In this document: positions 1-64,000 of the stretch, in pieces
Numbering within the stretch: position 1 is the first letter of the stretch
Layout: each line of letters starts with the position of its first letter
The notes under the pieces: model-generated
Database searches by the model: none
Seen by the model: the letters and a program-made list of their open reading frames with translations, nothing else
What the model was told of the DNA's origin: nothing
Translations under genes and position numbers: made by a program
NCBI GenBank assembly: GCA_963965975.1
Contig: OZ014412.1
Coordinates: forward strand, 11,203,849-11,267,848
DNA: 64,000 nucleotides
Direction of reading: 5' to 3'
Source of the DNA: Xestospongia bergquistia
Taxonomy: Eukaryota > Porifera > Demospongiae > Haplosclerida > Petrosiidae

Positions 1-293
1 CTTTTTAGCTAGTGCTGTTGTTTACCAACTCATTTAAGCAGTGGGTGAACTAGTTTCTACAAACCAAACTTGACTGCTTGTTAATGGTATCACTTCTTCC
101 GATAACATTGTTTATCATTATGATAAACTTGGGCGTGTCCATATTTAATTAATATTAATATCCTATCAATCCATAAAAAGTATCGAAATAACTTTTTTTA
201 AAAATTCGCTGAATATGCCATCACTAGGATGAAGGATACATTTGTTTCATAGATAGCAACTCCTCCCCAATATAAATTAACCATAATGCAATG

Positions 294-294
<1 letters not shown>

Positions 295-334
<40 letters not shown>
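295..334. repeat. CA/TA microsatellite
   Basis: A run of about 15 CA dinucleotides passes into a short TA run. It lies directly downstream of the third exon of the minus-strand gene, next to that exon's splice donor. Confidence 0.9.
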
Positions 335-335
335 C

Positions 336-1018
336 CTCCGATCAAAAGTTTTAAGGATTGAAGAAGTTCACATGTAACAATTTGTGTATCATTTGATATC
401 CAACTATCCACAGAAGACAAGAAACTATCAATTACCTGCCAACTACATGTAGTTGCTGTTTGAAGAACCTACAGTGATATATTATGTAGATATTATATAG
501 ATAGTATTAGTTTCAAACCTGTTCAATTGCCTGTTTATTCCAGTAATCACTCAAGTCAAAAACTTCAAAGGCAAGACAATGCAAGTTAGTGTCATTCAAA
601 AGAATATCAGTACAAAATCCATTATCAGTATAACAGGATTGATGACTATTGAAAGCAAATGTATGCAATTGACCACATGCTCCATTTGAGTTATAGACAT
701 TGCTGTTCAGAATGGCTTTCATAAGGCAACTGTTCACGTTATCAATCCAACTTTGACCCTATATGATATTAATGAAATTATAATTATATTGAAACGTTGA
801 ATACTTACAGCAGATGTGAAACAGCTTTGACTGTTTGTGAGACGACGGCAGTATCTGTCACCATAGGCAAGAGGGTATCCACTAGTACCACATCGAAATT
901 TTGGCTCTACACACTGAGTATAGAAGTCACAGTTACTATCATTAGCTAGAGCTGTGCAGTTCTGAGCTTTAACAGTAATTGCCAGATAGAGCACCACTGA
1001 TAACACGAGTAGCGTCAT
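336..1018 (-). CDS. Secreted cysteine-rich protein, stanniocalcin-like N-terminal region (partial gene, 3 exons)
   Basis: Three exons are readable on the minus strand: 1018-809 (210 nt), 758-519 (240 nt) and 468-336 (133 nt). All have GT/AG borders and introns of about 50 nt. The first exon encodes a signal peptide (MTLLVLSVVLYLA) followed by QNCTALAN and several cysteines. The second carries WIDNV..CLMKAIL and a CYTDNGFC motif. The third ends in phase 1. Exon layout, phases and sequence match the gene at 59743, so I start at 1018, where that paralog starts, rather than at the in-frame ATG at 1069. The Cys spacing (YC..F...F, W..V..CL, AF.SH..CYT..GFC) resembles the stanniocalcin fold; this is my reading, not a search. 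In the paralog the next exon is a vWA domain. No such exon is visible in positions 1-335, so the gene continues off the window or lost that part. Confidence 0.75.
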
Positions 1019-1069
1019 ACCGTAATGCGATGTTGTTTGCCAGTTGTATTGCTTTAAATAGTATTGCAT

Positions 1070-2204
1070 TCAAAATTGTGAAATATATTAAAATTTTGTA
1101 ATGTTGTCAAGGAAAATTTTGACATATATTGATTTGCATTCTTAAGTATTCTTAGGTATGAACATAATTTTGGGGATGTACATCAATATAACATAATGTA
1201 CATATGTATCTTGTCTTTTTACTAGCTATATATGATACACTGAGGATAGTGCTGTTATTGTATTACTATAACTAAACTAATTTTTAAAAGGATGACATAA
1301 ATATTTACTTTAACATTCATACTTATACTTATAATAATAAATCAATTCTTTTAAATTGTAATACAACATTTGCCTTTAGGATTTAGAAGCATTTTCATCA
1401 CCAACAAAACCACTGTAATATTATCTCACTTGATATTTATAGCATTAATTGTATGTGTAATAGGTATTCAGCTGTTTGTAAATGAATATCACGTTTCCTG
1501 TATTGACAATATAGCTGACATATGTTGTCATATTATAGCTGGCTTTATGTCTAAAGCCATCGTCTCACTCATCTTTTTCTAATTTTAATATGTCAGCTCC
1601 ATTAGATAATAATATATTATAATATGTATTATGTAAATGGAGTATTTCAATCCTATAAATTTCTGAAAAAGGTGTGATGTCATGTTTATGTAATATGGAT
1701 GATGATCATAAAATACTCCTATTAGTATGATTTGAACCAGTAATGCCAATACTTTACAATCTGTGGTTTTACCACAACAATGTAAAGGGAATGTTCCATG
1801 AATTAACATGAATATACAAATATAATATAAAATGCAGTCTGACGTTTTGTGAGATATATGAAATTCAACAGATTCATGTTTTGACTTCTCACATGCATAA
1901 TATAAAGTGTGTGTGATGTATAGCTTCATCAAAGTGTTTGCCTTTGGTCAAGTGTTTATGTATTGTTCTACAGTAGTCAGTTATTAACACACATGGTAAT
2001 GTAGTTACAAAATTCACACTATACATATGATTAATGTAATAACTCATTAATATGTATATAGTACGGTTAGAAGTCTATATTATTATAAGCATTATAAAAA
2101 CCTGAGTTGACAACGATGAGATTTGTCCCAGATTCATTTTTTACTAAGAGATACACCACTTTATTACATGTAAACATTATATACTTTAAATAGTGCTTAT
2201 AGAA
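1070..2204. other. AT-rich intergenic stretch
   Basis: Only short, low-information open frames occur (for example 1370-1582 and 1585-1932). None shows splice context or a recognisable motif. I see no gene here. Confidence 0.6.
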
Positions 2205-3965
2205 TTCATTTGTTTCTTATCATAAACTAACTCATAGCAGTAATTACAATCATAATATCTATCTGATATGATACTGAGCTGTCTTTTTCAATTGACTGTA
2301 TAAATAATCATTTTTAGCAGTGATGCTTTCACAAGTACAGTAGAGAATATACTCTTAATGATCTTTGTATTAAGTAACATGATGTAATATACTGTATTAA
2401 TTTTAAAATTTGTTATAGTCCTGGCAAATGGCTTTCAAGCTATTGTGAATATCATTATTGGTGTTTTTACAAAGATGACGTACTTTTAATATTATTATAA
2501 TATTTAGTATTAAGATTGAAATTGTTATTGATCATGATATTATTCCAAGAATTAAGTTCAAAATACAATAACATATAATCAATAATAAACAAATCATTAT
2601 TAAAATAGATTAGTTGTTTTAACTGATTCATAGTTGTATACATCCCTATACACTAAAAACATTACAAAGTGTTAATATCTTACATACATATATAATCAGC
2701 ACACATATACATATACACCTGATATATCAGATATATTACCTACACTTAAACTTCGTATCTACTACACTGTTTTTAATGCTAATTACTATAAAACTATACA
2801 GTTTATGTACTAACCTAATTTTATCATGTATGTAGTATGTAGTGATGTTCTATTATAAATTTCATAGTGACAGCCCTCACATAATGACACATAAGCTACA
2901 ATAGATAACACACGTAGTGACAGCACAGCAGGATTGTAATTATTTTACAAGCAGTAATTACTTAACTTTGCCAATACTGGTTATGATGTCATTTGTAAAT
3001 AATGTGAAGTTTATAATCAATGGAAATGATGTGACAGATCAGTGTAGTAATTAAATTCTGAAACAGCATTAAAAGTTTAATTATTCACTTTCGTTATAAT
3101 TAGTATAACTTTAAACAGGATCCTGTACTGTACAAGGTGTGAGCTATGTTCAAATCATGTGGATCTAAAATATTCCACATATATTAATACATGTTGTTAC
3201 GAGAATATTAAATTCATCAGCCTTGTGTACTCTTTCCAGTAAACAAGAATGTGCTTGTTTATCAGGTGTATTTTAATTAAGGTAATAGTTTAATATAGTT
3301 ATATATTAAAAATTACATTTGCCATGCAAATTTAGAAGGTGCTTTAATTATATACATTATAATATTATGATCACATTTTATAGATTATTGATGAATCTAG
3401 TAACAAATGTGTATATTCTGATCAGTTACTGTCCACAATATTGTTGTGGGAACTTCTTAAGGTCTGGTCTACAATATGATATGTAGTAAGTGAAATTATA
3501 TTGATAGTAGTATCTATAATATGGTATGTAGTAACAATATTGTGTTGGTTATGGGTATCTACAATATGTCGTGTATTATATATTGATAATGGTATCTGCA
3601 ATATGGTATGTAGTAGGTGATAATGTATTGATAATGGTATTTACAACATGGTATGTACACTGTTAAAAGTGATATGTCACTTAAACATATTGAATTTGTT
3701 ATGTGAGTATCATATATGAGTATAAATCTATATATAATACTATATATTAACAGGTGGTTCAGTACATATATTGAGTTTGGAAAACAATAGATTTACTAGA
3801 GATATATATGCATAGACTGTGAAACACTAAATGTAGCTATATGCAAGTACCTACTAAGAAACACCAATAGATGTAATACTAACATACTAGCATATATTAA
3901 CCATTTACTGTATAGCCATATATGGAATTGAATTTAATTAGAATCATATTATGGATATTTAATTG
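2205..3965. repeat. Segmental duplication, copy A
   Basis: Blocks of this AT-rich region recur in the same order and orientation at 14395-15304 and 17650-17860. Examples are the stretch around ATCTGATATGATACTGAGCT (near 2260 and 14440), the stretch around TGATGAATCTAGTAACAAAT (near 3390 and 14670), and the segment ending near 3950 and 17840. No coding sequence was recognised. Copy B carries the DUF7869-like transposon insertion; copy A does not, so it approximates the empty site. Confidence 0.7.
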
Positions 3966-4985
3966 CACAGTGTTAAAACAATTAGAGTTATTAGTCTAAA
4001 CAGCTAATTAATTAGTTATATATATATATATATATCTTTTGATTATGTACGTTAACCAAGGCATATAGTGGGAAACAGAAAGATGAACTACATTACATAT
4101 TATATATATTTACAGGAAATCTATTTAACATTGCAACATGTTGTAATGTACTTGACTCATGACATGTGTTATACTATAAATGCTATTTTGATTGCAATAT
4201 ATACAATGAAATGGATAATTGATTAATATTAATTTTATCAATAAAAAAACTTTATATTATAATTACATTTTTTTACAAAGTAACTGTTGCCATTCTGTAC
4301 ATGATGATGCAGTTTCCATTTGATGTATTTGATAATTATAAGTCATTTATATCATTATTAAAAATAGTGTTTCTTTTGATATTTCACTACATCAGTACTA
4401 ACTCTGTGAAAGATGATTTAGTGTAGGTATTGTTTTATATGTTACTATTAGTCAACAACTATCTATTAACAGACTTAGTAATGATAAGTATATATAGTTA
4501 TCAATGAAGTATTCATTAATATATTTAGCAGATAGAAGGACAATGACTTCAAATGATATGATAGAAATTTATATACTTATTTTCAAAAGGATATGACATT
4601 TCAACTCTGATAGGTCTCTTTAGTCATTATTAAATATATTGTTCGTAATGATAGGTATTATAATAGATTAGCAGACAATACTTTTATTCCATTTCCTTAG
4701 TCTCCTCTTATCTTCTATTGTCCTACATTATGACTGATTAATATTCCTAATCACAGTCTCTATAGTAGATATATCTGAAGGGCCGAGAGCCATAGTGGTC
4801 TGATTATAACCCATATGATGTAACTTCTATTTAATGTCTCTTTCAAGTGTTTTGTTTACTATAAAATCTCAGTACAAGCTAAAGTGACACCATGAATGAC
4901 TGAACATTATCTTGTAATATTATTTTTAAATAATGTTAGCATAAAACAATAAAAATATGAGTACTTTCATTATCATCATTGACAC
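3966..4985. other. Gene-free AT-rich stretch
   Basis: No open frame of note. It contains a short TA microsatellite near 4017-4035. From about 4840 it begins to resemble 55640 onward, the downstream flank of the duplicated tail relic. Confidence 0.55.
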
Positions 4986-4992
4986 TACTGCT

Positions 4993-5200
4993 TTAAGAGT
5001 CTTCAACATCCTCTTCACTTAAAGGTTCACGATAAAAAAGATAGTAAATTGGAGGTATAAACTCTAAGAGGCTAAGATCTCTTTGTTTTGCACTTTTAAT
5101 CTTTCAAGTACTGGTATAGAGTAATAGCTCAATCTTACCAAGGTCTACCTTTCCTCTTCTTCTTAAATCAACCTTCTTCCATTCATCCAAAGAATTACTG
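4993..5200 (-). pseudogene. Decayed cytoplasmic-tail exon, copy 1
   Basis: Reading the minus strand gives a patchy protein-like segment: NSLDEWKKVDLR, an interrupted middle, then LLEFIPPIYYLF and an acidic end (SEEDVEDS) before a TAA. The same segment, differently damaged, lies at 55758-56019 on the same strand. Conservation of protein-like blocks between two decayed copies suggests a once-real exon. I do not recognise the family. The acidic C-terminus and its position near receptor genes suggest an intracellular tail; this is inference. Confidence 0.5.
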
Positions 5201-5425
5201 AAAGGCTTGAGTATCATCTTTACTATAATCTATCTCATTCTCAGCCAGTGTATATATTTTCTTTATTGGTGTTGACTTTACGATTAATGATAGTCTGGCA
5301 AAGAACATCACATGAAATGAAGTCCTCTATCGTCATTTCGTTACATTGATTGGATTTTGATGTATTGTCTTTGATATAATATTACTGCAATCCTGTGGAA
5401 CAAAAATATGCTGCCAAAATCTCAA

Positions 5426-5671
5426 CTATTGGATAGGTATGAATGTCCAACCACAATATGCTATTTGGTCAATAGCATTCAAATAGTAATTGTCATTACT
5501 GACAATGTGTAGCCAGAGAGAGACAAGAGTAATGTTGTGATTTTGCTTCCCCCATGAATCACTGTACGTTGTGAGATGTATGGCAGTTGGATTGTTTACT
5601 CTAATGCATTTGAGATTACAGGACCCAACTTCACATGATCCTCTTGATGTTATTCTTTCCTGAAAGATCAT
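5426..5671 (-). CDS. Unrecognised open frame
   Basis: An 81-codon open frame with several cysteines (SCEVGSC, LKC, AYCGW). It lies upstream, in gene order, of the decayed tail at 4993-5200 on the same strand, so it could be an ectodomain exon of that relic. No domain was recognised and splice sites are not clear. It may be chance. Confidence 0.25.
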   Translation of the reverse strand: MIFQERITSRGSCEVGSCNLKCIRVNNPTAIHLTTYSDSWGKQNHNITLVSLWLHIVSNDNYYLNAIDQIAYCGWTFIPIQ

Positions 5672-5803
5672 GTCATATACAAATTTTGGTTACAAAACCA
5701 GTCAAGCTATCACTGTAAAAATTACCAATTACAAGTGCTTAATCTATCATTGAATATTTATTCATGACGGTGATATAATTGCTGCATTATAATTTATGAT
5801 TAG

Positions 5804-5966
5804 TATCCAAATTATAGGAGCTGTAAGACATACAGTGAGCAGTACAATTGGCCACATCACTGATCTTAACTGTACCGATAATGAACAAAGCATCTGGAAC
5901 TGTTCATATAATGGTCTACTGAGCTACAATTATCTTAACAATAATGATGCCTCAATTCATATCAAG
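5804..5966 (+). pseudogene. SRCR-like C-terminal half exon
   Basis: A segment bounded by a possible acceptor (GATTAG) and donor (AAG/GTAATG). Its translation includes LNCTDNEQSIWNCSYNG and NNNDASI. SRCR domains normally show a C-TGNE-S-C-H-NG and C-H-EDA-V-C pattern in this half, so this is a divergent SRCR piece in which the last cysteines are not seen. No N-terminal half was found nearby. It is probably a stray or decayed exon. Confidence 0.45.
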
Positions 5967-7150
5967 GTAATGGTACCATGTTGTTATTGCAATATTATAT
6001 TGTGCTATTAAAATAGACGTTACAACTAATGGAACTGATTACAAAGATGGTGATGTCTAACTAATTAGTTGGAGGAATGATGAAAGAATATAAGTTTGTA
6101 TTAACAGTCAAATGTAAAGGTATAGTGAATTATACCTTCAGCGAAGCTGGAAGTGAGTAAGAGAACTCCTCTAGCTATGATGTTTGCAATGCTGCTGTCT
6201 ACACTATCATTATGACTTGAAATTTCTTTATACTTCTGTGTATTGACATCAGAAACAATTATGCATCATTTGACTAATTCAAAGTAAATTGAAAAAAGGG
6301 GATAGAGTATTCTTGATGTTTGACAAGGAGAGATCTTGCTGACTAACTCATTTGGTTGTTGACAAAAATGTCGTTTTAGCTCATATGATTGTCTGCCCTC
6401 CATAAGAAGAATTCAAGCTAATCTTTTGAGGACATCAAACACCAAACAGATAAAGTCAGAAGGTATTGGATAAATTTGGCTGTCGAGCTAGGTTATGAGA
6501 TACAATTACTAGATTCCAAATATTGAAGGTTGGATGTAGTGAAAGATTGAAACTAAATGAAGTTGTGGTGTTCTCTATTACCTCTAGTTTCTTATTTAAT
6601 GATAAAAGACCATTGCCTTTTGGAGTTAAATTTTAAAGCATCCATATGCCACAACATATCTAAAGACAGTATTAACAACACAGTAACAGGAGATGTTTTG
6701 CTTGAGACAGCAATAGAAAAGAATCTAAAGAAGAATATATCTGCCTGGCAATTGTTTGCAACGGGTTCAGTTCAAACCTTTCTACCGTGGTTGATATGAC
6801 TGTTACGTTGAACATCAAGAATGTCTATGAGGCTCTGAAGAAGATGAGAGAGAAAGATCAGGATGCTTCCACAACCCATAAGATAGCCAAGTGACTCCAG
6901 GGCTGTTCACCACTCTAGTAAGGATGACTAGGTCCCAAGACAAGAGACTGGAAACTCTATTATTATGGTTTATATAAATACATTATTTCCCTGTTTATTC
7001 AAAAGTGAATACTAAAATTTCTAAGCCTAAGAAACTGTGCTAATGTGTAGAACATTTCCTGCCATACTACTCTATTACAACACTAATTGCTCTGTAGAAA
7101 GCGATTGACATTGTTCTGTCATTGGACCAGATCTAGACTCAGATAGATGA
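5967..7150 (+). other. Region with weak coding traces
   Basis: An 80-codon open frame at 6557-6799 and a short frame ending in VYEALKKMREKDQDASTTH (about 6790-6896) look mildly protein-like, but show no domain I recognise and no clear exon borders. They may be remains of the same decayed receptor locus as 5804-5966 and 7151-7525. Confidence 0.25.
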
Positions 7151-7525
7151 CAGGTTCCGAACATATTTCCGTGTACAGCCATTGGACGTGTTGCTATCAG
7201 ATGTACTGAAACAGTTATATCTCAAAAGACTGTTCTGTCTGCAGGTTATTGTGTCTATGGCAGCAGTGGCTGGTACTCCAATTTGGTTGTCAATCATCCA
7301 AATCAAGGGACTAAGCACACTTGGAAATTTGCTGTTACTCTTACTGCATGGGTTAACAATCGTATCCCTGACAATGACATTGGCTGGATCATTCATGGTA
7401 CTCCCTCACCAGTCACAATGCACTTTACTTACCTGGCTCCTTCAGCTAGCTCAACAATCACTTTCATCTATGGTTGGTTACCCAATGATGGTGTCTCTAT
7501 GGTACCAATTGTCTTCTTGCTATAG
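7151..7525 (+). CDS. Unrecognised open frame, likely exon or gene fragment
   Basis: A frame of 125 codons stays open from just after a TGA at 7148 to the stop near 7525. It has no early ATG, so it reads like an internal or terminal exon. Visible features are two cysteine-bearing stretches (CTAIGRVAIRCTET and GYCVYGSSGWYSN) and a C-terminal part rich in aromatic and small residues (TITFIYGWLPNDG). Its composition differs from the surrounding AT-rich sequence. I do not recognise the family; an extracellular beta-rich domain would fit but is a guess. Confidence 0.4.
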   Translation, partial: QVPNIFPCTAIGRVAIRCTETVISQKTVLSAGYCVYGSSGWYSNLVVNHPNQGTKHTWKFAVTLTAWVNNRIPDNDIGWIIHGTPSPVTMHFTYLAPSASSTITFIYGWLPNDGVSMVPIVFLL

Positions 7526-7529
7526 TTGA

Positions 7530-9995
7530 ATCTAGGTAGATATGTCATACTTATTGTGGTAATAGTGGCAGTGGTGTCTACTAGGAATGGAGTGTACACA
7601 ATCATTGGGGTACATGCTTAAGGTGTATTTCGAGAAATGAACAGTGGTACTCATATGACCAAGTCATACTATGATTTAACATGTTATGTCATTACTCATT
7701 ATGGAGCATAATTTTAATCAAAGCTGAGAACAATTTTAGAAATTTGTTCCATTTGTTTTTAGGCTTTAATTTTTTTGTAGTACAGTTTCATGCAATTTTT
7801 ATTAAAAATGTCCAATCAGTCATGTTGAACTACCTTGGATATAACTGCATGATATATAAAAGTAGGTGCAGATGGCTCTATCACCCTACATAAATAGGAC
7901 ACACAGAAACAAACCCATCCTTGTTAATCATCAAGTTATTTTGACTGTTGAATATTCTTAATTTTACGCTGTGCTATGTATATGGAATGACGAATGTTGT
8001 TTACCATTTATTGTATTGGAATGATATCATACACTAGTCAAACCATCATTTACTTCATTTTCTGAGTAGAAAGTGATAACAGGAAATAGCTGGAAACTTG
8101 ATATTCCATTATGAGTTCTGGACAATACAAAGGCATAGATTTAAAAGCAGTACCGTTAGTTGATATTACTGCTGAAAATACTTGGTTCAATTTCTAAATT
8201 GCTCAAATTTTAGTTCATTTCAAATTATGCTATATTTGTAAAAATGGTGGAAAGTCTTTTTATTTACTGAGTCATTGTTGTTAACTAAAGATGCTAAAAA
8301 TATTAGTAATTCAATATTCTTCTACTGTGATGGGTAGAATCATTACTTAAGTCTATAAATCCACAACATGGACAATATCCTAGGGAGGAAGATGGACAAG
8401 TATTGAGATATTCTGATGTATTTTGGGTGAGATATTCATTGTTTTCTGACAATATACTTCAATGGACAATGTGCACTATCCCTGATACTGCTACTGCATG
8501 TCTGACAGAACCATAGATTGCAGCTATACTGTTCAATGTCATGCAGTTGTTATTGGGAAAGGGCAAGCCTGCTTGATCAAGCCAATTAGATATATGCACT
8601 TATTCAATCTTTCACTAACAGTATAGGCTTTTTTGTTTAAAGATTTGGCTATTTATGATTAGGACATTTGCTTTTAAGATCATGTCTTATGTTATTCAAA
8701 TAAGCTTTATTACTAATTTGACATGATATATAAAGAATTCTTACAGAGTATCTTACCCAAAACATTTCAGAATATCTATATTAATCAATATCATTAAATT
8801 AATTAAATTAATAGTTCAGTAATTATTAAGTAGGTAGTATGTAATTAAAATAACTAATTAATAATTAAGTATTTTTAAATATTAAGTTATTAAAAAATTA
8901 ATTGCTATCTGAATGTTATATACAAGGCAGAAAATTGATTGTTTACAAGCATTAAAAGTGGCAAAAAAAATTGAAATGGAAATTAAATATTCATCTCAAG
9001 AAGTTACGATGGTTATAAAGGCAGACACCAGAACAGTGTAGCTTGATGATATGTACATTTAAATTTGTATATGCCTATAAATATTAGGAGTTTTGCTAAG
9101 AAATCCTATTGGGTTAGTCTCGGTACATTTCAGAATACTCTACCACTTTCTGATCATATTTACATTAAGTTTTCTCATTTTAGAGTAGCTCCTCTAGTTT
9201 CTGGTATTTTATCTTAAATTATTATCTCAGATAACACAGTATTATATCATTAATGGCATAATTATACAGTATTAAAGGGACAGTTTTCAACCTCTACTTG
9301 ACTTTTCTCTGAGATATGGTCAAATCCATGATGAATTATAAACTGGAGATATAGTTTTGCTTTCAGGGACTACAAATTCATAGTCACTTATCAAAATATT
9401 TCATGAAGTTAATTTTTCAGATACTGGTTTGTTAATTATAATAGCATATAAGAATAATTTATGAAGTGTGTAGGTGTTAAGATATTCCAGTTATATCATG
9501 GTTTGGACATCCAGTACATTATTATTTTCTTGTAGACTAATCTAGGCTGTCCGGCGAGTATGTTCCAGACAACTTGGCTAGTGATTGTCCTTAAAGCTTA
9601 AAATATAGACAATTGAAACCAGAGATTTAAATTTATTGTGAAATTGGACTTTGTTTTCCAACAAAGTAGTATCTCTGCTACAAAAGGTAACAAAATTGTT
9701 CAATAGTTCTTTAATGTTTCTTGTTAGTACTTTATTACCACAATTACAAATAACTAGTCATTACCTTTTATATGTTATTATTAAATAACAATCGTCAGAA
9801 CAGCATACAGACTTTAAAGAGGCATCATATTATCATTGGAATAAAGTCCTTTACAACTTTTAGAAATTAATATATACTATAATATATTATGTATACTGCC
9901 ATTATGACTACTACATAAATTACATCAGCCACTTCATAGACATCCTGCTATATATAGTTAAAGTTAATACTGAGAATTGATAGGAACAATCAAGA
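7530..9995. other. Gene-poor AT-rich stretch
   Basis: Only one short open frame (7681-7893) occurs, without motif or splice context. I see no gene, RNA or clear repeat in this 2.5 kb. Confidence 0.55.
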
Positions 9996-10304
9996 ACACT
10001 AAAATAGTTAAGGTTTTCTATAATATAGCTATTTTTGCAACAACAATACTCACAATAGATGATCAATTTATATTAAAAAACATACAAATACTTTCTATCA
10101 ATAACAGATAATGATACCAAAACAAAAATTGAAAATGACGCTATAACAATGCCCATAGTAGAGCTACGCCTAAAAAATGTAGCTACCACCACACCTACTT
10201 ATCAATTTTTAAAAGCCACAACCACAAACGATTTTGGGTGCATCCTACTTTGACCACATCTCATAATTAATACCCTATGTTGGCTCAGAATATATAAATG
10301 CCGG

Positions 10305-10712
10305 TGGCCATCCATTTCTACTTCGTAATTTCACATTCTATTTTGAAGTTTTTCAAAAATATTCAAATTCTACTTTACAGTTTTCTATATTCTATCCCTT
10401 GATGGAGTATTTAACAACTAAAATCCTGTATCGCCACCCTAACTGGAAACATGTCGTTTCGCTCTATTTTAAGAGACGGCACAGGTGCTCGCTTCATTTC
10501 ATTGAGCTCAATAAAGTGAAGAGCAAGCACCGCGAGCAGTCTCTTAGAATGGAGCAAAGTGACATGTTTCCAGTTAGGATGGGGATATAGGATTTTAGTT
10601 GTTAAATATTCCATCAAAAGATAGAAAATAGAATTAGAATTTGAATATTTTTTGAAAAATTCAAAGTAGAATATGAAAATTGAAAATTACAAAGTAGAAA
10701 TGGATGGCTGCC
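10305..10712. mobile_element. Fold-back (MITE-like) element
   Basis: Two arms of about 200 bp are inverted copies of each other around a centre near 10508 (GAGCTC). The outer ends are GGCCATCCATTTCTACTT on the left and its near reverse complement, ending GGATGGCTGCC, on the right. Both strands therefore give nearly the same short open frame starting MMEYLTTKILY, which I regard as an artefact of the palindrome. No transposase is encoded, and the target duplication is not clear. Confidence 0.7.
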
Positions 10713-12999
10713 TTCGGCTTCTGTAACAACCATCACACCTACTTATCAAGCTGTAGTAGACACACCTACTAACTATTGAGTGTAGCTTATATTAACCTCA
10801 TACTTTAATGCTACCAAATAGCCTTGGGATGTATAGGGGTGGAAAGAGACTACTAAATAATTGCTTGTGACTTCCTCAGTCTTCTCTCTGAATGATATGC
10901 TCACCTTAATCTTTGCTCTAGAGGATGTAATTGTATAGTACTTTGATTATAAATACACACTACCAAATTTTCAACTGTCACATATACCATTTTCACATGG
11001 TATACTTCATTTTATAATTTTATGCAAAGTACTATAAACTTACACCCTCAATGTAGAGAAAAATAAGTGTCTTGAGGCAGTATCCTCCAACGTCAATTTG
11101 TGGAAAAAACATTATGAAAAAATAATATTTAATAAAAATTAACAAATAAAGAATATATTATTATTACCTTTAATTTACAACCACACCTAGATCCTAGACT
11201 CCAATGATGCTATATAAATAAAATAATAATAAATAGTAATAATGTGCCATAAACTCATAAGTAAACACAATTTACATTACCAACTTACACAATTTATACA
11301 TGTACCATATGATAAGGTACACATATGAAGTATTGCTATAAACTATGAGCCTATTATTAACAAGTAAAGAGTAAAATGATAATTGACTAACCTTTTATCT
11401 CTAGTCTTACTGTAGTCTGAGAATATACACTGACAAAAAATTGAACAACATTAAGTACAATGGATTTTTACAAATATATTTAGAGATCATACTATTCCTA
11501 CTTACAAAGACATTTGGCTAAGCAGTTTTATAAACTAAGAAGAAACCTGTGATACACAGTGAGAGAATGCAAGATTAAGTATACAACAGTCTTACATAAC
11601 CTTCATTACTCAGAAATTAGGATATAAACCTGACTATATATTCTACTTCATTAACACCTGTGAACTAAAAACATATTGATTTTGTAAATACAAGAGACAT
11701 TCAATCCTTCTTCAATTCTTACAGTAGTAATGTCAGTAATCTAATATTTCTGCGCCAAACAGTACATGTTCACTTGAGTTGTATGGTATACTGACTCAGT
11801 ATACTACGTTTGTATACTACTAATCATTTGAGCGTGTACAGTTTCCGCCAAAATATCGAATTCCAAACATTGCAGCTGCAAGAAATGAAGAAAGATTAAA
11901 GTTTGGTTGTACTATCTTACGAGATTGATATATTTCTAGTTCACAGGATTAATGAAGCACAATATATAGTCAGGTTTATATGTTAACTCCTGAATAGAGA
12001 AGAATATGTAAGAGTGTTGTATATTTAATCTTGTGTCCTCTCACTGTGTATTACAGGTTTGTACTGAGTTTATAAATCGGATTAACCAAATGTCTGTGTC
12101 AGTATAAACAGTCTGATGTGTATATATATTTGTAACTATCTATTCATTTAAAGTTGTTTAATTCTTTTTCAATGTATATTCTCAGACTACAGTAAGACTA
12201 CAGATAAGAGGTTAGTCAATTTTCACATTTACTCATTATTTGTTTGTAAGAATAAGCTCGTGGTTTATAGCAGTACTTTATTACACATAATAATGTCAAC
12301 TATTATCTTAATATAAGGTACACAAATATATAGTGTATCATTTGTATATTAATCAAACAGTATTTAAGTGTTACTGATAGTAAAAGTACCTTAGGGTAAA
12401 ACAAAAAAGAATTTACAAGTAAGCTTCTTGTCAGCTCACTATTGCTGTGTTTCTTCTTTCTTCATAGGATATTATAGTGGTCCTATCTCTTGGACAACAA
12501 TGAAAGGTTTCCAAATATTGATTAGTTATAAGGAGCTTTATGCAGTATAGTAAATACCAGACTTTTTCATGTGTTATGAGTGCTACTAGAAGATATAAAA
12601 TGATAACACAATGTAATGACACACTCAATTATAGTCAGTGAAGATATGATTTCTTATTCGGTAGGCCATTTACTTTGTGCCTATGTTATGTACTGGTGAA
12701 ACAACCTGGACATTTTGTTATACTGGTATAAGGATTATTAAAGGTACATATAGTTTAATATGCTGTTAGTAAATTGTAATAATACTCTATGACATAATGT
12801 TATATTTCCTTTATCTTTGAGTCACACACACACACACAAAGTCCACATAAAGTGTAAGTTTATTATTTCATAAAATAATTATAATACATTATAATAGTAA
12901 TTGATACTGTCAATGTACTGTTCTCAAATGATATACTGTCAATATATTGTAATGTAATATTAGTCTATATTGCATAATTACTTCTTTTTTATATATAAA

Positions 13000-13566
13000 C
13001 TTTAGGTTGGGAATCACTGCCTCAAGACACACACTCAACTCTCTATCTGAGGGTTTATGTTTGTAATGTACAATCCACTAACTTAAAGTTTATGCCAATC
13101 CTTTTTTGTTTTATTTATATAGGATATTTGGAGTCATGGATCTAGTGTGGTTGTAAGTTGGAGGAAATAATAATGTACGCTTTATTTATAATTTATATAA
13201 TTATACTATTTCTATCTTTTCTCCTTTTCTCAACTTTTTTTCTACAGATCTTTACATTTTGAATCACTGCCTCAAGACACTCACTGATCTCTCTATTTGT
13301 GCATGTAAGTTTGTAATGTACAATCAGCTAACTTATGAGTTTATGCCACATTCTTACTTCATTTTTTGTTTTACTTATACAGCATTTATTGGTGTCTAGA
13401 ATCTATGTGTGATTGTAAGTTAGAGGTAACACTAATGTCTGCTTTATTTTAAAATTTTTACTACATATTATATCATATTTTTTGTTCTTTTCTCACACTT
13501 TTTCTACAGATCTTTAGGTTGAGGGTCGCTGCCTCAAGATATTCATCTATCCCTATGCTGAGAAAG
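13000..13566 (+). repeat. Triplicated exon-like unit of about 250 bp
   Basis: The phrase CACTGCCTCAAGACA, or a close variant, occurs near 13015, 13265 and 13530, each within a longer repeated unit. Each later unit starts after a pyrimidine-rich TTTCTACAG/ATCTTTA and has GTAAGT-type sequences after about 57 nt, with a second acceptor/donor pair further on. This looks like repeated small exons with introns, but the putative exons do not share one open frame. A non-coding transcript or simple repeat growth are both possible. Confidence 0.5.
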
Positions 13567-13824
13567 TAAGTTTTTTAGTACTTTACATAAGGCCATAAAG
13601 TGTAGTATATCATTTGAGAGTGATACATTTGACAGTCGCAAATTGGGTAGTGTGTACTTGTAATTAAAGCATTATACAATTATTTTATCCTCTAGAGTAA
13701 AGGACTAAGGTGAGTATGTTATTCAGAGAGGGCTAATGAATACACAAGCAATTTATTAGTAGTCTCATTTTCATCCCCATATATCCTAGGGCTATTCTGG
13801 TCTGACCTTGACCATTAATTAAAA

Positions 13825-14060
13825 TACGAAGTGTTTGTCAAAATAAGCCACACCCAACAGTTAGTAGCTGTGTCTACTGAAGCTTGATAAGTAGGTGTGG
13901 TGATTGAAGTCAGCCTTTTATGTCATAGGTCATTACTTGAAATATGAGGTGTGGTTAAAGTAAGCCACACCCAAAGTAGATAGTTGGGCCTGTTGAAGGT
14001 TGATGAGGGGTGGGATGTTAGCAATTAGTCTTACATTTGTGGGTTTGGCTTTACTAAAGT
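13825..14060. repeat. Two copies of a dispersed unit of about 110 bp
   Basis: The phrase AAGCCACACCCA followed by GTTGATNAG.GGTG(T)GG occurs twice in tandem here. The reverse complement (CACACCTACTTATCAA) occurs near 10189 and again near 10730, in the left arm of the palindrome. It is a dispersed short repeat with no coding content. Confidence 0.5.
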
Positions 14061-15304
14061 AATGGCATGGTTTTAGCATAATTTCCAATGCCATTCTCTT
14101 CTTAGGTTATAGCATTATCTGTTATTGATAGAATACTAATTATATGTTTCTTAATATAAATTGATCATCTATTGTGAGTATTGTTTTTTACAACAGTTGC
14201 TATATTATAGAAAACCACATGAATTGTTCGTATATGATGGTTGTCATGGAAGTAAATGCATTGCTCTTTATAGTGAGTTATACATTACCATCCACATGTA
14301 CATCAAAGTTCTTTGTTTTACTCCTATCATGCTGCTTTGCTTGCTGTTTTGTACCTACTCTAGAAGAGGAGTGTTCATATCATTGTTTCATTTCTTATTG
14401 TAAACTAACTCATAGCAGTTACTACAACCATAGTATCTATCTGATATGATACTGAGCTGATGTTTTAATTTTTTTTTAGCGGTAATGCTTTATCAGGTAA
14501 AATACCATGCAGTCTTGTATTCAGTAACATGATGTAATATACTGCAGTAATTTAATTAAAGCGATAACTTAAAAGTAATTATAAATTTAAAAATAAGTTT
14601 TGCCATGCAAAATGTTAGAGGTGCTTTAATTAAGTATATTATAATATATGATCACATATTGTAGAATGTTGATGAATCTAGTAACAAATGTGCATTGTGA
14701 TCAATGTTTCTGTCAACATTATACTCAAGCTTATGACCACTAAAAGACAGTTGTGGAGGTAAATACTTGTCTTGACAAAGTTCATTATTATAGTAATACT
14801 ATAATAATAAATGAGTTTTGCTGAAGATTACAGTATTGATGGTCAGGTCTATCAATAAAGTCATACTTACCCAAGAACACATTATACTCTTGATGTATGC
14901 CATATATATATTATGATGGTAATGTAACAGCTGTGGCTCTCCATGCACCATTGTCTACCGGTCAGAAATGGGAAAGTTTATCTATAAAACTACACTGCTA
15001 GTGAGAATAATTTGTTGACACTAAATGAACACCAACAACAGTACTCATGTCAGTCAAATCTAGCAAAGTTTATATCCTTTTGTTTGTAACAATTGATAAT
15101 AAATATATTACATAAATATGTCATATATCATAGATTGTCCTTCAACATGTAGTTATGAGTATTATATAATTAAGATAAAATATAAAGTATTGTAATGATA
15201 TATGCAAGGAGTGTACACTGATAAAAGTGATATGACACTTAACATACTGAATTTGTTATGTGAGTTTCATACATCAGTATAACTCTATATGTGATACTGT
15301 ATAT

Positions 15305-17643
15305 CTGACTGTAGATGCTAAAATAGCACCAAAGTCGCTATTATGTAATTTTTAGTACAGGCTAAAAACCACAAATATTTTTATTTTATCGAAATTTTGA
15401 TTTTTGTAATACTATGTTCTACAACCTTCAAGCTATAAGTTGATGTGTTGTTTGTCACTAAAAACACTGTGGTTCTTGTGTTATGGTAAGTTTTGTTGTC
15501 CTAGTTCTGCTCGCGTTTAAATGAATGATAAATGACGCGATTAATGTTCAAATTAATAAACGGAAGTACGCCAAATTTTCTATGGTAACACTACTCAAGA
15601 CACAAACAATTTTACAGCCACATTCTTTTGAAAATGAATAGCAAGAAATGCTCCATCACTAAGGCTCTAAATGAACTTTGTTTGTCACATCTCAATGACA
15701 GTGACCAGGCAAAACTAGAAGCTTTTATTGAAGAATTTTTTTTGATGAATCGCACAAAGAGGAGGACCCGAACCCACCCAGTAAGATTGATAAAAAATGA
15801 ATACATAAACTTTGAATAATAAATAGTGACGAAGATGAATATGATAATTATGACTGTTATAACTATCCTGAAATAACAGCCATAATTGGGGATAGCATCA
15901 TTGAAAAGGACTCTGAAGACTCTGTCATTACTGATGACCTCGGCACTACTTCTGACATTGAAGGTAACAGAACTATTATGTAGTTAAAAAGTATTATCTA
16001 TGTTGATTAGAGCATTTTAATGGAGACAACTTGTTAACTGAAAGGGAGGAAGAGGTGATCTATGAAGGGACAATACATAATGTAGAAGAAGAAGATAAGG
16101 CGGCAAACTTCACTCAAAGTGGATGTGGATACACCTTGACTATGGAGGTCCCTGCAGTACAGCTTTTACTCCAGGCCATCTAAGTAACATCTGTAGCCAA
16201 TGTCAAGAGTTAGACTGCTCTTCTCTTGACCTTGTCCTTTTAGGACAGATAATGACTACAAACTCTCAGTCTCTGTTAGTCCAACGTAGCCATCAGAAAT
16301 CTATTACTCGAAAGAAGACAAGAATGTCTTATTACCATTAAGGCATTCAAACTTGCCGAACTACCTTCCTTTTTCTGCATGGAATAGGTAGGAAGTGATT
16401 GGATAATGTCTGAGTATCACATGGGAATTGTAATCGTAGACAACACAATGGGTTTACAATGCACGAGCTCATCCACTGTGTCACATACATTAAAAATTAT
16501 GTAGAGACTAATGAATACTCCTCCCAAGTCGAATACCAGGATATAAAAGAATGGACATTCAATTACTACCAACTCATACAACCAAACGATCAGTTTGGAG
16601 AGAGTACATCAAGGCGAGTAGGTCTTTATACATTCATACTGCAGGTTATCACAGCTTTTGTAAAATTTGGAAGAAGTTTCTCTCTCATATCCTCATCACA
16701 AAACCAAAATCTGACCTTTGCTGGGTATGCCAGAGAAATAACAGAACTATCAACAGTACAACTAATCTATCTGAGAGTGTGAAACAACAAGTAAACTTAA
16801 ATATTTTTATACTACAGTTTTATTTACCTTTAATAGGCACTCCAACAAGCCATAGCTCATTTAGAAAGAGCTCAAATGGAGAGATCACACTACAAGTTAC
16901 AATGTACTAAAAGCAGAGAAGACCTGAAAAGGACATTTACATTTCCTGATGGTAATTACTCTCCACCTTTGATTGGCTCTCCTTTCTCTTTGGATATCAC
17001 TGTGCACACAAGTTTTGACTTTCCTCAACAAGTTCATTATCCAACCTGGACCCATCTATTTCCTCACACCTGAAAATGTAGCATTTTCGGAGTTTGCTCT
17101 GAAAGGCTACCTAGGCAGGTAAATTCATAATTAATTTTGTTACTAACTTATACTTACTCTTGACTGTAGGTAAACTATCTCATAGATGAAGCTGTTGACA
17201 CTGGAAAAGGCTCTAACACTGTTGCCAGCTTGCTGCATGACTATTTCTCTAATTTAGGACTAGGAGAAATGGATCAACAGTTAACTCCATATTATTTTAT
17301 GATTATTACCTGTTTTAACAGTACCTTTGGTGCCATAAGGTAGGTAACTTACAAGAGAGAGAAGCTTTTCTTAGCATCTTCTGGTCAAAACCACCGCACG
17401 AGGTATTGTGGTTAAGTCATGTCATTTCACATAAACGAACGAGTATACATAAAATTTAAAAAAATGCTTTTTTTTCTATAAAAACACTATCTCTTAGTGA
17501 CGGAATTTGACATACTGTACCTTCAAAACGCAAAGTCCAATCCATTACGGGAACGCCATTCAAGACAACGTAGATTGTAGCCTACACAAAAACTAAAAAT
17601 ACTCAAATCCCGACTTTGGTGCTCTTTTCGCATATATGGTCAC
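15305..17643 (+). mobile_element. DNA transposon with DUF7869-like protein, copy 1 (internally deleted)
   Basis: The ends are inverted repeats of 33 bp, at 15305-15337 and 17611-17643. Both contain AGCACCAAAGTCG, and by eye about 27 of 33 positions match. The element is flanked on both sides by ATAT, a possible 4-bp target duplication, and it interrupts copy B of the segmental duplication. Its coding exons match those of the copy at 22314-24378 up to about 17277, where the strand-transfer part is missing. It is therefore non-autonomous. Confidence 0.75.
15633..17277 (+). pseudogene. DUF7869-like transposon protein, broken copy 1
   Basis: Coding traces begin with MNSKKCSITKALNELCL (15633) and an acidic stretch (DSEDSVITDDLGTTSDIEG) up to a donor near 15965. 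They continue from about 16096 with VANFTQSGCGYTLD-type sequence, parallel to copy 2, then exons near 16838 and 17170 with the same splice positions. Stops and shifts relative to copy 2 occur (for example around 16340-16460). The frame ends where a 1068-bp stretch present in copy 2 is absent. This copy preserves the 5' coding part that copy 2 lacks. Confidence 0.6.
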
Positions 17644-17860
17644 ATATATCAAGGTTGTTTCGTACATTTATTGAGTTATGAAAAACATAGGGGTTACTAG
17701 AGATGTGTAAGCATAGACTGTGACACACTAAAACTAGCTAGATGTAAGTACTTACTAAGAAATGCCATCTGATTTATGCTAATATACTAGCACACATGAC
17801 CTATCTAGTATACAGCCATATATGGAATCGGATTTAATTAGAATTAGAGTAAATTACACA

Positions 17861-18244
17861 AGATCGGGCGGATCACTTTCGGCCGCCTCCCACAGGACAA
17901 ACGTGCGAAAGAACGAACTTCTTTACCCTGCTACCATAAAGTATAATCCTTTACTTGTTTATTCTGATACCTTTGATAATTTCTTATCTTTACTGTGCAG
18001 AGCAACAAAGTTTATAAAAAATATTTCGGGCACATGCGTAGGCGGACAACAATAATGTCAATTCGTACGAGTGGCAAAACTCTTCTCACGATCAAGCAAA
18101 CTGAGAAAGCTATGGCTGGCAGGATTGATTGATGACTGAACTACAACACCATAGCCAAACCATTTCTTTCAGCAAGGAGTTCACGTCTCCAAAGAGCAAA
18201 AGATCTGAATGGGTGTGGACATGAGTATTCGGACACACCTTCAT
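17861..18244 (+). other. Unassigned sequence upstream of the pogo gene
   Basis: GC-richer than its surroundings (for example GGGCGGATC near 17868). It has an open frame ending at 18055 and another stretch around KAMAGRID near 18115 that look protein-like but match nothing I recognise. It could be a 5' part of the pogo element. Confidence 0.3.
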
Positions 18245-18430
18245 CAGTGTAGCGTGCTCTCAACGTGGCTCAACGTGTTTGCACTTTGCTCTCAAATTGG
18301 CTATTGCTCTCATTATTGCTCTCATTCTCACCTTTAACTTTGCTCTCAACGTCATTGTGGTCTTTACTCTCAACGTGTTCACTCTCATTGTGGCATTTGC
18401 TCTCAACGTGGTTGTTGCTCTCATTGTGGC
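18245..18430 (+). repeat. Degenerate short tandem repeat (TTGCTCTCAACGTGG)
   Basis: Variants of TTGCTCTCAACGTGG and TTGCTCTCATTGTGG repeat here. Read in frame they give the Leu/Ser-rich N-terminus (LLS.WLLLSL) of the transposase open frame. That part is therefore probably not original transposase. Confidence 0.75.
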
Positions 18431-20184
18431 CTAGCGATTTAGAATTTGCACGCAGTGCTGTTAAAGATGGCATATCTATTAGACAAGCAGCAGAGGAGTA
18501 CCAAATACCCAAATCTAGGCTACAAGATCACGTGTCCAGAAAGGTAATAAGTGGTAGTAAAAGTGGTCAAAAGTATTTGACAGAAAGTGAAGAAGAAGAG
18601 TTGGTATCCTTTATTTTGGAAACAGCAAAGATTGGATTCCCACGAACAAGAAAGGAAGTCTTGTCATTAGTTCAAATTGCAGTTAACCAAAAAGGCAAAA
18701 ATGTAACAGTGTCCAGTGGGTGGTGGGAAGGTTTTAAGAAGCGGCATTCCGAAATTTCACTTCGGACCACTGAGCAACTTGCCAATAAACATGCAGCAGC
18801 ATGCACTCTTGATGTATTAAGTAATTACTTTGATTTACTAGAGCAGACAGTTCTGGATAATGACCTTGTTTCAAAACCTAATCAGATATTTAATTGCGAC
18901 GAAACGGGAATGCCTCTCAATCCAAAGTTTCCAAAGGGCATAGTGGCTAAAGGTATCAAACATCCGAGAGCAGTAACAACAGGAAATAAAACCCAGATGA
19001 CTGTCCTTGCTTGTTGTAATGCTGCTGGATATTGTTTGCCACCTTTTGTGCTGTTTGACAGGAAATGTCTTAGACCAGCAATGTGTGATGGTGAGGTCCC
19101 TGGGACTATGTATGGTCTCTCAGATTCAGGGTGGATAACTAGTGAATTATTTGATTTATGGTTTGTACATCACTTTTTGCCTCATGCTCCTGCTGCTCGT
19201 CCTCTACTCCTATTACTAGATGGCCACTCATCACATTACAATCCTTCAGTTATCAGTAAAGCTGCTGAGGAGAAAGTGATAATTTTCTGTCTACCACCTC
19301 ATTCATCACATGAAACACAACCACTAGATAAGGGCCCATTTGGTCCATTAAAAACCTCTTGGAAAGAAGTGTGTCGGAAGTTTTTGGCTGACAATCCTGG
19401 GAAGGTTGTTAGCAGGTTCACGTTTTCCAAATTGTTTGGTGAAGCATGGATGCATTCAATGACTTTAAAAAATATTCAGGCTGGTTTCAAGTGTACAGGG
19501 ATTTACCCCTTGAAGAGGGATATGATTGTTCCACTGGTGAAAGATACAACCACCAGTACTCTTGCACAGCGCACTGGGTTGAAGTTTATACCACTGTATA
19601 GCCCTGTGCGGCAACAACGCAGATCTGCTGTTCCTGAATTCACACAGGAAGAAGAGTTACATTTTCAGAGAAGATTTGAAGAAGGTTATGATATAGATTC
19701 TGATAATCGTTACAATTCATGGAAAGAAATGCATCAGTCATCTAATGATGTTAATCCAGAGGCCAATCTAGGTTCTCCTTTGTCACATGATATCACACTT
19801 GTTAACAGTGATATGGCTACACATTCATTGGTTCCTGCATTTAATCCTTACATGTATCCATCCTGCACTCCCGATACATTTCAAGTAGTGGTACCTGTAC
19901 TCAATTGTCAGTCTCAAAAGAGTATTTGCAATGACTATACTATGCTTCCATTTCTCTATGTTCCTCCAAAACAATTTGAACACTCTGCCAATCTCCAACG
20001 ATCGTCTACTCTTTCAAAAGTCATAAATGAAGAAAGACCTGTACCCTTTTGTAAGCTCCAGTTATACCACCAAAACATAGTGGAAAAGTTTTGACTAGTG
20101 AAGAGAATCTCAGAGCTATAGAAGAAAAGGAAAGGAAGAAGCAGGAAGAACTGAGAAAAAGGGATGAACGAAAGGAGAAGAGAA
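18265..20184 (+). CDS. pogo-type (DDE_1/CENP-B family) transposase, main exon
   Basis: A 609-codon frame runs from 18265 to a stop at 20094. About the first 55 residues come from the short tandem repeat, so the true start is uncertain. From FARSAVKDGISIRQAAEEY there is a helix-turn-helix DNA-binding region, then the catalytic core: D212 (FNCDETG), D319 (LLLDGHSSH) and D355 (QPLDKG). The 35-residue gap between the last two is normal for pogo/Tigger. Coding character continues past 20094 in another frame (KHSGKVLTSEENLRAIEEKE, basic/acidic helix) to a donor at 20184/20185. So one frameshift lies between about 20055 and 20094, because the distance is too short for an intron. Function by family: cut-and-paste transposition at TA targets. 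The downstream phase-1 exons belong to the same gene. Confidence 0.85.
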
Positions 20185-20234
20185 GTAAGATTGTTGATAT
20201 CCCAATACATGTAATCGCATTTATATCTCATTAG

Positions 20235-22269
20235 ATCAAGCAAGGATTAAAAAATTGAATAAACGTAAGAAAAAGGACCTTTTGTGTTAGTATTATTAAT
20301 AATAGGAAGTGCACCCCTTGAAAAGTCTTCAACATGTAGAAGAGGTTCTCAATTGCATTCTAGCTTTGATGATGGTAAGCATTGTGAGTGTCAAGTAACA
20401 CCATACAACATGCACTGGTACATGTAGCTTGCTTCTTCCTATCTTTGGAGATAATCAATCACTGGGAAACATTTCTAATGAAGGTACCGTAAATCAGGAG
20501 AATTTCGTCATTACGTAATTTTTTGTACTTGTGATGATGTACAAAAATTATTTAAGCAAATATTAATTTATGCGCATGTGCAATATGGTGGAACAATGGA
20601 ATATACGAAAATAAATCAAAGAAAAAATTTAATACGTGAATATTTTTCAACATGAAATATTCCAGATTTACGGTATTATATAAATAATCATGTACTGGAA
20701 AGTTGCACTTGTAGGTTTTTACCACTCTACTTTTTCTGATATATTTACCACTAATCTCACATGTGCTGAAGCTGTTGCCGAACCTTCTTCTTTAACAGGT
20801 ACAATATATTAACTTGTCAGTGTTTCTGTCACAAATTGGTATTACTATCTAGGCACTGATAGCACTCGTAGTCTCACACGTCCTAAAGCTACTGCTGAAC
20901 CTTCATCAACAGGTATGTTAACTTGTCAGTGCTTCTGTCACAAATTGGTATTACTATCTAGGCACTTATAGCACTTGTAGTCTCACTCGTGCTAAAGCTA
21001 CAGCTTCAACAACAGGTATGTTAAGTTGTCAGTGTTCCTGTCACAAATTGGTATTACTATCTAGGCACTAATAGCACTCGTAGTCTCACACGTGCTAAAG
21101 CTACTGCTGAACCTTCATCAACAGGTATGTTAACTTGTCAGTGTTTCTGTCACAAATTGGTATTACTATCTAGGCACTAATAGCACTCGTAGTCTCAAAC
21201 GTGCTAAAGCTACTGCTGAACCTTCATCAGCAGGTATGTTAACTTGTCAGTGTTTCTGTCACAAATTGGTATTACTATCTAGGCACTAATAGCACTCGTA
21301 GTCTCACACGTGCTAAAGCTACTGCTTCAACAACAGGTATGTTAAGTTGTTAGTATTCCTGTCACAAATTGGTATTACTATCTAGGCACTGATAGCACTT
21401 GTAGTCTCACACGTGCTAAAGCTACTGCTGAACCTTCATCAACAGGTATGTTAACTTGTCAGTGTTTCTGTCACAAATTGGTATTACTATCTAGGCACTA
21501 ATAGCACTCGTAGTCTCACTCGTGCTAAAGCTACAGCTTCAACAACAGGTATGTTAAGTTGTCAGTGTTCCTGTCACAAATTGGTATTACTATCTAGGCA
21601 CTTATAGCACTCGTAGTCTCACTCATGCTAAAGCTACAGCTTCAACAACAGGTATGTTAAGTTGTCAGTGTTCCTGTTACAAATTGGTATTACTATCTAG
21701 GCACTTATAGCACTTGTAGTCTCACTCGTGCTAAAGCTACAGCTTCAACAACAGGTATGTTAAGTTGTCAGTGTTCCTGTCACAAATTGGTATTACTATC
21801 TAGGCACTAATAGCACTCGTAGTCTCACTCGTGCTAAAGCTACAGCTTCAACAACAGGTATGTTAAGTTGTCAGTGTTCCTGTCACAAGTTGGTATTACT
21901 ATCTAGGCACTAATAGCACTTGTAGTCTCACACGTGCTAAAGCTACTGCTGAACCTTCATCAACAGGTATGTTAACTTGTCAGTGTTTTTGTCACAAATT
22001 GCTATTACTATCTAGGCACTTATGGCACTTGTACTCTTAAAGCTACATCTAAGGAAATGAAGAAAAGTGTTAGAGGTGAAATGAATTTTATTGGCCAGTT
22101 ATCATTAATAGTTTCTATTATAGTTAGTAATTGCCTACATAAAACTTGTGCTCATCCAAGGGCAACCACTTGGGTGAATTGTTCGAATTGGTACCATTGC
22201 AGTTGTGTCAATGTATTATACACTGTTGCCAAGAGAAAAGACTTTAATTATGTTTGTGAAAACTGTTAA
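20235..22269 (+). CDS. 3' exons of the pogo gene: symmetric micro-exon array and PHD-like finger
   Basis: After the donor at 20184 a chain of exons with GT/AG borders follows, each starting and ending in phase 1: 20235-20264 (30 nt), 20306-20374 (69), 20451-20483 (33), 20715-20798 (84), then eleven repeat exons of 60 or 54 nt, then the last exon 22016-22269. The repeat exons encode GTNSTRSLTRAKATAEPSST or an 18-residue form, a Ser/Thr/Arg-rich linker. The last exon ends CLHKTCAHP...WVNCSNWYHCSCV...FNYVCENC and a stop. This fits the second half of a PHD zinc finger, a module I recall at the C-terminus of some pogo-type transposases. All exon lengths are multiples of three, so copies can vary without frame loss. 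Splicing is predicted, not shown. Confidence 0.7.
20487..20673. mobile_element. 187-bp MITE with TA target duplication
   Basis: The ends are CCGTAAATC and GATTTACGG, flanked by TA on each side (20485-20486 and 20674-20675). This is typical of a Tc1/mariner/pogo-mobilised MITE. It sits in an intron of the pogo gene, starting 3 nt after the exon end at 20483, so the TA of the target is part of the splice donor. Confidence 0.75.
20799..22015 (+). repeat. Tandem array of 11 exon/intron units (103 or 109 bp)
   Basis: Each unit is an exon starting GCACT and ending ACAACAG, ATCAACAG or ATCAGCAG, followed by an intron from GTATGTTAA to ACTATCTAG. Exons: 20853-20912, 20962-21015, 21065-21124, 21174-21233, 21283-21336, 21386-21445, 21495-21548, 21598-21651, 21701-21754, 21804-21857, 21907-21966. 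The introns after each of these exons are exactly 49 nt. Exon sizes run 60,54,60,60,54,60,54,54,54,54,60. Unit boundaries coincide with splice sites. Confidence 0.9.
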
Positions 22270-22313
22270 TTTTTGTATTAATGGTTTTTGACTGCAGTCT
22301 CAAATGACAAGCA

Positions 22314-24378
22314 TTGCATTCAACTAAGGTGGCAAATTTCACTCAAAGTGGATGTGGATGCACCTTGTATAATGGAGGTCCCTGCAGCACAACTTTTACT
22401 CCAGACCATCTAAGTAGCATCCGTAGCCAATGTCAAGAGTTAGATCGCTCTTCTCTTGACCTTGTCCTTTTAGGACAGATAATGGCTACTAACTCTCAGT
22501 CTTCGTTAGTCCAACGTAGCCATCAGAAATCTGCTACTAGAATGAAGACAAGAATGTCTTATTACCATCAAGGCATTCAAATTTGCCGAACTACCTTCCT
22601 TTTTCTGCATGGAATAGGAAAGAGGCGATTGGATAACGTCCGGGTATCATATGAAAACGATGGACTTATCTCAAGGACACATGGGAATTGTAATCGTAGA
22701 CCACACAATGGGTTTACAACGCACGAGCTCATCCACTGTGTCACATACATTAAGAATTATGCAGAGACTAATGGGATACTCCTCCCAGGTCGAATACCAG
22801 GATATAAAAGAATGGACATTCAATTATTACCAACTAATACAACCAAACAATCAGTCTGGAGAGAGTACATTGAGGCGAGTAGGTCTTTATACATTCGTAC
22901 TGCAGGTTATCACAGCTTTTGTAAAATTTGGAAGAAGTTTCTCTCTCATATTCTCATCACAAAACCAAAATCTGGTCTTTGCTGGGTGTGCCAAAGAACT
23001 ATCAGCAATACAACTAATCTATCTGAGAGTGTGAAACAACAAGTAAACTTAAATATTTTAATACTATAGTTTTATTTACGTTTAATAGGCACTCCAACAA
23101 GCCATAGCTCATTTAGAAAGAGCTCAAATAGAGAGATCACACTACAAGTTACAATGTACTAAAAGCAGAGAAGACCTGAAAAGGACATTTACATCTCCTG
23201 ATGGTAATTACTCTCCACCTTTGATTGGCTCTCCGTTCTCTCCGTGCTCTTTGGATATCACTGTGCACACAAGTTTTGACTTTGCTCAACAAGTTCATTA
23301 TCCCTCTAATCCACTCCAACCTGGACCCATCTATTTCCTCACACCTAGAAAATGTAGCATTTTCGGAGTTTGTTCTGAAGAGCTACCTAGGCAGGTAAAT
23401 TCATAATTAATTTTGTTACTAACTTATACTTACTCTTGACTGTAGGTAAACTATCTCATAGATGGAGCTGTTGACACTGGAAAAGGCTCTAATACTGTTG
23501 CCAGCTTGCTGCATGACTATTTCTCTAATTTAGGACTAGGAGAAATGGATCAACAGTTACATGCTGATAACTGTGTTGGCCAAAATAAGAACAACACAGT
23601 CATGCAGGTATGTATGTCTCAATTAATTATAATAACTACTATTAACTATTGCTATTTTTTATAGTACCTTCAATGGAGAATCATGATTGGCTTAAGTCGT
23701 TCCATTACTTTGTCATTCATGGTCGTTGGTCATACAAAATTCACACCTGACTCATGTTTTGAGTTAGTCACACAGCGCTATCGGAGAACGAATATTGAAT
23801 GTCTTAGTGATATTGTCGATGTCGTTAACAAGTCTGGCTACATCAACCATGCCAGACTAGTTGGTACGCAAGAGGGCCAAGTTCTCATACCAACTTACGA
23901 CTGGCAGACATATCTCTCACCTCATTTCAAAAAGATACAACAAATCAAAAACTTCCTTCAATTTAAATTTTCATCAGAACATCCCGGAGAGGTCATCTGT
24001 AAGGTATACAGTGACAGTGAAGAGATAAAATTAGATATGCGTGTAGATCCTTTGTGGGAACCTAATATCTCTGATCTTCCACCATTAGTTCAGCCACGAG
24101 AATTATCTCAGGAGAGACAGCTGTATCTTTACGAAAAAATACGTCCTTTCTGTACTGAAAGATCAATGGATTTGACATGTCCTATACCGTCATATCTTCA
24201 AGAATCAACAACTTCAGTGCTAGCTCCAACAACCTCTCGTACTATACCATCATCTCATCCTCCATCTCCTTCTCTATTAGATGCTCCATCTCCACCTACT
24301 AAGAGATTAAGACAGTGTGGTAACTGTGGCAGAGCTGGTCACAATCGTCGTTCTTGTAAACAAGTAGAAGAAAACTAA
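22314..24378 (+). CDS. DUF7869-like transposon protein with zinc knuckle (4 exons visible)
   Basis: Exons: about 22323-23042, 23089-23394, 23446-23607 and 23665-24378, joined by introns of 46-57 nt that keep the frame. The first has a Cys-rich start (SGCGCTLYNGGPC), then LDLVLLGQIMAT and a segment with LLPGRIPGYKR. The second has a helical part (ALQQAIAHLERAQ) and QPGPIYFLTPRKCSIFGV. The third carries LIDGAVDTGKGSN and HADNCVGQNKNN. The fourth carries the VVGHTKFTPD motif and ends in a CCHC knuckle (CGNCGRAGHNRRSC). I recall this D...DNC.GQNKNN...GHT core from DUF7869-type proteins of cnidarians and other invertebrates. An RNase-H-like (DDE) transposase is likely but inferred. The start is not certain because the 5' part of the element is missing. 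Confidence 0.7.
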
Positions 24379-24993
24379 TTCCACAGTTCTTATACTCTAC
24401 TCATGTTAAACGGTTCTTTTAAGAACCACCCAATAGCAAAAAGATTTCAACTTGTTTAACCTCCACTTTAAAGTCATAATCAAAATCATCAATCACTTCT
24501 CTAGGCATACAGCATTACATCTAAACACACAGAGCTTAGTGAATACTTACGAAAATAAAACGAACCTTTGTACAGAGTTAGTTAACAGCGCCACCGAATT
24601 TTTTCGTCATATGAACAAAATCAGTTAACTCCTTATTAAATTATGATTATTACGTGTTTTAACAGTACCTTTGGTGCCCTAAGGTAGGTAACTTTCAAGA
24701 GAGAGAAGCTTTTCTTAGCATATTCTGATCAAAACCATCGCACGAGGTATTGTGGTTAAGTCATGTGATTTCACATAAACGAACGAGTATACGGAAAATT
24801 AAAAAATGCTTTTTTTCTATAAAAACGCTATCTCTTAGTGACTGACTTTGACGTACCGTAACTTCAAAACGCAAAGTGCAATTCATACGGGACAAACGCC
24901 ATTCAGTAGCCAAGACAACGTAGATTGCAGCCTACACAAAAACTAAAAATATGCAAATCCCGACTTTGGTGCTCTTTTCGCATATACGGTCAC
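22314..24993 (+). mobile_element. DNA transposon with DUF7869-like protein, copy 2 (5'-truncated)
   Basis: The right end at 24961-24993 matches the right inverted repeat of copy 1 (CGACTTTGGTGCTCTTTTCG, then CATATACGGTCAC). Similarity to copy 1 starts near 22325 (GTGGCAAATTTCACTCAAAG). To its left lies the end of the pogo gene, not the copy 1 left half, and no left inverted repeat was found. Relative to copy 1 it keeps the full 3' coding half. Confidence 0.7.
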
Positions 24994-25622
24994 GTATTGT
25001 CATAATAAATTTTGCACCCAAGTCTACTGCTTTCTTGTACAATGGAATGCTGACAAGGTACATTCATTAGGTTATATTTACTTTCATTTGAGCTTACTTT
25101 TATATTAACACATGTATAGGTGACTTACAAGTCTTATTTTATTTCATGTAGCTATACAATTGCCAAAAGAAAATTAAACTATTCAAAGATTAAGTAGTCA
25201 CACAAATGATTATACCTATAAAAAAATTTTCAAAAATCATAATTGCTTTAATAAACCACAAAGCAAACTGTCAACTGTTATATGTACATATAATTAGTCA
25301 TCAGACTGCATCATTTGTGGTCAATAATGTTAGCTAGAATCTGTGTTTTGTGACAGGCGTTGTTTATTGAGAGAGTTGTCTATACTTACTGATGTTTTAG
25401 AGCACTGTAGTTTCTGAAATATGTAAGAATTGAGCTGATTGTTATAAAATGAAAGGTGAGTAAGATAATGTATGCATATTTGTAATAGTTATTATATGAC
25501 ACCTCTTCAATGAAAATGGTAGAATGTTAAATGACTCCATTAAGTGTGTTAATAACTTGTTATTATAAAAAGGAGGTGTACTAATGATTTCATTTGTTAG
25601 TCTAAGAAAATAATCTCTAAAT
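24994..25622. other. Intergenic stretch
   Basis: AT-rich sequence between the transposon end and the next open frame. No gene, inverted repeat or target duplication that I can define. Confidence 0.5.
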
Positions 25623-25630
25623 CACAAGAA

Positions 25631-25879
25631 ATGGTCAACATACTTGTGTCTGGGAAAGCATACAAGATACAAGCCTTTTCTTCTTTAGTAAAGGGACCTC
25701 TCTTCCTTGGACGAGTGAAAGTGTCATTGTTTTTCTCAAAGTTAGATGAAGAGCTGGCTAAAAGGAAGTCCGAACAGGCCTGCAGGCAATCAAAAGAGAG
25801 AGTTTTTCGTGGACAAGTTTCTGAGAGGATAAACCTATCGGACCTTCCGTCTTGGGCGTTACATGACCAGCAATCCTAA
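25631..25879 (+). CDS. Unrecognised terminal exon or small ORF
   Basis: An 82-codon frame that stays open upstream to a possible acceptor (TTTGTTAG near 25600). It has protein-like composition: a hydrophobic beta-rich first half (FLGRVKVSLFF) and a charged helix (KLDEELAKRKSEQACRQSKERV). No domain recognised. It lies between the DUF7869-like transposon and the Ty3/Gypsy fossil and could belong to either or to a host gene. Confidence 0.3.
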   Translation: MVNILVSGKAYKIQAFSSLVKGPLFLGRVKVSLFFSKLDEELAKRKSEQACRQSKERVFRGQVSERINLSDLPSWALHDQQS

Positions 25880-26059
25880 ATTGTCCTATTGTGCTTTTCC
25901 ACTTATTTTAACATTTAATCACTAAAATAACAGTATTCATTAATAAATTTGATAGTTAATGAATAATTATAATATGATCATGCATTGTAACAACTATCCA
26001 CAACCAGACATTTAACCCTATCCCTCTACATGAAATTAAAAGGACAGTTTAACTTCCCT

Positions 26060-26734
26060 ATGACTAAGACATATGATGATGTTTGACATTTCGAAGATGA
26101 TCCATCATAATTCCTGTATTAGAAAATTGCACATCCAGTGCTGTATAAGGTAAAGAGTGAGTTGATATAGCATCCAATAATGAAAATTCAGTGTCTAAGT
26201 ATGCTGGCTTAAGACGGTTAAGTGAGACAACTTCACATCATCCATTGATTTCTATCATAAAATGTTTCTTCGTACGGCTAATGACTCTGTAATCTGTATG
26301 GACCATCACATGGGGATTGTAACGGTTTCCATACAATGTCATGACAAACAAAAACATGTGATTGAGTGAAGAGATCAGAAGGGATATGTATTGACTGATG
26401 TTGATTGGAACGAGGAGGAACTGCTTGCAGCTTTTGCATAAGTTTCTTTAGATTTTGTACATAATCAATTGGATCAAGGTTATCATTTGCTTGTGGGTTG
26501 AAAAATACTCCTGGTAGACAAAGAGTAGTACCATAAACCAGCAGAGCCCAATAGTTTTATGAGATGTTTCTAAAGCATGGACTCAAATTTTCGTCCATGG
26601 TCAGTTGTGATAGTGGAAGTTGTTCAAAAATGTGAAATCCATCCACTTACGAATGTTCTGGTGAATGTTGCAGCTGTAATATCAACTAATGGCAGGGCCT
26701 CTGTCCAGTGAGTGAAACTCACAATACAAGTGAG
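26060..26734 (-). mobile_element. Ty3/Gypsy fossil M: integrase C-terminal end
   Basis: Minus-strand traces of an integrase C-terminal region (a SLNRLKPAYLDTE-type motif near 26180-26240). The piece is cut at 26734 by the insertion of element P, whose target duplication GTGAG lies at 26730-26734. It is the downstream end of the same fossil whose gag-protease-RT part lies at 52966-55233. Broken, several breaks. No LTR was recognised at this end. Confidence 0.6.
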
Positions 26735-26896
26735 TGTCTTGTACTGTGATTGATTATTGTGTGGGTTCTGTTTTATTGTTTTGCGCATGCTCAAATGGAG
26801 CATTGCCTCATGTCACTAAACTGATTTTTGTATGGTTGGTGTGTTTTTGTTGATATTTTTGATAATCTTATTTACAAAAGAACCTTAGTTATCACA
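26735..26896 (+). repeat. 5' LTR of element P copy 1
   Basis: Starts TGTCTTGTACTG and ends AGTTATCACA. Near-identical to 30859-31014, 39777-39937 and 47815-47976. Confidence 0.88.
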
Positions 26897-29800
26897 TTGG
26901 CGACGAGGATGTCGATTAAGCCACTATTTGGTCAATTAGAAGAGTTTGATCCCCGGGAAGAGTCTTTCTCTACCTAAGAGGAACGGGTGGCACTGTTCTT
27001 TCAAGCTAACAATGTAGCAGAGGACAAGAAGGTCCCTGTGTTCCAAAGCATGGAAGGATTTACGAATTATGCCCTTTTACGAGATTTGCTGATACCTGCT
27101 AAACCTAGTGATAAGTCGCTGGATGATTTGTTCGAGACGCTCAAGAAGCACTTTGACCCTACATCATCGGTTTTAGGCAAACGATTTAATTTTTATTGTT
27201 GCAGTCAAGGCAACTCGGAAGGTATTGCTGAATATGTGGCTGAACTGAAATGCCTAGCCACCCACTGTAGCTTTGAGGCATATGTAGATGAAGCCCTCAG
27301 GGATAGGTTTGTATTTGGACTCAAACAAATAGCCATCCAAAATAGGTTGTTAGCAGAAAAGAATCTAACTTTTACAACTGTAGAGATTGCTCAAAGTATG
27401 GAAAGAGTGGACACACAAGCGAAGATTATACAAGGAGAGAGACGAGGAGTAGAGTCTGAGAATGAGAAAGTGTATTCACCAAATAGTAAGGGTGGAGGAA
27501 CACAATGTTATCATTGTGGTAGGTCAAACCACATTCATAGTCAGTGTCGCTTCAAGAATGCTGTATGTCACTGCTGTAAGAAGTGTGGTCATCTGCAAGT
27601 CATGTGTCGGAAGAAGGCAGAGCAAATATCGACAGAGCCTACTAGACTACGACCGGTAATGAAGGCACAAAAGCAAAACAATAGTAAAATGAAATGGATG
27701 AGTGTTTCAGATGATGACGACTCACTGGCATCGTTTAATCTCCAGCGTAGGGAGTCGCCCCCATATCAAGTGAAAGTGCTAATCAACAATAAAAACGTGT
27801 TAATGGAGATTGACATGGGGGCAGCAGTCACTTTGATGTCAATTAATGAGTTCCGAGAGTTATTTCCACGGAGACAGTTGCAAAAGTTGAAATTAACACT
27901 GAAGACATGTAGGAGAAACTGATGTGACAGTGACTTATCAGAGTCAGAGACATCATCTGAAGTTGGTTGTTGTTGAAAAGGTGGGTCCAGCCTTGATGGG
28001 CAGGGACTGGTTAGCTATTGTGAAGTTGGACTGGTCCAAAGTCTGTCGTATTTCAGGGAATGGCAAAGTGAAGCCATTACTAGAGAAATATAAAGAAGTC
28101 TTCACAGGTAATTTGGGTACAATGACGGAACATGTTTGCCAAACTACACTTGAAGGGAAACCCCAAACCCAGATTTTGGAGACCTAGGCCTGTACCTTTG
28201 CCCTTAAAAAAGCTGTTGAAGCTGAGTTAGACAGGTTGTTGTCATTGGGCATGAATGGGCTGCTCCTAATGTAACTGTTCCAAAACGAGATGGAAAACTA
28301 CAGCTGTGTGGTGATTACAAAGTAACTATAAATCCGGTACTTCACGTTGACCAATATCTGTTACCTAAACCAGACGACCTGTTTACATCATTGTCTGTTC
28401 TTGATCTCTCCCAGGCATATCAACAGTTACGTCTTGATGAAGAGTCCCAGAAACTAGTGACTATTAATACTCATCGGGGCCTGTATCGCTACACCCGCTT
28501 GTCGTTTGGAGTGGCATCAACACCTGCCATCTTTCAGAGAATAATGGATATCATTCTTCAAGGAATAAATACCACATACAATTTGTTATATAGATGATAT
28601 TTGTGTCACTGGTGCTAACGACGATGAACACGTCTGTAATCTCGAAGGACGTCTAAAACACCATGGTATAACTGTTAAACCATCAAAATGTAAGTTTTTC
28701 TGTGAAAGTGTTGAGTACATGGGTCATGTAATGGATGCAGAAAGGTTGCATGCTAAGAGTGACAAAATAGATGCTATTGTAAATGTTCCCAAACCCCAGA
28801 ATATTCAGGAGCTGCAATCCCTTCTAAGTCTAATCAATTATTATGGGAAATTTATTCCTAATTTAGCAACAATATTACAACCACTAAATAATTTGTTAAG
28901 AAGTGATGTGAGGTGGATGTGGTCTATAAGGTGTGATGAAGCTGTAAATTCTGCTAGGCAAGCATTAGTGTCATCTAAAGTTTTGATACATTATCACCCT
29001 GCACTACCCATTGTGCTAGCAACAGATGTCTCACAATATGGTATTGGAGCGGTGTTGTCCCATGTGTGTGAAGACGATAGTGAAAAGCCAATCGCTTATG
29101 CATAAAGAACACTAACTAAGACTGAGAGAAATTATGCTCAAATAGAAAGACAAGCATTATCCATAGTGTTTGGCATTAAGAAATTCAATCAATATTTGTA
29201 TGGGCACAAATTCCACCTGTTAACAGATCATAAGCCCCTCACTTCTATATTTAACCCTAAGAAAGACATTACCCCTCATTCTGCAGCTCGATTGCAGAGA
29301 TGGACATTAATATTGTAAGCTTATACCTACACCATTGAATATAAGTCCACTCAGGCAAATGGTAATGCAGATGCATTGTCCCACCTTCCTCTTGAAGGAG
29401 ATTCAGCTATTGATCAAGATAGTGTTGTTAGTAGCCTTTTTAATTTGGCCCAAATAGATCAATTACCAGTTGATAGTGTTCACATACAGTCTGTAACTAG
29501 TAAAGACATTGTCCTGAGCAACGTGCTGCAGTATTGCAGAGAAGGTTGGCCATCTACAACATCACATAGTCTTAAACCTTATGCTAATAGAGCTAATAAA
29601 CTCTCTATTGAATGTGGTGTTTTGATGTGGGGTGTACGTGTGATAGTACCTAGCAATCTTCAGTGTAGAGTCTTGGATATGTTGCATGAAAGTCATTAAT
29701 AAAATGAAATTGTTAGCAAGAAGCTATTGTTGGTGGCCTTGCATAGATCAGGACATACAGAAACTTGCAAAGTCTTATACAGCATGTTTATCGGTTGCAC

Positions 29801-30858
29801 CTACCCCAGCTGTTTCATCACTACACCCATGGCTTTGGCAGAGGGTTCATGTAGACTTTGCTGGCCCTCTTGGGGGACAGATGTATTTTCTCATTATGGA
29901 TTCACATTCCAAATGGCCAGAAATTTGTGAAATGCCTAGTACAACAACTATACAAACTTTTGAAGCATTACATAAAGTATTTTCAGTTTTTGGACTGCCA
30001 GAAGAGTTAGTGTCTGACAATGGACCACAGTTTGTCTCAAGCAAGTTTGCTCGTTTCATGAAAGAGAATGGTATTAAACATTTTCGTTCTGCTCCCTATC
30101 ACCCTGCCACTAATGGTCTTGTTGAGAGACTAGTTCAAACTATTAAGAAAGCTTTGTTTACAGGGAGAAAAGATGCCAGATCACAACAGCACATTTTGTC
30201 CAATGAGATCAGCACATTTTGTCCAATTTCCTCATGAAATATAAATCTATGCCTCATTCTGTTACAGGTGTAGCTCCGTGTGAGTTGATGTTTAAACGAC
30301 ACATTCGTACTGTGTTGGATTTACTAAAACCAAGTGTATCTAATTGCGTTAGTAATAAACAAGCTACTCAGAAGAGTTATCATGATAAAAAGTCTCAGAA
30401 ATGAACAATAGATGTTGGACAGTTGGTAATGGTTCACAACTATCGTAAAACTGGACCTGAATGGATTGAAGGTACAGTTATTAAGAAGAGTGGAGAGGTG
30501 ACATTTCAGGTCGAAATTGCTTATGGTCAGGTATGGAAGAGACACATTGATCAGTTCATTGCAAAAGGGAGAATTGACTTTGATTATGATCACCCTGGCA
30601 TAGAATATTCTAGTGATCTCTCTACAGATCAATTGGGTGAGAGTGAGCCACTTACCAGTCCTACCGCTCAAAATAATGCTTCTGTTCAGAACCCCTCGAC
30701 ATTTAATGATGCCAAAGAGTCTTCTGGAAATCAGTGTTATCCTCAACGATCTCGTAAACCTCCTGAATGATTTATTGATATACATGTACCTTAATGTTGT
30801 TGGTAATGTATTATCAGTGTATATATTATTTTATGTAGTGTTTTTAAGTAGGGAGGAA

Positions 30859-31014
30859 TGTCATGTATTGTATTGATTATTGTGTGGGTTTTGTTGTTTT
30901 GCGCATGCTCAAATGGAGCATTGCCTCATGTCACTAAACTGATTTTTGTATGGTTGATGTGTTTTTGTTGATATCTTTGATAATCTTATTTACGAAAGAA
31001 CCTTAGTTATCACA
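30859..31014 (+). repeat. 3' LTR of element P copy 1
   Basis: Starts TGTCATGTATTG after a purine tract, ends AGTTATCACA, and is followed by the GTGAG target duplication. Confidence 0.88.
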
Positions 31015-31744
31015 GTGAGTATATATGAATAACAATTAGAAGGGGGTAACGGTCCGACTATATCGATATGAATGTAATCAAATTGAGCATCTGTAGTAGC
31101 AAATGTAGAAAGAGAGGATACTGTGTGTTGTTCCACTTTAGCTCTTTGACACTGTACACATAAACGTGTAAATTTCCTGACATCAATATTCATATTTGGC
31201 CAAAGATAAGTCAATTAACTAGATGTTGGGTTGCATGTATACCTGAATGAGAAAGTCAATGTAATAACTCAAATACTTGGTATCGGAAACCTTTGGGTAC
31301 ATATGGTCAAAGTATACCAGTTGAAGTATCACAAACTAAAGTGGTGTCTGTGCCATCAATAAGGATATCAGTAAATTTGAGTGATGAAGAGGTTGACAAT
31401 TGTATTGCTTGAAATTCTTGGTGAGATTGTTGGGAGATTGCCATTGCTGTAAAGTCTATCATGGAAGGTCCTTGCTGTATTGCTTGTATCTCTAGTCGAG
31501 AGAGTGCATCAGCTACTGGATTGTTACTACCACTGATATTTCTGATATCAGAAGTAAATGGGGAGATCAAATCAAGTTCTTGGATTGGTAGTGACGAGTA
31601 TTTGTTTGAGTTCGTTTGTAGAGAGAATGTGAAGGGTTTATAATCAGTGGCATTGTAAAAAGTACATTCTTCTTCAACATAATGGTGAAAGTGTTTGATT
31701 GCTAAGTAAATTGCTAATGTACTGTATTTGGTTTCAGCAGGTTT
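31015..31744 (-). mobile_element. Ty3/Gypsy fossil M: integrase zinc region and RNase H (unit 1)
   Basis: The minus strand shows TYLWPNMNIDVRKF.RLCVQCQRAK and HIDIVGPLPPSN (integrase H2C2 region and core start) and an RNase H part with KPAETKYSTLAIYLAIKHF and NPVADALSR. It starts at the GTGAG target site of P and ends at the hAT-2 target duplication (31737-31744). Fossil, broken. Confidence 0.8.
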
Positions 31745-31896
31745 TAGGCTTGCGTGGGTTAAGCTCGCATAATATTGAGCATAATAAGTACAGACAAACA
31801 TCAAGCATAATGCAAGCATTATCAGTGAAAATTTTAGTGAGGCGTGGTTTGCGTGGGCATGACTCACGTGGTTCATCACACGTGATCTTTCTAATT

Positions 31897-32044
31897 ATGG
31901 CAGAGAGCATAGATACTGTCAGTGCTCAATCTATTTCTACTCCTGTGACTGAGATTTCATCTGATGACTCTCAATTTTACACTTCAGACAATTCTGAAAG
32001 AAGCAACAGTACTACACCTACATACCTCTCAACTCACACAGTCC
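31897..32044 (+). CDS. hAT-2 transposase N-terminal exon (unit 1)
   Basis: Begins MAESIDTVSAQSISTPVTE, a Ser/Thr-rich leader, and stays open to about the border of hAT-1. Copies at 40818 (unit 2) and 48857 (unit 3) are near-identical. The next hAT-2 coding part follows only after hAT-1, at about 35615. Confidence 0.5.
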
Positions 32045-32218
32045 GGCAATGTGACACAGTTTTTGATCGTATCTAAAGTTCACATGGCGACTGAGCCGTT
32101 TCTTAAGGCCTGAGGGCTACAATAGCGCCGCCGTAGCAATACACGCACTAACAACTTAGCAGAGCCTGGCAAAAGAGCGAGATGTGGAGTCCGAAAGAGG
32201 CGTGGCTCCACGCGGCAA

Positions 32219-32284
32219 TTCATCTAATAACCTTTGACCTTTACCTTGCACATGCAAGGTAAAGTTCAAAGGTTATTAGATGAA
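32219..32284. repeat. Unit-1-specific 32-bp inverted repeat with 2-nt loop
   Basis: Arms 32219-32250 and 32253-32284 match at 31 of 32 positions. At the same place units 2 and 3 have only the right arm, preceded by unrelated CGCGGAAACACTATGCATG. The left arm is thus a private reverse-complement copy of its neighbour. Confidence 0.85.
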
Positions 32285-32834
32285 TACCCAGGGAACTAGC
32301 ACAGACAATGATACCTACGGTTACCCCAAGAGTGAAACTGGTGATGAGTCGGACTCTACCTCTACTTTAATATCGATTCCCAGGCTCCTAAAAGATCTAA
32401 AAAACTCTCAGGTGCTGCAATGTACAAAACAAGGTTCAATCCAGCGTGGATAAAACAATATCCCTTTCTCACCTCTGTGCCAGAAGATCCTTACAGGTAT
32501 GTCGTGTTGTCATGTTTACCTAAATTCATGATCTGATTGTGAATCCCAGGTTTCGGTGTAATATATGTGATAAAAAGCTGAAGTGTAGTCATATGGGGAA
32601 AAGGGATGTTACCATGCACTGTGAGTGTAAAAGTCATCTAGAACAAGCCAAATCACTTAAATCGCAACCAAGGTTATGCTTTGCTAGTCCAGCACAAAAT
32701 GATACTAAAAAGATAGAAGCTGAACTACACATGGCAGTATTAACAGCTTCCTCCAATGTTCCTTAATCATTCCATGACCTACTTTCGCAAATGATAAGGA
32801 ACGTTTTTTCGGACTCAAAAATAGCAGCTAAGTA

Positions 32835-34507
32835 CTGTAAATCCCTTTATGTATCTAGTCCTTTAATTTTCGCGAGTTTCACGATTTCTTCCTAGTCGCT
32901 AAAATTAATGAATCGTTAAAAATTAAATTAATTAAACTGCAGCGCGCGTTGCATGACTTTACGCGTGCAGAACGACGATGTCTCTCTACCGCTGGTTCTC
33001 GAGTGCTTCTAGCAAGCCATATCTACCTGATCCATCCAAGGAAGAGATGAAAGAGAAAGAGCATGAGGTAGCTAAAGCGAATACCAACGTTGTGGAAGCC
33101 ATGGAGTCTTAAGATAGACGCAAACGACCATGAGGTAATTACACGTTCTACTCGCCTGAACTTTGCGCTAAAATCGGGAAGTTTGCAACAGAATCAGGCA
33201 ACAAGGCAGCTGTAGAAAGGTTTTCTAGGGAAGTGGGAAAGCCTCTGAATGAGAGTACTGTGCGGGGTTGTAAAAAACGCTACTACGAAGCCTTAAGACA
33301 GAACCGTACACGCAAGCCAGTCACAAGACTTGAGCACCACCTCTGTGGACGACCACTCAAGCTGGGAAATTTAGATTCAAGTGTTCAAAATTATATCAGA
33401 AAGTTGTGCTTAGCCGGTGGAATTGTCAATAGAGCTATTGTTATAGCTGCTGCTAGGGGAATTGTTGAGCACAACAATCCTTCTTTGTTGTGTGAGCATG
33501 GGGGAAAAATCCAATTAGGAAAGAAATGGGTAGACTCTCTTATGACCAGGATGAATTATGTTAAGCGAAAGGCAACAAAGGCTGCTCGTAAGGTTCCCGT
33601 GGACATCTCTGAGATAAAACTGGCCTTTCTCAAGCGTATTGTTGATTGCGTTAAAGATCACAATATCCCATCTGAGCTGATTATAAATTAGGACCAGACC
33701 GGTGCTAAATATGTGCCTACTAGTGAGTGGACATTAGCAGATGAAGGGTCAAAGCAAGTTAATGTTATCGGGAAGGAAGATAAGAGAGAGATGACTGTTC
33801 TTTTGTCATGCACAATGTCTAGGTTTCCTCTCCCTCCACACTTGATCTACTGTGGAAAAACAAACAAATGCCATCCTGACATTATTTTTCCTCCTGGATG
33901 GGACATTCATCACTCAGAGAACCATTGGAGCACAGAAGATACTATGCTACACTTCATAGACTTTGTTCTTGTCCCTTATGTGCAGTCCACCAGAGAAAGA
34001 TTGGGCTTAGAGAAGGATCATTTTGCTCTTGCTCTTTTTGACGTTTTCGCTGCACAAAGGTGTGATAGCATACTTCAATTACCATCAAATGCATCTTTAT
34101 ACCAGCTAATTGCACTGGAGAACTCCAGCCACTAGACCTTACGGTTAACCAGGTGTTCAAACAGGAACTAAAGGCTTGCTTCATTAGTTGGTATGCAGAT
34201 CTAGTCAAAAAACAGTTGGGTGATGGAGTAGAGCTAGAAAATATCAAACTGGATCATCGCATATAAGTTCTTAAGCCATTGAAGCTGTTTCACATATTTC
34301 TAGTGACGTCATCATAGAAGGATTTGTAAAGGCTGGCATCATAGATTCTGTCACTGACTGAACTCTAACAATTATGTATCCTAAACTGTTTTCAGCTGTT
34401 CTGTATACTAATGCTCAATTTCAAATTGCTAAAATAAAAGGATGTTTCATGAAGTAAAATGCTCAAATCGCTGAAATAAAGGGACACATAAATAAAGGGA
34501 TTTACAG
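32835..34507 (+). mobile_element. pogo element pogo-2 (unit 1), inserted in hAT-1
   Basis: The inverted ends start CTGTAAATCCCTTTAT on the left and read the same on the reverse strand at the right. TA lies on both sides (32833-32834 and 34508-34509). The hAT-1 coding sequence is split here. The transposase starts near 32978 (MSLYRWFSSASSK). Its 33233-33691 frame holds the DNA-binding region, and 33692-34135 holds DQTGAKYVPTSEW (first catalytic D) and ALFDVFAAQRCDS (second D). The two frames are separated by a TAG where relatives have Trp (N-W-DQTG). More breaks follow near 34060. Inactive. Confidence 0.85.
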
Positions 34508-35614
34508 TATTAGTCAGCTTCAACAAGGCCACGTGCATGCTAAATGAAGCGGTGGCACCGACACTTTTACATGATCTCATTCAGAGTATGAAAACCAATC
34601 CTTTTTCCTTATGTGTTGATGCCTCAAATGACTCAGGATTAGAAAAAATGAACCCTGTCACCATCAGGCTCTATGATGTCAACCGCAACAAGATTGTCAC
34701 CCGCTTCCTAGACATGTGCACATCACGTAGCAGTACAGCTGAAGGAATCTATAGTGCAGTAGATAGCAAATTGCAAAAGTCCTTGAGTGTTCCAACCCAT
34801 GGATTATGTGCACCTCTGTTGGCGTAGATAACACTTCAGTAAATATTGGTAATAGGGATTCTCTCAAAATGAGAGTCTTGAGGAGTAACCCTGTCATTTA
34901 TTTTAATGGTTGTCCCTGTCATATACTACACAATGCTGCCCAAAAGGCAGGAGAGAGTTTTACAGGGTGCTGCTGTTTTGATGTGCCCACTGAATGATGA
35001 GCTATTGGCCCATGCTACTTGGCTCGATTTTGAGCATTGACTTGAGAAGAACTTCCTTTCCATGCAGTATTTTGTGTTGCAATACCCCAAGATATTTCAT
35101 GAAATGAACATGGATTGCCTAAATGAACAGTTCTTGAATTATCAACTACTCAAAGAAGATGGCATCACCACAATAGTAAGAGAGAGTGTAGGATTGGGAC
35201 CTGATGATCCACACCAACTTTATGTACTCTGGGGTTACCTGAAAGGTGTCAGAAAACCTGGTTCTAGTACCTTTGAGTTTGAACTTCTTTTTAAGGTAGC
35301 AGAACTTATGACAATCCCACATTCTAATGCAAGAGAGGAGCGAATATTCTCGCTAATCAATAAGAATAAGACACCCAGCAGAAGTTCAATGAAACTCAAT
35401 GGTACTCTTTCATCACTTATAACAGTCAAAACTCACGTAGAAGATCACCTTAAGTGGGAACCATCTGACACACTTCTACGAAAAGCAAAGAAAGCAACCA
35501 AAGTGTACAATGACAAACACAAGAACTAATTTTATTAATTTTGAATATTTTGTTGTGCTTTTGCTATCCATTTATCATTACGCGCATGCACCATGATCTC
35601 ACTGTGGACTCAGT

Positions 35615-36498
35615 GTTGAGGTTGAAAGGTCTGCACCTACACAGTACTACACGTACAATCACGGTAACTTCTCTTTTGGACAAGCTCAGACCTCCAAATA
35701 AGTCTGATCTAACAAGAAAAAGAAAGATACTTAGAAATCGTTCTCACCAAGGGAAATGTCTTAAACATCCAAAATGTTCAAGTAATCCAAAGTCAGTCAC
35801 CCCTTTACAAAGAGTGAGGGAGTTTGGTGACAAGAAATTGATTGTGTCAGCTGGAAAGCTGTTCTGTGAGACTTGTAGGGAGGAGTTAAGTTTGCGGAAT
35901 AGTACGATCAAGAATCATATTCGATCATCAAAACACAATTCAATGAAAGATAGATTGAAAGAAAGGAGAGTCACAGATGAACACATAGTTCAGTCTCTTA
36001 AAAAAATATGATGAAGAGGAACATCCAACTGGTGAGCATTTGCTGAGCGTCAACGATTATATCGTATTAAAGTTGTGAAGGCTTTCCTCTGAGCTGGAGT
36101 TGCACTTAATAAGATAGACACATTCAGAGATGTCTTTGAAGAGCATGGATTCAGATTGGCTTGTAGGAGGACTTTGAGTGACGACATACCTTTTATTCAC
36201 AGTCAAGAGATTTCTCTGGTGAAAACTGAAATTTTGGAAAGAAATATTGCAGTTATTTTTGATGCAACTTGTCGTCTTGGAGGTGTTTGGCATTGTAGTG
36301 AGGTACGCTGATAATTTTCAAATCGAGCAGCAATTACTTCGCCTCCAGCTACTTGTTAAAACTCTCAAAGGTGAAGAAATTGCCAGAGAGGTAGTACACA
36401 CTTTATCAACTGAGTATGGAGTTGCTGGAAATCATTTGTTGGCTGCTGCAAGAGATAAAGTAGCAGCTAACGGTGTGGCCATGCATACCATAAAAATC
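35615..36498 (+). pseudogene. hAT-2 transposase, zinc-finger part (unit 1)
   Basis: Reads VDSVLRLKGLHLHSTTRTI, then a BED-like finger (FCETC...HIRSSKH), then, after a frameshift at an A run near 36001 and a stop near 36090, the segment LACRRTLSDDIPFIH, IFDATCRLGGVWHC and GEEIAREVVHTLSTEYG. It ends at the triplication junction. The same two lesions occur in units 2 and 3, so they predate the triplication. Confidence 0.75.
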
Positions 36499-39400
36499 GA
36501 GACGCTCAAGAAGCACTTTGACCCTACACCATCGGTTTTAGGCAAACGATTTAACTTTCATTGTCGCAGTCAAGGCAACTCGGAAGGTATTGCTGAATAT
36601 GTGGCTGAATTGAAACGCCTAGCCACCCACTATAGCTTTGAGGCATATGTAGATTAAGCCCTCAGGGATAGGTTTGTATTTGGACTCAAACAAATTGCCA
36701 TCCAAAAGAGGTTGTTAGCAGAAAAGAATCTAACTTTTACAACTGTAGAGATTGCGCAAAGTATGGAAAGAGTGGACACACAAGTGAAGATTGTGAAAGG
36801 AGAAAGACGAGGAGTAGAGTCTGAGAATGAGAAAGTGTACTCACCAAATAGTAAGGGTGGAGGAACACAGTGTTATCGTTGTGGTAGGTCAAATCACATT
36901 CATAGTCAGTGTCGCATCAAGGATGTTGTATGTCACTGCTGTAAGAAGCAAGGTCATCTGCAAGTCATGTGTCGGAAGAAGGCAGAGCAAATATCGACAA
37001 AGCCTACTAGACTACAACCGGTAATGAAGGTACAAAAGCAAAACAATAGTAAAATGAAATGGATGAGTGTTTCGGATGATGAGGACTCACTGGCATCGTT
37101 TAATCTCAAGCGTAGGGAGTCGCCCCCATATCAAGTGAAAGTACTAATCAACAATAAAAACATGTTAATGGAGATTGACATGGGGGCAGCCGTCACCTTG
37201 ATGTCAATTAATGAGTTCCGAGAGTTATTTCCATGGAGACAGTTGCAAAAGTCAAAATTAACACTGAAGACATATACGTCAGAAGAGTTACAAATTGTAG
37301 GAGAAACTGATGTGACAGTGACTTATCAGAGTCAGAGACATCATCTGAAGTTGGTTGTTGTTGAACAGGTGGGTCACGCCTTGATGGGCAGGGACTGGTT
37401 AGCTTATTGTGAAGTTGGACTGGTCCAGGGGATGGTAAAGTGAAGCCACTACTAGAGAAACATAAAGAAATCTTCACAGGTAATTTGGGTACAATGACGG
37501 AACATGTTGCCAAACTACACTTGAAGGAAAACCCCAAAGCCAGATTTTGGAGACCTAAGCCTGTACCTTTTGCCATTAAAAAAGCTGTTGAAGCTGAATT
37601 AGACAGGTTGTTGTCATTGGGCATGAATGGGCTGCTCCTATTGTAACTGTTCCGAAACAAGATGGAAAACTACAGCTGTGTCGTGATTATAAAGTAACTA
37701 TCAATTCGGTACTTCACGTTGACCAAGAGGACCTGTTTACATCATTGTCTGGGGGAAGTAAATTTTCTGTTCTTGACCTCTCCCAGGCATATCAACAGTT
37801 ACGCCTTGATGAAGAGTCCCAGAAACTAGTGACTATTAATATTTATCGGGGCCTGTATCGCTATACCCGCTTGCCGTTTGGAGTGGCATCACCACCTGCC
37901 CTCTTTCAGAGAATAATGGATATCATTCTTCAAGGAATACCACATACAATTTATTATATAGATGATATTTGTGTCACTGGTGCTAACGATGATGAACATG
38001 TCCATAATCTCGAAGGACGTCTAAAACACCATGGTATAACTGTTAAAACATCAAAATGTAAGTTTTTCTGTGAAAGTGTTGAGTACTTGGGTCATGTAGT
38101 GGATGCAGAAGGGTTGCATGCTAAGAGTGACAAAATAGATGCTATTATAAATGCTCCCAAACCCCAGAATATTAAGGAGCTGCGATCCCTTCTAGGTCTA
38201 ATCAATTATTACGGGAAATTTATTCCTAATTTAGCAACAATATTACAACCACTAAATAGTTTGTTAAGAAGTGATGTGAGATGCCTCACAATATGGTATT
38301 GGAGCGGTGTTGTCCCATGTGTGTGAAGACGATAGTAAAAAGCCAATCGCTTATGCATAAAGAACACTAACTAAGACTGAGAGAAATTATGCTCAAGTAG
38401 AAAGAGAAGCATTATCCATAGTGTTTGGCATTAAAATATTCAATCAGTATTTGTATGGGCACAAATTCCACCTGTTAACAGATCATAAGCCCCTCACTTC
38501 TATATTTAACCCTAAGAAAGACATTACCCCTCATTCTGCAGCTCGATTGCAGAGTTGGACATTAATATTGTAAGCTTATACCTACACCATTGACTATAAG
38601 TCCACTCAGGCAAATGGGAATGCAGATGCATTGTCCCACCTTCCTCTTGAAGGAGATTCAGCTATTGATCAAGGTAGTGTTGTTAGTAGCCTTTTTAATT
38701 TGGCCTAAATAGATCAATTACCAGTTGATAGTGTTCAGATACAGTCTGTAACTAGTAAAGACATTGTCCTGAGCAACGTGCTGCAGTATTGCAGAGAAGG
38801 TTGGCCATCTACCATATCAGATAGTCTTAAACCTTATGCTAATAGAGCTAATAAACTCTCTATTGAATGTGGTGTTTTGATGTGGGGTGTACGTGTGATA
38901 GTACCTAGCAATCTTCAGTGTAGAGTCTTGGATATGTTGCATGAAAGTCATTAATAAAATGAAATTGTTAGCAAGAAGCTATTGTTGGTGGCCTGGCATA
39001 GATCAGGACATACAGAAACTTGCAAAGTCTTCTACAGCATGTTTATCGGTTGCACCTACCCCAGCTGTTTCATCACTAAACCCATGGCTTTGGCAGCGGG
39101 TTCAAGTAGACTTTGCTGGCCCTCTTGGGGCACATTTTGTCCAATTTCCTCATGAAATATAGATCTACGCCTCATTCTGTTACAGGTGTAGCTCGTGTGA
39201 TTTGATGTTTAAACGACACATTCGTACTGTGTTGGATTTACTAAAACCAAGTGTATCTAATTGCGTTAGTAATAAGCAAGCTACTCAGAAGAGTTATCAT
39301 GATAAAAAGTCTCAGAAACGAACAATAGATGTTGGACAGTTGGTAATGGTTCACAACTATCATAAAACTGGACCTGAATGGATTGAAGGTACAGTTATTA

Positions 39401-39937
39401 AGAAGAGTGGAGAGGTGACATTTCTGGTCGAAATTGCTGATGGTCAGGTATGGAAGAGACACATTGATCAGTTGATTGTAAAAGGGAGAATTGACTTTCA
39501 TTATGATCACCCTGGCATAGAATATTCTAGTGATCTCTCTACAGATCAATAGGATGAGAGTGAGCCACTTACCAGTCCTACCGCTCAAAATAATACTTCT
39601 GTTCAGAACCCCTCAACATTTAATGATGCCAAAGAGTCTTCTGGAAATCGGTGTTATCCTCAACGATCTCGTAAACCTCCTGAATGATTTGTTATCAATA
39701 CATGTACCTTAATGTTGTTGGTAATGTATTATCAGTGTATATATTATTTTATGTAGTGTTTTTAAGTAGGGAGGAATATCATGTATTGTTATTGATTATT
39801 GTGTGGGTTCTGTTTTGTTGTTTTGCGCATGCTCAAATGAGCATTGCTTCATGTCACTAAACTGATTTTTGTATGGTTGATGTGTTTTTGTTGATATCTT
39901 TGATAATCTTATTTACGAAAGAACCTTAGTTATCACA
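36499..39937 (+). mobile_element. Ty3/Gypsy element P, copy 2 (partial, 3' LTR only)
   Basis: A copy of P from inside gag to the 3' LTR (39777-39937), followed by GTGAG and fossil M exactly as in copy 1. It has no 5' LTR because it arose by the block triplication, not by its own insertion. Gag knuckles, protease region, RT, RNase H, integrase and tail are recognisable. Broken, roughly ten breaks. In unit 2 an open frame of hAT-2 runs straight into gag across the junction. Confidence 0.85.
39777..39937 (+). repeat. 3' LTR of element P copy 2
   Basis: Same LTR as in copy 1, ending AGTTATCACA and followed by GTGAG. Confidence 0.85.
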
Positions 39938-40665
39938 GTGAGTATATATGAATAACAATTAGAAGGGGGTAACAGTCGACTATATCGATATGAATGTAAT
40001 GGAATTGAGCATCTGGAGTAGCAAATGTAGATTGAGAGGATACTGTGTGTTGTTGCACTTTAGCTCTTTGACACTGTACACATAAACGTGTAAATTTCCT
40101 GACATCAATATTCATATTTGGCCAAAGGTAAGTCAATTACCTAGATGTTGGGTTGCATGTATACCTGAATGAGAAAGTCAATGTAATAACTCAAATACTT
40201 GGTATCGGAAACCTTTGGGTACAATGGTCAAAGTATACCAGTTAAAATATCACAAACTAAAGTGGTGTCTGTGCCATCAATAAGGATATCAGTAAATTTG
40301 AGTGATGAAAAGGTTGACAATTGTATTGCTTGAAATTCTTGGTGAGATTGTTGGGAGATTGCCATTGCTGTAAAGTCTATCATGGAAGGTCCTTCCTGTA
40401 ATGCTTGTATCTCTAGTCGAGAGAGTGCATAAGCTACAGGATTGTTACTACCACTGATATTTCTGATATCAGAAGTAAATGGGGAGATGAAATCAAGTTC
40501 TTGGATTTGTTGTGACGAGTATTTGTTTGAGTTCGTTTGTAGAGAGAATGTGAAGGGTTTATAATCAGTGGCATTGTAAAAAGTACATTCTTCTTCAACA
40601 TAATGGTGAAAGTGTTTGATTGCTAAGTAAATTGCTAATGTACTGTATTTGGTTTCAGCAGGTTT
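39938..40665 (-). mobile_element. Ty3/Gypsy fossil M: integrase/RNase H piece (unit 2)
   Basis: Second copy of the 31015-31744 piece, with the same motifs on the minus strand. It is bounded by the P LTR on one side and the hAT-2 left end (40666) on the other. Fossil, broken. Confidence 0.8.
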
Positions 40666-40817
40666 TAGGCTTGTGTGGGTTAAGCTCGCATAATATTGAG
40701 CATAATAAGTACAGACAAACATCAAGCATTATGCAAGCATTATCAGTGAAAATTTTAGTGAGGCGTGGTTTGCGTGGGCGTTACTCACATGGTTCATCAC
40801 ACGTGATCTTTCTAATT

Positions 40818-40965
40818 ATGGCAGAGAGCATAGATACTGTCAGTGCTCAATCTATTTCTACTCCTGTGACTGAGATTTCATCTGATGACTCTCAATTTTA
40901 CACTTCAGACAATTCTGAAAGAAGCAACAGTACTACACCTACATACCTCTCAACTCACAAGGTCT
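40818..40965 (+). CDS. hAT-2 transposase N-terminal exon (unit 2)
   Basis: Copy of the MAESIDTVSAQS exon of 31897. Just after it, a short stretch containing ACCTCTCAACTCACA and GGTCTTCGATCGTAT is duplicated in tandem (about 40940-41010), a unit-2-specific change. Confidence 0.5.
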
Positions 40966-41095
40966 TCGATCGTATATACCTCTCAACTCACACGGTCTTC
41001 GATCGTATCTAAAGTTCACATGGCGACTGAGCCGTTTCTCAAGGGCTGAGGGCTATAATAGCGCCGCCATAGCAATACACGCACTAACAACTTAG

Positions 41096-43703
41096 CAGAG
41101 CCCGGCAAAAGAGCGAGAGGCGGAGTCTGAAAGAGGCGTGGCTCCACGCGGAAACACTATGCATGTGCAAGGTAAAGTTCAAAGGTTATTAGATGGATAC
41201 CCAGGGAACTAGCACAGATAATGATACCTACGGTTACCCCAAGAGTGAAACTGGTGATGAGTCGGACTCTACCTCTACTTTAATATCGATTCCCCCAGCT
41301 CCTAAAAGATCTAAAAAACTCTCAGGGGGTGCAATGTACAAAACAAGGTTCAATCCAGCGTGGATAAAACAATATCCCTTTCTCACCTCTGTGCTAGAAG
41401 ATCCTTACAGTGATAAAAAGCTGAAGTGTAGTCATATGGGGAAAAGGGATGTTACCATGCACTGTGAGTGTAAAAGTCATCTAGAACAAGCCAAATCACT
41501 TAAATCGCAACCAAGGTTATGCTTTGCTAGTCAAGCACAAAATGATGCTAAAAAGAGAGAAGCTAAGTACTGTAAATCCCTTTATGTATGTAGTCCTTTA
41601 ATTTTCGCAAGTTTCAAGATTTCTTCCTAGTCGCTAAAATTAATGAATCGTTAAAAATTTAATTAATTAAACTGCAGCGCGCGTTGCATGACTTTACGGG
41701 TGCAGAACGACGATGTCTCTCTACTGCTGGTTCTCGAGTGCTTCTAGCAAGCCATATCTACCTGATCCGTCCAAGTAAGAGATGAAAGAGAAAGAGCATG
41801 AGGTAGCTAAAGCGAATACCAACGTTGTGGAAGCCATGGAGTCTCAAGATAGATGCAAATGACCACGAGGTACTTACACGTTCTACTCGCCTGAACTTCG
41901 CGCTAAAATCGGGAAGTTTGCAGCGGAATCAGGCAACAAGGCAGCTGTAGAAAGGTTTTCTAGGGAAGTGGGAAAGCCTCTGAATGAGAGTACTGTGCGG
42001 GGTTGTAAAAAACGCTACTACGAAGCCTTAAGACAGAACCGTACATGCAAGCCAGTCACAAGACTTGAGCACCACCTCTGTGGACGACCACTCAAGCTGG
42101 GAAATTTAGATTCAAGTGTTCAAGATTATATCAGAAAGTTGCACTTAGCCGGTGGAATTGTCAATAGAGCTATTGTTATAGCTGCTGCTAGGGGAATTGT
42201 TGAGCACAACAATCCTTCTCTGTTGTGTGAGCATGGGGGAACAATCCAATTAGGAAAGAAATGGGCAGACTCTCTTATGACCAGGATGAATTATGTTAAG
42301 CGAAAGGCAACAAAGGCTGCTCGTAAGGTTCCCGTAGACTTCTATGAGATAAAACTGGCCTTTCTCAAGCGTATTGTTGATTGCGTTAAAGATCACAATA
42401 TCCCATCTGAGCTGATTATAAATTAGGACCAGACTGGTGCTAAATATGTGCCTACTAGTGAGTGGACATTAGCAGAGGAAGCGTCAAAGCAAGTTAATGT
42501 TATCGGGAAGGAAGATAAGAGAGAGATGACTGTTCTTTTGTCATGCACAATGTCTAGGTTTCCTCTCCCTCCACACTTGATCTTCTGTGGAAAAACAAAC
42601 AAATGCCATCCTGACATTATTTTTCCTCCTGGATGGGACATTCCTCACTCAGAGAACCATTGGAGCACAGAAGATACTATGCTACACTTCATAGACTTTG
42701 TTCTTGTCCTTTATGTGCAGTTCACCAGAGAAAGATTGGGCTTAGAGAAGGATCACTTTGCACTTGCTCTTTTTGACGTTTTCACTGCACAAAGGTGTGA
42801 TAGCATACTTCAATTACCATCAAATGCATCTTTATACCAGCTAATTGCACTGGAGAACTCCAGCCACTAGACCTTACGATTAACCAGGTGTTCAAACAGG
42901 AACTAAAGGCTTGCTTCATTAGTTGGATGCAGATTTTCAAATCGCTAAAATAAAAGGATGTTATATGATGTAAAATGCTCAAATCGCTGAAATAAAGGGA
43001 CACATAAATAAAGGGATTTACAGTATCAGTCAGCTTCAACAAAGGCCACGTGCATGCTAAATGAAGCGGTGGCACCGACACTTTTACATGATCTCATTCA
43101 GAGTATAAAAACCAATCCTTTTTCCTTATGTGTTGATGCCTCAAATGACTCTGGATTAGAAAAAATGAACCCTGTCACCATCAGGCTCTATGATGTCAAC
43201 CGCAACAAGATTGTCACCCGCTTCCTAGACATGTGCACATCACGTAGCAGTACAGCTGAAGGAATCTATAGTGCAGTAGATAGCAAATTGCAAGAACTCC
43301 TTGAGTGTTCCAACCCATGGATTATGTGCACCTCTGTTGGCGTAGATAACACTTCAGTAAATATTGGTAATAGGGATCTCTCAAAACAAGAGTCTTGAAG
43401 AGTAACCCTGTCATTTATTTTAATGGTTGTCCCTGTCATATACTACACAATGCTGCCCAAAAGGCAGGAGAGAGTTTTACAGGGTGCTGCTGTTTTGATG
43501 TGCCCACTGAATGATGAGCTATTGGCCCATGCTACTTGGCTCGATTTTGAGCATTGACTTGAGAAGAACTTCCTTTCCATGCAGTATTTTGTGTTGCAAT
43601 ACCCCAAGATATTTACTGAAATGAACATGGATTGCCTAAATGAACAGTTCTTGAATTATCAACTACTCAAGGAAGATGACATCACCACAATAGTAAGAGA
43701 GAT
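41096..43703 (+). mobile_element. hAT-1 copy in unit 2 (3' end lost)
   Basis: The N-terminal exon is open here (MDTQGTSTDNDTYGYPKSE, from 41193), unlike in unit 1. The intron and the first cysteines of the BED-like finger are deleted at about 41410. pogo-2 sits at 41570-43023. The C-terminal dimerisation region is missing: the sequence jumps near 43703 from IVREIV-coding DNA to hAT-2. Confidence 0.7.
41570..43023 (+). mobile_element. pogo-2 copy in unit 2
   Basis: Same terminal repeats and TA flanks as 32835-34507, but about 220 bp shorter through a loss near 42930. The 41968-42426 and 42448-42870 frames match unit 1, including the shared TAG at the Trp position before DQTG. Confidence 0.85.
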
Positions 43704-44588
43704 TGTTGAGGTTGAAAGGTCTGCACCTACACAGTACTACACGTACAATCACGGTAACTTCTCTTTTGGACAAGCTCAGACCTCCAAATAAGTCTGATCT
43801 AACAAGAAAAAGAAAGATACTTAGAAATCGTTCTCACCAAGGGAAACGTCTTAAACATCCAAAATGTTCAAGTAATCCAAAGTCAGTCACCCCTTTACAA
43901 AGAGTGAGGGAGTTTGGTGACAAGAAATTGATTGTGTCAGCTGGAAAGCTGTTCTGTGAGACTTGTAGGGAGGAGTTAAGTTTGCGGAATAGTACGATCA
44001 AGAATCATATTCGATCATCAAAACACAATTCAATGAAAGATAGATTGAAAGAAAGGAGAGTCACAGATGAACACATAGTTCAGTCTCTTAAAAAAATATG
44101 ATGAAGAGGAACATCCAACTGGTGAGCATTTGCTGAGCGTCAACGATTATATCGTATTAAAGTTGTGAAGGCTTTCCTCTGAGCTAGAGTTGCGCTTAAT
44201 AAGATAGACACATTCAGAGATGTCTTTGAAGAGCATGGATTCAGATTGGCTTGTAGGAGGACTTTGAGTGACAACATACCTTTTATTCACAGTCAAGAGA
44301 TTTCTCTGGTGAAAACTGAAATTTTGGAAAGAAATATTGCAGTTATTTTTGATGCAACTTGTCGTCTTGGAGGTGTTTGGCATTGTAGTGAGGTACGTTG
44401 ATAATTTTCAAATCGAGCAGCAACTACTTCGCCTCCAGCTACTTGTTAAAAATCTCAAAGGTGAAGAAATTGCCAGAGAGGTAGTACACACTTTATCAAC
44501 TGAGTATGGAGTTGCTGGAAATCATTTGTTGGCTGCTGCAAGAGATAAAGTAGCAGCTAACGGTGTGGCCATGCGTACCATAAAAATC
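43704..44588 (+). pseudogene. hAT-2 transposase, zinc-finger part (unit 2)
   Basis: Near-identical to 35615-36498, with the same A-run frameshift. It ends at the triplication junction, where it joins the gag region of P copy 3. Confidence 0.75.
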
Positions 44589-47500
44589 GAGACGCTCAAG
44601 AAGCACTCTGACCCTACACCATCAGTTTTAGGCAAACGATTTAACTTTCATTGTCGCAGTCAAGGCAACTCGGAAGGTATTGCTGAATATGTGGCTGAAT
44701 TGAAATGCCTATCCACCCACTGTAGCTTTGAGGCATATGTAGATGAAGCCCTCAGAAATAGGTTTGTATTTGGACTCAAACAAATTGCCATCCAAAAGAG
44801 GTTGTTAGCAGAAAAGAATATAACTTTTACAACTGTAGAGATTGCGCAAAGTATGAAAAGAGTGGACACACAAGTGAAGATTGTGAAAGGAGAGAGACGA
44901 GGAGTAGAGTATGAGAAAGAGAAAGTGTACTCACCAAATAGTAAGGGTGGAGGAACACAGTGTTATCGTTGTGGCAGGTCAAATCACATTCATAGTCAGT
45001 ATCGCTTCAAGGAGGTTGTATGTCACTGCTGTACGAAGCATGGTCATTTGCAAGTCATGTGTCGGAAGAAGGCAGAGCAAATATCGACAAAACCTACTAG
45101 ACTACAACCGGTAATGAAGGTACAAAAGCGAAACAATAGTAAAATGAAATGGATGAGTGTTTCGGATGATGAGGACTCACTGGCATCGTTTAATCTCCAG
45201 CGTAGGGAGTCACCCCCATATCAAGTGAAAGTACTAATCAACAATAAAAACGTGTTAATGGAGATTGACATGGAGGCAGCAGTCACCTTGATGTCAATTA
45301 ATGAGTTCCGAGAGTTATTTCCATGGAGACAGTTGCAAAAGTCGACCTGTTTACATCATTGTCTGGGGGAAGTAAATTTTCTGTTCTTGACCTCTCCCAG
45401 GCATATCAACAGTTACGCCTTGATGAAGAGTCCCAGAAACTAGTGACTATTAATACTTATCGTGGCCTGTATCGCTATACCCGCTTGCCGTTTGGAGTGG
45501 CATCACCACCTGCCCTCTTTCAGAGAATAATGGATATCATTCTTCAAAGAATACCACATACAATTTGTTATATAGATGATATTTGTGTCACTGGTGCTAA
45601 CGATGATGAACATGTCCATAATCTCGAAGGACGTCTAAAACACCATGGTATAACTGTTAAAACATCAAAATGTAAGTTTTTCTGTGAAAGTGTTGAGTAC
45701 TTGGGTCATCTAGTGAATGGAAGGGTTGCATGCTAAGAGTGACAAAATAGATGCTATTGTAAATGCTCCCAAACCCCAGAATATTCAAGAGCTGCGATCC
45801 CTTCTAGGTCTAATCAATTATTATGGGAAATTTATTCCTAATTTAGCAACAATATTATAACCACTAAATAGTTTGTTAAGAAGTGATGTGAGGTGGGTGT
45901 GGTCTACAAGGTGTGATGAAGCTGTAAATTCTGCTAGACAAGCATTAGTGTCATCTAAAGTTTTGATACATTATCACCCTGCACTACCCATTGTGCTAGC
46001 AACAGATGCCTCACAATATGGTATTGGAGCGGTGTTGTTCCATGTGTGTGAAGACGATAGTGAAAAGCCAATCGCTTATGCATAAAGAACACTAACTAAG
46101 ACTGAGAGAAATTATGCTCAAATAGAAAGACAAGCATTATCCATAGTGTTTGGCATTAAGAAATTCAATCAGTATTTGTATGGGCACAAATTCCACCTGT
46201 TAACAGATCATAAGCCCCTCACTTCTATATTTAACCCTAAGAAAGACATTACCCCTCATTCTGCAGCTCGATTGCAGAGATGGACATTAATATTGTAAGC
46301 TTATACCTACACCATTGAATATAAGTTCACTCAGGCAAATGGGAATGCAGATGCATTGTCCCACCTTCCTCTTGAAGGAGATTCAGCTATTGATCAAGAT
46401 AGTGTTGTTAGTAGCCTTTTTAATTTGGCCTAAATAGATCAATTACCAGTTGATAGTGTTCAGATACAGTCTGTAACTAGTAAAGACATTGTCCTGAGCA
46501 AGGTGCTGCAGTATTGCAGAGAAGGTTGGCCATCTACCATGTCAGATAGTCTTAAACCTTATGCTAATAGAGCTAATAAACTCTCTATTGAATGTGGTGT
46601 TTTGATGTGGGGTGTACGTGTGATAGTACCTAGCAATCTTCAGTGTAGAGTCTTGGATATGTTGCATGAAAGTCATTAATAAAATGAAATTGTTAGCAAG
46701 AAGCTATTGTTGGTGGCCTGGCATAGATCAGGACATACAGAAACTTGCAAAGTCTTATACAGCATGTTTATCGGTTGCACCTACCCCAGCTGTTTCATCA
46801 CTACACCCATGGCATTGGCAGCGGGTTCATGTAGACTTTGCTGGCCCTCTTGGGGGACGGATGTATTTTCTCATTATGGATTCACATTCCAAATGGCCAG
46901 AAATTTGTGAAATGCCTAATACAACAACTATACAAACTTTTGAAGCATACATAAAGTATTTTCAGTTTTTGGACTGCCAGAACAGTTAGTGTCTGACAAT
47001 GGACCACAGTTTGTCTCAAGCAAGTTTGCTCGTTTCATGAAAGAGAATGGTATTAAACATTTTCGTTCTGCTCCCTATCACCCTGCCACTAATGGTCTTG
47101 TTGAGAGACTAGTTCAAACTATTAAGAAAGCTATGTTTACAGGGAGGAAAGATGCCAGATCACAACAGCACATTTTGTCCAATTTCCTCATGAAATATAG
47201 ATCTACGCCTCATTCTGTTACAGGTGTAGCTCCGTGTGAGTTGATGTTTAAACGACACATTCGTACTGTGTTGGATTTACTAAAACCAAGTGTATCTAAT
47301 TGCGTTAGTAATAAACAAGCTACTCAGAAGAGTTATCATGATAAAAAGTCTCAAAAACGAACAATAGATGTTGGACAGTTGGTAATGGTTCACAACTATC
47401 GTAAAACTGGACCTGAATGGATTGAAGGTACAGTTATTAAGAAGAGTGGAAAGGTGACATTTCTGGTCGAAATTGCTGATGGTCAGGTATGGAAGAGACA

Positions 47501-47976
47501 CATTGATCAGTGGATTGTAAAAGGGAAAATTGACTTTGATTATGATCACCCTGGCATAGAATATTCTAGTGATCTCTCTACAGATCAATTGGGTGAGAGT
47601 GAGCCACTTACCAGTCCTACCGCTCAAAATAATGCTTCTGTTCAGAACCCCTCGACATTTAATGATGCCAAAAAGTCTTCTGGAAATGGGTGTTATCCTC
47701 AACGATCTCGTAAACCTCCTGAATGATTTATTGATATACATGTACCTTAATGTTGTTGGTAATGTATTATCATTGTATATATTATTTTATGTAGTGTTTT
47801 TAAGTAGGGAGGAATGTCATGTATTGTTATTGATTATTGTGTGGGTTCTGTTTTGTTGTTTTGCGCATGCTCAAATGGAGCATTGCCTCATGTCACTAAA
47901 CTGATTTTTGTATGGTTGATGTGTTTTTGTTGATATCTTTGATAATCTTATTTACGAAAGAACCTTAGTTATCACA
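44589..47976 (+). mobile_element. Ty3/Gypsy element P, copy 3 (partial, 3' LTR only)
   Basis: Third copy of P from gag to the 3' LTR (47815-47976), followed by GTGAG and fossil M. The upstream junction to hAT-2 at 44588/44589 is the same as at 36498/36499. Gag knuckles, RT, RNase H, integrase and tail are recognisable. Broken, several breaks. Confidence 0.85.
47815..47976 (+). repeat. 3' LTR of element P copy 3
   Basis: Same LTR as copies 1 and 2, starting TGTCATGTATTG and followed by GTGAG. Confidence 0.85.
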
Positions 47977-48704
47977 GTGAGTATATATGAATAACAATTA
48001 GAAGAGGGTAACGTTCCGACTACATCGATATGAATGTAATTGAATTGAGCATCTGGAGTAGCAAATGTAGAATGAGAGGATACTGTGTGTTGTTGCACTT
48101 TAGCTCTTTCACACTGTACACATAAACGTGTAAATTTCCTGACATCAATATTCATATTTGGCCAAAGGTAAGTCAATTAACTAGATGTTGGGTTGCATGT
48201 ATACCTGAATGAGAAAGTCAATGTAATAACTCAAATACTTGGTATCGGAAACCTTTGGGTACAATGGTCAAAGTATACCAGTTAAAATATCACAAACTAA
48301 AGTGGTGCTGTGCCATCAATAAGGATATCAGTAAATTTGAGTGATGAAAAGGTTGACAATTGTATTGCTTGAAATTCTTGGTGAGATTGTTGGGAGATTG
48401 CCATTGCTGTAAAGTCTATCATGGAAGGTCCTTCCTGTATTGCTTGTATCTCTAGTAGAGAGAGTGCATCAGCTACTGGATTGTTACTACCACTGATATT
48501 TCTGATATCAGAATTAAATGGGGAGATGAAATCAAGTTCTTGGATTTGTTGTGACGAGTATTTGTTTGAGTTCGTTTGTAGAGAGAATGTGAAGGGTTTA
48601 TAATCAGTGGCATTGTAAAAAGTACATTCTTCTTCAACATAATGGTGAAAGTGTTTGATTGCTAAGTAAATTGCTAATGTACTGTATTTGGTTTCAGCAG
48701 GTTT
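47977..48704 (-). mobile_element. Ty3/Gypsy fossil M: integrase/RNase H piece (unit 3)
   Basis: Third copy of the 31015-31744 piece, between the P LTR and the hAT-2 left end at 48705. Fossil, broken. Confidence 0.8.
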
Positions 48705-48856
48705 TAGGCTTGCGTGGGTTAAGCTCGCATAATATTGAGCATAATAAGTACAGACAAACATCAAGCATAATGCAAGCATTATCAGTGAAAATTTTAGTGA
48801 GGCATGGTTTGCGTGGGCGTGACTCACGTGGTTCATCACACGTGATCTTTCTAATT

Positions 48857-49004
48857 ATGGCAGAGAGCATAGATACTGTCAGTGCTCAATCTATTTCTAC
48901 TCCTGTGACTGAGATTTCATCTGATGACTCTCAATTTTACACTTCAGACAATTCTGAAAGAAGCAACAGTACTACACCTACATACCTATCAACTCACACA
49001 GTCT
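48857..49004 (+). CDS. hAT-2 transposase N-terminal exon (unit 3)
   Basis: Copy of the MAESIDTVSAQS exon. This unit keeps the only contiguous downstream hAT-2 coding region (50915-52813). Confidence 0.5.
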
Positions 49005-49120
49005 GGCAGTGTGACACACAGTTTTCGATCGTATCTAAAGTTCACACGGCGACTGAGCCGTTTCTAAAGACTGAGAGCTATAATAGCGCCGCCATAGCAA
49101 TACACGCACTAACAACTTAG

Positions 49121-50914
49121 CAGAGCCCGGCAAAAGAGCGAGAGGCGGAGTCCGAAAGAGGCGTGGCTCCACGCGGAAACACTATGCATGTGCAAGGTAA
49201 AGTTCAAAGGTTATTAGATGGATACCCAGGGAACTAGCACAGATAATGATACCTACGGTTACCCCAAGAGTGAAACTGGTGATGAGTCGGACTCTACCTC
49301 TACTTTAATATCGATTCCCCCAGCTCCTAAAAGATCTAAAAAGCTCTCAGGGGCTGCAATGTACAAAACAAGGTTCAATCCAGCATGGATAAAACAATAA
49401 CCCTTTCTCACCTCTGTGCCAGAAGATCCTTACAGGTATGTTGTGTTGTCATGTTTACCTAAATTCATGATCTGATTGTGAATCCCAGGTTTCGGTGTAA
49501 TATATGTGATAAAAAGCTGAAGTGTAGTCATATGGGGAAAAGGGATGTTACCATGCACTGTGAGTGTAAAAGTCATCTAGAACAAGCAAAATCACGGTTA
49601 TGCTTTGCTAGTCAAGCACAAAATGATGCTAAAAAGATAGCTGAACTACACATGGCAGTATTAACAGCTTCATCCAATGTTCCTTTATCTTTCCATGACC
49701 TACTTTCGCCAATGATAAGGAAGGTTTTTCCGGACTCAAAAATAGCAACTAAGTACTGTAAATCCCTTTATGTATGTAGTCCTTTAATTTTCGCAAGTTT
49801 CACGATTTCTTCCTAGTCGCTAAAATTAATGAATCGTTAAAAATTTAATTAATTAAACTGCAGCGCGCGTTGCATGACTTTACGCGTGCAAAACGACGAT
49901 GTCTCTCTACTGCTGGTTCTCGAGTGCTTCTAGTAAGCCATATCTACCTGATCCGTCCAAGGAAGAGGTGAAAAAGAAAGAGCATGAGGTAGCTAAAGCG
50001 AATACCAACGTTGTGGAAGCCATGGAGTCTTAAGATAGACGCAAACGACCACGAGGTACTTACACGTTCTACTCGCCTGAACTTCGCGCTAAAATCGGGA
50101 AGTTTGCAGCGGAATCAGGCAACAAGGCAGCTGTAGAAAGGTTTTCTAGGGAAGTGGGAAAGCCTCTGAATGAGAGTACTGTGCGGGGTTGTAAAAAACG
50201 CTACTACGAAGCCTTAAGACAGAACCGTACACGCTACACAATGCTGCCCAAAAGGCAGGAGAGAGTTTTACACGGTGCTGCTGTTTTGATGTGCCCACTG
50301 AATTATGAGCTATTGGCCCATGCTACTTGGCTCGATTTTGAGCATTGACTTGAGAAGAACTTCCTTTCCATGCAGTATTTTGTGTTGCAATACCCCAAGA
50401 TATTTCATGAAATGAACATGGATTGCCTAAATGAACAGTTCTTGAATTATCAACTACTCAAAGAAGATGACATCACCACAATAGTAAGAGAGAGTGTAGG
50501 ATTGGGACCTGATGATCCACACCAACTTTATGTACTCTGGGGTTACCTGAAAGGTGTCAGAAAACCTGGTTCTAGTACCTTTGAGTTTGAACTTCTTTTT
50601 AAGGTAGCAGAACTTATGACAATCCCACATTCTAATGCAAGAGAGGAGCGAATATTCTCGCTAATCAATAAGAATAAGACACCCAGCAGAAGTTCAATGA
50701 AACTCAATGGTACTCTTTCATCACTTATAACAGTCAAAACTCACGTAGAAGATCACCTTAAGTGGGAACCATCTGACACACTTCTACGAAAAGCAAAGAA
50801 AGCAACCAAAGTGTACAATGACAAACACAAGAACTAATTTTATTAATTTTGAATATTTTGTTGTGCTTTTGCTATCCATTTATCATTACGCGCATGCACC
50901 ATGATCTCACTGTG
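49121..50914 (+). mobile_element. hAT-1 copy in unit 3 with fused pogo-2 remnant
   Basis: The N-terminal exon from 49218 and the finger exon (49478 onward, FRCNICDKKL) are present. Only the left 480 bp of pogo-2 remain (49756-50234). The break joins pogo-2 at GAACCGTACACGC directly to the late hAT-1 part (TACACAATGCTGCCC), so the pogo core and the hAT-1 middle are lost. The hAT-1 C-terminal frame (50370-50837) is intact, including the AREERIFSLI dimerisation motif. Confidence 0.75.
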
Positions 50915-52813
50915 GACTCAGTGTTGAGGTTGAAAGGTCTGCACCTACACAGTACTACACGTACAATCACGGTAACTTCTCTTTTGGACAAGCTCAGACC
51001 TCCAAATAAGTCTGATCTAACAAGAAAAAGAAAGATACTTAGAAATCGTTCTCACCAAGGGAAATGTCTTAAACATCCAAAATGTTCAAGTAATCCAAAG
51101 TCAGTCACCCCTTTACAAAGAGTGAGGGAGTTTGGTGACAAGAAATTGATTGTGTCAGCTGGAAAGCTGTTCTGTGAGACTTGTAGGGAGGAGTTAAGTT
51201 TGCGGAATAGTACGATCAAGAATCATATTCGATCATCAAAACACAATTCAATGAAAGATAGATTGAAAGAAAGGAGAGTCACAGATGAACACATAGTTCA
51301 GTCTCTTAAAAAAATATGATGAAGAGGAACATCCAACTGGTGAGCATTTGCTGAGCGTCAACGATTATATCGTATTAAAGTTGTGAAGGCTTTCCTCTGA
51401 GCTGGAGTTGCACTTAATAAGATAGACACATTCAGAGATGTCTTTGAAGAGCATGGATTCAGATTGGCTTGTAGGAGGACTATGAGTGACAACATACCTT
51501 TTATTCACAGTCAAGAGATTTCTCTGGTGAAAACTGAAATTTTGGAAAGAAATATTGCAGTTATTTTTGATGCAACTTGTCGTCTTGGAGGTGTTTGGCA
51601 TTGTAGTGAGGTACGTTGATAATTTTCAAATCGAGCAGCAATTAATTCGCCTCCAGCTACTTGTCAAAACTCTCAAAGGTGAAGAAATTGCCAGAGAGGT
51701 AGTACACACTTTATCAACTGAGTATGGAGTTGCTGGAAATCATTTGTTGGCTGCTGCAAGAGATAAAGTAGCAGCTAACGGTGTGGCCATGCGTACCATA
51801 AAAATCCTTTTCCTGATGTTCTACTCACACACATTAGATCATTTGGGAGAACACTTCGATACTCCTTACATTTAAGAATTTAGTCACTTCAGGATTACTT
51901 TATTTTCTCATAGCCCTCGTACAAGAATGGAGTGGAAAATTTTTACTGGCAGAGCTATGTCAACTGACAGTGATACAACGTGGTGGAGTCGATGGGAGGT
52001 GTATCATCAGTTAATGGTCCAGTTTGGAGATGTCCTTCCTTTTTAGAAAGTCATGATGAGATGACTTCAAAGTCGCATTTGAAGTTGCTAGAGTTTCTGA
52101 CAGATAATAAGAAGAAAGTATTTCTACAAATAGAATTAGAAGCTTTTGTTGACATAGGAGAGCTTTTCGTTAAAGCAAAATATAATCTCGAAGGAGATAG
52201 TCCACTAGTCTTACAGGCCTATGATCAAATTCAAATAGTAAAAGCAAAGATTGAGAATCCTCATTACCCAAATGTCGATGCTCTGGCGATATCTCTAGCT
52301 GCTCAGGGACGCATTTATCAACAATTAAAACAACATGCTTGTAAATGTTTGCAGCCAGGAATAGACTATTTTAATTCCAAGTTTTTCAATGACTCAGCCC
52401 CACTCAGTGAATCATTAGCTGCATTTAAGGCTGCAAGGCTCTTCGTACCTCACAGGTTGATAGAAATGGAAGCTGGTGTAAATTCTGTGAACAATCTGAC
52501 AGCATTTCCCTTCTTGAACAAACCATCCATTATTGATAATTCAAAGTCTGAGCTACCAGCTTATATCACTTTAGCACAAGATGTTGCTCCAACAGTTGAA
52601 CCATTACAATGGTGGAGGGAACATAAGCAACATCTTCCTAACTGGTTGAAGGCAATGGCTGATGTTTTGTTGGTAAAACCATCTTCTGCAGTTGCAGAGA
52701 GGGTCTTTTCGATGCTAAAAGCATCATTTAGTCACCAGCAAGACCATTCATATAGAAGCTTCCCTTTTTCTTCAATTAAGTGTTACACATGTAAAAATGA
52801 CTGTGCATTTTAG
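50915..52813 (+). pseudogene. hAT-2 transposase, near-complete coding region
   Basis: The only copy in which hAT-2 runs on past the triplication breakpoint (51806). In order: VDSVLRLKG leader, BED-like finger (FCETC...HIRSSKH), IFDATCRLGGVWHC, GEEIAREVVHTLSTEYG, YSHTLDHLGEHFDTP, RWEVYHQLMVQFGDVLPF, a long helical middle, and the hAT dimerisation end (WWREHKQHLPNW then SSAVAERVFSMLKASF). Lesions: the A-run frameshift near 51310, a TGA near 51398, a TAA near 51873 and an altered C-terminus after 52745. Family role: cut-and-paste hAT transposase. Inactive as read. Confidence 0.75.
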
Positions 52814-52965
52814 TAATTCAGTTTTGATTTTAAAAAGTATTTTATACCTGCATAAGATAAGCATAATTGGGATATTCTGGCAGCATAACAAGCTCAAAAA
52901 TTAAGCAATGCAAAATGCATAGTAGGTTAATTTATTAGCATAATCCACTCAAGCCTAGAGGGTTT

Positions 52966-55233
52966 TAATTTCCGTGAAAAAAATGATAATGTTTGCAATA
53001 CATTATTGACTTGTTGCTGTAGAACAGCACCTACAGCAACATTAGAAGCATCAGTGATTATTTAAAGTGGTGCATCCGGTTTGGGATGTGAAAGAAGAGT
53101 GGCTTCTGCTAGAATGTCTTTTAATTAAGTAGAATGCTTGCAATGCTTCTGTTGTTCATGTCAATTCTATATTGTTGCCTGAGAGTAACGCATTCAGTGG
53201 TTGCAGTTTATGACCACACTTAGGAATGAAACAATGGTATAAATTAAATAATCCAAGGAATTCACGTAATTTTTGTTTACTGATTGTAGAGGGAAATCCT
53301 TTACTGCTTTCACTTTGTCTTCAAGAGAGGCTATACCATCTTTGTTGACTAGGTGTCCCAAAAATTGGAGATGTTTAACAACGAATTCACATTTGGCAAG
53401 ATTGATGACAATACTATATTGTTGAATCATTGAAATACTGTTCAGAGATGTTGCAGATGCTCTCAGGAGAGCTAGCTAATTGTAGCTATGAGTTGTCATC
53501 AATATAAGCATATGTAAAGTCCTTGAAGGACCCAGTCGATCAATCTTTGGAATGTTTGACCTTCGTTTCTGAGGCTAAAAAGCATACGAGTAAATTCAAA
53601 TAGTCCAAAAGGGGAGGTGGTAATAGCAGTTTTGGGTGTATCATCTGGGTGCACTGGTATTTGGTAGTAAGCTTTGACGTGTTAAGGTAGCAAAAAAATT
53701 TTGAATGTGTGGGATGGAATAGTGGTCATGAATGGTGACATGATTGAGGGTCTATAATCTCAAGAAGGTCTACAATCACCTGGTGTCTTTTTGTGAACCA
53801 GGTAAGGACCAGTTGCTAGATGAGTGCTGGATGATACCCAGTTGTAACATAAGTTCGAACTCTTGACTAGCAATTTTAAGTTTCTCAGGGGCAAGTCAAT
53901 GGTGCTCATGGGTGCACTGGTGGGCCATTGGTTTTGATGTGGTGAGTGACATCATCTTTAATTGGATGATGAAGTGTGTTTGGCTTAGTAGTGGAAGGGA
54001 ATTCAGTGAGTACAGTTTCATTAATTGCCAAACCAAAATCAAAGGTGTGTGTTTAGAAGAAATACCCTGAACATTGAATTTTTTAATGGCATCTACTACT
54101 CTTTTGTGACACATGTCTACTAGCACATAGAAGTGTTTGTGAGAAAGTCAGCACCAATGATTGGCTTATGGATATCTGCTATAATGAAGGGGCATCGAAT
54201 TGTTCAAAGGAGGACATTGAGTGTAATTAGCCGAGTACTATAACTCTTGATTGGGACTGCTTGTAGTGTAAATCCATCTTGTTGGTGTTTACGTTCAGTA
54301 TTTGTAGGTGGAACTACACTTACTTCTGCACCAGTATCTACTAGGAGGTGTAATCCACTTTTGCGATCTGTGATATAAAATAGGCGGCTTTGAGATTGGC
54401 CAGTCACACTTGCCACTACTAGTGGCTGACCTGAATGTTTCCTAACATGTTGCAAGGTGGTTGACATTTATGTGCTGAGCTTCCAAAACGTTGATGATAC
54501 CAGCATGTTTCCTTGTTTGGTATAGATGGTGAAGGACTGGGTGATTGTCGGCGGAAGGGTTATCGGCGATGATGTCATGCTTTGGAGGTGAGTAATGACT
54601 GTACTAGTCTCTTTAGGTCTGCCATCTCTGAACGTAATTGCTCTACTTCTGTGGAAGCAGTAACATTTGAAATTGAAGGTGTGGCTACTTTCATAATTTG
54701 ATCAGCCAGTTGTGCCAGATCATCTAAACTGGTGGTGTTAATGGAGGCGAGTACGATGCGTACATTAGAAGCTAATCACTGTAAAATCAACTCACGTAAG
54801 AATGAGGCATCGCTAACACTGACTTTTTCACCAAGTAGCTGTTGCATACGTCTAAGTAACTGTGTTGGCTTGCGATCTCCAAGCTCTTCAGCATTAAATA
54901 ACTGTTGGAGTCGACGTTGCTCAGAAGCAGCGGTACGTTGTACAAGTTGCTTTTTAAGGACATCGTAGGGTGCTTCCGTTGTTAGGGATAAGATGAGGTC
55001 TCGAACTTCCTGCGCGACTTCCGGTGCAAGTGAGGCGATGATATGCTCGAATTTAGTTTTCTGAGAGGTGATGCCTTTAGTGCTAAATTGTGCTTCCACC
55101 TGGGCGAACTGGATTTGAGGATCGGAAGGCCAGAAAGGAGGGATCTTGAGTGTGACAGCAGCCACGTGGTTTGCGTTATCAAAAGACATCTTGAAAATTC
55201 GACTTAAAATAGTCCGAGTCACCAATATCATTA
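52966..55233 (-). mobile_element. Ty3/Gypsy fossil M: gag, protease, RT part (CsRn1-like)
   Basis: Minus-strand order from 55190 down: gag ([20 protein letters not shown], then [15 protein letters not shown]), protease (LLVDTGAEVSVVPP near 54320), reverse transcriptase (FLGHLVNKDGI near 53350) and the start of RNase H (a TDASNVAVGAVLQQ-type motif near 53030). A TTGGTGACTCGGAC sequence just upstream of gag resembles the primer site of CsRn1-type Ty3 elements. The piece ends at the hAT-2 target duplication, and its continuation is at 31015-31744. No paired LTRs were recognised. Broken, probably ten or more breaks, older than P. Confidence 0.8.
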
Positions 55234-55640
55234 GTTCTGTGCTAGTGAAGTAAACATTATGACTAACTACTAATGCTACTACACAATCTGAAAAGATACA
55301 CATTGACCAAGCTTCGTTTACTTATTTATTTTCTAATATCACGTGATACAAAAATTAGTAATGAAAATAATTAGTAATGAATAATAAGTAGTGACATAAT
55401 GTACTGAATTTGCATGGTAGGAGTTGCTGTGCTGCTACAATAGTTTTCATTTATTGTAATCACCTATTATTGTTCGTTCATACAATTATAATAATATTAA
55501 AAATAACACAATTTTAAAACCATTACTTAATTTTATCTTCACTAAATTACCCTGTTCCATGAAATGACCTATGAAGCCATTACAATACTATACAAGAGTC
55601 TTGGAAACTAGCTTGACATTAATAACTTTTTGAAGTGTTT
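55234..55640. other. Possible LTR remnant and spacer
   Basis: Sequence upstream of the M gag and primer-like site. It could contain an LTR of M, but no second copy was found in the window. From 55640 the similarity to 4840 onward begins. Confidence 0.35.
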
Positions 55641-55757
55641 TGTTTACTATAATATCTCAGTACAAGCTAAAGCCACAAGAATGCCTGACTGCGCTATTGT
55701 AATTAACTTGTAGTCATTTTAAAAAAATTTTTTAACATAACACAATAAAAATATAAT

Positions 55758-56019
55758 TTAAAGAGTATCTTCATCATCATCATTGACAGTATTGGGCTCA
55801 GACCCTTTACCATCCTCTTCACTTACAAGTCCATAATAAATTGAAACAGATAATAAATTGGAGGAATAAACTCCAAGAGACTAAAGTCTATTTTTGCATT
55901 TTGTTATCTTTCATTGACTGTCATGGAGTTGTAATGGCTCAATCCTACACATGCCTGGAGGTCTACTCTTCCTCTTTCAATTCTTAAATCAACTTTCTTC
56001 CATTCTTCCAAAGAATTCA
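55758..56019 (-). pseudogene. Decayed cytoplasmic-tail exon, copy 2
   Basis: The minus strand reads NSLEEWKKVDLRIERGRVDL, one TAA, then IDFSLLEFIPPIYYLF, and after a frame change LVSEEDG...NDDDEDTL and a stop. It matches the relic at 4993-5200. The two copies are damaged at different places, so both decayed after the duplication or came from already separate genes. The acidic tail resembles a receptor cytoplasmic end; family unknown. Confidence 0.55.
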
Positions 56020-56059
56020 GAATAATCATACTGAAAGGCTAGATGATCGTGTTTACTCT

Positions 56060-56335
56060 AAATTACAAGTAATCACTTTGCTTCAAAATATATCAAATTA
56101 AACAAAAAGCTTTTTTGTCTGCACCTCGAGATTGAAGTGAAATTATTTCCACGTTATTGCAATAAATGGCAAATGACATCTAGTGATTATTTAAATTGAA
56201 TTCATGAAGTAGTGACTCATTAATTAAGGAAAACAAAGGTTATTTCCATTAAATCACTTTATTCAGTTTATTTGAATTTATGGTCAAACTTTCTAAACTT
56301 TGATAATTAAAAAAGGTAAAATATATAATAATTCA
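56060..56335. repeat. Duplicate of the SRCR-gene upstream region
   Basis: Shared phrases with 58918-59225 include ACAAGTAATCA, GATTGAAGTG, AAATCACTTTATTCAG and AATTTATGGTCAA, in the same order. Here the block lies upstream of the decayed tail copy 2 on the minus strand. This suggests that promoter and gene were once duplicated together. Confidence 0.65.
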
Positions 56336-56422
56336 AATAAAGAAGATTTAATGTAGCAATATAGCATTACCAATTATCTGGTTTACAATAATTGTAGTAA
56401 TATAGTAATAATGAATAATAAA

Positions 56423-56545
56423 CTAGATATATATAGTTTGATTTTCAAAGAGCTCAGCATAACTTGGTGGAGGAAATACAATCAGAGTGTTTACTTTTCT
56501 GCTTACATTAACATTAACTATATACCTGAGTTGTGCTAAGACTGT
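56423..56545 (-). pseudogene. Paralogous receptor tail relic
   Basis: The minus strand reads VSRKVNTLIVFPPPSYAELFEN and a stop at 56423, clearly related to the tail of the SRCR gene (VKSKTLRVHLLPSYAELYNN). Upstream of it the open frame continues only about 20 codons and no membrane segment was found. It is a remnant of a second copy of the receptor. Confidence 0.65.
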
Positions 56546-56859
56546 GTGGTATACAGATGGTAATATTGTACAGCCCAAATGTTATCCATATTATTACCAC
56601 TGACCACAAACACATAGTTGTATGTAATTATGCAGTCAATGTAACTGATTTATTACATTATATCTTCTTGAGTTCAGCTGATAATTGCGCAAGTACATGC
56701 TTATCATAAAGTATATAAAATGACACAAGAATAGGCTCCCAATTTAATTTAAAAGTGCTTGATTCAGTTTTAGAAGTTGCTAAATATAATCAACATTAAA
56801 ACTAAACCATAATAATATATAGTAGGACATATATAAAAAAGATCTACTGTATATATTTC

Positions 56860-58908
<2,049 letters not shown>

Positions 58909-59225
58909 TTTTTGACCATTTACAAGTAATCAATTTGTTTTAAAAGTATATGAAATCAAACAAAAAAATGCTTCTTGGCTTTACCTCTAGATTGAAGTGC
59001 ACGTTGTTGTTATAAATAGCAAATTACATCATAACTATAATTGCATTATAATTACATCATAATTACGTCATAACTATTTTAGTCGTATTTAGGAAATAGT
59101 AACTATTAATAATTAAGTAAACTGATCATAAAGTTTGTTTGCAATAAAATCACTTTATTCAGCTTATTAGAATTTATGGTCAAGCTTCCAAAATTTTGAT
59201 AATTAAAACAAGTACAAAATATAAG
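58909..59225 (-). promoter_or_regulatory. Upstream region of the SRCR gene
   Basis: Directly upstream of the signal-peptide exon and partly conserved at 56060-56335, while neighbouring sequence is not. That suggests, but does not prove, promoter content. I did not identify a TATA box or a factor site. Confidence 0.4.
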
Positions 59226-59742
59226 TAACTCATACAACAAAAATTTGCGATAGGAGGGTAATGAGGGTAGCAAATGTTTGTTCTGTATCATAATTTTAAC
59301 TCATAGCAGCTACAACGATCATACTACCTAAGATCTTATTTCTCAAGTTTATGTTCAACAAATATTTTTAATTGATCAGACATTTTTAGCAGTGATATGT
59401 ATAGATTAATACTGTAACAATGTTATACGTTTTTAATTTGCAAACAATTGATAGTTATGGTTGTACCAAAACAATACTATTCTCAGGGCATCATAATATT
59501 ATAGTTTAGTACTAACATGATACCATAATATGTAAATGAGTCTATTATGTTTCATAATCCAAAGTCTACAGCAAATTATGTTCATTGTGTGTGACTGAGA
59601 GAAAGCACTTTTTGTAAATCTTCCTAATAGTTAAATTTTTCTTTGACAACGTAAAAATTTTAAATGTAATTCACAATTTTGAACACATAATTTTAGCATT
59701 TTATAAAACGAAATACAACTGAGGAGTAATATTACCTTCAAC
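59226..59742. other. Head-to-head intergenic region
   Basis: Separates the minus-strand SRCR gene from the plus-strand vWA gene. AT-rich; a phrase near 59300-59390 (TTTTAGCAGTGAT) recalls 2225-2330 and 14405-14480. No gene. Confidence 0.5.
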
Positions 59743-61491
59743 ATGAAGATACTCCTGTTTGCAGTCGTATTCTGTCTGGCAGTTACTGCCAAAGCTCAGA
59801 ACTGTACAGCTCTCGCTAATGCTGGTGACTGCGACTTCTATACTGAGTGTGTAGAGCCAAAATTTCAATGTGGTACTAATGGATATCCTCTTGCCTATGG
59901 TAATAAGTACTGCCATCGTTTCGTAAACGAGCAAAGTTGTTTCACATCTGCTGTAAGTATTTAGTGTTTTCTATAAATCATTTCATTCATATCATATAGG
60001 GTCGAATTTGGATTGATAAAGTGAAAAGTTGCCTTATGAAAGCCATTTTGAACAGTAATGTTTATAAAACAAACGGAACATGCGATAAATTAGAGGAATT
60101 TGCTTTCGATAGCCATCCCTCCTGTTATACTGACAGTGGATTCTGTACTGATATTCTGTCAAGTCCAATGTGTACTAACTTAATATGTCTTGCTAGTGAC
60201 GTCTTTGACTTGAAGGATTTCTTTACTATACATGCAATTGACCAGGTTTGAAACCAATAATATATATATAATTAAAGACAAAATATCTCTCTAGGTTATT
60301 AAAACAGCAACTACATGTCGCAGACAGAATGCTGATAGTTTCCTATCCATTGCAGCAGACTGTATAGTAAATGTTTTACGACTTGGACTAGTTCGTGCAT
60401 ATGAACTCCTTAAAACTTTAAAAAAAATTCTTGGAGGTATGTGGAACTGTGCAATGTGGCAATTGTTATAAATTTATACATATGTATAGGTTGTGATTCT
60501 GGTCTGGATATTGTTTTTGTGTTAGATGCTTCTGGAAGTATTGGTAGCAGTAATTTTGTAAGAATGAAGGACTTTGTGAAAAGCGTTGTTTCCAATTTTG
60601 AAATTGGAGCTGACAAAACACGTGTTGGAGTTATACGATATGCAACCTCAGCATCTATTGTAATTCCACTTGGTTCTACTGATGATTCTTTATTACTTAA
60701 TAATTCTATTACTAATATTATTTATACTAGTGGTGGAACAGCTACACATTTAGCTTTAAATCTTCTAGACATTGCATTTAGTAATGCTCGTACAAGTGAA
60801 GGAGTCCCTCGAGTAGCTGTTGTTTTTACTGATGGTCAATCTAATTCACCATCTTTAACTATTCAAGCTGCACAGGCTGTTCATTCAACTGGTATAGTAG
60901 TATATTCATTTGGTATTGGAAATAATGTCGACAACGATGAACTAAATGCTATAGCGTCTAGTTCTAGTAATGTCTTTGTTATCTCAGATTTCTCTCCTGG
61001 TCAATTTGCTGACAAACTGCTCCCATTACAAACATCAGCTTGTACAAGTAAGCATATTATACATTCCATAAATACAATGTAATATATGCTTACTATTAAA
61101 ACAGCTCCAGCTATTGTTCCTATAAGTGAGCCATTGAGGACAAGTCTTGGTATGGGCGAATCCCGTTTACTGCAGTATCCCTTTCCTGATGAAGGCATTA
61201 CACTTAAAGTTGATATTACATCGGGACAAGTACTAGTCCATGGATCATTCACAATACAAAATCCTAATTCATTAACAGCTGATTTCTCAATCACAAGTAC
61301 TAATAATGGTATAAATTTCTTCATAAGTCCTGACTTATATCATTCATCAATTGGTGGTTCACAAACAATTCGTGAACGTCGTCAAATTGGCTTACCATCC
61401 ATTACAACAACTAATGTCTACTTATCTATTGAGGGCTTACAAACAAATAACACCTTCTCTTTAAATACAACATTTGGAGATACTAGTAAAG
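59743..61491 (+). CDS. Secreted protein: stanniocalcin-like region plus vWA domain (5 exons)
   Basis: Exons: 59743-59952, 60000-60245, 60295-60436, 60490-61047 and 61105-61491, all GT/AG, with introns of 47-57 nt and a continuous frame. Residues 1-20 are a signal peptide (MKILLFAVVFCLAVTAKA). Exons 1-2 hold a cysteine framework (CDFYTEC, YCHRF, WIDKVKSCLMKAIL, FAFDSHPSCYTDSGFC) resembling stanniocalcin. Exon 4 is a vWA domain with a complete metal site: DASGS, Thr in GGTATH, and Asp in FTDGQSN. Exon 5 adds a beta-rich segment (TSGQVLVHGSFTIQNPN). The gene ends in phase 1 at 61491, so it must continue: a candidate 12-nt exon follows at 61581, otherwise a stop comes at 61580 by intron read-through. 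It is a paralog of the minus-strand gene at 336-1018. It probably acts outside the cell in matrix or ligand binding. Confidence 0.85.
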
Positions 61492-61580
61492 GTAAAAGCA
61501 CAAGACATGTATTAAATGTACATAGATATGACTGTTATTATTACTATTTCTACATTCTATTTTATGATCTCATTAGTTAG

Positions 61581-61592
61581 ATAATGTTTCTG
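61581..61592 (+). CDS. Candidate 12-nt microexon of the vWA gene
   Basis: ATAATGTTTCTG lies between a pyrimidine-rich acceptor (CTCATTAGTTAG) and a consensus donor (GTGAGT). It starts and ends in phase 1, matching the end of exon 5 (61491), and would encode Asp-Asn-Val-Ser plus one base. No later exon was found, so this is a proposal only. Confidence 0.35.
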
Positions 61593-61640
61593 GTGAGTAA
61601 AAGTACAATAATTTAGATTATTGTACTTTTACTCACCAGA
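61589..61640. repeat. Perfect 24-bp inverted repeat with 4-nt loop
   Basis: Arms 61589-61612 and 61617-61640 are exact reverse complements (TCTGGTGAGTAAAAGTACAA and onward), with loop TTAG. In RNA this is a strong 52-nt hairpin. It covers the donor site of the candidate microexon. Confidence 0.95.
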
Positions 61641-64000
61641 TTATTGAAATATTTAGAAAAAACATTCCAATGTTCAAAATGTATTATCAGTTAGAAAAAG
61701 TAGACACATTGGACATACACTCCTCTCACTCATTAAACAGAAATGGTTAATTTGATTAGTAACTTAATGCTAATGAAAAGGACTATAGGTAGTTTATAAT
61801 AAAATCTTGCAGCAGAAATTGCCAAATATTATAATATAGTAAAAACATAATGTTGTTATCTCTTAATTGAATTATGTACTGCATTTATTGTCAAAGTGAT
61901 ATGCCTCCTGCTCAATGTATAGCTTATTTATGAGCCTAAAGAAGTCTGTGATTGATGGGTATACGTGTTATGCTTATTATTATGTAGTCTGGCTGTGTCA
62001 TGACAAATGTGTACCATATGTAACAACAGAATTTATAATACATGCTAGACACATGTCAATTAAAAGGCGTTACATTTTTATTGTTTTTAGACCACCTCAC
62101 TATTTCCTTTTTAATATATTGTCAAATTTATAAATAGCACTAAAAACAATATAGTGACAAAGCAATCTATTTTAAATGATATATAATAGATAGATAAAGT
62201 ATGTTTACAGAGGTTTATAGCTAGAAGGTGAAGAGAATGCTGGAGTATACTTACATGTTCAATCATATTTAACAATCATTTTTTTTGTAAAATTGCTTAA
62301 TAATAATAATACTAATTATTACAAATAATAATTTGAGGTGTAGTAAATTTATGAAAGTAGCATAAACTCCCATTAAAAGGATATGGATATTCTTGTTTTA
62401 AAGTAATTTTGATTACTAACTTCTACATCTGTGAAAACCATAGTACAGATTGAACCTTCATTGCAGTAGTAGCCAAGAGATGGCAGTTTCCAATCCATAT
62501 CCATATATTATATATTATAACACATAATGCTGTTATCTCTTCATTGAGAATCATATAATGAGTTTATTATTGATTTAATGTAATTCTGCTAAATATATTT
62601 CTCATTATAAACACAAAGAGTTTTATCGATGGTTGGTATGTGTGTTGTGATATATTCTTATCTAATCTGAGTAATTTTATAATTAGGTGTGTCTTACAAT
62701 GGAATTTATTTTACTACTACACACATGTCCTTTTTAAGAAGTTGTATGTTTTAGTATATAAAGTGTGAAGTTCCATAGTAAGTAATAATCAAAACAATGT
62801 ATTTTGTTTTTGGGAAAGCAAACACTTACAAGACTAGCGACTACAAATCAGTCATATCCAATCTATCATAACCTGATATGAATAAAGTCATACTAATTAT
62901 GTGAAGTTCAAATATTTCATATTATACATGATGTCAGACTGGTGTCATATCTACTTACTTAACAGTCCTGAAATTATTTGTCAGAGCTATTAAAATACTG
63001 TGTAACATATCATTAGTTAGACAAAAGACGTTTTGCTGCATTGTTCTGTGTGTAACAGTATAAGAGATTTCTAATGTAATTATACAGCACTCCCAATTCC
63101 TTTTATGGAAGTCATTAGTGAAGTGTCAAATCCATAGTAACTCTACCATCAAAACAGTTAAGTGACAAACAAAATACTTGAAATATTATTTGTACATAGA
63201 TGAAAATATCTTTAAGGGCTTATATGTATGAGGTTAAGAGAATACTGAAGTGCATTTTTTATAATAATCACTTAATAGTAATGATTGTATATAAAACATC
63301 CTATAAAAGTAGCAAAAAATGTAATGAAAAGGATCTGGACATCTTGCTTGGAATAATTATGATTAGCAATTCTTATACCAATGGAAACCACTATATTGTA
63401 GATTATTGCAGATTAGCTAAATGATGTTAGTTTGCAATGGACATGCTAACACTGGATGTGAACTTAATGTGGAAGATATGTGCTTCAATAGCAAAGGAGT
63501 ATGCAAGTTGACAAATTTTTAAGGCAATATCACAATGTCATGATATACATTATTATTTAGATACAACATTGTAAACAATTTATAATAAATAACAGAAAGC
63601 TATTGAAAATTTTTGAAAGATACTATCAGCAGTGTCTAGGGAAGAATTTATGGTATTGTTTAGAATATGGGCTATTGAAATCATTGGTTGTTGTAAGGAT
63701 TGGTAGTTACAATAAAGTTATTTTTTGTTAAATGCTTGAAAATGTCCTGTATTTGCAAAATATTATTTCTACAAATCCAACATCGGAACAATGTTGAGTT
63801 TAGAATGTGAATCAGCAAATTATTGTGATAGACATAAACTGTACTTTTAAACTTTCTTCTGTATATGTTGAAACTATTATTTTGATTGATACCTAACAAG
63901 TATCTTATAGTAATGGCATTATAAAATAATGATTTTAATGATTAACAAGTTAGTTAAAGGAGTACAATTTAGTGTAATTCCTTATTTCATTTGTACAATA
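61641..64000. other. Gene-poor AT-rich stretch with a degenerate repeat
   Basis: No supported gene; the open frames at 61915, 63200 and 63681 are short and lack motifs. Two regions about 1 kb apart share order and phrases: near 62215-62400 and near 63195-63345 (GAGAAT.CTG.AGT, CCTATAAAAGTAGC or CCCATTAAAAGGAT, AAAAGGAT.TGGA.AT). This suggests an old tandem duplication. Confidence 0.45.

Follow-up and report, generated by a model that had tools for sequence, protein, structure and literature searches.

How a tandem repeat built of complete exon/intron units can sit in the middle of a transposase gene, and what it would contribute to the protein, is the question raised by this locus. The window, that is the whole stretch of 64,000 nucleotides analysed, holds such an array on the forward strand at 20799-22015; the interval opens with a lead intron of 54 nt (20799-20852), which precedes the first repeat exon, and closes with the final base of the last intron. 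Splitting at the splice signals resolved 11 units with a start-to-start spacing of 109 or 103 bp, and TRF called the array at 20805-22037. Each unit consists of a 54- or 60-nt phase 1-1 exon (60, 54, 60, 60, 54, 60, 54, 54, 54, 54 and 60 nt in order; n = 11) and a GT..AG intron, and exactly 49 nt of intron follow each of the 11 repeat exons. The sequence-only reading had proposed this interval, these 11 units of 103 or 109 bp, their division into exon and intron and the repeat peptide that they encode; the units were reproduced exactly to the base and the rest was borne out. As a control, tandem arrays (TRF, period of at least 80, at least 2.5 copies) were called in 115,916 bases outside the element, namely the rest of the window and the flanks of 12 of the 14 related copies fetched from the genome. 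Two were found, both flanking one locus, L016, where a 147-bp tandem repeat of 3.6 copies lies on each side of the element. Against this control, the array in the element is not a chance occurrence.

The array belongs to a damaged copy of a transposable element, here termed family A, that BLAST against copy L009 and other copies traced on the forward strand from its 5' end at 17845 to 22325, where element similarity is lost; the 3' end is missing. Its 5' terminal inverted repeat of ~405 bp (17845-18249) matches the 3' end of L009, read in reverse, over 405 bp at 99.3%, and L009 carries inverted repeats of ~405 bp at its ends. The remainder of the main transposase exon (18433-20184, its end taken from the L009 gene model) has Pfam matches to HTH_psq, HTH_Tnp_Tc5 and DDE_1 and a K/E-rich tail. 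Exons with counterparts in the L009 model lie on both sides of the array, all phase 1-1: one of 30 nt (20235-20264), a Ser-rich one of 69 nt (20306-20374) and one of 84 nt whose end is similar to the repeat exon (20715-20798) before it, and one of 60 nt (22016-22075) after it. The last exon of the model (22124-22269) encodes a PHD-like finger, damaged here, and the stop. Compared with other family A copies, the window copy is without ~330 bp that include the first coding exons. Its reading frame is lost towards the end of the transposase exon and its PHD finger is partly missing, and the whole protein cannot be made from it. Just past the end of element similarity, an intron-containing frame (22308-24378) that encodes a DUF7869 domain and a CCHC knuckle is probably another mobile element. 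Elsewhere in the window, a stretch of 7-9 kb occurs in three near-identical direct-orientation copies (26700-53000) with gag-like, reverse-transcriptase/integrase-like and hAT/Tc5-like frames, and the arms of an inverted repeat, 181 and 227 nt long (601-1018 and 59743-60157; 84-85%), lie ~58.7-59.2 kb apart.

The gene model was built on L009 and comprises 19 exons encoding 985 aa, with all 18 introns in phase 1 and the phase-1 frame open from start to stop. One early exon, which the window lacks, represents a diverged form of the repeat unit. DDE_1 was matched with E 5e-21 in the window and 2e-20 in the more distant copy L039, and both HTH_psq and HTH_Tnp_Tc5 were above the curated cut-off in the window ORF and in L039; these two domains are given for pogo transposases in PMC7386202. 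In the L009 model, 35 residues separate the second and third D of the catalytic triad (DD35D), within the range reported for pogo, and a TA target-site duplication as in the pogo superfamily was found at one insertion, that of a nested copy. We therefore assign the element, by its predicted protein and that duplication, to the pogo-type DNA transposons.

A search of the genome (146,460,797 bases in 21 contigs) placed array DNA at at least 15 places, and likewise transposase DNA (98-100% identity) and the tail. The 14 family A places besides the window were fetched with flanks for comparison, and all 15 family A copies found carry the array. A satellite free of the transposase was looked for and ruled out, since the 15 array places found all lie in copies with transposase and tail; L019, where a nested copy interrupts the transposase exon, is counted as carrying the transposase. 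Between 6 and 11 units were counted per copy, and L013 has 12 by span, one above its count, its first acceptor being different. The sequence-only reading had described the encoded repeats as linking a pogo transposase to a PHD-like finger, and the units as free to be gained or lost whole. The linker position agrees with the L009 model and the Pfam domains, and the check on other genomic copies showed that unit number varies from 6 to 12 among the 15 copies, with seven exon-length patterns that bear out whole-unit gain and loss. L009 and L010 have identical arrays, as do L019 and L020, and these pairs may not be independent. The nested copy is L020 (446-5707), a family A element within the transposase exon of L019, itself of family A. 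When the flanks of L020 were joined with a single TA, they agreed with the uninterrupted site at 82/82 positions in L009 and L014 and at 81/82 in the window. This clean TA duplication indicates that L020 moved in one piece, array included. The termini of family A copies mostly adjoin TA.

The explanation that we favour, with a modest leaning, is that a fast-turning, length-variable and frame-neutral cassette array encodes a spacer between the DDE transposase and the PHD finger. Its observed part comprises the anatomy, the differences in unit number, the mobility of the element as a whole, the recurrence in eight families and the exons in multiples of three; to these we add, by inference, splicing, disorder, tethering and the mechanism of unit exchange. 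The transposase gene would be interrupted by phase-1 introns only, and its middle would be made up of cassettes that can replace one another, in each of which a symmetric phase 1-1 exon is paired with a short intron. Once spliced, the array would yield a spacer, repetitive and polar, with hardly any aromatic residues and probably disordered, that joins the DDE catalytic part to the C-terminal finger; the finger may tether the enzyme to chromatin, with the spacer supplying reach. Cassettes of this kind are frame-neutral, and units could therefore be added, dropped or replaced by unequal exchange or slippage with the gene left unbroken, so that unit number would vary between copies and unit sequence would be turned over between families, while the place and phase of the array persist.

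Other pogo elements of the same genome were examined for such an array. A protein search with the transposase gave at least 82 matches (81 of the 579 candidates scored), from which 16 more distant copies were fetched with their downstream DNA unseen, except that L052 was chosen as a second representative of a family whose array had already been found. A tandem array lies downstream of the transposase in 14 of the 16, or in 13 of the 16 at the control threshold of 2.5 copies, because L044 has only 2.2, against two arrays in the 115,916 control bases; L042, which is decayed, and L045 have none, which counts against the favoured reading. A PHD-like finger is readable after the array in 12 of the 14 array-bearing copies; L047 has only a piece of a finger, and in L043 no finger is visible among the listed frames. 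By unit and transposase the 14 copies form seven further families, eight with A, to which the labels A, B, C, D, D', F, G and H were assigned in this analysis. Each unit in the further families is readable as a phase 1-1 exon and a short GT..AG intron, with repeat exons of 66 nt in B, 60/84 nt in C, 60/69 nt in D', 57 nt in F, 54 nt in G and 72 nt in H, and of 90 nt plus 51 nt in the 248-bp double unit of D. The phase-1 frame is essentially the sole open one in B, C and D; A and G have a second open frame as well, as do most exons of D' and F. The unit peptides are polar, and 9 of 10 are without an aromatic residue; for the A/R/T/K-rich ones, a mimic of the H3 tail is conceivable. By transposase, B is nearest to A (copies 70-81% identical), and the copies of D, F and H are 48-56% identical. 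Pogo copies near 48% identity also occur at steps of roughly 50-170 kb on contigs C5, C6, C7, C10 and C15, several with identical scores, as if they were parts of very long tandem segments. One scan each of a prokaryotic and a viral contig collection returned no relatives, which says little given the makeup of these collections.

The spacer might nevertheless be a tolerated by-product, its exons spliced and translated and its repeats functionless, since symmetric exons can duplicate harmlessly where a protein tolerates insertions; we regard this as unlikely, although with a real share of the probability. It would account for residues that show no purifying selection (pN/pS of 0.26 to 8.1 between units, which we count against the favoured reading), for unit peptides without detectable kinship between families (43 pairs, 3 with p < 0.05 where about 2 are expected) and for the retention of only about 2 units in L044. 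Tolerance is less easily squared with arrays in 14 of the 16 distant copies and in all eight sampled families, always after the transposase, a recurrence that suggests something more.

It is also conceivable, and in our judgement quite improbable, that the array is an RNA-level device in which the small introns matter and not the peptide. Retained introns, in a switch comparable to the intron of the P-element, would truncate the protein before the PHD finger, or intron-rich transcripts would pass as host genes and escape silencing. An unconstrained peptide beside splice ends kept in 151/151 counted family A units speaks for such a device, and retention of a 49-nt intron would shift the frame. 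No stop, frameshift or loss of GT/AG was seen in any of these 151 units; this counts for the favoured reading as well, though weakly, given how young the copies are. The 42-nt introns of C and G, in contrast, stay in register, so that a frame-shift switch is not general, and conserved PHD fingers past the array argue for normal read-through.

For the favoured reading, in which the units are exons, exon length was measured in L009 of family A and in L039, L046, L047, L048, L049 and L052, copies with no stop in the matched part of the transposase (L047 has one further down the exon, beyond that part). Gaps of at least 130 nt between recognised introns were excluded, and the splice anchors that cut out the exons are independent of frame but were chosen after the sequence had been seen. 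All 65 measured repeat exons of this uninterrupted set, which are 42-90 nt long and occur in mixes of 54/60, 60/84, 60/69 and 42/51/87/90 nt, are multiples of three. One of the 65, in L039, holds an in-frame stop, which counts against the favoured reading. Interrupted or partial copies (L040, L041, L043, L050, L051, L053 and L054) gave 39 multiples of three among 45 exons and a stop in 7 of the 45; L042 and L045 were left out of the test, and L044 yielded no complete exon. Introns within single arrays vary by 1-2 nt (40/42, 48/49 and 46-49), and, with 65 of 65 exons in multiples of three, changes in length that would shift the frame fall in the predicted introns. Two further results count against the favoured reading: a generic splice matrix that ignored frame ranked the model intron first in only two of eight unit consensuses, its own first choice leaving a multiple-of-three exon in four of the eight, and five exact spliced-junction patterns (families A, B, C, F and D') found no match that would mark a spliced retrocopy. 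That the array is instead a non-coding satellite in one large intron, skipped whole and hitch-hiking with the transposon, is very unlikely, for although blind scoring of splice sites gives equivocal results except in A and D', such a satellite would hardly keep all 65 exons of the uninterrupted set in multiples of three beside freely varying introns or the phase-1 frame of L009 open.

Collagen and tropoelastin genes also have many small symmetric exons that encode a repetitive protein; they are non-mobile structural genes of the host, whereas here the gene is mobile and the unit is turned over between families. Schistosome micro-exon genes, as described in the available text of PMC8293314, contain runs of small symmetric exons that can be omitted without breaking the frame, as here, but they belong to the host, encode proteins that are exposed or secreted, and have exons mostly of at most 36 bp. 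The present transposase gene, with repeat exons of 42-90 nt, falls outside that class as defined there, and its near-identical tandem unit of exon plus intron has no counterpart described in that text. In tandem exon duplication an exon and its intron are duplicated side by side, and one exon of the set is chosen if they are mutually exclusive (PMC9013439, in part); here the model joins all units, up to a dozen or more, in a mobile element. These two are the nearest designs, and they differ in the kind of gene and unit. From the surveyed pogo superfamily the element differs by its 18 introns, exon array and C-terminal PHD finger; the words PHD and intron are absent from the main text of the surveys PMC7386202 (Gao et al. 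2020) and PMC7325037 (Dupeyron et al. 2020), and no transposon gene of such design was found in searches of the open-access literature. If the favoured reading is right, a mobile element draws on splicing and on exon cassettes that leave the frame intact to let part of its own protein evolve freely. Exon gain and loss could then be observed directly in young copies with whole-cassette differences, and the spacers of these copies, which set transposase and histone reader at different distances, would form a natural series in which the effect of tether length on chromatin targeting is testable.

The C-terminal finger itself appears from its sequence to be a PHD of the histone-reading type. The L009 finger matched Pfam PHD with E 7.1e-5, just under the curated cut-off, which the D and H fingers exceed; those of A, B, C and F and both fingers of G are below it, and the D' piece has no Pfam PHD match. 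In a comparison with solved reader fingers, which covered B and D, the B finger is ING-like (best match to ING proteins 6.2e-17) and the D finger is nearest to KDM5B (3e-6) and KDM5A (2.8e-5). Members of the ING and KDM5 groups are readers of H3K4me3. In RAG, the PHD finger is in a second protein and the transposase superfamily is other than pogo, and we know of no exon array in RAG1/RAG2 or RAG-like transposons. The combination of DNA transposition chemistry with a PHD finger is shared with RAG1/RAG2 and RAG-like transposons. Work on these transposons includes PMC4411706 and PMC7204232.

When the fingers were aligned with the zinc-ligand frame held fixed, three groups formed: A, D, F and H (z 6.7 to 10.0), B with the second finger of G (z 11.9), and C with the first finger of G (z 16.3); pairs across groups reached z of at most 4.8. 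B is nearest to A by transposase, yet its finger falls in another group, so that relationships by finger and by transposase disagree, a mismatch that would have arisen by swapping or by loss. We raise tentatively, as a possibility that we rather doubt, that this pogo clade is a phase-1 cassette system with a fixed slot for a self-replacing exon array and histone-reading PHD fingers traded between families at the same phase-1 junctions, in which spacer and targeting module would change as cassettes are exchanged and the catalytic part would be retained. Its basis is that the finger of A belongs to the group of D, F and H, apart from the ING-like finger of B, and that family G bears both C-type and ING-type fingers; loss from a many-fingered ancestor would look similar. 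In copy L051, two unlike PHD-like fingers, the first of family C type and the second ING-like, follow each other at 1395-1989.
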